The translations under genes and the position numbers were made by a program. A stretch of 64,000 nucleotides of DNA from Shewanella aestuarii (lineage in GTDB: Bacteria; Pseudomonadota; Gammaproteobacteria; Enterobacterales; Shewanellaceae): assembly GCF_011765625.1 (NCBI RefSeq), contig NZ_CP050313.1, positions 2,166,501 to 2,230,500 of the forward strand, in the 5' to 3' direction. This document shows positions 1 through 64,000 of the stretch, piece after piece. Below the pieces are notes generated by a model. The model did no database searches and was not told the DNA's origin. It saw nothing but the letters and a program-made list of their open reading frames with translations. Position 1 is the stretch's first letter. Every line of letters starts with the position of its first letter.

Positions 1-749
1 AGAATAAAACCATAAAACAGCGCAAACACCACAGATAAGTGTAATCCTGAAATAGCAATTAAATGCCCTGTGCCGGTTTGCCTTAACTGTTGCCATCGTT
101 GATCGTTTATTTGCCCTTTTTCGCCAAACAATAACGCCAACAGTAAGTCACCATTGGCTAATTTCGGGCTTATAAGCTTAAATTGAGTAAGCAATTGTTG
201 TCGAAAGCTCAGCTTATGGCCTATCAACTCACCTGCCTTAATCTTGCCTTTCGCCACTATATGTCGATTAATATAATAGCGTTGCTGATTAAAACCGCCT
301 TGGTTGGCAATATTCGTTATGGGTTTAAGTTTTACATCGAGTTGCCAAATCTGACCGACTCTTACCTCAGGCGGCGTTTGCCAAGTTAAACGATAATACT
401 TATCAGCCCAAGGAAGTCGCCATAATTGCGAAACATTAAAGCTGGTTAATTTTGGTTCAATTAAGCGCACATCTGCACTTATCCAGTCGCGGTGCTCACT
501 AACAAGTGATACTATTTGCGCAGAAATTGTCGTCTTATTATTTGAAATCATCTTGGGTTGAAAATCTAAAGAATAGAAATAGATACTTAACCACCAAACC
601 GCAAACAGCACGCCACTAACACTCGGAGCTTTACGCACAAAGATAACGACAAAAAATAATAAGTAAGGTAAGCACCATTGCGCAGGTAAAACAGGCCAAA
701 GCAATGCACTTAGGCAACTAATACAGAAGCCAAAGATAAAACGATCCAT
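1..749 (-). CDS. comEC: ComEC/Rec2 DNA-uptake channel, N-terminal part (partial)
   Basis: Reading the minus strand from an ATG at 749 gives an open frame that runs off the left edge (about 249 residues). It starts MDRFIFGFCISCLSALLWPV, with hydrophobic segments in the first ~60 residues. A soluble, OB-like stretch follows, and then GTGHLIAISGLHLSVVFALF, the signature at the start of the ComEC/Rec2 competence domain. ComEC forms the inner-membrane channel that takes single-stranded DNA into the cytoplasm during transformation. The downstream membrane core and any C-terminal metallo-beta-lactamase-like domain lie outside the window. It is divergent from the DUF2062 gene with only about 30 bases between the two starts. 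The family call is firm; whether the whole gene is intact cannot be judged. Confidence 0.88.
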   Translation of the reverse strand, partial: MDRFIFGFCISCLSALLWPVLPAQWCLPYLLFFVVIFVRKAPSVSGVLFAVWWLSIYFYSLDFQPKMISNNKTTISAQIVSLVSEHRDWISADVRLIEPKLTSFNVSQLWRLPWADKYYRLTWQTPPEVRVGQIWQLDVKLKPITNIANQGGFNQQRYYINRHIVAKGKIKAGELIGHKLSFRQQLLTQFKLISPKLANGDLLLALLFGEKGQINDQRWQQLRQTGTGHLIAISGLHLSVVFALFYGFI

Positions 750-780
750 AGCGTATTAGTAAAGACAGAAACCAACCAAG

Positions 781-1284
781 ATGCCAAAAAAATTCATAGA
801 AAGATTTATGCCTGATCCTAAAGCCTTGCAAAAACATAAGTATTTGCAAGTCTTTGGCAAACTATTAGATAAGCCCAATCTATGGGCATTAAATAGAAAA
901 TCAGCTCCTGGCTCTTTTGCTGTGGGGTTATTTGTGGCTTGGATGCCAATGCCATTTCAGATGGTTGCGGCGGCAGGTTTGGCCATACTGTTTAATGTCA
1001 ATATTCCAGTGGCTGTGGCACTGGTGTGGATAACTAACCCTCTCACCATGCCTGTTATGTTTTATGCCGCCTATTTATTTGGGGCGTGGATGTTAGGTCA
1101 TCCAACGGAAAATTTTCATTTTGAAGCCAGTTGGCAATGGATTGAATCATCTTTATCGACTATAGGCCCACCCTTTTTATTAGGCTGTTTTGCGTTAGGA
1201 TTAATATCCGCACTCGTTGGTTTTTTAGTGATCAAAAGCTTGTGGCGCTATTCAATTTTATTCAAGTGGAAAAAACGTGGTTAA
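781..1284 (+). CDS. DUF2062 membrane protein
   Basis: A 167-residue protein. After a basic N-terminus it has the glycine/proline-rich membrane core typical of DUF2062: PGSFAVGLFVAWMPMPFQM, then the helix ending ITNPLTMPVMFYAAYLFGAW, and a C-terminal hydrophobic segment (LLGCFALGLISALVGFLVI). Roughly three to four membrane segments are visible. The biochemical role of the family is not established, so none is assigned. It is divergent from comEC and convergent with the small gene to its right, whose stop codon it overlaps by a few bases. Confidence 0.82.
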   Translation: MPKKFIERFMPDPKALQKHKYLQVFGKLLDKPNLWALNRKSAPGSFAVGLFVAWMPMPFQMVAAAGLAILFNVNIPVAVALVWITNPLTMPVMFYAAYLFGAWMLGHPTENFHFEASWQWIESSLSTIGPPFLLGCFALGLISALVGFLVIKSLWRYSILFKWKKRG

Positions 1285-1532
1285 TGCCTTTCGTTGCTCC
1301 CGATGTAACGATAGTAAAGCCACATAAATAAATGTACCGCTAATAACCCACTAAAAGCACAGCAAAAAAATAATAATGCGATAGACTTAACATCAGTCGC
1401 ATTATCCACAAACAGGTGAAACCATAATGGCCAACCTACAACACTCAATAATGCGAGTTGGGCCATGCAGCGATAGCAGCGACCTAGTTTTTGACGAAAT
1501 ATTGATTCTTCGCATTGAGTACAACGCATCAT
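1281..1532 (-). CDS. DUF3624 small membrane protein with Cys pairs
   Basis: A small protein beginning MMRCTQCEESIFRQKLGRCYRC: two CxxC pairs that look like a zinc-ribbon or metal-binding knuckle, followed by two hydrophobic segments (LALLSVVGWPLWFHLFV and IALLFFCCAFSGLLAVHLFM). This fits the DUF3624 family of Shewanella and Vibrio; function unknown. The frame is open from a TTG at 1568, but I prefer the ATG at 1532 (83 residues) because the extra N-terminus is not family-like and GAGAAAG lies upstream of that ATG. The gene converges on the DUF2062 gene and overlaps its end. Confidence 0.72.
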   Translation of the reverse strand: MMRCTQCEESIFRQKLGRCYRCMAQLALLSVVGWPLWFHLFVDNATDVKSIALLFFCCAFSGLLAVHLFMWLYYRYIGSNERH

Positions 1533-1588
1533 TGATTTCACTTTCTCATTTGGCAAATCAGGAGACAAATTACCTAGAGTTTTATTAG

Positions 1589-2830
1589 CTATCGACCGGC
1601 TAATGCTGCAGCTGGGGCTATTTTAGTGGCTTTCCATGCAGGATATAAGGTCGCGATCAGGCTCATCACTAATCCCAAGCTCACCACAAATATCACATCA
1701 TTTTGTTGCAATTGTGATGGCAAAAAGTCAATAAAATAAATATCTGAATCTAAAAAGTGAACCCCAAATATAGATTCCACACCCTTGGCAATTGCGCTTA
1801 AATTAACGGCAACAACAACCCCAATGATGCCGCCTAAACTACATCCTAATAGACCATTTAAGCCGCCCTGCATCACAAAAATGGCCATCACGGCACTTCG
1901 CTTTAAACCCATGGTCATTAAGATTGCGATTTCAGAGGCTTTATCTCTCACAGCCATCACTAAGGTTGACACAATATTAAAACAGGCCACGGCGATCACC
2001 AATGCCAGCACTAAATACATCACCATTCGTACCAGTTGAATGTCTTGATATAAGTGTCCCTGGGATCTTGTCCAATCATTTAAATATAAATATTCACTCT
2101 GGGCATAACCTAAATCTCTAATGATTTGTGGTGCGCTAAAGACATTATCCACCTGAATCCGCAAACCACTGACTCCAGTACCAAGGTCAAGTAGTTCGCT
2201 CAAATAGCCGATGGGTACATAGGCTTGAGTTGATTCGATTTCTCCTCCGAGATCATAAACGCCGCTGACCACAAAACGGTGACTTTTAGCTGCAGATAAA
2301 CGGCTGTTATCAGCAGCTGGGGTATACATGGCTAAGGTATCGCCTACCTCTAACTGCAATTTATTAAGTAGACTTCGCCCAAGTACAATATGATTATCGA
2401 CACCTTGCAGTGACCGCCACGATGCTTCATTCATATACTGAGCAATGCTAGAAACATTAGGCTCATGCTGAACATCAATACCGTTTACTACGATGCCTTG
2501 AAAACCACCGGGCTTTTGCACCAACCCTTGCAAACGAATAAAAGGGGCGACACCGGTGATATTAGGTATATTCTGCGCACTATTAGCAATAGCCTGCCAA
2601 TCTTGAATGGGCTCATTAACCCCCACGAGCTCACCATGAGATATCACCCCAAGTAAGCGATTTTGTAACTCTTTCTCAAAACCATTCATCGCAGATAATA
2701 CAATAATCAGCACCGCCACGCCCAATGCGATACCTGCGGTTGATGCAAACGAGATAAAGCCAATAAAACCATTAGACTGCCTAGCGCGATAAAAGCGCCA
2801 ACCGATCAGCAAAGGTAACCATTTACTCAT
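1589..2830 (-). CDS. lolE: Lipoprotein-releasing system permease LolE
   Basis: A 413-residue inner-membrane subunit of LolCDE, the ABC machine that extracts outer-membrane lipoproteins from the inner membrane and passes them to LolA. It has an N-terminal membrane helix (about residues 22-48, [20 protein letters not shown]), a large periplasmic domain (about 50-260), then three C-terminal membrane helices in the FtsX-like domain. LolC and LolE are homologous; this is called LolE from its position after lolD and its [13 protein letters not shown] segment. It is the last gene of lolC-lolD-lolE; its ATG overlaps the lolD stop (ATGA). No clear terminator is seen after it. Confidence 0.93.
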
Positions 2831-3531
2831 GCATCAGTCCCTACTACATCCTGCAAAACACCGTCTTTCATGGTTAATTGTCTATCCATTTTTGCGGCCA
2901 ATTTATGATCATGGGTCACAACCACAAAGGCGGTACCAAATTGCTGTGCTAATTCTCTGATCAGTTCATACACAGCATCGCCACTGTTAGCATCTAAATT
3001 ACCTGTTGGCTCATCAGCTAAAACCAGTTTCGGTTGATTAATCAATGCTCTGGCAATCGCCACTCGTTGACGCTCCCCCCCAGACAACTGCGCAGGAATA
3101 TGCGCTAACCTATGGCCTAACCCCACCCGCTCTAACAAAAGTTTGGCATCTGCTAGAGTCTGTTGCTTATTTTTACCTTGAATAAAGGCGGGCATGGCAA
3201 CATTTTCAAGGGCACTGAACTCGGGCAAAAGGTGGTGAAACTGATAAATAAAGCCTAAGTCTTGATTACGTAACTCAGCTTGGCGAGCAGAAGACAATTG
3301 ATAAATATCTTCGCCGTCCAGCAATACTTGTCCATCACTTGGAGTATCTAAGGTGCCCATTAAATGTAACAAGGTACTTTTGCCAGAACCTGAACTGCCA
3401 ACAATCGCCAATTGCTCACCTTTAAAAACCTCTAAGTTGACATCTTTAAGCACTTGGGTGGTGACATCACCATCATGATATTGTTTGCTAACATGCTTTA
3501 CTTGCAATAAAAGCTGTTGATTTTGAATCAT
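2827..3531 (-). CDS. lolD: Lipoprotein-releasing ABC ATPase LolD
   Basis: A 234-residue ATPase that powers lipoprotein release by LolCE. The Walker A motif is GSSGSGKST (about residues 41-49), the Q-loop region is [13 protein letters not shown], the ABC signature is [15 protein letters not shown], the Walker B is [12 protein letters not shown], and the switch His lies in [10 protein letters not shown]. All catalytic motifs are present and length is normal. It sits between lolC and lolE and overlaps both (one base with lolC, four with lolE), so translation is probably coupled. Confidence 0.96.
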
Positions 3532-4775
3532 TATTCGTATCTCAATGCGGTAGCGGGTTGAACCTTAGCGGCTCTCAGTGCTGGGTATATGGTAGCGATT
3601 AGGGTAATCAATAAGGTGCCAACAACAATAATCACTAACTGGCTAATCGATAATTGCACCGGCAAAATTTGTCCTGCGCCTAAAATAGACACGCCTAAAG
3701 TATTAAGTATGCTGTTTAAATTTAAGGTTAATATCACCCCAAAAATTGTTCCGAATGACAAGCCCAATAAGGCATTTAATGAGCCCTGAACAATAAAAAT
3801 ATTCATCACTGACGTAGTAGTTAATCCTTGGGTTTTCAGTACAGCAACATCAGTGGTTTTATCCACAACCATCATGACTAAGGCTGACACGATATTAAAC
3901 GCCGCCACCGCCACAATTAAACTGAGCATCAGTGACATCATGTTTTTTTCCATTTTAACCGCAGCGAATAAGTGACCAAAATCATCACGCCAGTCACGCG
4001 CGGTTACCTTTATCCCATGCTGGTTAAAGTTTTCAATCACTTTAGGGCCAATTTGTGCCGCTTTAAATGGGTCGTCTAAATACACTCTTAATTCTGAAAT
4101 TTCCTCAGGGCTTTGTCGCATCAATTTACGCGCGTCTTGATAATGCACATAAGCTACAGTTCCATCGACTTGCGATCCCATTTCAAACACGCCTGCAACG
4201 ACAAATTTACGTTGACTAGGTACAGGGCCAAATGGGGAGTAAACCACACCATCACCACTGAGTAAGCGGATTTTATCACCCACTCTAACATTCAATTTAC
4301 GTGCAAGCTCACTGCCTAACACAATGGCATAGCTATCCGCAGTTAATTCATCAAAAGCATTCGAATAGGTATGAGAAATGATCGGCGATAACCCTTGCTC
4401 TAACTCAGGATAAACCCCAAAAACCTGCGCAGCAGCAATATTGGCCGCTGATTGCAACATACCTTGAGTCGTAGCAGACGGAACTACCCCTAATATCTCG
4501 CTTTTAAGATCTTTTTCTTGATGCAGTAAGCGTATTTGTTGTTGCCAATCTTCGAAGCCAGACTCATGCAATATTGTTAATTGCGGCACTGCGCCTAAAA
4601 TCCGATTTTTCAACTGTCCTTCGAGCCCGTTCATGACCGAGCTAACGACAATCAGAGCACACACGCCTAAAAAAATCCCTGTAACAGCAAAAAAGGTAAT
4701 AAATGACGCAAACGCATTAGCTTTACGAGATCGCCAATATCGAAATCCGACATATAAAGAAAATCTAAAATTCAT
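3531..4775 (-). CDS. lolC: Lipoprotein-releasing system permease LolC
   Basis: A 414-residue membrane subunit of the Lol exporter, first gene of the operon. The N-terminus ([20 protein letters not shown], then [20 protein letters not shown]) is the first membrane helix. A periplasmic domain follows (about residues 50-265), then three helices of the FtsX-like domain, ending with [20 protein letters not shown]. LolC carries the hook that recruits LolA, while LolE binds the lipoprotein; that division is known from the family and is not read from this sequence. The promoter should lie in 4776-4931, between this gene and the divergent PilZ-type gene. Confidence 0.93.
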
Positions 4776-4931
4776 AAAAAATAGTCATCCGTTGCTCTTT
4801 ATCAAGCGTATATTGGCAGACTGAACCAGTGGAAATACATATTAGCAGCTCCGTTTAGGCTTATGACTTGCTAAATCATCAAGTTGGGCACGATAATAGG
4901 GGTATTAATTTGATAAATAAAGAGGCAAACC

Positions 4932-5582
4932 TTGTTAACAGACAGCAATTCTTACTTTAGCGTGCCTCATGAGTTTAACGTTTATCTTGAACCATGGGAT
5001 AAACGCTTGCCATTACCCAATGACGATCAACTGAGACAGATGCAATCGACTGGGCTTAAATTGCTTTCTGAAGTCAAGGCATTAGAAGCCAATTGCCTGC
5101 TGCAACTGCGACAACTCGATTCTGAGACCAAAGCCATTGTTGACTTTTTAAAACTTCAATCACGAAAAATTGATTTAGTTTTACAACATGTCATTGAAAA
5201 AGAAGCGCAATCAGGGATTCAATATAAAGGCTACCAGTTTGGTGGCAGTGGCTTAAGTGTTATGTCAGATAAACCTTTCAATATTGGTGATCTGTTCAAA
5301 GCACATATTTACCTTCACAATGAAGTGGTTGCCGTTTTATGTATTTGTGAAGTGACGCAATCTTCTTTACGACCAATACCACCATCGAGCACGCATAAAA
5401 CAAGTTCAAGCCACATTTCGCCAGATAATTTCAGTGCTAAGGAGCCGGCTGAGCAGTGGCAAACAGAACTCGCTTTCAATCAAATATTGGATGAAGATGT
5501 CGAGCAGCTCGTTAAAGCTAGCTTAACTGTGCAACAAAAAATGCTCAAACTGCGTAAACAACATCGCAAAGACACCTTATAA
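4932..5582 (+). CDS. PilZ-type domain protein (probable c-di-GMP effector)
   Basis: A 216-residue cytoplasmic protein with no membrane segment. The first ~100 residues are helical and charged; about residues 95-165 (IQYKGYQFGGSGLSVMSDKP, FNIGDLFKAHIYLH) resemble the beta-barrel of PilZ-like proteins that sit before mfd in Shewanella. The canonical RxxxR and D/NxSxxG c-di-GMP motifs are only partly recognisable (GGSGLSV), so nucleotide binding is uncertain. The start is TTG at 4932, supported by AGAGG at 4921-4925 six bases upstream; no in-frame ATG gives a better start. It lies just before mfd. Confidence 0.6.
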   Translation: MLTDSNSYFSVPHEFNVYLEPWDKRLPLPNDDQLRQMQSTGLKLLSEVKALEANCLLQLRQLDSETKAIVDFLKLQSRKIDLVLQHVIEKEAQSGIQYKGYQFGGSGLSVMSDKPFNIGDLFKAHIYLHNEVVAVLCICEVTQSSLRPIPPSSTHKTSSSHISPDNFSAKEPAEQWQTELAFNQILDEDVEQLVKASLTVQQKMLKLRKQHRKDTL

Positions 5583-5612
5583 TTTTTTAAATCAAAACAA
5601 GTTATTAATTAA

Positions 5613-8600
5613 ATGAAGCAATTTAATGTTATCGCGCCACCCAGTGTCAAAAAAGGCCAACAACTTCAAACCTTAGCCACACTAGGGGGAGTTTCTCAAG
5701 CACTCACCATCGCCAATTTGATTAAACAGCACTCAGGCACCAGTCTTATTGTCACTCACGATACCCCCAGCGCATTAACCCTAGAAGCCGAGTTAAGTTA
5801 TTTATTAGCCAATCACCCCGTCAATGTGTGTTTATTTCCTGATCGTGAAACGCTTCCTTACGACAATTTTTCACCGCATCAAGATTTAATATCTCAACGA
5901 TTAGAGTCATTAGCGCAAATTAGCCAGAGCTCGCACAATGTGGTTATTGTGCCAGTCAACACCCTAATGGTTCGCTTACCGCCAAAATCGTTTTTAACCG
6001 CAAATGTCATGATCCTAAAAAAAGGTGACATTTATGGATTAAGTCAGGTACGCCAACATTTAACCGACACAGGTTACCATGTTGTCGACCAAGTATACGA
6101 ACACGGTGAGTTTGCTATTCGCGGTTCAATTATTGATATTTTTCCTACGGGTTCAAAACAGCCATTGCGGATAGAATTGTTTGACGACGAAGTCGAATCT
6201 ATTCGCTTTTTTGATGTTGATAGCCAGCGTTCAGGCATGGCGCTCGACCAAATTCGCATGTTGCCAGCGAAAGAATTTCCTACCGACAGTGCAGCCATTG
6301 AAGGTTTCAGACAACGCTATCGTCGCCGCTTTGAAGTGATTTCAAAAGAACCTGAATCCGTCTACCAGCTGGTCAGTCGTAACTTAATGCCTGCAGGGAT
6401 TGAAAATTATCTGCCATTATTCTTTGATGAAACGGCTAGCTTGTTTGATTACCTACCAGAACAAAGCCAATTAATCACCCTTGGTGATATTGAAAAGTCG
6501 TGTCAGCAACACCTAGACGAAATACATACTCGCTATGAAGATCGCCGAGTCGACCCACTGCGGCCTTTACTTGAACCCAAAGAGCTATACCTATTAAGCG
6601 ATCAACTGTTTAGCGCCTTCAAACCCATGCAGCGCAGCCAACTCATTAATCTACCGCTTAATGAAGCCAAACAAGTTGATATTGATGCTTTACCAAAACA
6701 TGCATTAAGCGCCAAAGCCACAGCGCTTCCTGATATCAACGCGAATCACAAATTAAAACAGCCGCTACTCGCGCTTAAAGAATTCAGTCAAACACAACAG
6801 CAAATATTGTTTGTGGCAGAATCTGAAGGGCGACGGGAGGCATTGCTTGAACTATTCGCCAAAATTGATATTAAGCCTAAATTATTTAAGCACTTAGATG
6901 ATTACCTTAGCGGCAAAGATCCAATTGGTTTATTAGTATCGCCTTTGTCTCGTGGGGCACTAATCGATATTGAGCCAAAGGGCAATGTCAGTGTTATTTG
7001 TGAAACCGAGTTGTTCGGTCATCGGATTTCGCAGCAACGACGCCGCGAAAAACAAAAACAAGTCAGTTCTGATGTTTTAGTCAAAAACTTAGCAGAATTA
7101 AGGGTTGGCCAACCCATAGTGCATTTAGAGCATGGGGTTGCGCTTTACCAAGGCTTAGAAACTCTTGATACCGGAGGCTTAGTCGCTGAATACTTAAAAC
7201 TTGAATATGCCGGTGGCGACAAATTATACGTACCTGTGTCATCTTTGCATTTAATCAGCCGTTATAGTGTAGGCAATGAAGAAACCACCCAACTGAATAA
7301 GTTAGGAAACGAAACTTGGGCAAAAGCCAAGAAAAAGGCCATTGAACGCATTCGAGACGTCGCTGCAGAGTTACTGGATGTGTATGCCAGACGTCAAGCA
7401 CGACCAGGTGAGGCCTTAAGCCTTGATAAAGAAGAATATGCTGTATTTGCGCAAGCTTTTCCGTTTGAAGAAACTGTGGATCAAGAAACTGCCATTGATG
7501 CCGTTCTAACCGATTTACAAGCGCCAATGGCAATGGATCGCTTAGTGTGCGGAGATGTCGGCTTTGGTAAAACCGAAGTCGCAATGCGCGCAGCCTTTGT
7601 TGCCGTCAATGCCGGCAAGCAAGTCGTCGTATTAGTGCCTACCACCTTGCTTGCCCAGCAACATTTTGAAAACTTCAAAGACCGTTTTGCCGATTGGCCT
7701 GTCGTGATTGAGGTTATGTCACGCTTTCGTACCAGCAAAGAGCAAAATCAAGTACTAGACTCACTGCAAGAAGGTAAAGTCGATATTATAATTGGCACCC
7801 ACAAGTTACTGTCTTCAGAAGCTAAATTTGATAATTTAGGCTTATTAATTATTGATGAAGAACATCGCTTTGGTGTTCGTCAAAAAGAAAAAATCAAAGC
7901 CCTACGAGCCAATGTCGATATTTTAACTTTAACTGCTACACCTATTCCCAGAACGCTTAATATGGCGATGTCGGGAATGCGTGATTTATCCATCATAGCC
8001 ACCCCACCCGCTAAGCGACTTGCGGTAAAAACCTTTGTGCGTGAATATGATAAAGCCACAGTTAAAGAAGCCATATCCCGTGAGATTTTACGTGGTGGTC
8101 AGGTATATTATTTACATAATAACGTCGAAACCATTGAAAAAGCGGCACAAGATATACGTGATTTACTGCCAGAAGCTCGAGTGGTAACCGCCCATGGTCA
8201 AATGCGCGAACGCGATCTTGAAAAGGTCATGTCAGATTTTTATCATCAACGCTTCAATGTATTAGTGTGTACCACCATCATTGAAACCGGTATTGACGTA
8301 CCCAGTGCCAACACTATTTTAATCCACCGCGCTGATATGTTTGGCCTAGCCCAATTACATCAACTACGTGGTCGTGTGGGTCGATCTCACCATCAAGCCT
8401 ATGCGTATTTGATGACTCCTCACCCAAAACGAATGACATCCGATGCACGTAAACGCTTAGAAGCCATAGACGCATTAGAAGATTTAGGTGCAGGATTCTT
8501 ATTGGCTACTCAAGATTTAGAAATTCGTGGTGCGGGTGAATTACTTGGCGATGAGCAAAGCGGCCATATCAGTAAAATTGGTTTCAGTTTGTATATGGAA

Positions 8601-9122
8601 TTGCTTGAATCGGCAGTAAAATCTCTAAAACAAGGTAAAGAGCCATCACTGGCCAATATGTTAAATGCAATTTGCGATATCGATTTACGCATACCCGCAT
8701 TGTTACCTGAAGACTATGTCGGTGATGTCAACATGCGTTTATCCTTGTATAAGCGTATTGCGAATTGTCATACTGAATCTATGGTTGATGAGCTCAAAGT
8801 CGAATTTATTGATCGCTTTGGAATGCTGCCAGATCAAACCCGCAATCTGATGGATTTAACCGTATTTAAGCATCAGGCAACTAGTTTGGGTTTACAAAAA
8901 ATTGAAATGCATGCAAAAGGTGGCAGTATTGAATTTGGTGAACATCACCAGATAGATCCAATGTTTATTATCGATTTATTGCAAAAGCAGCCACAAATCT
9001 ATCGAATGGATGGCCCAAATAAGTTAAAGTTCACCATTCCAACTGAAACAAGTAAAGACAGATTAGCATTACTAAAAACCTTACTTGAGCAGCTTGCAAA
9101 ACATCAAACTGGAGAGCAATAG
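5613..9122 (+). CDS. mfd: Transcription-repair coupling factor Mfd
   Basis: A 1169-residue ATPase that removes RNA polymerase stalled at lesions and recruits UvrA. The order of domains is normal: a UvrB-like N-terminal module (about 1-340), an RNA-polymerase interaction domain (around 480-560, including VHLEHGVALYQGL), a RecG-like translocase (about 590-950) with Walker A GDVGFGKTEVAMRAAF, the DEEH box (IIDEEHRFGV) and motif VI (QLRGRVGRS), and a C-terminal D7 domain. Length is within the usual range. The next gene, csiV, overlaps its stop by one base. Confidence 0.97.
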   Translation: MKQFNVIAPPSVKKGQQLQTLATLGGVSQALTIANLIKQHSGTSLIVTHDTPSALTLEAELSYLLANHPVNVCLFPDRETLPYDNFSPHQDLISQRLESLAQISQSSHNVVIVPVNTLMVRLPPKSFLTANVMILKKGDIYGLSQVRQHLTDTGYHVVDQVYEHGEFAIRGSIIDIFPTGSKQPLRIELFDDEVESIRFFDVDSQRSGMALDQIRMLPAKEFPTDSAAIEGFRQRYRRRFEVISKEPESVYQLVSRNLMPAGIENYLPLFFDETASLFDYLPEQSQLITLGDIEKSCQQHLDEIHTRYEDRRVDPLRPLLEPKELYLLSDQLFSAFKPMQRSQLINLPLNEAKQVDIDALPKHALSAKATALPDINANHKLKQPLLALKEFSQTQQQILFVAESEGRREALLELFAKIDIKPKLFKHLDDYLSGKDPIGLLVSPLSRGALIDIEPKGNVSVICETELFGHRISQQRRREKQKQVSSDVLVKNLAELRVGQPIVHLEHGVALYQGLETLDTGGLVAEYLKLEYAGGDKLYVPVSSLHLISRYSVGNEETTQLNKLGNETWAKAKKKAIERIRDVAAELLDVYARRQARPGEALSLDKEEYAVFAQAFPFEETVDQETAIDAVLTDLQAPMAMDRLVCGDVGFGKTEVAMRAAFVAVNAGKQVVVLVPTTLLAQQHFENFKDRFADWPVVIEVMSRFRTSKEQNQVLDSLQEGKVDIIIGTHKLLSSEAKFDNLGLLIIDEEHRFGVRQKEKIKALRANVDILTLTATPIPRTLNMAMSGMRDLSIIATPPAKRLAVKTFVREYDKATVKEAISREILRGGQVYYLHNNVETIEKAAQDIRDLLPEARVVTAHGQMRERDLEKVMSDFYHQRFNVLVCTTIIETGIDVPSANTILIHRADMFGLAQLHQLRGRVGRSHHQAYAYLMTPHPKRMTSDARKRLEAIDALEDLGAGFLLATQDLEIRGAGELLGDEQSGHISKIGFSLYMELLESAVKSLKQGKEPSLANMLNAICDIDLRIPALLPEDYVGDVNMRLSLYKRIANCHTESMVDELKVEFIDRFGMLPDQTRNLMDLTVFKHQATSLGLQKIEMHAKGGSIEFGEHHQIDPMFIIDLLQKQPQIYRMDGPNKLKFTIPTETSKDRLALLKTLLEQLAKHQTGEQ

Positions 9123-10144
9123 TGCTTCGTAAAATCGCGATGACAGTAACAGCATTAGGCATACTGTCGACTACAATACCAGTCCAAGCATCAACTTGGT
9201 TTGAAGTTGAAATGTTCATTTTTGAGCGTCAAAACAATTCCACGGAGCAATGGCCAGATACACCTGCTGCGAAAGTGGATAATCGAGCCATTGACTTTAT
9301 CACGCCACTTATCAGCACAGACATAACTGGTGTAGCGGCTAGCTTAAACGGCTGCACCTCGAATGATTGGTCATTAGCGCAGCAATCTGATTGTGGTGAC
9401 AACTTAACCAGTAGCAAAGTAAGAAGCCACCCTAGTCAAGTTCCCTTCAGTATTGCCGCCACTCAGCCCAATAAAGCTTATTTGGGAGATGGGCCAACAT
9501 TACTTGCCCAAAGCCAGAGCCAATTTGCAGATATTATAAAAACCGTCAGTAGAGAATCGAATATTAAACCTTTAATTCATCTTACTTGGCAACAAAACAT
9601 GCAAGGGCGACGCAATGCTAAACCAGTACGCATTTTTGCTGGTAAGGATTTTTCTAATGAATATGACTATCATGGTCAGCGTGTCACCACACAGAAAAAT
9701 AACCAGCCAAGCATTGATTTAACGGTTAATGAGTTTGCAAGCCTTGGAAACCTGTTTGAAACTGAACAAACAAAACCGGTTTGGGAGTTAGATGGCACCA
9801 TTAATATTTATCTAAGCCATTATTTATATATTGAAAATAATTTTGCATTGCGTAAAGAAACGCAAAAAATGCTTGAGACAAATAAAACAGAATTTAATCA
9901 ATATGACGCATTAAATACACAAGTTGAAAAGTCAATGCAGCCCTATTTACAAGCGATACCGTTAAAACAAAACCGCAGGGTTCGTAGTGGTGAATTGCAT
10001 TATTTTGACCACCCTAAAATGGGCATTGTGATGCAAATTAGGAAAATGGAACAACCCACCATGGCAAGACCGATTGATTTAGGGGAAAAGTCAGCAACAC
10101 ACTCTCAAAATCAACAAATTGAAAGCCAAACTTACTTACCCTAA
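9122..10144 (+). CDS. csiV: CsiV family peptidoglycan-binding protein
   Basis: A 340-residue secreted protein. A Sec signal (about residues 1-23, ending PVQAS) precedes STWFEVEMFIFERQ, the typical start of the CsiV family. In Vibrio cholerae CsiV binds peptidoglycan and is needed for LpoA/PBP1a-dependent wall synthesis; that role is carried over from the family. The start is GTG at 9122, overlapping the mfd stop, with GGAGAG about six bases upstream. It is followed by a strong terminator at 10191-10216, so it ends the mfd transcript. Confidence 0.82.
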   Translation: MLRKIAMTVTALGILSTTIPVQASTWFEVEMFIFERQNNSTEQWPDTPAAKVDNRAIDFITPLISTDITGVAASLNGCTSNDWSLAQQSDCGDNLTSSKVRSHPSQVPFSIAATQPNKAYLGDGPTLLAQSQSQFADIIKTVSRESNIKPLIHLTWQQNMQGRRNAKPVRIFAGKDFSNEYDYHGQRVTTQKNNQPSIDLTVNEFASLGNLFETEQTKPVWELDGTINIYLSHYLYIENNFALRKETQKMLETNKTEFNQYDALNTQVEKSMQPYLQAIPLKQNRRVRSGELHYFDHPKMGIVMQIRKMEQPTMARPIDLGEKSATHSQNQQIESQTYLP

Positions 10145-10188
10145 AAGATTGCATCATTAAATGCGCTTTAAGCAATTTATTTAGTACA

Positions 10189-10386
10189 TTAACCGGAGCC
10201 AAGACTCCGGTTTTTCATTTTAAAGAGCCATAAAAAAGCGGCCATCCATGATGACCGCCTGCAAAAATGCAATAAAGAGTAAAATATGACTTTAATAGAC
10301 AGCACTATAGTCGCATCTAAAATGCCATCTGCAACAATTTGTATCACGTCATTGGAATGTTTACCAATACTTGTGCATAACAGCAA
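10189..10386 (-). CDS. Possible small membrane peptide (doubtful)
   Basis: A 65-codon minus-strand frame in the 280-base gap between csiV and nagZ. Its middle (DGILDATIVLSIKVIFYSLL) could be a membrane segment. Against it, the frame runs straight through the minus-strand terminator hairpin at 10232-10258, and no good ribosome-binding site is seen before the start. I do not recognise the sequence. It may only be an open stretch of the nagZ 3' region. It is recorded because nothing else explains the spacing between nagZ and that terminator. Confidence 0.2.
   Translation of the reverse strand: MLLCTSIGKHSNDVIQIVADGILDATIVLSIKVIFYSLLHFCRRSSWMAAFLWLFKMKNRSLGSG
10191..10216 (+). terminator. Rho-independent terminator after csiV
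   Basis: The arms AACCGGAG (10191-10198) and CTCCGGTT (10205-10212) form a perfect 8-bp GC-rich stem with a six-base loop, followed by a run of T to 10215. Confidence 0.9.
10232..10258 (-). terminator. Minus-strand rho-independent terminator
   Basis: On the minus strand GCGGTCATC (10258-10250) pairs with GATGGCCGC (10246-10238) through nine base pairs including one G-U, with an ATG loop, followed by six T (10237-10232). It lies about 170 bases beyond the end of nagZ and is the likely end of the nagZ transcript. Confidence 0.75.
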
Positions 10387-10426
10387 ATTAAGTGTCTAAA
10401 AAAACAGCAAACCATGCTACATACTA

Positions 10427-11455
10427 TTAGTGTTTATTGTTTGCCAACGTCCAAATGTTTTTACATATTTCGATAGCAGCTAAACATCGCGTATCTTGCT
10501 GCAAGGAGAGTATCATCTGTGATTGATTGCCACGCAACATCATAGCATTGGCACTTGGTGACACCTCTGGCCAGCTAAAATGATCTAATAGTGTTTTTAC
10601 GCCAACAGGATCATTGCATACTAATATCATATTACACCCCGCAGTTAATGCCGCTTTGGCACGTCCTAGGTAATCGCCAGCAAAACTTGCGCCTTTCATA
10701 CCCAAATCGTCTGAAAAAATCACGCCATTAAACTTTAATTGCTTCCGTAACACAGTTTGTAACCAGTACGGTGAAAAACCTGCAGGATTGGGGTCAACTT
10801 GACTATAAACAACATGAGCTGGCATCACACCATGCAGTTGACCATTGGCAATTAAGTTAACAAAAGGCTGCATATCAAACTGTTCAATTTGCTGTTTTGT
10901 TCGCTCATCCACGGGCATTGCAATATGTGAATCAGCGGCGACGCTGCCATGTCCTGGGAAATGTTTGCCCACCGCAGCCATGCCAGCTTGTTGCATTCCA
11001 ATAATAAACGCCGACGCTAACGCGGTAACCTCATCTGGATTAGGACTAAAACTGCGCTTGCCGATCACATCACTAACGCCGTTGACATCTAAAACTGGCG
11101 CAAAGCTTAAATCGATATCACAAGCTAATAATTCTATTGCCATTAGAAAACCGCATTCTGTAGCCCATTGCTTTGCTAATGTCATATCACCTTTTGCAGC
11201 AGGAAAAATATCCCCCATTGCGGGAATATGAGTAAACCCCTGCTTAAATCGTTGAACACGGCCACCTTCATGATCAACCGCAATCAATAATTCAGGGCGT
11301 ATTGCTCGAACCTGCTTAACCAACTCTATTAATTGGTTTTTATTGTCAAAATTACGACTAAAAAGAATGATCCCGCCAACTTGGGGATGTTGCAATTGCA
11401 GCGCTTCTTGTTCAGTAACCGTAAGACCACATAGGTCCATCATTAAATAGCTCAA
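10427..11455 (-). CDS. nagZ: Beta-N-acetylhexosaminidase NagZ
   Basis: A 342-residue cytoplasmic GH3 enzyme that removes GlcNAc from 1,6-anhydromuropeptides in cell-wall recycling. The start SYLMMDLCGLTVTEQE is typical. IAVDHEGGRVQRF carries substrate-binding residues, VGKHFPGHGSVAADSH contains the KH(F/I)PGHG motif with the catalytic His/Asp pair, and FSDDLGMKG contains the nucleophilic Asp. Length matches the family. It is a single gene on the minus strand, divergent from sdaA. Confidence 0.95.
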   Translation of the reverse strand: MSYLMMDLCGLTVTEQEALQLQHPQVGGIILFSRNFDNKNQLIELVKQVRAIRPELLIAVDHEGGRVQRFKQGFTHIPAMGDIFPAAKGDMTLAKQWATECGFLMAIELLACDIDLSFAPVLDVNGVSDVIGKRSFSPNPDEVTALASAFIIGMQQAGMAAVGKHFPGHGSVAADSHIAMPVDERTKQQIEQFDMQPFVNLIANGQLHGVMPAHVVYSQVDPNPAGFSPYWLQTVLRKQLKFNGVIFSDDLGMKGASFAGDYLGRAKAALTAGCNMILVCNDPVGVKTLLDHFSWPEVSPSANAMMLRGNQSQMILSLQQDTRCLAAIEICKNIWTLANNKH

Positions 11456-11559
11456 ACATACCCCTTAAAATATTAACCTTAACTTAATCACAGATAAGCT
11501 TGGCTAATCTGAAAAAATCGCATAAAAAAATCTAATGAACGACCACCGAAAAAATGTGG

Positions 11560-11584
11560 GATACTCACATTACAAATGAGTATC
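11560..11584. promoter_or_regulatory. Inverted repeat upstream of sdaA
   Basis: GATACTCA (11560-11567) and TGAGTATC (11577-11584) are perfect 8-bp inverted arms with a 9-base spacer, centred about 88 bases before the sdaA start. There is no T-run, so an operator or mRNA hairpin is more likely than a terminator. The cognate regulator is unknown. Confidence 0.45.
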
Positions 11585-11659
11585 TGGCTCACGATTATCT
11601 ATAGTCATTATACTCTCTAATAATTACAACAATAAACGACCATATAAAGGTTAAATATC

Positions 11660-13036
11660 ATGATTAGCGTATTTGACATGTTTAAAATCGGCATTGGCCC
11701 ATCCAGTTCGCATACTGTTGGCCCAATGAAAGCCGGTAAAATTTTTATGCAAAACCTGGCAGATAATAACTTAGTTGATGCCACCGATGAGTTACAAGCT
11801 GAGTTATTTGGCTCACTCGGTCAAACAGGTAAAGGCCATGGAACCGGTAAAGCGGTAATTCTTGGCTTAATGGGGGAAGCACCTGAAACCGTCAATACCG
11901 ATAATATTGACACCATTTTGCAAACCGTTTCCAATGAACAAACGCTAAAAATTGCCAATGGTAGATTAGTCAAATTTACTCGTGAATCGGGTATTACCTA
12001 TCACAGACGTAAAACACTGCCTGCTCATGCCAATGCCATGACCCTATACGCTTTAAACAAGGGCGAAGTAATTTACCAGCGTACCTATTATTCCGTTGGC
12101 GGCGGCTTTATTTTGGATGAGGATGAAATCACCCAACGTAATGCCTCACCAGCGACGCCCATCAAAGAAGCGCCTTTTGATTTCAATAGTGCCAGTCAAC
12201 TGCTACAACAATGCTGCGACAATGGTTTAAGTATTTCATCCTTGATGATGGCAAACGAATTAAGTATCGCCACTGAAGATGAAGTTAAACAAGGTTTATG
12301 GCATATCTGGCAAACCATGAAAACTTGTGTTGAACGAGGTTATCAAAAAGAAGGTATTTTACCCGGCGGCCTTAAATTAAGACGACGTGCACCAGCCTTA
12401 TATCGTCGCCTAAAAGCAGAAGGTCGTAATAATATCGATCCATTAACCGCAATGGACTGGGTAGATTTATTTGCCTTGTCTGTTAATGAACAAAATGCTG
12501 CGGGAGATAGAGTCGTTACCGCCCCTACAAATGGTGCAGCAGGAATTATCCCAGCGGTATTATGTTACTACGACATGTTTGTTCAGGAAGTTGATATTGA
12601 TGTATGTTCTCGCTACTTATTAACTGCTGCCGCAATCGGCATTCTTTATAAGAAAAATGCCTCAATTTCAGGTGCGGAAGTAGGTTGTCAAGGTGAAGTG
12701 GGCGTTGCTTGCTCAATGGCAGCCGCTGCATTAACCGAAATTATGGGCGGCACAGTTGAGCATGTTGAAAATGCCGCTGAAATTGGCATGGAGCATAACT
12801 TAGGGTTAACCTGCGATCCAGTTGGTGGATTAGTGCAAGTGCCTTGCATTGAACGCAATGCCATGGGCGCTGTTAAAGCAATTAACGCTTCTAGAATGGC
12901 GCTACGAGGCGACGGCAATCATAAAGTATCATTAGATAAAGTGATTAAAACCATGATGGACACAGGCAGAGATATGCGCAGTAAGTACAAAGAAACAGCC
13001 AAAGGTGGCCTAGCCGTGAACATTGTTGAATGTTAA
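11660..13036 (+). CDS. sdaA: L-serine ammonia-lyase (4Fe-4S)
   Basis: A 458-residue single-chain L-serine dehydratase converting serine to pyruvate and ammonia. The N-terminal beta domain begins MISVFDMFKIGIGPSSSHTV with the SSSHT substrate motif. The C-terminal alpha domain has the cluster cysteines expected for the family: GCQGEVGVACSMAA, TCDPVGGLVQVPC. Length and architecture match E. coli SdaA/SdaB. It is monocistronic: its own upstream region (11456-11659) and a terminator right after. Confidence 0.96.
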   Translation: MISVFDMFKIGIGPSSSHTVGPMKAGKIFMQNLADNNLVDATDELQAELFGSLGQTGKGHGTGKAVILGLMGEAPETVNTDNIDTILQTVSNEQTLKIANGRLVKFTRESGITYHRRKTLPAHANAMTLYALNKGEVIYQRTYYSVGGGFILDEDEITQRNASPATPIKEAPFDFNSASQLLQQCCDNGLSISSLMMANELSIATEDEVKQGLWHIWQTMKTCVERGYQKEGILPGGLKLRRRAPALYRRLKAEGRNNIDPLTAMDWVDLFALSVNEQNAAGDRVVTAPTNGAAGIIPAVLCYYDMFVQEVDIDVCSRYLLTAAAIGILYKKNASISGAEVGCQGEVGVACSMAAAALTEIMGGTVEHVENAAEIGMEHNLGLTCDPVGGLVQVPCIERNAMGAVKAINASRMALRGDGNHKVSLDKVIKTMMDTGRDMRSKYKETAKGGLAVNIVEC

Positions 13037-13067
13037 CTTTTAGCTAACACTTAACGTCCGAAATGAA

Positions 13068-13102
13068 AAAATGCCTGTTAGTGATCCTAACAGGCATTTT
13101 GC
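13068..13102 (+). terminator. Terminator after sdaA
   Basis: AAATGCCTGTTA (13069-13080) pairs with TAACAGGCATTT (13088-13099), with loop GTGATCC and T residues after the stem. The frame of the next gene remains open through this hairpin, but translation of that gene starts further on. Confidence 0.88.
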
Positions 13103-13173
13103 TATTTATTGATTGTGTTATGTCTAGATTTAGCTTTATATGTAGTCAGTTTGTATTAAAGGATAAATACTCA

Positions 13174-13920
13174 ATGAAAAATATTATTTGCGATATTGAC
13201 GGTGTATTAATGCACGACAATAAATTAATTCCGGGTAGCGATAAATTTATTCACCGGGTGTTAGAACAAGGCAACCCGCTGGTTATTTTGACTAATTACC
13301 CTGTACAAACCGGAAAAGACTTACAAAATCGCTTAGGTGCTGCAGGTATTAATGTACCTGAAAGCTGTTTTTATACTTCGGCTATGGCAACCGCAGATTT
13401 TCTAAAACATCAAAAAGGGAACAAAGCCTATGTCGTAGGTGAAGGCGCCCTCACCCATGAGCTCTATAATGCTGGTTTTACCATTACCGATATTAATCCT
13501 GATTTTGTTATCGTTGGCGAAACCCGATCATATCACTGGGATATGATCCATAAAGCTGCTCGCTTTGTTGCAGGTGGAGCTCGCTTTATTGCGACCAATC
13601 CAGACACTCATGGCCCTAACTTTACCCCCGCTTGCGGTGCATTATGTGCTTCAATTGAACGCATTACTGGCAAAATGCCATTTTACGTTGGTAAACCTTC
13701 ATCATGGATTATCCGTTCGGCGTTGAACCATATGCAAGCTCACTCAGAAAACACTGTCATCATTGGCGACAACATGAAAACTGATATATTGGCTGGTTTT
13801 CAAGCTGGACTCGAAACCATTTTAGTCACCAGCGGGGTAAGCCAACTAAGTGACATCGAAAAAGAGCCATTCAGGCCTAACCATGTATTCTCTTGTGCAG
13901 GTGACATAGATGTTGTGTAG
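13174..13920 (+). CDS. nagD: HAD-IIA phosphatase NagD
   Basis: A 248-residue HAD-superfamily phosphatase acting on small phosphorylated metabolites (E. coli NagD prefers UMP/GMP). Motif I is CDIDGVLMHD, motif II TNYP, motif III includes YVGKPSS (Lys), and motif IV is IIGDNMKTDI. The open frame extends up to 13063, but that part runs through the sdaA terminator. The start here is the ATG at 13174, preceded by AAAGGAT, which gives the family length of about 250 residues. Despite the name it is not beside nag genes here. Confidence 0.9.
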   Translation: MKNIICDIDGVLMHDNKLIPGSDKFIHRVLEQGNPLVILTNYPVQTGKDLQNRLGAAGINVPESCFYTSAMATADFLKHQKGNKAYVVGEGALTHELYNAGFTITDINPDFVIVGETRSYHWDMIHKAARFVAGGARFIATNPDTHGPNFTPACGALCASIERITGKMPFYVGKPSSWIIRSALNHMQAHSENTVIIGDNMKTDILAGFQAGLETILVTSGVSQLSDIEKEPFRPNHVFSCAGDIDVV

Positions 13921-13965
13921 TGACTTAACTTAAAGTCAATTTACATTAGGTAACATATTTTTGAA

Positions 13966-13992
13966 GCCAGCACCTTGTTTTAAGGTGCTGGC
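13966..13992. repeat. Hairpin between nagD and the M28 peptidase gene
   Basis: GCCAGCACCTT (13966-13976) and AAGGTGCTGGC (13982-13992) form a perfect 11-bp stem with loop GTTTT. No T-run follows on either strand, so it is not a standard terminator. It lies 44 bases before the M28 start, in the leader or the nagD 3' end. Confidence 0.6.
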
Positions 13993-14035
13993 ATACTTCA
14001 TTATGCAACCGACTACAATAAGAATAGGAAACCCA

Positions 14036-15691
14036 ATGAAACACTTGTTTCCCCTTTGCGCCATGGCTTTACTCATTAGCGCCTGTAACAATGATACGTC
14101 CAAGCCTAACACCTCTGAAGAAAAAATAGTTGCAACAGCTATTCAATTTGATGAACAGTTGTTCCGTCGAGATATTCAAGTATTAGCCTCAGACGAGTTT
14201 GAAGGCCGCGCACCAACGACAAAAGGTGAAAAACTCACCCTAAATTATTTAAGCGAACAATTTAGCAAAATGGGCTTGGTCGGTGCCAATAACGGTAGTT
14301 TTTTACAAGCCGTTCCTATGGTGACCTATACCGCCAGCGAGCAACAAACCATCACCTTAGCAGATCTACCACTACAGTACCGTAAAGATATCGTGCTAAG
14401 TAGCCGTCACCCCAATCAACAAATTAATATTGAGAATGCGCCTTTAGTCTTTGTTGGTTACGGAATTAATGCACCAGAATATCAATGGAATGACTATAAA
14501 CAGCTAGATATGAAAGGCAAAATTGCCCTAATCATGGTTAACGATCCTGGCTTTGCCAATCCTGATGGTGATTTGTTTAATGGCTTAGCCATGACCTATT
14601 ATGGACGCTGGACATACAAATTTGAAGAGGCCAGCCGACAAGGAGCATTAGGAGCAATCATTATTCATGATACCAAGCCAGCGGCATATCCATGGTCTGT
14701 AGTTGAAAATAGCTGGACTGGCCCTCAACAAGACTTGGCCCTCAACACTGATGAAGTGTTAAACAGAGTTCAAGTTGAAGGCTGGATTTCATTGGATTCT
14801 GCCAGTAATGTATTTGCGAAAGCTGGATTTTCACTAGAGACCTTAATGGCAAGAGCTGCCAGTAGTTCAATGAATGTTGATCTACAACAGACAGCTTCTA
14901 TCTCATTTACTAACAGCACCCAATATAGCGATAGTTATAATGTTGTCGCCACATTGCCTGGCACTAGCCAAGCAGATGAACATATTCTATTTACTGCCCA
15001 CTGGGACCATATTGGCAAAGATGAAACAAAAGACGGTGATCAAATTTACAACGGAGCATTAGATAATGCCTCAGGCACCGCTGGTATCATGGAAATTGCC
15101 AGACAATTTGTAAAGCAAGCCAAGCAGGACAAGCCATTGCAGCGATCCGTTACCTTTTTGGCGACAACCGGTGAAGAACAAGGGTTATTAGGTTCACGTT
15201 TTTATGCGGCCAATCCAATATTTCCATTAAATAAGACGGTTGCTGTACTAAATTTAGATAGCACTAATATATATGGAAAAACCAAAGACTATACCATAGT
15301 GGGTAAAGGCCAATCTGAGCTTGAAAATTACTTGGCTGAGGCTGCTGCAAAGCAAAATCGTCAAGTGACTGCAGAACGTAATCCAGCATCTGGAGGCTTT
15401 TTTCGCTCAGACCATTTTAGCTTTGCAAAATACGGTGTTCCTGCTGTCTTTGCCGGTGGCGGAAATGAGCCATTAGATGAAGCAACCGCTGCATATAAAA
15501 TACAAATGCAGCAAACCATGAAGGGCTGTTACCATAACGTATGCGACCATTATCATGAAAACTGGGACTTATCAGGCGCACTACAAGATTTACAAGTGTA
15601 TTTTGATGTTGCCCATACGCTTGGTAATAATCAAGATTGGCCTGGATATTTTAAAGGTTCTGAGTTTAATCATTTACGTCCTGCCAAATAA
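14036..15691 (+). CDS. M28 family metallopeptidase lipoprotein
   Basis: A 551-residue probable zinc aminopeptidase anchored as a lipoprotein. The start is the ATG at 14036 (AGGA seven bases upstream), which gives MKHLFPLCAMALLISACNND with a lipobox ending ISAC; the longer frame from 13961 would bury the signal peptide. A PA-like insert (about residues 130-250, PLVFVGYGINAPEYQWNDY) precedes the peptidase domain. That domain has zinc and catalytic residues in AHWDHIG, GALDNASGTAG, TTGEEQGLLGS, LNLDSTN and RSDHFSFAKYGVPAVFAGG. It ends with a UUCG-loop terminator. Natural substrates are unknown. Confidence 0.9.
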   Translation: MKHLFPLCAMALLISACNNDTSKPNTSEEKIVATAIQFDEQLFRRDIQVLASDEFEGRAPTTKGEKLTLNYLSEQFSKMGLVGANNGSFLQAVPMVTYTASEQQTITLADLPLQYRKDIVLSSRHPNQQINIENAPLVFVGYGINAPEYQWNDYKQLDMKGKIALIMVNDPGFANPDGDLFNGLAMTYYGRWTYKFEEASRQGALGAIIIHDTKPAAYPWSVVENSWTGPQQDLALNTDEVLNRVQVEGWISLDSASNVFAKAGFSLETLMARAASSSMNVDLQQTASISFTNSTQYSDSYNVVATLPGTSQADEHILFTAHWDHIGKDETKDGDQIYNGALDNASGTAGIMEIARQFVKQAKQDKPLQRSVTFLATTGEEQGLLGSRFYAANPIFPLNKTVAVLNLDSTNIYGKTKDYTIVGKGQSELENYLAEAAAKQNRQVTAERNPASGGFFRSDHFSFAKYGVPAVFAGGGNEPLDEATAAYKIQMQQTMKGCYHNVCDHYHENWDLSGALQDLQVYFDVAHTLGNNQDWPGYFKGSEFNHLRPAK

Positions 15692-15710
15692 CTTGTAGCT
15701 TAATTAATCA

Positions 15711-15737
15711 AAACGCATCTTCGGATGCGTTTTTTTG
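15711..15737 (+). terminator. UUCG-tetraloop terminator after the M28 gene
   Basis: AAACGCATC (15711-15719), loop TTCG, GATGCGTTT (15724-15732), then T to 15736. Confidence 0.95.
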
Positions 15738-16022
15738 TTGGTTTTTTATGCAATTAACCTATGTACTTCCAATAAGTTATATTCTGCTAAATCTTTAACA
15801 AATCTTCAAAAACATTGCCTATACTCGATAAAAAACAAACAATCCTCAATAAAATGCACAATAATATAAATAAAGCTCAATTAGCAAAGTGTTATTCAAA
15901 ACAATAATCACAAAATTGACCATATTAATGAGTTTTTATCAAAAATATGTCTTGGAAATTAAATAAAATACTGGCAAAGTAAAACACAGATAAAGATTAA
16001 ACAATGTAGTTGGAGTGGTGTT
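15738..16022. other. AT-rich leader region of asnB
   Basis: About 285 bases with no open frame worth reporting. The AT-rich tract presumably holds the asnB promoter. I cannot name a specific operator in it. A GGAG at about 16013-16016 serves as the asnB ribosome-binding site. Confidence 0.5.
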
Positions 16023-17687
16023 ATGTGTTCAATATTTTCAATTTTAGATATCAAATCTGATGCAAGTGAATTACGCCAAGTGGCGTTAGAAATGTCTAAG
16101 CTATTGCGTCACCGTGGCCCTGACTGGTCAGGTATTTATGCGGACGAACATGCAATTTTGGCTCATGAACGTTTAGCGATTGTTGATGTTGATCATGGAG
16201 CACAGCCACTTATTAGCCAAGATGGCAATATTGTTTTAGCCGTTAACGGTGAAATTTATAACCACAAACAACTCAAAGCTGAGCTCGGTGACAAATATAG
16301 CTACCAAACCAATTCTGATTGTGAAGTTATCCTGTCACTTTACCAAGAATATGGTTGCGAATTTTTAGATAAACTCAACGGTATTTTTGCATTTGTGTTA
16401 TACGACAAAGCGCAAAACACATACCTAGTGGGTCGTGATCATATGGGCATTATTCCACTTTACAGTGGTCATGATGCGGCTGGTAACTTTTATATAGCAT
16501 CAGAAATGAAAGCATTAATGCCAGTTTGTAAAACCGTTGCCGAATTCTTACCTGGCCAATATTTATCGTCAGCAAAAGGAGAACCTACTAAGTATTATAT
16601 TCGTGATTGGATGGAATACGATGCTGTTAAAGATAACCCTGCTAGCGTAGAAGAATTACGCGATGCACTAGAGGCTGCGGTTAAACGTCAGTTAATGTCT
16701 GATGTACCTTATGGCGTATTATTGTCAGGCGGTTTAGATTCATCAGTGGTATCGGCCATTACCCAAACTTACGCAAAACACCGTATTGAAAATGATGGCG
16801 AAACAGGTGCTTGGTGGCCGCAGCTTCATTCATTTGCCGTGGGCTTAGCAGAATCGCCTGATTTAGTTGCGGCTCAAAAAGTAGCAGATGCTATCGGTAC
16901 AATCCATCATCCGATTATTTACACTTTCCAAGAAGGTTTAGATGCTATTAAAGAAGTGATTTATCACTTAGAAACCTACGATGTCACCACCATTCGCGCT
17001 GCAACACCTATGTATTTAATGGCACGAAAAATCAAAGCTATGGGCATCAAAATGGTGTTATCAGGCGAAGGCGCAGATGAATTATTTGGTGGTTACTTAT
17101 ACTTCCATAAGGCGCCAAACGCACAAGCTTTCCATGAAGAATTAGTGCGTAAATTAGATAAATTACATTTATTTGATTGTCTACGAGCGAACAAAGCCAT
17201 GGCGGCTTGGGGTTTAGAAGCGCGAGTGCCCTTCTTAGACAAAGAGTTTATGGATGTGGCTATGCGGATAAACCCAGAAGCCAAAATGTCTAAAGATGGC
17301 CGCATTGAAAAACATATTTTACGTCAGGCATTTGAACATAAACTACCTAAAGAAGTTACATGGCGTCAAAAGGAGCAATTTAGTGATGGTGTGGGTTACT
17401 CATGGATTGACGGTTTAAAAGACCATGCTGCCAGTCATGTTGATGATGTGCAATTAGCCAATGCTAAATTCCGTTTCCCATATAACACACCAGAAACCAA
17501 AGAAGCTTATTTCTATCGTTGTTTCTTTGAAGAGTTTTTCCCACTGGCAAGTGCTGCTGAAACAGTTCCTGGTGGGAAGTCGGTGGCATGTTCAACACCA
17601 GAAGCATTAGCTTGGGACGAAAGTTTACAAGGCATTATTGACCCATCAGGTCGTGCAGTAAGAAACGTTCACACCAGCAGTTATTAA
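16023..17687 (+). CDS. asnB: Asparagine synthase B (glutamine-hydrolysing)
   Basis: A 554-residue enzyme making asparagine from aspartate, glutamine and ATP. The N-terminal class-II amidotransferase domain has the catalytic Cys2 directly after Met (MCSIFSILD) and LLRHRGPDWSG, with NGEIYNH. The C-terminal synthase domain has the ATP-pyrophosphatase loop LLSGGLDSSVVSA and VLSGEGADELFGGY. Length equals E. coli AsnB. It stands alone between two terminators. Confidence 0.97.
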   Translation: MCSIFSILDIKSDASELRQVALEMSKLLRHRGPDWSGIYADEHAILAHERLAIVDVDHGAQPLISQDGNIVLAVNGEIYNHKQLKAELGDKYSYQTNSDCEVILSLYQEYGCEFLDKLNGIFAFVLYDKAQNTYLVGRDHMGIIPLYSGHDAAGNFYIASEMKALMPVCKTVAEFLPGQYLSSAKGEPTKYYIRDWMEYDAVKDNPASVEELRDALEAAVKRQLMSDVPYGVLLSGGLDSSVVSAITQTYAKHRIENDGETGAWWPQLHSFAVGLAESPDLVAAQKVADAIGTIHHPIIYTFQEGLDAIKEVIYHLETYDVTTIRAATPMYLMARKIKAMGIKMVLSGEGADELFGGYLYFHKAPNAQAFHEELVRKLDKLHLFDCLRANKAMAAWGLEARVPFLDKEFMDVAMRINPEAKMSKDGRIEKHILRQAFEHKLPKEVTWRQKEQFSDGVGYSWIDGLKDHAASHVDDVQLANAKFRFPYNTPETKEAYFYRCFFEEFFPLASAAETVPGGKSVACSTPEALAWDESLQGIIDPSGRAVRNVHTSSY

Positions 17688-17753
17688 TCTACGACATTGT
17701 TCGGCAGATTACTCTCAGCTAAATACTGCTCAAGGTACTCAATAGCATTCAAC

Positions 17754-17790
17754 AAAATCCCTTCATCACTGAGTGATGAAGGGATTTTTG
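17754..17790 (+). terminator. Terminator after asnB
   Basis: A very long perfect stem: 5' arm 17754-17769 (AAAATCCCTTCATCAC), loop TGA, 3' arm 17773-17788, ending in T. Confidence 0.95.
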
Positions 17791-17961
17791 TAAAGACTTC
17801 ATTAACAATTTATTTTTGATAATAAATCAAATACTCGCCTGTTTATTTGCTCACCTGACAAGTCTATCATTATCGCAATCATGAGTACTTTGAAAGCCTA
17901 TTAACCTATTAAGTTAAATAGAGAGCAATTTACTCACTCATCAATATTTAAACACCATATT

Positions 17962-17977
17962 TTGATAATGTTATCAA
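17962..17977. promoter_or_regulatory. 16-bp palindrome before the nitroreductase gene
   Basis: TTGATAATGTTATCAA is a perfect palindrome apart from the central TG, 22 bases before the start codon and 12 before the GGAG. It resembles an FNR box but has six central bases instead of four, so another dimeric regulator, perhaps a repressor overlapping the promoter or start of transcription, is more likely. Confidence 0.45.
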
Positions 17978-17998
17978 GGTTAAGTTTTGGAGCATATT

Positions 17999-18655
17999 AT
18001 GACCCACCCTATTATCAGTGACTTACAAACTCGTTATACCACTAAACGTTATGATGCGACAAAGCGCGTACCTCAAGAGCAATTAGATGTTATCTTCCAA
18101 GCAATGCGTTTGTCCGCCTCCTCGATAAACTCACAACCATGGAAGTTTATTGTTATAGAAAGTGATGCCGCTAAACAGCGCATGTATGACACCTTTGCTA
18201 ACAAATTCCAGTTCAACCAACCCCATATTAAAGCAAGCTCACATGTCATTTTGTTTGCCTATAACCCGAAATATACCCGGGAAGACTATGCTAAAGTCGT
18301 CGACCAAGCCATTGCAGATAAGCGCACTAAAGCGGAAGAACGTGAACAAGCATTTGGTAGCTTTTCTTTTGCTGAGTTAAATACAGATGAAAATGGTGAT
18401 ACCAGTGCATGGACCAAGGCGCAAACTTATTTAGCGTTAGGCAACACCTTGCATGTGTTAGCACGCTTAGGAATTGACTCAACAACAATGGAAGGTGTTG
18501 ATAGAGAATTAATAGGTGAAATATTTGCCAAAGAATTAGATGGTTATCAATGTGATGTTGCATTAGCCATAGGTTACCATCATCCAGATGAAGATTATAA
18601 CGCTGCATTACCTAAGTCACGCTTACCGTTAGAGCAAGTTTTGACTGTGCTATAA
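17999..18655 (+). CDS. nfsB: NfsB-type oxygen-insensitive NAD(P)H nitroreductase
   Basis: A 218-residue FMN-dependent flavoprotein of the NfsB/dihydropteridine-reductase group. TRYTTKRYDATKRVP and SASSINSQPWKFIVI hold the N-terminal FMN-binding residues; GHH-type C-terminal motif AIGYHHPDEDYNAALPKSR matches E. coli NfsB closely. The start is the ATG at 17999 with GGAG at 17989-17992; an upstream TTG at 17987 overlaps that ribosome-binding site and is unlikely. The true substrate (quinones, nitro compounds or pteridines) cannot be read from sequence. Confidence 0.85.
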   Translation: MTHPIISDLQTRYTTKRYDATKRVPQEQLDVIFQAMRLSASSINSQPWKFIVIESDAAKQRMYDTFANKFQFNQPHIKASSHVILFAYNPKYTREDYAKVVDQAIADKRTKAEEREQAFGSFSFAELNTDENGDTSAWTKAQTYLALGNTLHVLARLGIDSTTMEGVDRELIGEIFAKELDGYQCDVALAIGYHHPDEDYNAALPKSRLPLEQVLTVL

Positions 18656-18686
18656 AAAGCAATAATGACAACCTGAATACCTAAAT

Positions 18687-18715
18687 AAAAGATCGCTATT
18701 GCAGCGATCTTTTAT
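18687..18715 (+). terminator. Terminator after nfsB
   Basis: AAAAGATCGCT (18687-18697), loop ATTGC, AGCGATCTTTT (18703-18713). Confidence 0.9.
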
Positions 18716-18884
18716 TGTTGCTGCCCGAGGGATATAAAACCAAACAAAAAGTGCGAGCGGTATCAAAATAGATATAAATAAGCTGCTGTTTTAAAATATT
18801 TTTTTAATCATTACTTTTGAAACCTAACATCCTTAATGCTAACATCATTATTCTTTTGCAATGCTTGCAGATATGAGGTTACCC

Positions 18885-19784
18885 ATGAACAGAGCCAAAT
18901 CAACCCTAGAGCAATGGCGCATTTTACAAGCCGTTGTTGACTACGGCGGTTATGCTCAGGCTGCAGAAAAGCTTAATAAAAGTCAGTCTTCATTGAATCA
19001 TGCGGTTGCCAAATTACAGCATCAGCTTGGCATCCAAGTATTAGAAGTGAAAGGCCGCAAAGCCTTTTTAACCGAACAAGGCGAGGTATTATTGCGCCGT
19101 TCGCGTCATTTAACCCAATCTGTAGACGAGCTTGAGCAATTAGCCACTAACTTAGGCCAAGGCTGGGAGCCCAGTATTACTATTGCCAAAGAAATTGTTT
19201 ACCCAACAGACAAGCTTGTTGATGCATTACAGTCTTTCATTCAGCGAGGTCGAGGAACGCGAGTCACTATCATTGATTCTGTTATTTCTGGCACTCATGA
19301 TTTAATCAATCAAAAGATGGTTAATATCGCTATTTGTGCCATGCCTCCAAAAGGCTATTTAGCTCAGCCATTATGTGAATGCGACTTTGATTTAGTGTGT
19401 CACCCTAACCACCCTTTAGCGCAATTTGATTTAATCGAAGATGACAAACAACTTGCACAACATCTACAAATTGTCATAAGGGATACAGGATCTAATGCCA
19501 TCAATGATACAGGTTGGTTAAAAGCCGAGCAGCGCATAACCGTCTCTAACTTTCATGAAGCCAAAGTAATTTTAAGCCGCGAAATGGGCTTTTGTTGGAT
19601 CCCCAGCTTTTTGGTAAAAGCGGAATTAGAGCGAGGTCAATTACACAGGCTCAATTTACATGGAAATTTACAACGTAGAATCACATTAAATTTGGTGATT
19701 CCAAATCGTGATAACCAAGGTCCTGCGAGTAAATTATTAGAAAGCTTAATCCTTGAACAACACGACATTCATCCGAGTCGCTAG
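18885..19784 (+). CDS. LysR family transcriptional regulator
   Basis: A 299-residue LTTR. The helix-turn-helix lies at about residues 8-65 (TLEQWRILQAVVDYGGYAQA, AEKLNKSQSSLNHAVAKLQ), followed by a linker helix and a periplasmic-binding-like effector domain from about 90. The start chosen is the ATG at 18885, which has GAGG six bases upstream; ATGs at 18861 and 18873 lack a good site. The effector and targets are unknown. The nearest gene, nfsB, lies upstream on the same strand across a terminator, so a link is only possible. Confidence 0.88.
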   Translation: MNRAKSTLEQWRILQAVVDYGGYAQAAEKLNKSQSSLNHAVAKLQHQLGIQVLEVKGRKAFLTEQGEVLLRRSRHLTQSVDELEQLATNLGQGWEPSITIAKEIVYPTDKLVDALQSFIQRGRGTRVTIIDSVISGTHDLINQKMVNIAICAMPPKGYLAQPLCECDFDLVCHPNHPLAQFDLIEDDKQLAQHLQIVIRDTGSNAINDTGWLKAEQRITVSNFHEAKVILSREMGFCWIPSFLVKAELERGQLHRLNLHGNLQRRITLNLVIPNRDNQGPASKLLESLILEQHDIHPSR

Positions 19785-19798
19785 AAAAAATTATATCT

Positions 19799-21127
19799 CT
19801 ACACGGTAAATTCAAAGGTTTGTTTCGGCTGCTGACTGTTGATTTCAGACGTTTGTGAATTAAATTGATTATTAAGATACGCCAAAGTGGCATTGGGAAC
19901 TTGTGGATTTTGAGTGTCGATTTGTTGATTAAGCTTATCAATAAAGCGGCTTTGTGGATCCGATGTGGGGGACTCTTCTTGACTAAATGGCGCTAACTGA
20001 CTTTGCTCAAATCCTTGAGACTGCTCAATTGTTTGCTTGTAAGTATTCGCTAATTCATTAATGTGCTGAATATCTTCTGCAGGAGTTATTTTCTCTTGTC
20101 TTTGCTGCGCCATTTCAGCTTTAGCTTGGTTCATTTTTTGAATGGCTTCGGCTGCCACACGAATATCAGCTGCAGAAGGTTGAACAGGTGCCATGGCTGC
20201 TGCGTAGACTTTTTGCATTTTATTAAAGGTAGCTTGTGGATCGCCATTCACGACAGACACATCAATTTGTACTTCGCCGTCTACTGCATAGCGCTTACCA
20301 TCGGGTCCTTTCTCATAACTATAACTTGGACTTTGGGCAAACATGCCGCCCACGGCTTTATGTGCTTGCTCATGGGTTTTAACTTCTGCATCACGCTTAG
20401 CTAATTCATCTATTTGTTGTTGCTCTGCTAATTCAATTTTTTGTTGCTGTTTTTCAATGGCTTTTTCAACTTGCTCTATTTTGGAGGCTTGTTTATCTTC
20501 ATCCTGATTTTCATGGCTAGTTTCTTGTTGTTCAGCATTACTTGCATTGACTTGTTGAGGACTTTGTTGACCTTCTTCACGGTTACCAAACGGGGTTTCA
20601 CCATCAGCATCAAATAGCGGTTTAGCTTGTTGTTCTTGTTGCGCCTCAAAAGGATTAATTGGCGAAGTTGGGTTTTGTTCAGTAAACACATCCACAGGAG
20701 CATCACCTAATGAATTCACATCTTGAGAATTGATGTTATTTGACTCACTGATTTGAGCTGGATTAATAGCGGCAATGCTCATCGGCCCAGTCTTTAAACT
20801 GAATTGATGATTAGCACTGGATTTGGCAAGGCTGGATATGGGGGTTGAAGAAGACAGTATCGGTGAGCGTTTAACCGCTGATGTCTGTTGCAATTCAACA
20901 GACGAATGACTGTATTGACTTGATTCATGGACATCAATATCAAGCTGTCGATTGGTGTCGACAATAGGTTTGCTAACAGAGGGGCTTGATGGCTTTGTCT
21001 GTAAATAACTGAGGTTATTAGGTACGACACTTGAGATTGACGACGCACTGGGTGAAACCTGCTGCGCCTTAGTTGTAGACGCAGCAAAGTGCTGAGTGAT
21101 AACTGAAGATTGCTGACGAATATCCAT
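19799..21127 (-). CDS. SprA-related putative metalloprotease
   Basis: A 442-residue protein with two clear halves. Residues 1 to about 200 are low-complexity (rich in Ser, Gln, Asn, Pro, Glu). A Glu/Gln/Lys-rich coiled coil at about 205-250 leads into KTHEQAHKAVGGMFAQSPSY, which holds HEQAH, an HExxH zinc-protease motif. It continues with GPDGKRYAVDGEVQIDVSVV and AAAMAPVQPSAADIRVAAEA, which identify the SprA-related (PF12118-type) family. No signal peptide is seen. The C-terminal ~90 residues are again Gln/Ser-rich. Protease activity is inferred from the motif only. It is preceded on the same strand by a small 93-residue gene. Confidence 0.75.
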   Translation of the reverse strand: MDIRQQSSVITQHFAASTTKAQQVSPSASSISSVVPNNLSYLQTKPSSPSVSKPIVDTNRQLDIDVHESSQYSHSSVELQQTSAVKRSPILSSSTPISSLAKSSANHQFSLKTGPMSIAAINPAQISESNNINSQDVNSLGDAPVDVFTEQNPTSPINPFEAQQEQQAKPLFDADGETPFGNREEGQQSPQQVNASNAEQQETSHENQDEDKQASKIEQVEKAIEKQQQKIELAEQQQIDELAKRDAEVKTHEQAHKAVGGMFAQSPSYSYEKGPDGKRYAVDGEVQIDVSVVNGDPQATFNKMQKVYAAAMAPVQPSAADIRVAAEAIQKMNQAKAEMAQQRQEKITPAEDIQHINELANTYKQTIEQSQGFEQSQLAPFSQEESPTSDPQSRFIDKLNQQIDTQNPQVPNATLAYLNNQFNSQTSEINSQQPKQTFEFTV

Positions 21128-21146
21128 ATCGACCCGCCGTTAACCT

Positions 21147-21428
21147 TTAGACCTCAATATTAATAATACTGCCAACAGTTTCAGAGGCCGCTTCAATCAC
21201 TCTAACCGAAGCTTCTCCTTGCTGTTGAGATTCCACTGCAGACACTAAGGCAGCATTTTTATCCGTTTGTTCAACAGCACGACTACTTAACGTCACTGTA
21301 TCTTGGGTGGATTGTGCCGCAGTAGGTTTTGGGTCTGGGGTTGCGACAGCCGTTGTTGCTTGTGCAATACCTTGCTGAGCACTTTGTAAACCTTGAACAC
21401 CCGATGAATAAGCCGATTGAATTTGCAT
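21147..21428 (-). CDS. Small conserved-looking hypothetical protein
   Basis: A 93-residue acidic protein, MQIQSAYSSGVQGLQSAQQG at the start and rich in Ala, Gln, Ser and Thr, with no cysteine and no membrane segment. The start resembles the N-terminal helices of flagellar rod/hook-type or small motility-associated proteins, but this is only a resemblance. It lies 19 bases before the SprA-related gene on the same strand, so the two are probably co-transcribed. AGGA is visible upstream of the ATG. Function unknown. Confidence 0.55.
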   Translation of the reverse strand: MQIQSAYSSGVQGLQSAQQGIAQATTAVATPDPKPTAAQSTQDTVTLSSRAVEQTDKNAALVSAVESQQQGEASVRVIEAASETVGSIINIEV

Positions 21429-21513
21429 AACGCGTCCTTAAAATAACAGGTGAGCCTGATAAACAGTATCGCTCAGTCAAGCTAAAATGTACAGTATTTA
21501 ACCATTACACAAT

Positions 21514-22623
21514 TTACCGCCAGCCATTTTCCCAATCTTTAAACACAGGATTAAAGCCGTGGTTTTTCATGGCGGCGATCACTTCCGCTACAGGTCGTTC
21601 ATCGCTAATGTCAAATTGATCTAATTGACTGTCAGGTTGCTGATAACCACCAGGTTGAGTCGAGCTACCCGCGCTTAACTGGGTGACACCAAGTGCTAAC
21701 AAGTTATCTCTAAGCTCAGGCGTTTCTCGTGTAGACAAGCTAATATCAAGTTGTTGATTAAACAATCTAAAAGCGCAAATCATTTGCACTAAGCCCTTAT
21801 CCGTTAACAGCACTTTGGGTTCAATACCTCCGGTACAAGGGCGAAGCCTGGGCAGTGAGATACTATAACGAGTTCGCCAATACTGACGTTCTAGATAATC
21901 CAAATGATATCCCATCAGCAATGCATCTAGTCGCCAATCATCTAGCCCCAGTAATACCCCTAAACCAATTTTATCCACGCCAGCCTGTGCGACTCTGTCA
22001 GGGGTATCGAGACGGTGAATAAAATCCTGTTTGTTACCCCGAGTATGATGTTTGGCATAAGTGTGTGACCGGTAAGTTTCTTGATAAACCATCACCGCAT
22101 CTAAACCTAAGGTAACAAGTCGCTGATACTCTATTGTTTTTAATGGCTGCACCTCCATAGCAACATAGCTAAAATGCTGTTTAATTAGTGGCAGCACATG
22201 GGAAAAATATTCAACACCGACTTTAGTCTCATGCTCACCAGAAACCAATAAAATCGAATCAAACCCTCGCGATTTGATGATATCGACTTCGGCGAGTATC
22301 TCTTCATCATTAAGGATTTTGCGCTTAATTTTATTGCTCATACTAAAACCACAATAATCACATTCATTGGCACATAAATTTGATAGATATAATGGTAAAT
22401 ACAAGCCTAAGTTGGCACCAAAACGCTGGCGGGTTATTTGCGCTGCGCTTTGGGCCATTTGTTCAAGGTAAGGTTCTGCTGCTGGAGATAATAACGCCAT
22501 CAAGCTAGTTAAATTGCCACTAGGCTGTTGCAATGCGCGCTCAACATCAGCCGATGTTGAGGCATAGAGCTTCATGGATAAATCATCAACATTTAACTGA
22601 TTGAAATGGTTTGAAAAAGTCAT
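21514..22623 (-). CDS. thiH: 2-iminoacetate synthase ThiH
   Basis: A 369-residue radical-SAM tyrosine lyase that produces dehydroglycine for thiazole synthesis. The cluster motif CANECDYCGFS (CxxxCxxC) is intact near residue 83, and RLRPCTGGIEP is the expected C-terminal conserved stretch. Use of ThiH rather than the glycine oxidase ThiO fits a facultative or anaerobic lifestyle. It is the last gene of the thi operon; its ATG overlaps the thiG stop (TAATG). Confidence 0.95.
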   Translation of the reverse strand: MTFSNHFNQLNVDDLSMKLYASTSADVERALQQPSGNLTSLMALLSPAAEPYLEQMAQSAAQITRQRFGANLGLYLPLYLSNLCANECDYCGFSMSNKIKRKILNDEEILAEVDIIKSRGFDSILLVSGEHETKVGVEYFSHVLPLIKQHFSYVAMEVQPLKTIEYQRLVTLGLDAVMVYQETYRSHTYAKHHTRGNKQDFIHRLDTPDRVAQAGVDKIGLGVLLGLDDWRLDALLMGYHLDYLERQYWRTRYSISLPRLRPCTGGIEPKVLLTDKGLVQMICAFRLFNQQLDISLSTRETPELRDNLLALGVTQLSAGSSTQPGGYQQPDSQLDQFDISDERPVAEVIAAMKNHGFNPVFKDWENGWR

Positions 22624-23399
22624 TAACCCACCTTGCTAGTGGCTAAAAAGCCAGTAAGAGGGCTGGTATTACTGGCATTATGGCTAATCGCCCCTAACCC
22701 CGCTTCATAAGCCTTACGTCCACTTTGTACCGCTTGTTGAAAACATTGCGCCATTAAAACCGGCATAGCACTACTGGCAATAGCTGTATTGACCAATACT
22801 GCATCCGCGCCCATCTCCATCGCTCGACACGCTTGAGAAGGTGCGCCAATCCCTGCATCAACAATCACAGGAACTGATGACTGCTCGATAATAATTTTCA
22901 AAAAAGCTTCCGTAGCCAGGCCTTGATTACTGCCAATGGGGCTACCTAAGGGCATAACCGCAGCACAACCCACCTCTTCCAAGCGTTTGCAAAGCACAGG
23001 ATCAGCATGAATGTACGGCAAAACAATAAAGCCTTTTTCACACAAGACCTTGGCCGCATTGAGGGTTTCAATAGGATCCGGAAGTAGATACTTAGGATCA
23101 GGATGGATCTCTAACTTAATCCATTTAGTGGCTAACATTTCATAAGCAAGCTCTGCGGCAAATATGGCCTCTTTGGCATTTCTTGCTCCTGCGGTATTAG
23201 GTAAAAGCTTAACACCGCGAGATTGTAATGGCTTAAGTAAGTCATCAGATCCCATCTTAAAGTCGATGCGCTTCATGGCTAAGGTCACCAACTCTGAGCC
23301 CGAAGCTTCTATTGATGCCAGCATGGTTGTTGAATTGGTAAATTTGCCTGTGCCAGTAAATAAACGTGATTCAAATTGATGATCGGCTATCGTTAACAT
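22623..23399 (-). CDS. thiG: Thiazole synthase ThiG
   Basis: A 258-residue TIM-barrel enzyme that makes the thiazole phosphate from dehydroglycine, DXP and ThiS-thiocarboxylate. LFTGTGKF at the start, the Schiff-base Lys region VTLAMKRID, and [26 protein letters not shown] are characteristic. Two ATGs lie in tandem (23402 and 23399). The second is preferred because AGGAGG is six bases from it and it gives the family start MLTIADHQF. Confidence 0.95.
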
Positions 23400-23401
23400 C
23401 A

Positions 23402-23605
23402 TTATCCTCCTGCTACGGCCGAAAATAGTTCAATAACATCACCCATTTCACACTGGTGTTGTGGCCATTGGCTGCGTGGAATAATAATTTCATTCACTAC
23501 CACTGCAATGCTTTGTGGTTCGATGTGCCTAGCCTTCAGTAACTTTGTCAAACTAATAGTGGCTGCAAGCTGGTGTGGCTCGCCATTTATGTGTATTTCT
23601 ATCAC
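23402..23605 (-). CDS. thiS: Sulfur carrier protein ThiS
   Basis: A ubiquitin-fold sulfur carrier ending in the required Gly-Gly (LFSAVAGG); the C-terminus is adenylated by ThiF and becomes a thiocarboxylate. From GTG at 23605, with AAGGGA just upstream, it has 67 residues, the usual size. An alternative ATG at 23641 overlaps the thiF stop (ATGA) and would add 12 residues. It lies between thiF and thiG. Confidence 0.88.
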
Positions 23606-23637
23606 GGTGATCCCTTCATTTACGACTTGTCTAACTT

Positions 23638-24443
23638 TCATTGGGCGGAGATAAATGCTTTGCGACATACACGGCATTGTTGATCAAGGCTCATTTTCGC
23701 TTTCGACCATGACAAGTACTTTGCGTCTAAGCGGTGCAACACGCCAAACTCAACTTGCCGACCAATAATATAATTGATACCAGCCAAAGCTTGGATTGAT
23801 GCCATCACCCCAACAGCAGGTCCTAAAACCCCCATTTGGCTACAACTTTGGCTCAATTGACTATCCGCAGGAAAAACACAGTGATAGCAGCCATAAGGCG
23901 ATATATTTGTCGTGAATGCTTGTTTGTCATCCGATAACGGCGCATAGGCAAACCATTGACCTTCATCGGCTGATATCGCTGCACTGAACAACGGGATCTG
24001 TCGTTCTATTGCGATTCGATTGATTAATTGACGCGTGGCAAAGTTATCGCAGCAATCAAATAGTAGTTGCGGTGTAATTTGATTAAATAACGCTTGATAA
24101 TTATCTGAAGTTAACCGAATGGGGTGAGCTGCAATCTGACAATCTTGATTGCGCTGTTGCAGTTTGTTGGCCGCCACTTTAACCTTATCAACGCCAATGT
24201 CATTAGCATTAAACAGTATCTGCCTCGGTAAATTAGACAATTCAACTTTATCATTATCAAGCAAATGCAGATGCCCTACTCCGGATGCTGCTAAATATTG
24301 GGCCACCAGCTGACCTAATCCCCCATACCAATAATCACCACTTCAGCGTTCATCAAGGCAAGTTGCCCTTGCTCAGACACATCAGCCAATAACATTTGCT
24401 TGGAATAGAGTATGTATTGATGATCGTTCAAACTCGTTTTCAC
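23638..24443 (-). pseudogene. thiF: thiF (ThiS adenylyltransferase), frameshifted
   Basis: An E1-like enzyme that adenylates ThiS, broken by one apparent missing base. Translation from GTG at 24443 (AGGAGG upstream; GTGA overlap with the thiDE stop) gives 42 residues ending VVIIGMGD and a stop at 24317-24315. The frame continuing from 24306 reads GQLVAQYLAASGVGHLHLLDND, so the expected text is IGMGGLGQLVAQ: five G (24324-24320) where six are needed. The rest is complete, with DNDKVELSNLPRQ, FDCCDNFATR and zinc cysteines at GCYHC and CRVC. With one base restored it would encode about 268 residues. It may be a real mutation or a homopolymer read error. Confidence 0.88.
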
Positions 24444-26229
24444 AATGCCTCCTGATAATGTTCAGAGTTAATGACGCTTTTCGCTAATTTCTTTGAATGG
24501 GCGATAGGTGATAAGCCTTTGAGAGACCTCCACATGTGATTTAATGCTTGAAAAGCTGCAACAGGATCGTGCGCTTGAGTGACCGCCCTCACCACAGCCA
24601 CATTATCCACACCAGTGTCAGCAATATCGTTTAGCTTTTCACTCGTGATGCCTCCAATGGCAACCGTTGGAAAATGATCCTTCAACAACGAACAATATTG
24701 AGCGAGTTTGCTAATCCCTTGTGGTTTTGAGGGCATGTTTTTTGTAGTAGTAGCAAAAATATGCCCCAGTGCGATATAAGATGGATTAACTTGCGTGGCG
24801 AGTAATATTTCAAAATAACTGTGGCTGGATAACCCCAGTGCGATGTTATTTTCCGCTAAAGCCGCCAAATCAGCAGATAAGGCATCTTCTTGACCTAAGT
24901 GAACACCAAATGCACCGTATTTAAGTGCCAACTGCCAGTGATCATTTATAAAAAGTTGTGCATTATATTTTCGGCCAAGCTCAATGGCATTAGCCACTTG
25001 CTGCTCAATCCATAGGATTTTTTGCTGTTGATTTTTAAAGGCGATGCCTTTATCACAGCAGCTTATTTCTTGTTTTAGCCGCAGTTGCAGGGTTTTACAC
25101 CCCGCTTGTAACAACAACACCAGCATAGAGACACTTGAAACTACAGGATAAACTTCAAGCGGTAAGGATAACCTTGTAAATGATAGCTGCAATTTTTGGT
25201 GAATTGACTGACTCATTTGTTGCTCAATACTAGCATTATCCAGCAATACCGATTGGCGAGAAGCCCCAGTCAATTGAACAATATGTGGCATAACATTAAG
25301 GGTTGAAGGCCAACCTGTTTTGGCTAAATAGCCAGCGCCTTTACCCATTTTAATGCTGTGTTTTAGCCCCTGAGTGGCATAGGATTTAGCGAGTACCACC
25401 GCATCATGTAACACATAGTCATGAGCTAAAAAACAGGCTATGGCACTGGATAGCATGCAGCCACTGCCGTGATTATTATCCGTGTCAATTCGCTCACTAC
25501 TGAGCACATAAACACTGTTATTATGTTCAATACTGCCACCCTCAACATGCTGACAGACATACACATCCATTGCTTTATCAGCTTGCCATCTAGCATCGCC
25601 GCCCTTGGCAACAAGATGACAATCAAAAAAGCGGCTTACTTGCTGCGCCATTGACACCATTTGGGATAAATCCAACACAGGAACTGCAAGTGACTGCTGG
25701 TTAGTTTGCCTTTGAACTTCACAAGCCAAAGTAATCAACTCTGATTGATTTGGGGTAATAACATTAACAACACCGCGAAATGGCGAAAAATCCACTGCTG
25801 CTTGGCTTAATCGCTGACCTGTGGTTGCCACCATCACTGGGTCTAAAATGATCGGAACGTCAGCCTCTTTAGCAAAACTCTCCTTTAACCATTTTGCCAA
25901 TTGATTAACTTGCTGCTGATTAGCCATTAAACCAATTTTGATTGCATCCGGCGGCATGTCTAACTTCAGGGTATCTAATTGGGCCAATAACATTGCATCA
26001 GATACCGCTTCAACCAAAGTCACATTGACCGAGTTTTGCGCAGTCAGCGTGGTGATGACGGTACAAGCATGGCAATCCAAATCCTGAATAGTGGCTAAAT
26101 CGGCTTGAATACCCGCACCGCCGCCACTATCTGAACCGGCTATCGTCCAAACAATTTTAGTCACCGATGCGTGTTGGCGACTAGCCGTTGCCACTTCAGG
26201 TATTTGCGACGACAGTTCATTAGCAACCA

Positions 26230-26230
<1 letters not shown>
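24440..26230 (-). CDS. thiDE: Bifunctional ThiD-ThiE fusion (HMP-P kinase / thiamine-phosphate synthase)
   Basis: A 596-residue fusion. The N-terminal half (about 25-290) is ThiD: WTIAGSDSGGGAGIQADL, LDPVMVATTG, and the catalytic region NNHGSGCMLSSAIA. The C-terminal part (about 350-575) is ThiE: LQLRLKQE, FINDHWQLALKYGAFGVHLG, LGHIFATTTKN, AIGGI. The usual ThiE phosphate motif is (H)ATxTKP; here it is FATTTKN, a slight variant. The enzyme phosphorylates HMP twice and joins it to thiazole phosphate. Its ATG overlaps the thiC stop (TAATG) and its stop overlaps thiF. Confidence 0.93.
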
Positions 26231-28202
<1,972 letters not shown>

Positions 28203-28329
28203 GAGCAACCTCGAATTAAATGAGTGAAAGTTGCTTGTCTGGAGGAAATATGTTGAGAGCGAGCAACATGAAAACACATTAATAAGTGTTCGACTCAAGT
28301 TGCTGTCAATAATCTAAAGGAATAAACAC

Positions 28330-28363
28330 GGATAAAATAAGTGGGCATGGTAAAACCACTTAC
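28330..28363 (-). terminator. Putative attenuator in the thi leader
   Basis: On the minus strand TAAGTGG (28362-28356) pairs with CCACTTA (28344-28338), loop 11 bases, followed by TTTTAT. It lies between the TPP aptamer and thiC and fits a riboswitch expression platform working by termination. Confidence 0.55.
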
Positions 28364-28398
28364 GTTTTACGCATGAATAATCACACAAGATTATTATG

Positions 28399-28481
28399 CT
28401 TGTTACCTACGCAGGTTCTAACCTGATCAGGTTCAACGGATCCCGAATTAACGGTCTCAGCCTTATTGGCACTCCGACAAG
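28399..28481 (-). ncRNA. TPP riboswitch (THI box) aptamer
   Basis: On the minus strand the conserved TPP aptamer elements appear in order: P1 arm CTTGT (28481-28477), GGAGTGCC, GGCTGAGA, GGGATCC, TTGAACCTGATCAGGTTAGA, CCTGCGTAGGTAACAAG with the closing P1 arm ACAAG (28403-28399). It lies about 200 bases upstream of the thiC start and should turn the thi operon off when thiamine diphosphate is abundant. Confidence 0.95.
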
Positions 28482-28697
28482 ATGGCAGCAGTATAATCAG
28501 ATTTAATTCACAATAACAAGTGCTAACTGGTTAGTCCTGTTTGATTACTTTTACCGCATATCAAACATTACCTTGCTTTTTAAAAAAGTTTCTTATCAAT
28601 TACTGACTAAGTTATTCACTGGTATATAATGTTGTTTATCCTTAAAAATAAAGCCTCTGTAGCGCTTTATATTTACCGTCAATATAGGTTTTTATTA

Positions 28698-29435
28698 ATG
28701 AAAGTCACTCTGTTAATTCCTGCACGCTATGGCTCTACTCGTTTTCCCGGAAAACCATTAGCACCTATTAATGGTAAACCCATGATCCAACACGTATATG
28801 AGCGTGCGAGTTTAGCAAAAGGTGTCGATAATATTTTTGTTGCAACCGACAATGAACGCATTAAACAAGCCGTTGAAGGCTTTGGCGGAAAAGTCGTGAT
28901 GACCAGTCCAGATGCAGCTTCTGGAACCGACCGCATCAATGAAGCCATTGGACACTTAGGGCTTGCAGACGATGATTTAGTGATTAATGTGCAAGGCGAT
29001 CAACCCTTAATTGACCCTATTTCGATTGAACAATTAGTCACGCTATTTAAAAAGCATCCTGGTGAATTTGAAATGGGCACTTTAGGTGTTGAGATCACCA
29101 ATAAAAGCGAATTAGACGATCCGATGAATGTCAAAGTGGTCTTTGATAATAATCATTATGCTTTGTATTTTTCTCGAGCTCGTATTCCATTTGGTCGTGA
29201 TACCAATGAATACCCTGTTTACAAACATATTGGGGTTTATGCTTATACTCGCCGCTTCGTCAATGCTTTTGCAAAACTTCCCTTGGGTAAACTAGAAGAT
29301 ATTGAAAAGTTAGAGCAGCTACGCGCATTAGAATACGGACATAAAATTAAAATCGCCATCAGCGCCTTTGACTGGCCAGATGTTGACACACCTGAAGATA
29401 TTAAAAAGTGCGAACTTCGTCTAGCGGTTGATTAA
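28698..29435 (+). CDS. kdsB: 8-amino-3,8-dideoxy-manno-octulosonate cytidylyltransferase KdsB
   Basis: A 245-residue sugar cytidylyltransferase. [20 protein letters not shown] is the CTP-binding start, followed by [17 protein letters not shown], and [13 protein letters not shown]. It closely follows the Shewanella enzyme that activates the 8-amino form of Kdo for lipopolysaccharide, rather than ordinary E. coli KdsB. The start chosen is the ATG at 28698; the frame is open from 28629 but those residues are unlike the family. The amino-sugar preference is inferred from resemblance; the genes making 8-amino-Kdo are not in this window. Confidence 0.9.
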
Positions 29436-29451
29436 CACAAAGAGGTTAAAC

Positions 29452-29649
29452 ATGGACTTGTCCGGTTTGGAAGTATGGCTCATCATTATCTTGGTTGTGG
29501 GTGTCATTGCCAGTAATTTAGCGGTGCTCAAATACAGTGCTAAATTTAAAATGCCACAGTTAGGCGATCACAAAGATAAAAAAATTGATGATGGGAAATC
29601 TCATTCAGCTGAAACACCTAATTCTGACGATGACACTAAAGCACCATAG
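29452..29649 (+). CDS. DUF2897 small membrane protein
   Basis: A 65-residue protein, MDLSGLEVWLIIILVVGVIA at the start: one membrane helix (about residues 6-27), then a basic KYSAKFKMPQ segment and a hydrophilic charged tail. This matches the DUF2897 family of Shewanella-like bacteria; function unknown. The ATG at 29452 with AGAGG upstream is preferred to the earlier start at 29428. It follows kdsB by 16 bases and is probably co-transcribed. Confidence 0.75.
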   Translation: MDLSGLEVWLIIILVVGVIASNLAVLKYSAKFKMPQLGDHKDKKIDDGKSHSAETPNSDDDTKAP

Positions 29650-29766
29650 TTAAGCCATAATCATCTATATCTAAACACATTAAATCTTAATTGCAACACT
29701 TCATGCAGGCTGCAAAATGTAGCCTGCACTCTCAAACGTTCCTTAAATATTGGTAATGTAAGCAGT

Positions 29767-30237
29767 ATGCCACTTTCTACAAATCATGATGTAAATACTA
29801 AACAAAACACCCTAAATACTCTCAACACAACTCAAACATTGTCAGATAAAATGTTAGCGCGAATAGATAAATCAGAAGCGCGAGTCATTAAAGCCATTTT
29901 TCCATCAAACACTAACCACCATAACACCTTATTTGGTGGCGATGCCTTGGCTTGGATGGATGAAACCGCCTTTATCGCCGCCACGCGCTTTTGTCGTAAA
30001 TCTTTGGTTACTGTGAGCTCTGATCGCATTGATTTTAAAAAGGCCATTCCAGCCGGAAGCTTGGCTGAATTGATCGCCAGAGTTATTCATGTGGGTAATA
30101 CATCTCTGAAAGTTGAGGTGAATATTTTCGTTGAGGACATGTACAAAGACGAACGTGAACATGCTATCCGCGGCGTTTTTACTTTTGTCGCAGTGGATGA
30201 AAACCGCAATCCCGTAAAAGTATGGTCCAACTGCTAA
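29767..30237 (+). CDS. Hotdog acyl-CoA thioesterase (YciA/BACH type)
   Basis: A 156-residue single hotdog domain. FPSNTNHHNTLFGGDALAWM contains the N/HxxxTLFGG motif, with the Asp of WMDETAF as the general acid/base expected for the family. VTVSSDRIDFKKAIPAGSLAE completes the core. It should hydrolyse acyl-CoAs in the cytoplasm; chain-length preference is unknown. The first ~28 residues are Asn/Thr-rich (NTLNTLNTTQT) and not family-like, so translation could start at Met29 (29851). No strong ribosome-binding site decides it. Confidence 0.85.
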   Translation: MPLSTNHDVNTKQNTLNTLNTTQTLSDKMLARIDKSEARVIKAIFPSNTNHHNTLFGGDALAWMDETAFIAATRFCRKSLVTVSSDRIDFKKAIPAGSLAELIARVIHVGNTSLKVEVNIFVEDMYKDEREHAIRGVFTFVAVDENRNPVKVWSNC

Positions 30238-30290
30238 TATCGCCTTCAGTGTGAAAGTATTAAACGCCGTTATTATCTAGTTTAAAGAAA

Positions 30291-30319
30291 CAAAGTGTGG
30301 CAGAACAAACCACACTTTG
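30291..30319. repeat. Hairpin downstream of the thioesterase gene
   Basis: CAAAGTGTGG (30291-30300) and CCACACTTTG (30310-30319) form a 10-bp stem with a 9-base loop. No T-run follows directly, so it may be a weak or factor-assisted terminator or an RNA-stabilising structure. Confidence 0.5.
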
Positions 30320-30484
30320 CTTGCTGCCAGTTTACTTTTTACAACGCAAACAAAGCTATCGTCACCAACCAATGCTTTTGATTGATGTGCTGTTGAACTG
30401 AGCTGTTCTTGAAGAACATCGATTTTGTCAGCATCAATGTTTTGTCAAAGGTAATAATATCCTTAGCACTGAAGCGGTTATACC

Positions 30485-30504
30485 TATTAGACTAAAGTCT
30501 AATA
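30485..30504. promoter_or_regulatory. 20-bp palindrome upstream of the response regulator
   Basis: TATTAGACTAAAGTCTAATA has perfect 9-bp inverted arms around AA and lies about 104 bases before the response-regulator start. No T-run follows. It is a candidate operator, possibly for the regulator itself. The rest of the 370-base gap (30238-30607) shows no gene. Confidence 0.45.
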
Positions 30505-30607
30505 ACGTATCCTTCCCACCGCAAACACTTAAGAAAGCAATGGAATATCAGGTAACTTTTCTGTTACATTAAATAAATCTTCACGTGCAACAAAGAATAA
30601 AACAGCC

Positions 30608-31270
30608 ATGAAGCTAGAAAATTTAAATATTATCATTGCGGACGACCACCCTCTTTTTCGTAACGCATTACGCCAAGCACTCAGCTCAACATTTAACAAC
30701 ACTCAATGGTATGAAGCTGACAGTGCTGATGCGCTGCAGAAGCTTATGGATGAAGCGCCGGCTGTATTTGATTTAATTTTATTAGATCTGCAAATGCCAG
30801 GCTCACATGGATATTCCACCCTAATCCATATGCGTAGCCATTATCCTGATATACCCGTTGTGATTATCTCTGCGCATGAAGATATCAACACCGTAAGCCG
30901 AGCCATTCACTATGGTAGTAGCGGTTTTATTCCGAAATCATCATCTATGGAAACCCTTGCCGAAGCGCTAAATGCTGTGCTTTATGGTGATATCTGGTTG
31001 CCAGAGGGCACTCAAATAGTCCCCGTCAGCGACGATGCCACAGACCAAATGGCCGGTAAACTCTCAGATTTAACCCCACAACAATATAAAGTGTTGCAAA
31101 TGTTTGCCGAAGGATTACTTAACAAACAAATAGCTTATGATTTTGGGGTCTCAGAGGCCACCATCAAAGCCCATGCAACAGCGATTTTTAGAAAACTTGG
31201 AGTTCGTAATCGTACTCAGGCTGTCATCGCTCTAAAACAATTGGAAATGGAAAAGGTTGATTTGTCTTGA
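30608..31270 (+). CDS. LuxR/NarL-type response regulator (orphan)
   Basis: A 220-residue two-domain regulator. The receiver (about 1-125) has the acidic pocket ADDHPLF, phosphorylatable Asp in LILLDLQMPGSHG, Thr/Ser position in VVIISAHED and Lys in GFIPKSS. The LuxR-type helix-turn-helix (about 150-215) reads LTPQQYKVLQMFAEGLLNKQ, then ATIKAHATAIFRKLGVRNRT. No sensor kinase is next to it. The following methyltransferase gene overlaps its stop (TTGA). Signal and targets are unknown. Confidence 0.9.
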   Translation: MKLENLNIIIADDHPLFRNALRQALSSTFNNTQWYEADSADALQKLMDEAPAVFDLILLDLQMPGSHGYSTLIHMRSHYPDIPVVIISAHEDINTVSRAIHYGSSGFIPKSSSMETLAEALNAVLYGDIWLPEGTQIVPVSDDATDQMAGKLSDLTPQQYKVLQMFAEGLLNKQIAYDFGVSEATIKAHATAIFRKLGVRNRTQAVIALKQLEMEKVDLS

Positions 31271-31866
31271 GCTTATCAATTCATTTACCTTTTTCCCAAG
31301 CCTGTGAAAACAACAAACATCCTATTTTGAAAGTGATATCCCCGCTTCTCACACAAGCTAAGACACTACTTGAAGTAGGAAGTGGTACAGGACAACATGC
31401 TGAGTATTTTGCCCAACAATTACCACATTTACGTTGGCAGGCAAGTGATCAGGCAATAAACCTACCCCATTTAAATTGCCGCTTTAACCTAGCTGAATTA
31501 GGCAATTTACCTTTGGCCATTGAGCTTGATGTCAGTGGTAATTGGCCAGTCAGTACCTTTGATGCCATCTACACAGCAAACACATTGCATATTATGAGTA
31601 AGCCCTTAGTTGAATCATTTTTCAATGGGTTAGCAATTGTGAGTAAATCTAATAGCCAGTTATTTATTTACGGGCCATTTAATTATCAAGGCCAGTTTAC
31701 TAGCCAAAGCAATGCCGACTTTCATGTTTGGTTAACTCAAAATAATCCTTTGAGCGGGATCAGAGATATTGAGTGGATTATGGATCTCGCTGTTCAGCAA
31801 GGTTTTCAACTGCAAACTGATTTTGAGATGCCTGCAAATAATCGATTACTGCACTTTAGCCGCTAA
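31267..31866 (+). CDS. DUF938 SAM-dependent methyltransferase-like protein
   Basis: A 199-residue protein of the DUF938 family. The SAM-binding glycine motif is LLEVGSGTGQHAEYFAQQLP, followed by WQASDQ (acidic ribose-binding end) and FDAIYTANTLHIM. FIYGPFNYQGQFTSQSN is a family stretch. The substrate is unknown. The start is TTG at 31267, overlapping the response-regulator stop, which suggests coupled translation. Confidence 0.8.
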   Translation: MSLSIHLPFSQACENNKHPILKVISPLLTQAKTLLEVGSGTGQHAEYFAQQLPHLRWQASDQAINLPHLNCRFNLAELGNLPLAIELDVSGNWPVSTFDAIYTANTLHIMSKPLVESFFNGLAIVSKSNSQLFIYGPFNYQGQFTSQSNADFHVWLTQNNPLSGIRDIEWIMDLAVQQGFQLQTDFEMPANNRLLHFSR

Positions 31867-32012
31867 AGTCATTCAAATGATGATACTCGCCAGTAAAGGG
31901 TTATTTACACTGTTTAACAGCTTACTTTTATTAGCAAAAATCGGTACATTGTTTTCCATACAATGACAATATGACCAATCACAATAAATAATTGAACACA
32001 AGGACATGCATT

Positions 32013-32858
32013 ATGGGTTCAGTGACTTTCAAGAAGCATCCCAACGGCCTCGACTATGTTGAGGTCAACACCCGCTTATGCCAAGCCAGAATTTTTTTGC
32101 AAGGCGCACAAATAGATCAATTTACTCCCACCAATAAAGCACCTTTACTTTGGGTATCAGATGCTGATGATTATCAACCTGGGAATGGCATTCGGGGAGG
32201 CATTCCCGTTTGTTGGCCTTGGTTTGGTATGAGTGACGTTGAGGGGTTCCCACAACACGGTTTTGCGCGCACCAGTATTTGGTCACTTGATTCTGTTAAT
32301 ATGCGCGATGAACTCATTGATTTGGTATTCAGTTTAAAAATAACCAAGCCAAACAAGCACTATTGGCCTCACGATACTGAGGTAAAAATGCTATTTACCT
32401 TAGGCGAAACCTTATCTGTAAGCTTGCTAAACAGAAACACTACAAACTACCCTGTCACGTTAACTCAAGCGCTGCATACTTATTTCCCAATTGGAGATAT
32501 CCACCAACTATCAGCCAGTGGTTTTTCAGGTTCAAAATACATTGAGTTTGGTGAAGGGCCTTTTGAGCAATCCCAAGACGAAGTGACATTTGATAAAGAA
32601 ACCGATCGTGTTTATACCAATCTGTCAGCAGTGCAAACCTTACAGACTCCAAATGGTGTCATTGAGATCAGCCGCGAGAATAGTCATTCCGCCGTATTGT
32701 GGAATCCATGGATTGATAAATCAATCCGACTATCGCGCTTCAATGCTGATGATTATTTGTCTATGGTATGTTTAGAGGCGGCAAACGTATTAGAAGATAA
32801 GTTGCAATTAGCACCTGGGGAAAGCCACACCCTAACTACTCATATCCGTTGGGTTTAG
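32013..32858 (+). CDS. D-hexose-6-phosphate mutarotase (YeaD-like)
   Basis: A 281-residue aldose-1-epimerase-fold enzyme interconverting anomers of hexose 6-phosphates. GGIPVCWPWFG and QHGFARTS contain the substrate-binding Arg and catalytic His; VTLTQALHTYF has the second His and the Glu is expected near VCLEAANV. The ATG at 32013 (AAGGA upstream) is chosen over the TTG at 31992. A terminator follows immediately. Confidence 0.85.
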   Translation: MGSVTFKKHPNGLDYVEVNTRLCQARIFLQGAQIDQFTPTNKAPLLWVSDADDYQPGNGIRGGIPVCWPWFGMSDVEGFPQHGFARTSIWSLDSVNMRDELIDLVFSLKITKPNKHYWPHDTEVKMLFTLGETLSVSLLNRNTTNYPVTLTQALHTYFPIGDIHQLSASGFSGSKYIEFGEGPFEQSQDEVTFDKETDRVYTNLSAVQTLQTPNGVIEISRENSHSAVLWNPWIDKSIRLSRFNADDYLSMVCLEAANVLEDKLQLAPGESHTLTTHIRWV

Positions 32859-32881
32859 TTATACTTTATGCCAACACTGTT

Positions 32882-32909
32882 AAGCCAGAGTTAATCCTCT
32901 GGCTTTTTA
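32882..32909 (+). terminator. Terminator after the mutarotase gene
   Basis: AAGCCAGAG (32882-32890), loop TTAATC, CTCTGGCTT (32897-32905), T-run to 32908. Confidence 0.9.
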
Positions 32910-32924
32910 ATATGTAGATGATTA

Positions 32925-35900
32925 ATGATTAACGGCTTAATTACCTTAAAAAGAACTTTAACCCTTTTGCTGGTAATTCTTATCGGCTTAGGCTGGTACG
33001 TTAGCCAAAACTTAACCCCATTAAGTGTCAAACTGCTAAATAGATTACTTACGCCCTATAATATTCAGGTACTGAATTTAGACTCACAATTTATATCAAT
33101 TAATCAATTGGTCATTCCAAGGCTTATTTTACAAACCGAAGATAGCTACATCGCAATTCAGGACTTTGAACTTGAGCTAACCGATACTCTATCCATCATC
33201 CAAAATCAGCGGTTAGCACCGAGTGATATTGTTAAACTCACTACCAAAAGCATATATGTTGATTTAGGTGAGAGTTTTTTCAATCGTCAAGCTAAGCAAC
33301 AAACCGAAACCAGTGCAGCATGGCAGTTGGTGTTTAATCAAATTCCTCATATTGATCTAGGGGAAGTGTTACTGCTATTACCCGAAATACATAGTCAGGG
33401 CTTAATTGCAGATAAAATCCGTCATCAGTTAAAAATGGATTATTTTATCCTCACTCCCGCTGGCGAATTAAATACACAGTGGCGTTTTGATGATAGGCAG
33501 TTATTTAGCTTATCGGCCATGTTTACCCCGGTTATGTGGAGCTTTGAATCAAAGCTTAACTTCACTCAAAGCCAGCTAGGGCTAAATGCGTTATCTCATT
33601 ATTTAACCGCAGCACTCAAACTAGATGCCACATCTGATGACAAAGCGGTTAATACTTCAGTATCACATGGGGCTATATTTGAGGCTCAGCAGCGATTACA
33701 AGCTATTTTACAACCCATTAATGATAACCAAATCGCATTTAACGGTAATTGGCATGCTAAAATTAATTACGATTTACCCAGCCAATCCATTCAATCGACA
33801 CATCACTTTACAGAATTATCAGTGGCCTCTCAGTTGTGGCCAGAACTTGGATTCAGCCTTGCTGAATCATTTAAACTCGATGTTGATATTGGCAATCAAT
33901 TAATGCCTCACAGACTCAATACCCCGCCAGCATTAACTTATAGTGCGTTAGTGTCAATTCCACCGGTAAATCAGCAATTTCAGCTGTCAGATAAGCAATT
34001 ACTTCAGCTAATCACACGCATCACTACTGACAAAAAGGCGCAAGAATATCTCGCCTTCATCAATCGATTTAAGGCTGGCGTTAGAGCTGGCGACATTGCT
34101 GAAAAGCCCAATAAATCCGCTACACCATTAGATTTTAAGCTAAGTATTAACGGTCCAAGTCAATTGTGGATTAACCTTGATGATAACCAAAACTCATCAT
34201 TCAGTTTTAACACCAGCAAGATTACAGCTAGCCTTGAAAACTTAATTTTCGATAATCAGTTTTTACTGACAAATATTGCGCTGAATGATAAAGCAGAAGT
34301 AAAGTTTGATGTGAAACTCGCCTTAAAAAGCGCCACAAAAACAGACTTACTCTCCTTAGCATTACCCGCTGATGTAATTGCAAAACCAACATTAGATAAG
34401 GCACTTATCGCTAATAGCCTCACCTATAACAATCTATCATTAGACTTACAATCTGAGTTCAGCAAAACTTTATTTGATGAGCAATTACCCGATGAATATC
34501 TGCAAACCTTCACCATCAAACCCAACTCTCATCTAAATGGAAGCCTTATCCATTTTAAAAATAAAACCACATCCTCATTGCTGGCAGCTAAGGCTGAGCT
34601 TAACTTAACCCAAACATCAACACTGGTGAATAAACTTGGTAAAACAGAGTTACAATTAAGCCCGTTGAGCTTAGTCATCAAAGACGCAACCTTGAATAAT
34701 CAACAAGGGTTAAGTACTGATGAGTCTTTACCTCAATCGTCTTTAACTAAGACTTTTCAATCAAAACTTATCAATGTGTTATGGCAGCCAAACACAAAAT
34801 TTGACTTTATTAATGATGACAAACACCCCCTTGATGTGCAGCTAAAAAATCAAGCAAGCCAACACCTTATCGATGCGACATTATCAGAAATTAAGCTTCA
34901 GCAAACTTCAATCAATCAGGCTTCCGGTAAGTCGCGTCGGCAAACATTATTAAATCTAGATTTAGTCAACCTGAGTCAAAAGCTCAAAATTAAAGATGGT
35001 ATTATAAGCAGTAAAGATCATTGGCAATTTGACACCATCACAGCCAATAGCCAGCATCTAATCCAACCCTCTTCAAAAACCATTGCGGGTCAATGGCAGC
35101 TAGACACTGAACTCATTGATGCCATGCCGACGGTAAGTAAAAACCAACCTATAGCGACTGGCTTAAACATAGCGGGCAAAGCATCAATTAACAGTAGTTT
35201 TTCCTTTACTGAACGAGCCGATAAGCAACTATTTGAAATGCGCTTAAACCCAGAGTTTTCACGCTTGAATATTGATTATTTAGACAATTATATTTTAGAT
35301 GGCTATATCTTCAGTCAATGTCAATTTAACTGGCAAAAAAACACTGAAGAGCAATATGCATCTAGCCATTTAAGTTGTCCTGAGAGTCAGATCACCATCG
35401 CCAAAGGAAAATCAGGTTTATTATTTGATAATCTAAAATTAACAGCCAATATTGATCTTGGCGTAAACCCTGATAAACCGTTAAACAACTGGTTGCAAAA
35501 AATAACCGGCTTAAGTAATACAGATATCAAATTGACGGCTGAAGGAGAGCTACTCGATGGTAAGTTCATTGTGCCTGAATTTGTGGTTAAATTGCATGAT
35601 AAATCAACTGGATATTTATTGTTACAAGGGCTTAGCTTACAGAAATTTTTAGAACAACAGCCTCAAGTTGGGGTATATGCTGATGGTATTTTTGATGGCG
35701 TACTACCTGCCGAGTTTGCAGATGGCAAATTTAGCTTTAGTGGTGGGAATCTTGCGGCAAGGCAACCAGGAGGCTTGATCCAAGTAGCTGACAACCCAGC
35801 AATAGAGGAACTTAAACAAACTCAACCCTATTTAACCTTAGTGTTTGACGCCCTAGCCCATTTAGAATATCAACAACTGTCTAGCACTTTTGATATGCAA

Positions 35901-36065
35901 ACCAATGGTGATGCACAAATCAATATTTCGGTGAAAGGTAAAAGTAAAGATATTGTCAGGCCAATACATCTCAACTATGCTCATGAAGAGAATTTGATCC
36001 AACTTTACAAAAGCACCCAAATTGGTCATCAACTAGAATCGACGATTGAGAAGTCAATCAATTAA
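32925..36065 (+). CDS. ydbH: YdbH family intermembrane lipid-transport protein
   Basis: A 1046-residue AsmA-like protein: an N-terminal membrane anchor (TLTLLLVILIGLGWYVSQNL) followed by a very long periplasmic beta-rich region. The C-terminal conserved part includes PEFVVKLHD, GVYADGIFDGVLPAEFADGK and AYxxxGL-type elements. In E. coli YdbH works with TamB and YhdP to move phospholipids between the membranes. Recognition is strengthened by the two genes after it, ynbE and ydbL. It is longer than E. coli YdbH (about 880 residues). Confidence 0.85.
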   Translation: MINGLITLKRTLTLLLVILIGLGWYVSQNLTPLSVKLLNRLLTPYNIQVLNLDSQFISINQLVIPRLILQTEDSYIAIQDFELELTDTLSIIQNQRLAPSDIVKLTTKSIYVDLGESFFNRQAKQQTETSAAWQLVFNQIPHIDLGEVLLLLPEIHSQGLIADKIRHQLKMDYFILTPAGELNTQWRFDDRQLFSLSAMFTPVMWSFESKLNFTQSQLGLNALSHYLTAALKLDATSDDKAVNTSVSHGAIFEAQQRLQAILQPINDNQIAFNGNWHAKINYDLPSQSIQSTHHFTELSVASQLWPELGFSLAESFKLDVDIGNQLMPHRLNTPPALTYSALVSIPPVNQQFQLSDKQLLQLITRITTDKKAQEYLAFINRFKAGVRAGDIAEKPNKSATPLDFKLSINGPSQLWINLDDNQNSSFSFNTSKITASLENLIFDNQFLLTNIALNDKAEVKFDVKLALKSATKTDLLSLALPADVIAKPTLDKALIANSLTYNNLSLDLQSEFSKTLFDEQLPDEYLQTFTIKPNSHLNGSLIHFKNKTTSSLLAAKAELNLTQTSTLVNKLGKTELQLSPLSLVIKDATLNNQQGLSTDESLPQSSLTKTFQSKLINVLWQPNTKFDFINDDKHPLDVQLKNQASQHLIDATLSEIKLQQTSINQASGKSRRQTLLNLDLVNLSQKLKIKDGIISSKDHWQFDTITANSQHLIQPSSKTIAGQWQLDTELIDAMPTVSKNQPIATGLNIAGKASINSSFSFTERADKQLFEMRLNPEFSRLNIDYLDNYILDGYIFSQCQFNWQKNTEEQYASSHLSCPESQITIAKGKSGLLFDNLKLTANIDLGVNPDKPLNNWLQKITGLSNTDIKLTAEGELLDGKFIVPEFVVKLHDKSTGYLLLQGLSLQKFLEQQPQVGVYADGIFDGVLPAEFADGKFSFSGGNLAARQPGGLIQVADNPAIEELKQTQPYLTLVFDALAHLEYQQLSSTFDMQTNGDAQINISVKGKSKDIVRPIHLNYAHEENLIQLYKSTQIGHQLESTIEKSIN

Positions 36066-36075
36066 GGAACATATA

Positions 36076-36267
36076 GTGAAACTTCCCGTTGTTTTTGTAC
36101 CCTTACTCATTTTTATTAGTTTACAATCTGGCTGCTCACCAACGGTTAAAATTGAACCGCCCGACAAGCCAATTGTAATTAACCTAAACGTTAAAATTGA
36201 GCACGAAATTAAAATTAAAGTCGACAAAGAGCTCGATAATTTAATCGAAAATGAGCAATTATTTTAA
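36076..36267 (+). CDS. ynbE: YnbE family outer-membrane lipoprotein
   Basis: A 63-residue lipoprotein: signal KLPVVFVPLLIFISLQSGCS with lipobox LQSGC, then SPTVKIEPPDKPIVINLNVK, the YnbE signature. In E. coli YnbE forms a beta-sheet with the C-terminus of YdbH, completing the bridge to the outer membrane. The start is GTG at 36076 with AAGGA upstream, ten bases after the ydbH stop. Confidence 0.85.
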   Translation: MKLPVVFVPLLIFISLQSGCSPTVKIEPPDKPIVINLNVKIEHEIKIKVDKELDNLIENEQLF

Positions 36268-36281
36268 CTGGAGCAGCGACA

Positions 36282-36617
36282 ATGAAACACAGCTTATCTG
36301 TTTTGGTCCTATGTGGTTTATTCGTCAGCATATTATTGTCAACTGATGTGCATGCCATAACCTTGCAACAAGCTAAATCCACAGCCGTTGTTGGTGAGCA
36401 AACAAATGGCTATTTAGGTATCATCAAACCTTCAGTTGAAGTAGAAGCACTTGTAAAAGACGTCAATTCAAAAAGACAACAGCACTATCAACGAATTGCT
36501 CAAAAGAATGGAATAAGTACTGAAGATGTTGCTAAATTGGCCGCAGAAAAAGCCATTGCCGCAGCGGATAAAGGCCATGCGTATCAAAATAAACAAGGTG
36601 AGTGGCAAATAAAATAA
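36282..36617 (+). CDS. ydbL: YdbL family (DUF1318) periplasmic protein
   Basis: A 111-residue protein with a Sec signal (cleavage after DVHA), then ITLQQAKSTAVVGEQTNGYL and a helical C-terminal half ending KGHAYQNKQGEWQIK. In E. coli YdbL acts as a chaperone for the YdbH-YnbE pair. Third gene of the ydbH-ynbE-ydbL operon, 14 bases after ynbE. Confidence 0.87.
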   Translation: MKHSLSVLVLCGLFVSILLSTDVHAITLQQAKSTAVVGEQTNGYLGIIKPSVEVEALVKDVNSKRQQHYQRIAQKNGISTEDVAKLAAEKAIAAADKGHAYQNKQGEWQIK

Positions 36618-36676
36618 CGGCTCATATCAAACAATAGAACCGTTATCGATAATTTGATTGGCCGAACTAAATTCGC

Positions 36677-37452
36677 TTAAACGGGATTACTCACATCAAT
36701 AAAGTGATGTTTTATAGCAAACTTTTCAGCTAAATGTTCACCTAATGCTTGAATACCATATAACTCGGTAGCATGATGCCCCGCTGCAAAATAATGTATG
36801 CCTTGTTCCGATGCGCTGTGGAAGGTTCGCTCTGATACTTCGCCGCTAATAAACGCATCAACTCCCATTTGCACGGCATAATCAATATAATCCTGTGCCC
36901 CCCCGTACACCATGCAATGGTACTAATTAACTTAGCTTGATCACCAATGTGTAACGCTTCGCGATTCAACACTTGCTTGATATGTGCAGAGAAATCTTTT
37001 GCCGTCATAGGATGGGTTAAATGGCCATGCCACAATAAATCTTGCGCAACCTGTTCATAAACAGTGGGATTAAGTATGCCCAGCTGATGTGCTAATTGCG
37101 CATTATTCCCCACACCATGATGAGCATCTAAAGGTAAATGGTAGCCAAACAAATTAATATCATTGTCCATTAAGGCTTTAATTCGGCGATATTTCATACC
37201 CGTCAACACTTCTGGCTCATTTTTCCAAAAAAAACCATGATGCACGATAATCGCATCGGCATTTAATGTTGCAGCTTGCTCAATTAACGACTGGCATGCA
37301 GTCACCCCGGTCACTATGGTACTAATTGTCTCTGTACCCTGCACTTGCAGACCATTTGGCGCATAATCTTTAAACTTATCAACCGCTAAAAACTCAGCTA
37401 GATATTTTTCTAGCGCTTGACGTTGAACACTATTAGATTGATAAATAGCCAT
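36677..37452 (-). pseudogene. ybgI: Nif3-like dinuclear metal-centre protein (YbgI type), frameshifted
   Basis: The N-terminal frame from ATG at 37452 has the family motifs NGLQVQG, IIVHHGFFW (metal His pair), YHLPLDAH, and reaches IAWCTGG. There it slips: the correct continuation AQDYIDYAVQMGVDAFISGE and AAGHHATELYG (second metal site) is in another frame. The junction is a run of seven G on the minus strand (36904-36898) where eight are needed. Restored, the gene would encode about 258 residues, near the usual size. As written, the product lacks the C-terminal metal ligands. The biochemical role of Nif3 proteins is not settled. Confidence 0.88.
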
Positions 37453-37734
37453 ATTGTTAACCTTGAAGCTTCCATATTCACTTAACTTTAGTTTACCTCA
37501 TCCATGGTATTACAACATCATAGATATCAATATTTGGCTATTTTTATGCAAACTCATCTCATTGAATCAGTACATAATATCAATAAGTAAAATATGCTTA
37601 GACCACCCGAAAACAGCCTAGGGTTAATGGGCTGATACGAGGGATTAACTCGGCAAATTGGACTTTTTATCTTATTAACCATTAAAATTAGCCGAAACCA
37701 AAGAAAAATGGCTCGATAAAATATAGGTTATATT

Positions 37735-38121
37735 ATGACAACATTAACAAAGGATGAGGTGATTAGTTCACTAAAAGCTGTACTAGAAAAGCAAACGGGT
37801 AAAGCAGTTTCAATCGAACAATCTGGTAGCTGGTATAAAATTGATGGCGGTAAATCTGTACGTTTTAGCGAACTTGAAGCCAAACTGGCTCAATTAAGTG
37901 ACGCAGCGGGAACGGAAGTCACAGTTGACAGCACACCAGCGAAGACGAAAAAACCAGCTAAGGCTGAAACTGAACGTGAAGGTGAAGGTGAAGGTGAAGG
38001 TGAAGCAACAAAAACTGCCACATCTGAAAATACCCAATCAGTGGGTCTTACCCCAAAACAACTATGGCGAGCAAAATTAGCACAAGCTTCAGGTAAACAA
38101 ACTTTACCTCGTGGTTTTTAA
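37735..38121 (+). CDS. Hypothetical protein with Gly-Glu repeat
   Basis: A 128-residue protein I do not recognise as a named family. Residues 1-62 (TKDEVISSLKAVLEKQTGKA, SWYKIDGGKSVRFSELEAKL) look like a small folded domain. A Lys/Ala/Thr-rich linker follows, then a run of four to five Glu-Gly pairs (EREGEGEGEGEATK), then a conserved-looking C-terminal helix LTPKQLWRAKLAQASGKQTL. The repeat is coded by a hexanucleotide tandem array. No signal or membrane segment. Cytoplasmic; function unknown. Confidence 0.65.
   Translation: MTTLTKDEVISSLKAVLEKQTGKAVSIEQSGSWYKIDGGKSVRFSELEAKLAQLSDAAGTEVTVDSTPAKTKKPAKAETEREGEGEGEGEATKTATSENTQSVGLTPKQLWRAKLAQASGKQTLPRGF
37975..38004 (+). repeat. Hexanucleotide tandem repeat (GGTGAA)4 plus one variant
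   Basis: CGTGAA at 37975-37980 is followed by four exact GGTGAA units at 37981-38004. The unit is six bases, so a change in copy number would add or remove Gly-Glu pairs without breaking the frame. Confidence 0.95.
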
Positions 38122-38134
38122 TGTGTTGATAAAT

Positions 38135-38160
38135 TTAAAGGCGCTGTCGAGCGCCTTTAA
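38135..38160. terminator. Probable bidirectional terminator between convergent genes
   Basis: TTAAAGGCGCT (38135-38145), loop GTCG, AGCGCCTTTAA (38150-38160). T-runs are short on both sides, but the stem is strong and sits between two convergent genes. Confidence 0.7.
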
Positions 38161-38185
38161 AAGTTCTTACACTTAATAACAAGAA

Positions 38186-38674
38186 TTACATCGCTATATC
38201 TACCCGCACATAGCCCTTTAAATAAACAACCCTCACTTGATCCCCTGCATTAAATATCATCCCGGGATCAAGATCTTGAACAACCATCACTTGCGTACCG
38301 TCTTCTTGGTTAATCATTAATTCCACCAATTGATATTCTAGATAATATTCACGGTTTCCATACTGATTAGCCAGTCCACCACCCAATAAAGCTCCTAATA
38401 CGGTGGCCACATCTTGACCTCTTCCGCCGCCAAATTGATGGCCTACAACCCCACCAATTAATGCGCCACCAAAAGTTCGCCAGCCTTGATTACGATCTTC
38501 CACTAGCTGTTTTTCGGTAATATTTCTCACCGATCCAATATGACCATAGAGCACTTTTTCAACAGGCACGGCTTGATTACGTTCATATTTGGCTTGTGTA
38601 TGGTTATTCATCAAGCCAATCCCACAAAACATCAGTAAAAAAAGCGTTAAAACACGACTTGAGATTTTCAACAT
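38186..38674 (-). CDS. Glycine-zipper 2TM domain envelope protein
   Basis: A 162-residue exported protein. The signal peptide (residues 1-28) ends NNHTQA before KYERN; the Cys at FCGIG does not make a good lipobox. The centre, FGGALIGGVVGHQFGGGRGQ and LGALLGGGLANQYG, is a glycine-zipper pair as in SlyB/Rick_17kDa proteins. The C-terminus is a small beta-rich domain. It probably sits in the periplasm or outer membrane; the specific role is unknown. It is divergent from aat. Confidence 0.8.
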   Translation of the reverse strand: MLKISSRVLTLFLLMFCGIGLMNNHTQAKYERNQAVPVEKVLYGHIGSVRNITEKQLVEDRNQGWRTFGGALIGGVVGHQFGGGRGQDVATVLGALLGGGLANQYGNREYYLEYQLVELMINQEDGTQVMVVQDLDPGMIFNAGDQVRVVYLKGYVRVDIAM

Positions 38675-38727
38675 AGGTATTTTCCGCTAAGTTAATAATA
38701 GGGCTTATTTACTAACTATAATCAATT

Positions 38728-39435
38728 GTGAATTCACTGTCTTATTTAAATGAACACGTATACTTTCCTGCGCCTGAACAAGCCTTAGAAGATCCTAATG
38801 GCTTATTGGCGATTGGTGGTGATTTACATCCCAAACGTTTACTCGAGGCTTATTATAACGGCATATTCCCATGGTTTAATGAACGTGACCCAATTTTGTG
38901 GTGGTCGCCAAACCCAAGAGCCGTTTTTGTACCTCAACTGCATTTTGGTAGTCGAAGTTTACGCAAGTATATTAAAAGGACATCATGGCGTTTCACCATT
39001 AATCATGCGTTTTTAGATGTGATTGCTGCGTGTGCCCAACCTCGCCCAGACCAACAAGGCACTTGGATCAGTGCAGAAATCCAAATGGCCTATTACGAAT
39101 TGCATTTACAAGGTAAAGCACATTCATTTGAGGTTTGGGATCAACAACGACTTGTTGGTGGTTTATATGGCATACCTGTCGGTAAAGTATTTTGTGGTGA
39201 ATCCATGTTCCATCGACAAACTAATGCATCTAAAGCGGCGTTTGCTATGCTTAATCAGCATCTGGCTAAACTTGATTTTGCATTAATTGATGCTCAGTTA
39301 GTTAATCCACATTTGACTAACTTAGGTGCCAAAGCAATCAGTCGTGATGAGTTTTTAGCTATATTGCGTCAACAAAGAGATGCGCCAGTACCTAGCGCAT
39401 CTTGGCAAAAACAAGAGGTTCAGTTTGAATTCTAA
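38728..39435 (+). CDS. aat: Leucyl/phenylalanyl-tRNA-protein transferase Aat
   Basis: A 235-residue enzyme that adds Leu or Phe to proteins starting with Arg or Lys, creating N-degrons for Clp[41 protein letters not shown], and [10 protein letters not shown] are the family motifs. The start is GTG at 38728. It heads aat-bpt-infA and faces the clpSA genes across the infA terminator. Confidence 0.95.
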
Positions 39436-40144
39436 ATCAGTATCTGTCGGGCTTAGCAAAGCATTTGACTGTAATTATATTAAAGGTAATCAAGAACAGC
39501 TGTTGGTTATTCAAGAGTCCGAACTTGATGGCCACCTGTTTGAGCAGTTACTTGCTATGGGTTTTAGGCGCAATGGCAATGCAATATATAAGCCTCGCTG
39601 CCCAAGTTGCCAAGCTTGCCAGTCTATCCGGGTACCAGTGGCAAGCTTTACCCTATCAAAGCGTCAAAAAAGAACGTTAAAGGCTAATCAGGATTTACAT
39701 TGGAAAGTCGTCGACAAAACGACTGAAGCACATTACCAGCTTTATGAGCGCTATATAACAGCACGGCATTCTGATGGCCCTATGTATCCACCTTCTCAAG
39801 CACAGTTTGACGATTTTTTGTTATGTGATTGGCTTTCTGTCATGTTTATAGAGCTATACGATGATGACAAATTAATTGGAGTAGCAGTAACCGATAACTT
39901 AACTTACAGTTTATCGGCTATTTATAGTTACTTTGATCCTGAATATCAAAAGCGCTCACTAGGATCGTTAATGATTTTAATCCAATGTCAATTAGCACGA
40001 ACATTGGCTAAACATTTTGTATATTTAGGTTATCAGATCGATGTCAACCGAAAAATGTCTTATAAGCGCCAATATCGTCCTTATCAGATACTCACAGCAA
40101 ATGGTTGGCAAAATGGTGACGCACATACACCTCTTTCTTGTTAA
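39425..40144 (+). CDS. bpt: Aspartate/glutamate leucyltransferase Bpt
   Basis: A 239-residue enzyme of the bacterial arginyltransferase-like family that adds Leu to N-terminal Asp or Glu. The metal/cluster-type cysteines are in [39 protein letters not shown] and [20 protein letters not shown] are the GNAT-fold signatures. The start is TTG at 39425, inside the end of aat (11-base overlap), with AGAGG exactly six bases upstream; a start at 39380 would lie deep in aat and is unlikely. Confidence 0.92.
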
Positions 40145-40219
40145 CGGCCTTTACAGCAAGGCAATTTTGCGGCATGATACGCCCGATTTTTCATATTTGA
40201 AGGCTAATGGGATAACTAA

Positions 40220-40441
<222 letters not shown>

Positions 40442-40463
40442 TGATGTAAGTTTAGTTTTCGTA

Positions 40464-40494
40464 TGAAAAAAACCGACATAATGTCGGTTTTTTT
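40464..40494. terminator. Bidirectional terminator after infA
   Basis: ACCGACA (40472-40478), loop TAA, TGTCGGT (40482-40488), flanked by an A-run on the left and a T-run on the right, so it can work on both strands. Confidence 0.92.
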
Positions 40495-40522
40495 ATGGCG
40501 TAGTTTTCAGTTTTTGTTGTTG

Positions 40523-40555
40523 AAAAAAATAAGATGGCAAATACCATCTTATTTT
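40523..40555 (-). terminator. Terminator after clpA
   Basis: Arms 40526-40537 and 40544-40555 (AAAATAAGATGG / CCATCTTATTTT) with a six-base loop; on the minus strand the stem is followed by seven T. Confidence 0.88.
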
Positions 40556-40575
40556 AATCAATAGTTTATGAACTA

Positions 40576-42834
40576 CTACGAGACTTTTTCTGGCACTTCA
40601 CACTCAATGTGTAACTCACCGTTTTGCACATCAATATGGGCAATACCACCAGATTCGAGTTTACCAAATAGAATCTCATCCGCTAAAGGTCGTTTTAGTA
40701 GTTCTGTCACTACTCTGCTCATTGGGCGTGCGCCCATGGCTTTGTCGTAACCCTTCTCAGCTAAGAGGGTTCGAGCCTCGTCGCTCACTTCTAACACAAC
40801 GCGCTTGTCATCTAACTGTGCTTGAAGTTCTACTAAGAATTTATCAACCACTTTGGCAATCACTGTCATATCTAAATGGTTAAACCAAACAATTGAATCG
40901 AGTCGGTTGCGAAACTCTGGTGAAAACACTTTATTTATTTCAGCCATGGCATCTTGAGTATGATCTTGTTGCTGGAAGCCAATCGATTTACGAATAGTTT
41001 CCTGTACACCTGCGTTAGTGGTCATCACTAAGGTTACGTGTCTAAAATCAGCCTTACGGCCATTATTATCTGTTAATGTGCCATGATCCATCACCTGCAA
41101 TAACAAGTTAAACACATCAGGATGGGCTTTTTCTATTTCATCTAACAGCACTACACAATGCGGATTTTTAATCACAGCATCAGTGAGTAAGCCGCCTTGA
41201 TCATAACCAACGTATCCAGGAGGCGCGCCAATTAGACGTGAAACGGTATGGCGCTCCATATACTCAGACATATCAAAACGGATCAGTTTTAAATTTAACG
41301 CCACCGCTAATTGGTTTGTCACCTCTGTTTTACCAACCCCTGTCGGACCAGCAAACATAAAACTTCCCACAGGCTTTTTATCGTTACCTAAACCACTTCG
41401 AGACAAGCGTATAGCCGATGATAAGCTCTCAATGGCTTTGTCTTGGCCAAACACAACCATTTTAAGGTTACGCTCAAGGTTCTTAAGTAAGTCTTTATCA
41501 GTCGATGATACCGACTTCTCAGGAATACGAGCAAGCTTAGCAATAATGGTTTCAATCTCGGCCTGTCCAATGGTTTTCTTACGCTTACTTTGAGGCATCA
41601 TTACCATACGAGCACCGGCTTCATCAATGACATCAATTGCTTTATCAGGTAAATGACGATCATTAATGTGCTTAGCAGATAAACTAGCAGCACTGCTAAT
41701 AGCAGCATGGGTATAGCGAACGCCATGGTGCTCTTCGTATTTAGACTTTAAGCCCATCAAAATTTTAGTGGTTTCGGCTACAGAGGGCTCATTAATATCA
41801 ATTTTTTGGAATCGACGTGCTAATGCGCGATCTTTCTCAAAAATACTTTGGTATTCTTGGAAAGTTGTAGAGCCCATGCAGCGCAATTTACCGCTAGATA
41901 AGAGTGGTTTCAGTAAGTTAGAAGCATCCATAACCCCACCGGATGCCGCACCAGCACCAATAATGGTATGTATTTCATCTATAAATAAAATCGCATGTTC
42001 ATCTGTCGATAATTCTTTTAATAAACTTTTAAAACGCTTTTCAAAATCACCGCGATATTTAGTACCAGCCAATAGCGATCCCATATCTAATGAGTACACA
42101 GTAGCATTTGCCATAACCTCTGGTACTTCTTGCTTAACGATTCGATAAGCTAAACCTTCAGCAATTGCTGTTTTACCCACGCCAGCTTCACCAACTAATA
42201 ACGGGTTGTTTTTTCTACGGCGGCAAAGGGTTTGTATTGCACGCTCGACTTCTGCGTCTCGGCCAATCAAGGGATCAATCAATCCATCTTTGGCCATTTG
42301 ATTTAAATTTGCCGCAAATTGCGCCAGCATGCTGCTATCTTCGCTAGATTCTGATTGTTCTTCTAAACGCTCGTTGTCTTGATTATCCGCTTTATCTTCA
42401 TCCTTAGAAAAACCATGGGAAATAAAATTAACCACATCTAAGCGGCTAATATCGCAACGACGTAACAAATAAACGGCTTGAGATTCTTGTTCACTAAATA
42501 TGGCAACCAGCACATTGGCACCGGTAACCTCATTGCGCCCAGAAGATTGAACATGGAAAACTGCACGCTGCAGTACTCGCTGAAAACCCAATGTAGGCTG
42601 AGTTTCACGATCTTCAGCGGTTTCTGCAATAATGGGTGTAGTTTGCTTTATAAAGTTACTGACTTCTTCACGAAGTTTATTAATGTCAGCACCACAGGCC
42701 ACTAAAGCCTCGTATGCGGCAGGATTATCTAATAATGCTAATAATAAATGTTCTACCGTCATGTATTCATGACGCGAATCTCTAGCTTGCTGAAACGCTA
42801 GGTTCAGGGTGACTTCCAGATCTTTGTTCAGCAT
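40576..42834 (-). CDS. clpA: ClpA, ATP-dependent Clp protease ATP-binding subunit
   Basis: A 752-residue AAA+ unfoldase that feeds proteins, including ClpS-delivered N-degron substrates, to ClpP. It has the N-terminal ClpS-binding domain (about 1-145), the first AAA module with Walker [14 protein letters not shown] and DEIH, the second with [13 protein letters not shown] and [12 protein letters not shown], and a C-terminal domain. The start chosen is the ATG at 42834: GAGGGG touches the ATG at 42840 but is six bases from the second, which also matches the family start MLNKDLEV. Confidence 0.96.
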
Positions 42835-42879
42835 AAGCATCCCCTCAAATTAACCACAGACTGCAGATATAAGATATTT

Positions 42880-43188
42880 TTACTCTTTCTCTAATGTACA
42901 CAGTAACGGATGTTGGTTTTCTCTTGCAAATTGATTTACTTGTAAAACTTTTGTTTCTGCAATTCCAAATGGATAAACACCACACAAGCCTTTTCCCTTG
43001 TGATGAATCGCCAGCATGATATCTACTGCTTGCTGTTCATTTTTATCAAAAAAACGTTGTAACACTTCAACCACAAAGTCCATTGGAGTGTAATCGTCAT
43101 TATTTAGAACCACCTTATACATATTGGGTCTTTGTAATTCCGATTCAACTTTTTGATCAGTTTGTTCAATGCTGCCTATTTTTGCCAT
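42880..43188 (-). CDS. clpS: ClpS adaptor
   Basis: A 102-residue adaptor that binds N-terminal Leu, Phe, Tyr or Trp and hands substrates to ClpA. It has the flexible N-terminal tail and the core [20 protein letters not shown] with the N-degron pocket residues, and [20 protein letters not shown]. It lies 45 bases upstream of clpA on the same strand. Confidence 0.96.
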
Positions 43189-43272
43189 GCTTTAATACTA
43201 GCCTCTCATTTCAATGTCGACCATTGATAACTATAAAATTAATTAAATGTTGCCTTTTTGTTAATTTCTACT

Positions 43273-43301
43273 TGACATCTTTTCGCACAAATTTCATTCT
43301 G
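43273..43301 (+). promoter_or_regulatory. Possible cspD promoter
   Basis: TTGACA at 43273-43278 is a perfect -35 hexamer; 17 bases later CATTCT is a poor -10. It lies about 110 bases before the cspD start, which would leave a long leader as is common for csp genes. Confidence 0.35.
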
Positions 43302-43384
43302 TTTGTCAGGCGGCGAATAACAGACCGCTGGATAATAAGTTTTACTATCTTACTGGTAAGTAGACAAGAGAAGGAAGTGGAAGT

Positions 43385-43591
43385 ATGGCAAGCGGAACTG
43401 TTAAATGGTTCAACAACGCCAAAGGATTCGGGTTTATTTGCCCAGATCAGGGTGGCGAAGATGTTTTTGCACATTATTCAACTATTGAAATGGAAGGTTA
43501 TCGAACGCTTAAAGCGGGACAACCAGTTTCTTTTGAAGTCGAAGCAGGCCCTAAGGGGATGCATGCATCAGCCATTTCACCAACAAAGTAA
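43385..43591 (+). CDS. cspD: Cold-shock domain protein CspD-like
   Basis: A 68-residue cold-shock domain. [20 protein letters not shown] and [20 protein letters not shown] contain the RNP1 and RNP2 motifs that bind single-stranded nucleic acids. CspD in E. coli inhibits replication in starved cells. The name rests on sequence ([10 protein letters not shown]) and on the neighbour clpS, which is divergent as in E. coli. A strong terminator follows. Confidence 0.92.
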
Positions 43592-43612
43592 TTGTTGATG
43601 AAACTATAAAAC

Positions 43613-43645
43613 AAAAAGACAGGGATTTTAATCCCTGTCTTTTTA
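43613..43645 (+). terminator. Terminator after cspD
   Basis: Arms 43613-43626 and 43631-43644 (AAAAAGACAGGGAT / ATCCCTGTCTTTTT) with loop TTTA. Confidence 0.93.
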
Positions 43646-43663
43646 TTTTGTGCAAATTTGAAT

Positions 43664-43695
43664 AAAAAATCGCGCCCAAATGCGCGATTTTTTTA
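43664..43695 (-). terminator. Terminator after icd (works on both strands)
   Basis: AAAAAATCGCGC (43664-43675), loop CCAAAT, GCGCGATTTTTT (43682-43693). On the minus strand the A-run becomes the T-run after the icd stop. Confidence 0.92.
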
Positions 43696-43709
43696 TAGTT
43701 AAAACCTAA

Positions 43710-46392
<2,683 letters not shown>

Positions 46393-47085
46393 ATGGTGCT
46401 TGCAGCTAAACCCCGTAAATCTCAAACTTTTAAAAAGCCAAAACAAGCTCATACGGCGAGTAATAAACTGTCATCTAAAAAAAAGCATTCTCCTAATGTA
46501 TGGACTAAAGCCAAAGCCAGTAAACCCAGAGTTGCAAACCCTGTGATTGTATTATTTAACAAACCTTTTGATGTGCTGTGCCAGTTTACCGATGAAGCAG
46601 GAAGACAGACGCTTAAAGATTTTATTTCCATTAAAGATGTTTATGCAGCAGGCAGATTAGATAGAGACAGTGAAGGCCTATTGCTTTTAACAAATGATGG
46701 TCAATTGCAAGCTCAAATTACCCAACCACAAAAGAAAACCTTTAAAACTTATTGGGTACAAGTTGAGGGTGAACCCTCTCCGATGGCAATCAAAGCCCTA
46801 TGCGATGGCATAGAGTTAAAAGACGGTAAAACACTGCCTGCTAAAGTTAAACGCATTTCTGAACCATCGATATGGCCTCGTACTCCACCTGTGCGCGAGC
46901 GTAAATCTATACCAACAAGCTGGTTAGAAGTTCAAATATGTGAAGGAAGAAACCGTCAAGTTAGGCGTATGACAGCACATGTAGGACACCCAACCCTTAG
47001 GCTAATCCGTTATAAAATAGGTCAATGGAGCCTTGATGGTATCGCTAATGGTGAGTTTAAAGTAATCAATACGGGAGCAAATTGA
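46393..47085 (+). CDS. rluE: 23S rRNA pseudouridine synthase RluE-like
   Basis: A 230-residue RsuA-family pseudouridine synthase. The catalytic Asp is in [29 protein letters not shown] is motif I and [20 protein letters not shown] the C-terminal motif. RluE modifies U2457 of E. coli 23S rRNA; the assignment is supported by the neighbouring nudJ and mnmA. The first ~50 residues are a Lys/Ser-rich basic extension, likely rRNA-binding and longer than in E. coli. Confidence 0.88.
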
Positions 47086-47543
47086 TGAACGAGCGTTATA
47101 AACCCAATACGACTGTGGCAATGGTGATACATTGCAATGATCATTTTCTGCTCGTCGAAGAACTGATTGACAACCAAACTAAATTCAATCAACCCGCAGG
47201 CCATATTGAAGCAAACGAGTCGATAATTGAAGCATGTCAACGAGAAGTGTTTGAAGAAACAGGGCTAGTCATAGAAGCAACCAATTTGGTGGGAATTTAC
47301 CAATATACAGCCAATCCAACACTTGCCTTTATTCGCTATACCTTCTGCGCATCATTACCCGTCATGGTAAAAGCTCAACCTCAAGACAGCAGTATTATTC
47401 GTACTCATTGGTTTACCCGCGAACAAATTGAACAAAAATCAGCTCAATTAAGAAGCCCTTTAGTGCTTAAAACTATTGACGATTTTATCGCTCAACGAGG
47501 CCAGCATACTCCCACAACGCTGCTAAATAGTGATTATTTGTAA
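47085..47543 (+). CDS. nudJ: Nudix hydrolase NudJ
   Basis: A 152-residue Nudix enzyme. The Nudix box GHIEANESIIEACQREVFEE is complete. E. coli NudJ hydrolyses nucleoside tri- and diphosphates and HMP-PP. The ATG at 47085 overlaps the rluE stop (TGATG), with GGGAG upstream. Confidence 0.9.
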   Translation: MNERYKPNTTVAMVIHCNDHFLLVEELIDNQTKFNQPAGHIEANESIIEACQREVFEETGLVIEATNLVGIYQYTANPTLAFIRYTFCASLPVMVKAQPQDSSIIRTHWFTREQIEQKSAQLRSPLVLKTIDDFIAQRGQHTPTTLLNSDYL

Positions 47544-47695
47544 TTGCCTTAGAATTGAAATTTATAATCCACGCCCCAACATAGCCCATAAAGGGAATGC
47601 GTGATAGAATACGCGCCGCAGAATTTGCAGTTTGACTTCTCTCAGTTTAAAGCAACTAATGTGCTTTGCTGATACACAACATGGTTTTAGGATCT

Positions 47696-48811
47696 ATGAC
47701 ATCAAAAGAACCCACTCTTGCTAAAAAAGTCATCGTTGGCATGTCCGGCGGTGTGGACTCATCAGTTTCAGCTTATTTGCTAATGCAACAAGGCTACGAG
47801 GTTGAGGGTCTGTTTATGAAAAACTGGGAAGAAGATGACACGGATGAATATTGTGCTGCCAGTGAAGATTTAAAAGATGCCCAAGCTGTGTGTGACAAGC
47901 TAGGTATCAAACTTCATACGGTTAACTTTGCTGCTGAATATTGGGACAATGTGTTCGAATATTTTCTAGCGGAATACAAAGCAGGTCGTACACCGAACCC
48001 TGATATCATGTGTAATAAAGAAATCAAATTCAAAGCATTTTTAGAATTTGCTGATGAAATATTAGATGCTGACTATATCGCCATGGGTCATTATGTTCGT
48101 CGACGTGACAATGCCGATGGCAGCACACAAATGCTTCGTGGTGTCGATAATAACAAAGATCAAAGTTATTTTTTATATACGTTAAGTCATCAGCAGGTTG
48201 CTCGTAGTTTATTCCCAGTGGGTGAACTAGAAAAACATGAAGTACGTGATATTGCTAAAAAAATGGGTCTAATCACCCACGATAAAAAAGACAGTACCGG
48301 TATTTGTTTTATTGGCGAACGTAAGTTTACCGACTTCTTATCAACATACTTACCTGCTCAGCCTGGTGATATAGAAACCGCTGAAGGTGAAGTCATCGGC
48401 ACCCATCAAGGTTTAATGTATCACACCCTTGGCCAACGCAAAGGCTTGGGCATTGGCGGCTTAAAAAACAGCAATGATGACCCTTGGTATGTTGTAGATA
48501 AAGACTTAGACCGCAATGTATTAATCGTTGCTCAAGGTGGCAATCATCCTCGCCTTATGTCTACTGGTATGATAGTTAATCAACTTCATTGGGTTGACCG
48601 AAAAGGCCCTGCCGATGGCAGTAATATCAGTGTTAAAACAAGGTATCGCCAGCAAGATGTTAGCTGCCAAATCAAACTAATTGATACTGATACTATTGAA
48701 GTTGTTTTTGATGCCCCTGTCGCTGCTGTAACGCCTGGGCAATCCGCAGTATTTTACGATGGTGAAGTTTGCTTAGGCGGCGGCATCATTGACAATTTAA
48801 TCAGAGGATAA
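47696..48811 (+). CDS. mnmA: tRNA-specific 2-thiouridylase MnmA
   Basis: A 371-residue enzyme that thiolates U34 of Lys, Glu and Gln tRNAs. The PP-loop is [16 protein letters not shown]; catalytic cysteines lie in [13 protein letters not shown] and [12 protein letters not shown]. The ATG at 47696 (AGGA upstream) gives MTSKEP as in Shewanella relatives; the frame is open from 47666. Confidence 0.96.
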
Positions 48812-48812
48812 G

Positions 48813-50859
<2,047 letters not shown>

Positions 50860-50888
50860 TCTGTCTTTACCTATCAATTAGCAATATC

Positions 50889-50922
50889 AGCGGCACCTTG
50901 ATTATCGAGTTGCCGCTTTTTA
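50889..50922 (+). terminator. Terminator after purB
   Basis: AGCGGCA (50889-50895) pairs with TGCCGCT (50911-50917), with further pairing inside, followed by T to 50921. Confidence 0.8.
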
Positions 50923-50945
50923 TTTGAATAACAAAGAGTCTGAGC

Positions 50946-52076
50946 ATGTATCAATTAACTTTCGACACCCAAACCTTTATCAAACAACATTGGCAAAAAA
51001 AGCCTGTGGTACTGACTCAGGCTTTTATTGATTTTATTGACCCAATCGCCGCTGACGAATTAGCAGGTCTAGCCTGTGAAGAAGAAATATCGTCTCGGAT
51101 CGTAGTAACCAAAAAGGATGGTTGGGATGTCATCCAAGGACCATTTGAAGATTACGATCAATATGGTGAGTCTAACTGGCAGTTGTTAGTCCAAGCCGTT
51201 AACCATTGGTATCCCGACGCACAACCTTTGGTTGAAGCATTTCGATTTTTACCCGATTGGCGCTTTGACGATTTAATGGTGTCATTTGCAACACCACAGG
51301 GTGGTGTTGGCCCACACATAGATAACTATGATGTTTTCATCATACAAGGCGAAGGTGAAAGACGTTGGCGAGTGGGTGATATAGGCAACCACCGACGTCG
51401 CGGTGGCGATGCAAACTCACCATTAGTTGACGATTTTGAGCCCATTATTGATGTTGTGCTCAAAAAAGGCGACGTGTTATACATACCACCAGGCTATCCA
51501 CATTGTGGTGAAACAATTAACTTAGCGCTAAGCTATTCAATTGGCTTTAGAGCACCAAGTCAGCAAGAGCTATTAACCCAACTAGCTGATTCATTAATCG
51601 ACTCCAATACTGGCCATAAGCGGTTTACTTCCATAAACGAAACCAACCAGCCAGGCCTTGTCAGTGATGAACAACAGCGAGGTATCATGCAACTACTTGC
51701 CGAACTGGCCAGCCAACCAGAAAACTATCAAACAATGTTAGGTAAATTGCTCAGTCAAAATCGTTTCGAGTTGGATATTTGTGAAGGTGAAGCCCCTTTG
51801 AATTCACAAGATTTATTAGATGCTATTGAAGATGGTGCTTCAATTAATCGTATTGGCGGTTTGAAGGTGTTGCGCTTAGAAAATGATCAACAGAAAAGGC
51901 TATTTATAAATGGTGAAGTTTATCCCTTAGTCAATACCGCTTCAAATGAACTCGAGTTGTTAGCAAATGCATTTTACATTGATAACCAAGCTGCAGCTAA
52001 ATTGTGTAAAACCGCTGAGATAACTCAGTTTTTAGCTCAATTAATTAATCAGGGCATGTATTATTTAACTGAGTGA
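50946..52076 (+). CDS. roxA: Ribosomal protein L16 arginine hydroxylase RoxA (YcfD)
   Basis: A 376-residue JmjC/cupin 2-oxoglutarate- and iron-dependent oxygenase that hydroxylates an arginine of L16. The iron facial triad is in GPHIDNYDVF (HxD) and PPGYPHCGETI (His). VTKKDGWDVIQGPFEDY and GERRWRVGD are family stretches, and a winged-helix C-terminal region follows. It uses the 2-oxoglutarate made by the nearby icd product, though that pairing may be coincidence. Confidence 0.92.
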   Translation: MYQLTFDTQTFIKQHWQKKPVVLTQAFIDFIDPIAADELAGLACEEEISSRIVVTKKDGWDVIQGPFEDYDQYGESNWQLLVQAVNHWYPDAQPLVEAFRFLPDWRFDDLMVSFATPQGGVGPHIDNYDVFIIQGEGERRWRVGDIGNHRRRGGDANSPLVDDFEPIIDVVLKKGDVLYIPPGYPHCGETINLALSYSIGFRAPSQQELLTQLADSLIDSNTGHKRFTSINETNQPGLVSDEQQRGIMQLLAELASQPENYQTMLGKLLSQNRFELDICEGEAPLNSQDLLDAIEDGASINRIGGLKVLRLENDQQKRLFINGEVYPLVNTASNELELLANAFYIDNQAAAKLCKTAEITQFLAQLINQGMYYLTE

Positions 52077-52106
52077 AAACTTAGATAAACAACTGAATAA
52101 TAAAGA

Positions 52107-52132
52107 AAAGGCACTTTTAGTGCCTTTAGTTT
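52107..52132 (+). terminator. Terminator after roxA
   Basis: AAAGGCACT (52107-52115), loop TTT, AGTGCCTTT (52119-52127). The T-run is short, and the stem lies between two convergent genes. Confidence 0.8.
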
Positions 52133-52152
52133 AACAGCCAATTAATTAATCA

Positions 52153-52593
52153 CTAAGACCAAAGTTTTTCATCTTCATGCATCTTGTATAAACTTTCAGC
52201 ACGAGATACGAGTAAGTTAGCAAATTTACGTTGGGTTTCGTCACGTGTGGCTCCAGATTTGTGTAAGTTTTCAGCTTTCAACTGCCACATCATAGAAAAA
52301 TGACGCATAGCTTCACGAGCTGTTTTTGCCACTTTTACATCAACATAATCTGACGGTAAATCACCCGACATCACCCAAAACGTTTGCTTAGTTGGCTGTT
52401 TAGAATCCATTTTCCAAATTGCAAGATAAGGCGCGAGATAACGACTTTCATCAGCATAAACTTTATTTGGGATAACGCCTTTTTCTGCGAGAAATCGATT
52501 CGCTTTTTGAAATTGTGTTTTTACCCATTCTTGTCTTAATGCTTCTTGATCAGGGGCTTGTTCAGCAACCTTATCTATCACTACATCTGTCAT
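52153..52593 (-). CDS. DUF4826 family protein
   Basis: A 146-residue cytoplasmic protein, rich in helices and aromatic residues: VKTQFQKANRFLAEKGVIPN, PYLAIWKMDS, TFWVMSGDLPSDYVDVKVAK. This fits the uncharacterised DUF4826 family; no catalytic motif is evident. Single gene, convergent with roxA. Confidence 0.7.
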   Translation of the reverse strand: MTDVVIDKVAEQAPDQEALRQEWVKTQFQKANRFLAEKGVIPNKVYADESRYLAPYLAIWKMDSKQPTKQTFWVMSGDLPSDYVDVKVAKTAREAMRHFSMMWQLKAENLHKSGATRDETQRKFANLLVSRAESLYKMHEDEKLWS

Positions 52594-53003
52594 AACTCTT
52601 CCTATCTTATTGTTATCTATTAATGCTGACTAAAAAATCAGCACCAAAATAATATAAACCATTCGCTTGCCTAAAATACTTTACGTTTACGTAAAGCGGC
52701 AAGCTAAATTGCCAGCTTGGTCACAAAAATTAGTAAATCAACCTTTGTTGAGAGTATCGCTAAATGCTATCGTGCTGCAATACTAAATTCCATTTTTAAA
52801 TCATACTAAGCAACAAATAAAAATAGCGTTTAAAACACATACAACCATAGCTGTAATCTGCCTTTAATAAGACGATTTAATCGATGTAGTATCAAAAAAT
52901 GGCTATTTTTACCGCTTTAAATAAAGTAGCTATTTAAAAGTGAGTTTTATAATGAAGTGTTAGTAACGCTAACACGCGACCATAAAGTAAGTGGAGAGTT
53001 TAC
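52594..53003. other. Intergenic region upstream of the amino-acid dehydrogenase
   Basis: About 410 AT-rich bases between divergent genes. No open frame or strong hairpin. Presumed to hold both promoters; I cannot name a regulator site. Confidence 0.4.
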
Positions 53004-54035
53004 GTGGCGGTATTTAATCATGTCTCGTTTGATGAGCACGAACAAGTCGTGTTTTGTCATGATAAAGAAAGTGGCTTAAAAGCAATTATCGCAGTACATA
53101 ATACCAACCTAGGGCCCGGTGTCGGTGGTTGTCGTATGTGGAACTATTCATCTGATGATGAAGCATTAACCGACGTCTTGCGTCTATCTCGTGGTATGAC
53201 CTATAAAAACGCCCTTGCGGGTTTAGCTATGGGTGGCGGTAAGGCAGTGATAATTGCCGATCCCAAAACAACCGACCGTGAAAAACTGTTCTTGGCTTTC
53301 GGGCGCTTTGTCAATTCGCTTGGTGGGAAATATTATTCTGCAGAAGATGTTGGCGTATCGACATCAGATATTATGATCGCTAACCGTGAAACTCCGTTTG
53401 TGGCAGGCACAGAAGGTAAATCCGGCGACCCTTCCCCATTCACCGCATTAGGCACTTATTTAGGCATTAAAGCGGCCATAAAACATCAACGTGGTTTAGA
53501 CAGCTTAAAAGGTATTAGAGTATCCGTACAAGGTGTTGGCCACGTTGGCTATTATTTATGTCAGCATTTACACAAAGAAGGCGCTGAGCTGGTTGTCACA
53601 GATATTCATCAGGCTTCCCTTGACCGAGTTGCGACTGAATTTGGTGCTAAAGTTGTCGCGCCACAAGACATCTATGAACAAGACGTTGATGTTTATGCGC
53701 CATGCGCCTTAGGTGCAACTATTAATGATGCAACATTGCCTTTATTAAAAGCTAGTATCATTGCTGGCTGCGCTAACAATCAGTTAGCTGAAGTTCGTCA
53801 TGGTGAAAAACTCAAAGACATGGGCATTTTATATGCGCCTGATTATGTGATTAATGCTGGTGGCATTATTAATGTGTCATTTGAAAACAATTATAATGAA
53901 TCGGCTTCGACTGCTAAAGTTGAACAAATCTATCAAACATTGTTAACTATCTTTGCTCGTGCTGAAGCAGAAAACCGCACAACAGGCTCTGTTGCTGATG
54001 AAATGGCTAAAGCCATTATTGATGCAGCACGTTAA
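53004..54035 (+). CDS. ldh: Leucine/branched-chain amino-acid dehydrogenase
   Basis: A 343-residue Glu/Leu/Phe/Val dehydrogenase. GPGVGGCRMWNYSSDDEALT and MTYKNALAGLAMGGGKAVI carry the substrate and catalytic lysines; the NAD-binding Rossmann motif is VQGVGHVGYYLCQHL. The short length and N-terminus fit leucine dehydrogenase more than glutamate dehydrogenase, but Phe or Val specificity cannot be excluded. It deaminates amino acids to 2-oxo acids with NAD. The start is GTG at 53004, and a terminator follows. Confidence 0.85.
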   Translation: MAVFNHVSFDEHEQVVFCHDKESGLKAIIAVHNTNLGPGVGGCRMWNYSSDDEALTDVLRLSRGMTYKNALAGLAMGGGKAVIIADPKTTDREKLFLAFGRFVNSLGGKYYSAEDVGVSTSDIMIANRETPFVAGTEGKSGDPSPFTALGTYLGIKAAIKHQRGLDSLKGIRVSVQGVGHVGYYLCQHLHKEGAELVVTDIHQASLDRVATEFGAKVVAPQDIYEQDVDVYAPCALGATINDATLPLLKASIIAGCANNQLAEVRHGEKLKDMGILYAPDYVINAGGIINVSFENNYNESASTAKVEQIYQTLLTIFARAEAENRTTGSVADEMAKAIIDAAR

Positions 54036-54062
54036 TCGTTAACATGTAAAATAATGTTGATT

Positions 54063-54087
54063 AGGGAGGCTTAGCCTCCCTTTTTTT
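54063..54087 (+). terminator. Terminator after the dehydrogenase gene
   Basis: AGGGAGGC (54063-54070), loop TTA, GCCTCCCT (54074-54081), T-run to 54087. Confidence 0.95.
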
Positions 54088-54203
54088 GATTTCTAACTTA
54101 GTTAACTCTTTGTTGTACTATAATTTATCCACAATATATGATTAGCTTGTATTCAATAATCTACTCATGAATTGATTTAGATTATGACTTTGGAGAGATA
54201 ACC

Positions 54204-54638
54204 ATGCCTGCAGCTACAACGTTAATATCACAAATTATGACAACTCGAATAGTGACTATTGATATGGATGATAGATTATCCGTTGCAAAGCAAATATTTG
54301 ATAATGTTAATTTTCATCATTTATTAGTGATTGATGAAGATGATATTTTACAAGGTATTTTGTCGCATCGTGATTTTTTGCATGCATTAAGCCCCAATAT
54401 TGGTACAGCTGCTGAACTAGTGCGTGATACAGAAACCCTTAATAAGCGAATACATCAGGTAATGACACATAATCCTATTACCATTTCCCCTCATATAACG
54501 GTTAAGCAAGCAAGTGAAATCATTTTACAGAACAACATTGGCAGTTTACCTGTATTAAACAATGGCGTACTTGAGGGTATTGTGACTTGGAAAGACTTAC
54601 TCGGCGCCTATTGCTTAGATGGTAAAGATGATGAATAA
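54204..54638 (+). CDS. Tandem CBS-domain protein
   Basis: A 144-residue protein made of two CBS domains: ISQIMTTRIVTIDMDDRLSV through DILQGILSHRDFLHAL, then IHQVMTHNPITISPHITVKQ through GVLEGIVTWKDLL. Such pairs (Bateman modules) bind adenine nucleotides. No output domain is fused, so it must act on a partner. The partner is unknown. It is a single gene upstream of the DUF1538 cassette but separated by a further gene and about 900 bases. Confidence 0.88.
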   Translation: MPAATTLISQIMTTRIVTIDMDDRLSVAKQIFDNVNFHHLLVIDEDDILQGILSHRDFLHALSPNIGTAAELVRDTETLNKRIHQVMTHNPITISPHITVKQASEIILQNNIGSLPVLNNGVLEGIVTWKDLLGAYCLDGKDDE

Positions 54639-54941
54639 CTTGTTTATTGCTGATTTAATTCAGCCTTCATAACCCTTTCATTTTATTAAACTCATACCCC
54701 TCATAGGCCATTTGATTGTTGGTACCCTGCTTTTGGCTGAATATTGCCATCAGCAAATAACACCAAAGAAGTATATGTTGACTCATTTAGCAAGCTTAAA
54801 GAGCAAAAATTTAAATTCCTCTATGTAGCAAGCAATTAGCAAATGATCATCAAATATTCATATTCTCCAACTGGAAAATGTCACATTGGTTTGCTTTTAT
54901 TAATGCATCGATATTGATTGCAGAAATACAGGAGCCTAGAC
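54639..54941. other. Intergenic region
   Basis: About 300 bases between the CBS gene and the small membrane-protein gene. No open frame, clear terminator or named operator was seen; an AGGAG before the next start is the only recognised signal. Confidence 0.4.
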
Positions 54942-55286
54942 ATGATCAGGTTTAACTATCACCTCAATCAAGATAATTTTGAGTTACAAGCAAGTAATTG
55001 GTCGGGTTTAGAAAAAGTCGTTGTAAATGGACAAGTTGTGTCAAAAAAGTTCAATTTCGGCGTGTTAAGTAAACACGATGTTTTACTGAAAAATGGCGCT
55101 AAATACAGTTTTCAGCTATTGGTTGATCCAAAAACGGAATTGCTCACGTGTCGGATCTACAAACAACACCGCCTTTTAACTGTCCTAAAACAAAGTAAGC
55201 AGCAGCTACAAAAAAGCCAAAGAGTATTAGAAGTAGGATTAGTTGTCATGATGTGCTCACTACTGAGTATCTACCTGGTAGTTTAA
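54942..55286 (+). CDS. Hypothetical C-tail-anchored membrane protein
   Basis: A 114-residue protein I do not recognise by name. The first ~70 residues look like beta strands (MIRFNYHLNQDNFELQASNW, VVVNGQVVSKKFNF). A basic Gln/Lys-rich helix follows, and the protein ends in one membrane segment, VGLVVMMCSLLSIYLVV, as a C-tail anchor. The ATG at 54942 with AGGAG upstream is preferred to the frame start at 54918. Function unknown. Confidence 0.65.
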   Translation: MIRFNYHLNQDNFELQASNWSGLEKVVVNGQVVSKKFNFGVLSKHDVLLKNGAKYSFQLLVDPKTELLTCRIYKQHRLLTVLKQSKQQLQKSQRVLEVGLVVMMCSLLSIYLVV

Positions 55287-55449
55287 TGGATTTTGAATGA
55301 TAAAAAATGAATTACTTTTTATAACAACTCATGAACGTCGGCAAAACCATTCACAAACAGACTAAATGTAATATTAAAAGCCTGTTTTTCATATATAGGC
55401 AAATTCCAGATATTTAAAATTCTCCTAGCGAGTTATAAATTCCAATTTA

Positions 55450-55463
55450 TTGACTTACATCAA
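55450..55463. promoter_or_regulatory. FNR/EtrA-like box upstream of the DUF1538 cassette
   Basis: TTGACTTACATCAA matches the FNR consensus TTGAT-N4-ATCAA at nine of ten fixed positions. It lies about 92 bases before the first DUF1538 start. In Shewanella the FNR homolog is EtrA; activity at this site is an inference. Confidence 0.5.
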
Positions 55464-55554
55464 AGAAATAGCGATGAAGGTTATCATTATGTTGTATTTT
55501 CGTTTCAGCAAGGCAAACTTAAAAATGTCTAATAAGCAACTATAAGGGAAATGG

Positions 55555-56289
55555 ATGTCTGCAGTGATAAAACTATTAACTGCCATGTTGAATAGTTTTA
55601 AAGATCTAATTCCAATCATTTTAGTTGTTGGATTTTTTGAAATTTTCATCCTTCAACAAGCACCTGAAAACCTTGGGTCAATTTTAGTAGGTCTGGTTTT
55701 TATTGTACTTGGGTTAACCTTCTTTGTTTTTGGCCTAGAAATGGGGTTGTTTCCCATCGGTGAGTCCTTAGCTGAAGCACTGGCTCGTAAAGGCAGCGTC
55801 TTTTGGTTAGTAATATTTTCTTTCTCATTAGGATTTGGCACAACACTAGCTGAGCCAGCACTTACTGCTGTGGCTAATGAAGCTGCAAAAGTCGCTGCTG
55901 AATCAGGTGCTATTAAGGATAATCAAGAATCATTAGATGAATATGCAATGGGTTTAAGGCTAACAGTGGCGATTTCAGTTGGCTTAGCCATTTTACTTGG
56001 CGTAATGCGGATTTTAAAAGGCTGGCCAATTCATTACATTATTATTGGTGGCTACATTTTAGTTATGACCCTTACCGCTTTCGCCCCACCAAGCATCATA
56101 GGTATTGCTTACGACTCAGGCGGCGTAACCACTTCCACCATTACTGTCCCCTTAGTTACCGCGCTGGGTGTCGGGTTAGCAACCGTCATTAAGGGACGTA
56201 ACCCAATGCTTGATGGATTTGGATTAATTGCATTTGCAAGTCTCACACCAATGATCTTTGTCATGATTTACGGCATGATTTTCTTATAG
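55555..56289 (+). CDS. DUF1538 membrane protein (first copy)
   Basis: A 244-residue polytopic membrane protein. Conserved blocks of the family are [34 protein letters not shown], and [20 protein letters not shown], then [20 protein letters not shown]. The charged and polar residues inside hydrophobic stretches (E in AEP, D and S in YDSGG) suggest a substrate or ion path. It is homologous throughout to the next gene. In some bacteria the two halves are said to be fused; here they are separate, nine bases apart. AAGGGA precedes the ATG. Substrate unknown. Confidence 0.85.
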
Positions 56290-56298
56290 GGAGCCAAC

Positions 56299-57069
56299 AT
56301 GTTTTATCAGCTTTTGGAAACCTTATTACTGACTGCCAGAGACGTTGTGCCCATAGCCATAATCTTATTTGGGTTTCAATTAGGCGTACTAAAGCGCCCT
56401 ATCCCCAACTGGCGTAAAGTCGCTCTGGGGTTTGTGTATGTCATCATAGGGCTAACATTTTTCTTAGTCGGGCTTGAACTAGCTTTATTCCCAATAGGGG
56501 AAAGCATGGCAAATCAACTAACCATGCCTGAATTTTTACATCCTGATGGTGCACCGACCCCATTTATCTGGCAAGACTATTTATGGGTTTACATCTTTGC
56601 AGCTGCTATTGGATTTAGCACCACCATCGCCGAGCCATCTCTAATTGCTGTAGCTATTAAAGCTAATGAAGTTTCAGGCGGCACCATTGGCATTCAAGGA
56701 TTACGAGTTTCTGTTGCTATTGGCGTTGCCTTTGGGATTTCTTTAGGTTGTTTTCGTATTGTGGCTGGCGACCCCATTCATTACTACATTATGGGTGGCT
56801 ATATTATTGTGGTCATTCAAACCTTTTACGCCCCAAAAATAATTATTCCACTGGCATATGACTCTGGAGGCGTGACCACCTCAACAGTTACCGTGCCACT
56901 TGTTGCTGCATTAGGCCTTGGCTTAGCCACCAATGTAGATGGCCGTAACCCTTTAATTGATGGTTTTGGCCTTATTGCCTTTGCCAGTTTATTTCCGATT
57001 ATCTCTGTAATGGCCTACGCCCAAATAGCTGAATATATCTCTAAACGAAAAGCTGCCGCTGAGCAGTAA
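56299..57069 (+). CDS. DUF1538 membrane protein (second copy)
   Basis: A 256-residue paralog of the previous gene, with the same blocks in the same order: [53 protein letters not shown] and [20 protein letters not shown]. It has an extra loop of about 20 residues (MPEFLHPDGAPTPFIWQDYL) between the first and second conserved blocks. The two proteins probably form a heteromeric membrane complex; that is inference from tandem arrangement. The PII-like gene starts 13 bases after it. Confidence 0.85.
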   Translation: MFYQLLETLLLTARDVVPIAIILFGFQLGVLKRPIPNWRKVALGFVYVIIGLTFFLVGLELALFPIGESMANQLTMPEFLHPDGAPTPFIWQDYLWVYIFAAAIGFSTTIAEPSLIAVAIKANEVSGGTIGIQGLRVSVAIGVAFGISLGCFRIVAGDPIHYYIMGGYIIVVIQTFYAPKIIIPLAYDSGGVTTSTVTVPLVAALGLGLATNVDGRNPLIDGFGLIAFASLFPIISVMAYAQIAEYISKRKAAAEQ

Positions 57070-57082
57070 GAGGAGCATACAA

Positions 57083-57433
57083 ATGCGCTTTAAATTAATT
57101 GTCGCCTTTGTTGATGACGACTGTACCGATGAAATTTTAGATGCCGCACGTGATGCAGGTGCCACTGGCGCAACGGTAATTAACCATGCACGCGGAGAAG
57201 GCTTAGTAAAGAAAAAAACCTTTATGGGCTTAGGGTTAGATGTGCAACGAGATGTGATTTTATGGTTAGTTGAAGAACACATGTCACGCCATATTTTAGA
57301 AACCATCGCAAGTGTTGGTAAATTCGATACCAACAAGGGACGCGGCATAGCGATTCAAATTGATGTTGGAGATGCCGTTGGTGTTGCCCATCAAGTGCAA
57401 GAACTCACAAAAGAAATAGAGGATCAACTATGA
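57083..57433 (+). CDS. PII-like signalling protein
   Basis: A 116-residue protein with the size and beta-alpha-beta pattern of PII. MRFKLIVAFVDDDCTDEILD is the first strand and helix, AARDAGATGATVINHARGEG leads into a long basic T-loop region (GLVKKKTFMGLGLDVQRD), and GRGIAIQIDVGDAVGV resembles the C-terminal PII block around the nucleotide site. The modified Tyr51 of GlnB/GlnK is not evident, so uridylylation is unlikely. Its place behind two membrane proteins recalls glnK-amtB and sbtB-sbtA. Its stop overlaps the next start (ATGA). Confidence 0.82.
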   Translation: MRFKLIVAFVDDDCTDEILDAARDAGATGATVINHARGEGLVKKKTFMGLGLDVQRDVILWLVEEHMSRHILETIASVGKFDTNKGRGIAIQIDVGDAVGVAHQVQELTKEIEDQL

Positions 57434-57831
57434 ATCCGAAAAAACACATTCGTAACCGTGACGTTTTAAGTCAAGACTTTGCCATGGTAGATGGTACACA
57501 TACTGTATCTGAAGCAATTGCGGTAGCGAGTCACAAACAAGTTAAAATTTTAGTTGTCAATAAGCGCACTAAGCATGATGAATATGGTTTAGTGTTAATG
57601 AGTGATATCGCACGAAAAGTGCTTGCACAAGACAAGTCGCCTGAACGTACCAATGTCTATGAGATTATGATTAAGCCCGTGTTTTCAGTATCAGCTGATA
57701 TGGATGTACGTTACACCGCAAGATTATTTGAACGTTTTGGCATTAATAAAGCCCCCGTAGTTGAGGATGGTAATATTATGGGCTTTGTTACCTATGATGA
57801 TATTGTCCTCAAAGGCATGATAGATACTTAA
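57430..57831 (+). CDS. CBS-domain protein of the DUF1538 cassette
   Basis: A 133-residue stand-alone CBS pair. The first repeat covers about residues 13-65 (VDGTHTVSEAIAVASHKQVK, YGLVLMSDIARKVL), the second 75-130 (MIKPVFSVSADMDVRYTARL, NIMGFVTYDDIVLKGM). Likely an adenine-nucleotide sensor. The four-base overlap with the PII-like gene means coupled translation, so two nucleotide-type sensors are made together with the membrane pair. Confidence 0.87.
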   Translation: MNPKKHIRNRDVLSQDFAMVDGTHTVSEAIAVASHKQVKILVVNKRTKHDEYGLVLMSDIARKVLAQDKSPERTNVYEIMIKPVFSVSADMDVRYTARLFERFGINKAPVVEDGNIMGFVTYDDIVLKGMIDT

Positions 57832-57910
57832 CATCAAGTCACATAACAGATCCGCTAAGCTGCTCGGTGGGTGTAAATTGAGGTTGATTTAATCAAGACT
57901 AAGTTGAAAC

Positions 57911-57938
57911 AAAAAAGGCGCTAATTAGCGCCTTTTTG
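57911..57938. terminator. Bidirectional terminator between the CBS gene and sucD
   Basis: AAAAAGGCGCT (57912-57922), loop AATT, AGCGCCTTTTT (57927-57937). The flanking A- and T-runs allow use by both convergent transcripts. Confidence 0.95.
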
Positions 57939-57952
57939 GGGACAAGTAGTTA

Positions 57953-58825
57953 TTACCAGCCAGTACGAGTACGAAGTGCTTTACCAATGTCAGCTAAAGA
58001 GCGAACAGTCGTCACACCAGCGGCTTCTAACGCAGCAAATTTATCAGCAGCAGTACCTTTACCGCCAGCGATAATTGCGCCAGCATGGCCCATACGCTTA
58101 CCTTCTGGAGCAGTAACACCAGCAATGTAGGACACAACAGGCTTAGTTACGTTTGCTTTGATGTATTCAGCAGCTTCTTCTTCAGCAGTACCACCAATTT
58201 CACCAATCATCACGATGGCTTCTGTTTGTGGATCGTTTTGGAACATTTCCAATACGTCGATGAAGTTAGTACCAGGAATTGGGTCTCCACCAATACCAAC
58301 ACAGGTTGATTGGCCGAAACCTTCATCAGTAGTTTGCTTAACCGCTTCGTAAGTTAATGTACCGCTGCGAGAAACAATACCGACTTTACCTGGCTTATGA
58401 ATGTGACCTGGCATAATACCAATTTTACATTCACCTGGAGTGATAACACCTGGGCAGTTAGGACCGATCATGCGAACGCCAGTTTCTTCAAGCTTCACTT
58501 TCACTTGTAGCATATCTAAAGTTGGAATACCTTCAGTGATACAAACGATAAGCTCAATACCTGCGTCAACTGCTTCTAAAATAGCATCTTTACAAAATGG
58601 CGCTGGTACATAGATAACAGATGCTGTTGCACCAGTTTCAGCTACCGCGTCTTTTACAGTATTAAATACTGGAAGACCTAAGTGAGTTTGACCACCTTTA
58701 CCAGGAGAAACACCACCAACCATTTGCGTGCCATAAGCAATCGCCTGTTCTGAGTGGAAAGTACCTTGACCACCAGTGAAACCTTGACAGATCACTTTGG
58801 TATCTTTGTTAATTAAAACAGACAT
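57953..58825 (-). CDS. sucD: Succinyl-CoA ligase alpha subunit
   Basis: A 290-residue subunit that binds CoA and carries the phosphohistidine. [20 protein letters not shown] is the CoA-binding start, [11 protein letters not shown] the middle motif, and [16 protein letters not shown] contains the active His. Length is typical. Its ATG overlaps the sucC stop. Last gene of sucABCD, ending at a strong terminator. Confidence 0.98.
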
Positions 58826-59991
58826 TATTTGCCCTCCGCAGCTTTAACAACTTGTTCAGCCGCGTCAGTTAGACTTGTTGCAGCGATGATATCAAGACCA
58901 GACTTAGCCAATACTTCACGACCTAATTCAGCGTTAGTACCTTCTAAACGAACAACAACTGGCACTTTCACGCCAACTTCTTTAACCGCACCAATAATAC
59001 CTTCAGCAATCATGTCACAACGTACAATACCGCCAAAAATATTAACTAAAACGGCTTTAACATTACTATCAGACAGAATGATTTTGAATGCTTCAGCAAC
59101 ACGTTCTTTTGTTGCGCCACCGCCAACATCTAGGAAGTTAGCTGGCTTGCCGCCATGTAGGTTTACGATGTCCATAGTACCCATTGCTAGGCCAGCACCG
59201 TTAACCATACAACCTACGTTGCCATCTAGTGCAACATAGTTTAATTCAAACTTAGCCGCATGCGCTTCACGAGCATCATCTTGTGATGGGTCGTGCATCG
59301 CTTTAACTTTTGGTTGACGGAATAATGCATTGCCATCAATACCAATTTTGCCATCTAAACAGTGTAAGTTACCTTCTTTCGTAATCACCAATGGGTTGAT
59401 TTCAAGTAAAGCGAAATCATGGTCATTAAACATGGTCGCAAGACCCATGAAGATTTTGGTGAACTGCTTCATTTGAGTTGGGTTTAAACCTAACTTAAAG
59501 CCAAGATCACGTGCTTGGTATGGCTGAGGACCTGTTAATGGATCAATGATAGCTTTGTGAATTAGCTCTGGTGTTTCTTCAGCAACTTTTTCAATTTCAA
59601 CGCCACCTTCAGTTGAAGCCATAAATACAACACGACGTGTACTACGGTCAACTACGGCACCTAGGTATAATTCGTTAGCAATATCAGTGCAAGTTTCGAC
59701 TAAAATCTTAGCAACTGGCTGACCTTTTTCGTCAGTTTGGTATGTCACTAAGTTCTTACCTAACCAATGCTCCGCAAAAGCTCTGATTTCATCTTTGTTA
59801 CCAGTGACTTTAACGCCACCCGCTTTACCACGGCCGCCAGCGTGTACTTGACACTTAACAACCCATAAATCGCCACCGATGCTGCTCGCAGCTTCAACTG
59901 CTTCTTGTGCAGTATCACACGCAATGCCTTCCGACACTGGTAAACCATATTCGGCAAATAAAGATTTTGCCTGATACTCATGCAAATTCAT
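58825..59991 (-). CDS. sucC: Succinyl-CoA ligase beta subunit
   Basis: A 388-residue ATP-grasp subunit: [39 protein letters not shown] (nucleotide binding), LEINPLVIT, and [16 protein letters not shown]. It forms the enzyme with SucD and makes ATP or GTP from succinyl-CoA. It lies 78 bases after sucB. Confidence 0.98.
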
Positions 59992-60069
59992 GATGATCTA
60001 TCCATATACTTCTAATCAAATCCTACTGGCTCAATTTGAGCCAGCGACGAGGGTGTGTCTAGCTGACTC

Positions 60070-61257
60070 TTATAGGTCAAGCAATAGACGAGTTGGATCT
60101 TCTAAGAAGTCTTTAATCGCGACTAAGAAGCCAACTGACTCACGGCCATCAATAATACGATGGTCATAAGAGAGTGCTAGGTACATCATAGGCAGGATTT
60201 CTACCTGACCATTAACCGCCATAGGGCGGTCTTTAATTGCATGCATGCCTAAGATTGCGCTTTGAGGCAAGTTTAAAATTGGAGTCGACATTAACGAACC
60301 AAATACACCACCATTAGTGACAGTGAAGTTGCCGCCAGTCATGTCAGCTACCGATAACTTGCCATCACGGCCTTTAATCGCTAGTTCACGCACTGCTAAT
60401 TCAATTTCAGCCAAACTCATGGTGTCTGTGTCACGTAATACTGGCGTAACTAAACCACGAGGTGTTGATACAGCAATACTGATATCAAAATAATTATGAT
60501 AAACAATGTCATCACCATCAATGGAAGCGTTAACTTCAGGGAAACGTTTCAGAGCTTCAGTTACGGCTTTGATATAGAAAGACATAAAGCCTAAACGAAT
60601 ACCATGACGCTTTTCAAAGATGTCTTGATATTGCTTACGAATATCCATAATTGGCTTCATATTAACTTCGTTGAACGTCGTTAACATGGCAGTGGAGTTT
60701 TTCGCCTCTAACAAACGCGTAGCGATTGTTTTACGTAAACGCGTCATAGGAACACGTTTTTCGCTACGACCAGCTAAAGGTGCAACTGGTGCTGTAGCGG
60801 TTTTCGCCGCAGCAGGAGCTGATTTAGCAAAAGCTTCAACATCTTCTTTAGTGATGCGTCCACCAACACCTGTGCCTTTAATTTTACTTGCATCAAGATT
60901 ATGCTCTGCAATTAAACGACGAACAGATGGGCTTAACGCGTCATTAGTTTCATCAGAATCTGCTTGAGTGACTGCTGGAGCAGATGCTTCAGCTTTAGTC
61001 ACTTCTTGACCAGCTACAGCTCCAGCAACAAACTTCGCAATCACTTGTTCGCCAAGAACAGTGTCACCTTCTTGGAAAAGAAACTCGGAAATTGAACCAT
61101 CTTCAGGTGCAACAACCTCCAATACAACTTTATCCGTTTCAATATCTACAAGATTTTGATCGCGAGTCACCTGTTCACCAGGTTGAACATGCCAAGTAGC
61201 AATCGTTGCATCAGCAACAGATTCTGGCAGAACAGGTACCTTAATTTCGATACTCAT
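60070..61257 (-). CDS. sucB: 2-oxoglutarate dehydrogenase E2, dihydrolipoyl succinyltransferase
   Basis: A 395-residue E2. The lipoyl domain (1-80) has the lipoylated Lys in [11 protein letters not shown]. The peripheral subunit-binding domain is [20 protein letters not shown] (about 108-140). The catalytic domain ends with [19 protein letters not shown], with the active His and Asp. An Ala/Pro-rich linker joins the parts. It lies 27 bases after sucA. Confidence 0.97.
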
Positions 61258-61284
61258 GGAAAGCTTCCCTTTATATTATTTCTA

Positions 61285-64000
61285 TTACGACAGTTTTAAT
61301 GCGCTATTCACTAATGATTCTTGCTGGTGAGCATGCAACGCTGGATAACCACATGCTGGTGCAGCTGATGCTTCACGCCCCGCATAAGTTAACTGAGCAC
61401 CTGCTGGAATATTAGCCCAGAAATGGTGCTGGCTACAGTACCAAGCACCTTGGTTTTGAGGTTCTTCCTGACACCATACAAAGTCTTTTACATGCTGATA
61501 AGCTTCTAATGCAGCGCGCATTTCCGCATCCGGGAATGGGTACAGCTGCTCAACACGGATCAGTGCAATATTGGTAATATTTTCTCTACGGCGCTTTTCA
61601 AGTAATTCAAAATACACCTTACCACTGCAAAACACGACGCGATCAACTTTACTTGCATCTAAAGTGTCAATTTCGCCAATAATATTTTGGAACGAACCTT
61701 CAGCAAGTTCTTCCATACTAGAGACAGCTAATGGGTGACGCAGTAAAGATTTTGGTGACATAACCACTAATGGACGACGCATTGGACGAACCACTTGACG
61801 ACGTAGCATGTGGTAAACCTGAGCAGGTGTTGATGGCACACAAACTTGCATATTATGGTTGGCACACAACTGCAAGAAACGTTCTAAGCGGGCGCTTGAG
61901 TGCTCTGGGCCTTGACCTTCATATCCATGAGGCAACAACATGGTAAGACCACATAAACGTCCCCATTTTTGCTCGCCTGATGATAAGAATTGATCAATCA
62001 CAACTTGGGCACAGTTAACAAAATCACCAAATTGCGCTTCCCAAATGGTTAGGCCACTAGGTTCCGCTGTGGCGTAACCATACTCAAATGCCAATACCGA
62101 AGCTTCAGATAATACAGAATCGGTAATATCTATCGGTGCTTGTACATCTGCAATATTACGCAGTGGCATGTATGTCGTGGCATCATTTTGATTATGTAAA
62201 ACAGCGTGACGATGGAAGAAAGTACCACGGCCAGAATCTTGACCGGTAATGCGAACACGTTTGTTATCTTCAAGTATCGAAGCATAGGCGAGTGTTTCTG
62301 CAAAACCCCAATCTAAAAGTTTTTCACCTTTAGCCATTGAAACTCGGTCAGCATAAATTTTAGCAACACGCGACTGCAACTTATGATTTTCAGGAATATC
62401 AACGAGTTTATTAGCAAGATTTTGCAAACGCTCCATCGACATAGAGCCTTGGTAACTGTCATCCCACTCTTTGTTCAAGTAAGGTGTCCAATCGACTGTA
62501 TGTAACGTCATTGGGCGCCACTCTTTTACAACACAATCACCGGCATCAAGTGCATCACGATATTCATTTATCAGGCCTGTGACTTCATCCGCTGCGATGC
62601 TGTTTTCTGCAATCAACTTATCGGCATAAATTTTACGCGGAGTTGGATGCTTTTTGATTTTTGCATACATTAGCGGCTGAGTAGCACTTGGCTCATCAGC
62701 TTCGTTATGACCATGGCGGCGATAACACACTAAGTCGATAACCACATCACGTTTAAACTCGTTACGGTAATCAACTGCCAATTGTGAAATAAACGCTACC
62801 GCTTCAGGATCATCAGCATTAACATGGAAAATCGGTGCCTGAACCATCTTAGCGATATCAGTACAGTATTCAGTAGAACGCACATCAGCATGGTTAGACG
62901 TTGTAAAACCAACTTGGTTGTTCACTACAATACGTATGCTACCACCCACTTTAAAGCCACGAGTTTGAGACATGTTAAATGTCTCTTGTACTATGCCTTG
63001 GCCAGTAATAGCAGAATCACCATGAATGGTAATTGGCATGACTTGTAAACCGTCTTTACAACCGCGACGATCTTGACGAGCACGAACTGAACCAATCACA
63101 ACAGGATTAACAATTTCAAGATGTGATGGGTTAAAAGCAAGTGCTAAATGAATATTACCGCCAGGTGTTTCAAAGTCTGATGAGAATCCTTGATGGTATT
63201 TAACATCGCCAGAACCATGAGTATCTGAATGCTTACCAGCAAACTCATCAAACAATTCACCAGGACGCTTACCTAAAATATTGACTAATAAATTTAATCG
63301 ACCACGGTGCGCCATACCAATTACGATTTCTTTGGTACCCGCCTCACCTGCACGATAAATGATTTCGCGCATCATTGGCACAAGTGCATCACCACCTTCT
63401 AACGAAAAGCGTTTAGCACCAGGGAACTTAGCTCCAAGATATTTTTCAATACCTTCAGCCGCATTCAACCCTTCAAGAATACGCTTTTTAATCGCTGGGC
63501 TATAGTTAGCTTTGCCTAAGGTTGGTTCAAGACGTTGCTGGATCCAACGCTTTTCATCTGTATCAGTAATATGCATATATTCCGCACCAATAGAGCCACA
63601 ATAGCTACTCTTTAGGGCATGAATAATATCTTGGAGTTTCATGGTTTCTCCGCCTAAGGCAAAAGATCCCGTATTAAACTCACGTTGCATATCTTCTTGG
63701 GTTAATCCGTGATAAGCAGGGTCTAGCTCCTGTACAGCTTCGCGTTTCCACAATCCTAATGGATCAAGGTTGGCATTTTGATGTCCCCGAAAACGGTGGG
63801 CATTGATTAACTGAAGAACTTTAACTTGCTTTGCATCTAGCTCAGGATCGGTCACGCGCGCAGCGCCTTTAAATCGACCTTCTAATGCTAAGCTACGGAA
63901 GTAGTCACGAACTTTAGAGTGGGCAGTTTCTGGTACATCTACTGAGGCACCGTTAACCGGAGGGAGATTATCAAAAACAAGCTGCCAATCAGCAGTTACT
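61285..64000 (-). CDS. sucA: 2-oxoglutarate dehydrogenase E1 (5' end outside window)
   Basis: A thiamine-diphosphate E1 that decarboxylates 2-oxoglutarate; about 904 residues lie in the window. The frame is open beyond the first internal start at 63855 to the right edge (VTADWQLVFDNLPPVNG, then HSKVRDYFRSLALEGRF), as in full SucA, so roughly 30-40 N-terminal residues are missing. MAHRGRLNLLVNILGKRPGE, GDSAITGQGIVQETFNMSQ and the thiamine-binding stretch around VDYRNEFKRDVVIDLVCYRRHGHNE are intact. It needs thiamine diphosphate, the product of the pathway whose thiC and thiF are broken in this window. Confidence 0.97.
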   Translation of the reverse strand, partial: VTADWQLVFDNLPPVNGASVDVPETAHSKVRDYFRSLALEGRFKGAARVTDPELDAKQVKVLQLINAHRFRGHQNANLDPLGLWKREAVQELDPAYHGLTQEDMQREFNTGSFALGGETMKLQDIIHALKSSYCGSIGAEYMHITDTDEKRWIQQRLEPTLGKANYSPAIKKRILEGLNAAEGIEKYLGAKFPGAKRFSLEGGDALVPMMREIIYRAGEAGTKEIVIGMAHRGRLNLLVNILGKRPGELFDEFAGKHSDTHGSGDVKYHQGFSSDFETPGGNIHLALAFNPSHLEIVNPVVIGSVRARQDRRGCKDGLQVMPITIHGDSAITGQGIVQETFNMSQTRGFKVGGSIRIVVNNQVGFTTSNHADVRSTEYCTDIAKMVQAPIFHVNADDPEAVAFISQLAVDYRNEFKRDVVIDLVCYRRHGHNEADEPSATQPLMYAKIKKHPTPRKIYADKLIAENSIAADEVTGLINEYRDALDAGDCVVKEWRPMTLHTVDWTPYLNKEWDDSYQGSMSMERLQNLANKLVDIPENHKLQSRVAKIYADRVSMAKGEKLLDWGFAETLAYASILEDNKRVRITGQDSGRGTFFHRHAVLHNQNDATTYMPLRNIADVQAPIDITDSVLSEASVLAFEYGYATAEPSGLTIWEAQFGDFVNCAQVVIDQFLSSGEQKWGRLCGLTMLLPHGYEGQGPEHSSARLERFLQLCANHNMQVCVPSTPAQVYHMLRRQVVRPMRRPLVVMSPKSLLRHPLAVSSMEELAEGSFQNIIGEIDTLDASKVDRVVFCSGKVYFELLEKRRRENITNIALIRVEQLYPFPDAEMRAALEAYQHVKDFVWCQEEPQNQGAWYCSQHHFWANIPAGAQLTYAGREASAAPACGYPALHAHQQESLVNSALKLS

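Follow-up and report, generated by a model that had tools for sequence, protein, structure and literature searches.

The operon at positions 55555-57831 of the window (the whole stretch of 64,000 nucleotides that was analysed) probably encodes a monovalent cation/proton antiporter of the UmpAB type together with dedicated cytoplasmic regulators, among them a PII protein that would serve not nitrogen metabolism but the switching of the antiporter. The first-pass annotation had described the order DUF1538-DUF1538-PII-CBS with gaps of 9, 13 and -4 bases, and this description was borne out by four forward-strand open reading frames, all with Pfam scores above the cut-offs and with the PII and CBS genes overlapping by 4 bases. 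The features discussed here are as follows:

55555..56289, + strand: UmpA-like DUF1538 membrane protein, 244 aa (PF07556, 239 bits; cut-off 22.6)
55840..55875, + strand: 12-residue motif TTxAEPxLxAVA of UmpA, residues 96-107
56110..56157, + strand: 16-residue polar motif of UmpA, residues 186-201
56299..57069, + strand: UmpB-like DUF1538 membrane protein, 256 aa (PF07556, 228.9 bits; cut-off 22.6)
56620..56655, + strand: TTIAEPSLIAVA motif of UmpB (TTxAEPxLxAVA type), residues 108-119
56857..56904, + strand: 16-residue polar motif of UmpB, residues 187-202
57083..57433, + strand: non-canonical PII protein, 116 aa, proposed antiporter regulator (PF00543, 33.4 bits; cut-off 25)
57194..57256, + strand: PII T-loop (residues 38-58, from the alignment), short, no Tyr, conserved K-T-F-[FM]-G-L
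57430..57831, + strand: stand-alone CBS pair, 133 aa, putative accessory partner of the PII (PF00571, 56.5 bits; cut-off 24)
57912..57937, no strand assigned: inverted repeat with T-run, possible two-way terminator (by eye)

The whole 4.47 Mb genome contains only three PII matches, two of them canonical (115 and 110 bits) and the third that of the window (33 bits); since related loci also keep a PII gene at this place, its position is more than chance. The inverted repeat sits between the operon and a converging downstream gene; it was recognized by eye and is absent from the scan output. Upstream of umpA lie a second stand-alone CBS-pair gene (54204-54638), which carries two ribose-type motifs and is outside the set conserved over 80 near-relative loci, and a small uncharacterized gene (54942-55286; a 114-aa reading from ATG). 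The two co-travel upstream of umpA in 12 of the 80 loci, all from Shewanella.

The DUF1538 pair and its likeness to UmpAB

The two DUF1538 proteins of the window, encoded by adjacent genes, are 47% identical to each other, and the nearest named models for the pair are UmpA and UmpB of NCBIfam, the subunits of a Na,Li,K/H+ antiporter. The UmpA-like protein scored 363.9 bits against NF041627 (E 3e-109; equivalog cut-off 490) and the UmpB-like protein 333.4 bits against NF041628 (E 8e-100; equivalog cut-off 500). Because both scores are below the cut-offs, assignment of the pair as UmpAB proper was rejected, and the proteins were filed as DUF1538 family, UmpAB-like. The UmpA model was matched in 125 of 369 genomes of the class Gammaproteobacteria, none of which reached 490 bits, indicating that this cut-off is very narrow. 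Among named relatives, that of Shewanella holmiensis comes closest to the first gene (92% identical).

The first-pass annotation knew of no substrate, yet a substrate class is on record for one pair of DUF1538 proteins. As described in the available part of the report on UmpAB of Halomonas zhaodongensis (PMC5484666), this pair is a Na+(Li+,K+)/H+ antiporter that exchanges Na+, Li+ and K+ for H+ at pH 6.5 to 9.5, restores growth of E. coli KNabc under salt and alkali, and is a heterodimer by co-immunoprecipitation. That study subcloned umpA together with umpB and no further gene, so that antiport by a DUF1538 pair alone is demonstrated for one homologue and no PII or CBS protein from an operon is needed for transport by the Halomonas pair; activity in E. 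coli without PII or CBS partners of its own fits a regulatory role of the latter. The terms PII, P-II and CBS have zero occurrences in the paper (PMC5484666). By analogy, the pair in the window may move the same ions. Exchange or efflux is likelier than the uptake that the first-pass annotation proposed to compare, since UmpAB works as a monovalent cation/proton antiporter (PMC5484666, available part).

Both polar motifs that had been read in the two membrane proteins were located in each of them at defined residue positions. In the model of a fused homologue, the helix breaks at the TTxAEPxLxAVA site of UmpA, where E and P are invariant, and again just after the 16-residue motif, in which D is invariant. 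DUF1538 is encoded either by two genes or in a single tandem chain of about 480-650 aa, and the tandem homologues are consistent with two subunits that act as a pair. One 679-aa protein (P0142) has three DUF1538 stretches; a long segment of the first recurs in the second, which may reflect a duplication made in assembly.

It is unlikely, though it deserves a hearing, that the DUF1538 pairs of this branch mainly move some other solute (e.g., bicarbonate, ammonium or an organic ion) whose metabolism the PII senses as SbtB does for SbtA, the Halomonas antiport being a side activity. In its favor, nitrogen compounds or bicarbonate are the cargo of the transporters known to bind PII (PMC10710835, available part), the equivalog scores fall short as described above, and the DUF1538 family is also common in Bacillota and not confined to halophiles. 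Against it, the sole pair to have been tested exchanges Na+, Li+ and K+, and with it growth under salt and alkali is restored (PMC5484666, available part), and no conserved linked assimilation gene was noticed, in neighbor counts that covered PII and CBS only.

Linkage of PII and CBS genes to DUF1538

Conserved linkage outside close relatives, on which the first-pass annotation had made its reading depend, was found in the Pseudomonadota sample, in Bacteroidota and on Bacillota plasmids. A genome scan identified 152 relatives, and the best 80 of these all have umpA-umpB-PII-CBS in the same order. At one of these 80 loci (L015), umpB is split. DUF1538 was matched in 126 of 398 Pseudomonadota genomes; 68 of the 126, picked for genus spread and best matches, were read, resulting in 71 DUF1538 systems, 64 of which have a PII gene no more than 500 bases downstream. 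The other seven comprise one with PII upstream (G138, L113), two contig-end fragments (G156 and G218) and four without an adjacent PII (G084, G116, G245 and one copy in G121). Both G084 and G116 have a PII-CBS unit elsewhere in the genome, retained together with DUF1538, and another DUF1538 copy in G121 does have its PII (L239); no PII of this type was found in G245, an 84%-complete draft. Within the Gammaproteobacteria, the 20 best-scoring loci from the 125 matching genomes were read, a set that leans to the window's type, and 19 have a PII gene within the 1.5-kb flank; at the last of them (L247), PII and CBS genes lie about 1.4 kb further on.

Similar results were obtained for more distant groups. 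Eleven of 296 Bacteroidota genomes (the phylum of L074) match DUF1538, nine of them above the cut-off, and PII is present in all nine, a count that leaves out the two weak matches. Nine plasmid records match; seven were opened, the other two being further strains of species already opened, and PII adjoins DUF1538 in all seven: five from Bacillota with a two-domain PII (the first domain being weak in L213, E 0.005) and two from Alphaproteobacteria with one domain. Judged from gene order, the pairing of PII with DUF1538 is conserved in the manner of PII-gated transporters. Two loci (L113 and L196) show two DUF1538-PII systems of unlike architecture side by side; the PII of the second pair in L113 lies upstream of that pair.

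The co-occurrence search that had been suggested was run on the same 398 genomes, with a profile of this PII type (E <= 1e-8) as the query. Both DUF1538 and this PII type were present in 120 of them, PII only in seven (127 with PII in all), DUF1538 only in six and neither in 265; these counts are inflated by shared ancestry. Counted by genus, DUF1538 was present in 42 of 212 and this PII type in 44 of 212. PII proteins of this type also stand alone, away from DUF1538 (L223-L226, L228 and L232-L235), and L223 comes from a 99%-complete genome that has no DUF1538 match. Among the Pseudomonadota loci with a lone further PII (L224, L225, L226, L232, L233 and L234), several have a putative argB-like neighbor, as judged by eye. 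No DUF1538-PII fusion was seen among the homologues whose domains were read.

The CBS gene had been counted as one of four packed parts. It is present at the locus and beside the system in 80 of 80 near relatives, but the wider samples show it to be an accessory gene, as evidenced by its occurrence in at least 39 of the 71 Pseudomonadota systems (some loci being short), in one of nine Bacteroidota systems and in none of the seven opened plasmid records. It adjoins PII apart from DUF1538 in G084, G116 and G156 (where the DUF1538 piece is a contig-end fragment); at loci L220-L222 it stays with PII away from the DUF1538 genes. The motif [ST]xx[DN], which we take to be the ribose motif of CBS adenine-nucleotide sensors, or one of that type, was found in the second half of the CBS protein in 73 of 106 relatives and in the first half in 7 of 128.

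These distributions bear on the idea that PII and CBS act on another target, an enzyme or a regulator, and share the operon for co-expression only. The occurrence of this PII type away from DUF1538, in some cases by a putative argB-like gene (L224 and L234, by eye), and the separability of the PII-CBS unit (L220-L222) would suit such an arrangement, but co-occurrence is near-complete over 398 genomes, and PIIs of one, two or three domains directly adjoin DUF1538 in three phyla, which makes it improbable.

Residues and domain arrangements of the PII proteins

The protein of the window belongs to the PII superfamily (PF00543, 33.4 bits against a cut-off of 25), and a profile of its relatives matches GlnB/GlnK structures (E 2e-5). 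Compared with the two canonical PIIs encoded in the same genome, it shows a five-residue gap in the T-loop region and has Gly for Tyr51, Val for Gln39, Ile for Lys90, Gly for Arg101 and Ala for Arg103 (in what we take to be E. coli PII numbering), all of which the canonical proteins retain. The latter four are presumably the ATP and 2-oxoglutarate binding positions in PII proteins of the GlnB/GlnK type. Since these residues and Tyr51 are missing, both uridylylation and GlnB-like sensing of ATP/2-oxoglutarate are unlikely for the window PII. The absence of the T-loop Tyr, already remarked upon in the first-pass annotation, extends to 136 of 136 aligned relatives; the loop was also called basic, which is correct, though only mildly so (its net charge is +2 in the window and averages +0.7 over the 136 relatives).

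Conservation was counted over the alignment of the same 136 relatives. Within the T-loop, K45 is kept in 99, T46 in 119, F47 in 123, G49 in 131 and L50 in 115; other positions that are kept include R37 (125), G86 (134), G88 (136) and Q104 (123), and G38 and G40 are also conserved. We presume that R37, G38, G40, G86, G88 and Q104 lie in loops that shape the ligand cleft of canonical PIIs. The alignment indicates that the loops have not decayed, despite the loss of the canonical residues.

The PII occurs in several forms: one domain, as in the window; two genes or one two-domain chain, in most Bacteroidota, the Bacillota and a distant branch of Pseudomonadota; and three domains in one chain. The last form was seen in its genome context at L211 only, where a 380-aa chain of three PII domains (6801-7940) adjoins a 626-aa tandem DUF1538 protein. 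It represents a family of about 375 aa with 148 matches; when a PII profile built in this analysis was applied to the 120 matches listed, at least 98 had three PII domains, 15 had two and seven had one, and the few names given are Spirochaetia, Syntrophales, Zixibacteria and Sediminispirochaeta. The two-domain chain of Bacillota gave 2753 matches, with two domains in all 120 listed; where these carry a name, it is mostly 'P-II family nitrogen regulator' or 'nitrogen regulatory protein PII'. A tree was built from 70 PII domains (103 columns; many forks open); in it the first domains of both phyla group together, with weak support (86/64), and domains from each of the three positions in the triple chain fall into groups of their own. 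Because the domains thus group by position, the arrangements with one, two and three domains look old. At four loci (L182, L183, L194 and L237), two PII genes come after a tandem DUF1538 gene of a distant branch, and the second of them has diverged strongly.

It is very improbable that the PII serves the antiporter as a fixed structural cap, without a ligand-driven switch: the canonical phosphate-binding and 2-oxoglutarate residues are lost and a three-domain chain could form such a cap, but the six presumed cleft-loop residues are conserved, and Halomonas umpA and umpB alone are active in E. coli (PMC5484666, available part).

Proposed control of the antiporter and comparison with known systems

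In the mechanism that we favor, the two homologous DUF1538 subunits would act as a heterodimeric antiporter. The PII is probably a trimer and belongs to a branch other than that of GlnB/GlnK; through its short conserved T-loop it would bind to the cytoplasmic face, and a small ligand in the clefts between its subunits would decide whether the transporter is held or released, PII binding adjusting or blocking exchange. The CBS pair, where present, may work with the PII as a second ligand input. Direct binding by PII, docking through the T-loop, inhibition as the sign of control and the existence of a ligand input are features that we infer from the genes and their residues. The transporters named as PII-bound in the available part of PMC10710835 are AmtB, Nrt, Urt and SbtA, and according to the same text PII seems to be used only with transporters able to form trimers; if so, UmpAB should be a trimer of heterodimers. 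Counting against regulation of an antiporter by PII are the missed UmpA/UmpB cut-offs, the DUF1538 systems without an adjacent PII, the lone PIIs, the lack of a fusion and the description of UmpAB as a heterodimer.

The known role of PII proteins is the sensing of nitrogen and carbon, and antiport by DUF1538 proteins, the PII superfamily and PII-regulated transport are all established. We consider the chances about even that DUF1538-PII has to be added to AmtB and SbtA as another major class of transport under PII control, namely a monovalent cation/proton antiporter gated by a dedicated, nitrogen-unrelated PII branch that runs from one to two to three PII domains, the last a natural single-chain PII trimer. 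Neither a conserved PII partner of DUF1538 in three phyla nor three PII domains in one chain was found in the open-access literature, paywalled work being outside the search. If this is true, a switch known from ammonia uptake would also act in the salt and pH balance of Pseudomonadota, Bacteroidota and Bacillota; many proteins named 'P-II family nitrogen regulator' would then be regulators of ion homeostasis, for which the automatic naming is misleading. With three non-identical domains, the faces of the trimer could differ in what they sense or touch, and single PII units of a three-in-one chain could be changed alone, which is impossible in a homotrimer. The linkage further suggests what may regulate an antiporter family that has hardly been studied.

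Among known systems, as portrayed in the available parts of the two sources, UmpAB of Halomonas zhaodongensis shares with the window two adjacent homologous DUF1538 genes and provides the nearest named models; it differs in that the paper is without PII or CBS (PMC5484666) and that the window proteins score below the cut-offs. GlnK-AmtB likewise has a PII gene beside a transporter gene and resembles the T-loop docking proposed here, but the transporter is of another family, and the window PII is without the uridylylation Tyr and the ATP/2-oxoglutarate residues (PMC10710835). SbtB-SbtA offers a PII-like protein free of uridylylation control beside a Na+-linked transporter; unlike the exchange proposed here, SbtA takes up bicarbonate, and SbtB binds AMP (PMC10710835). 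In CorB/MpfA, MgtE and OpuA, a CBS pair is a nucleotide-responsive regulator of ion or osmolyte transport, though it lies inside the transporter, whereas in the window it is a separate gene beside that of the PII (PMC10710835).
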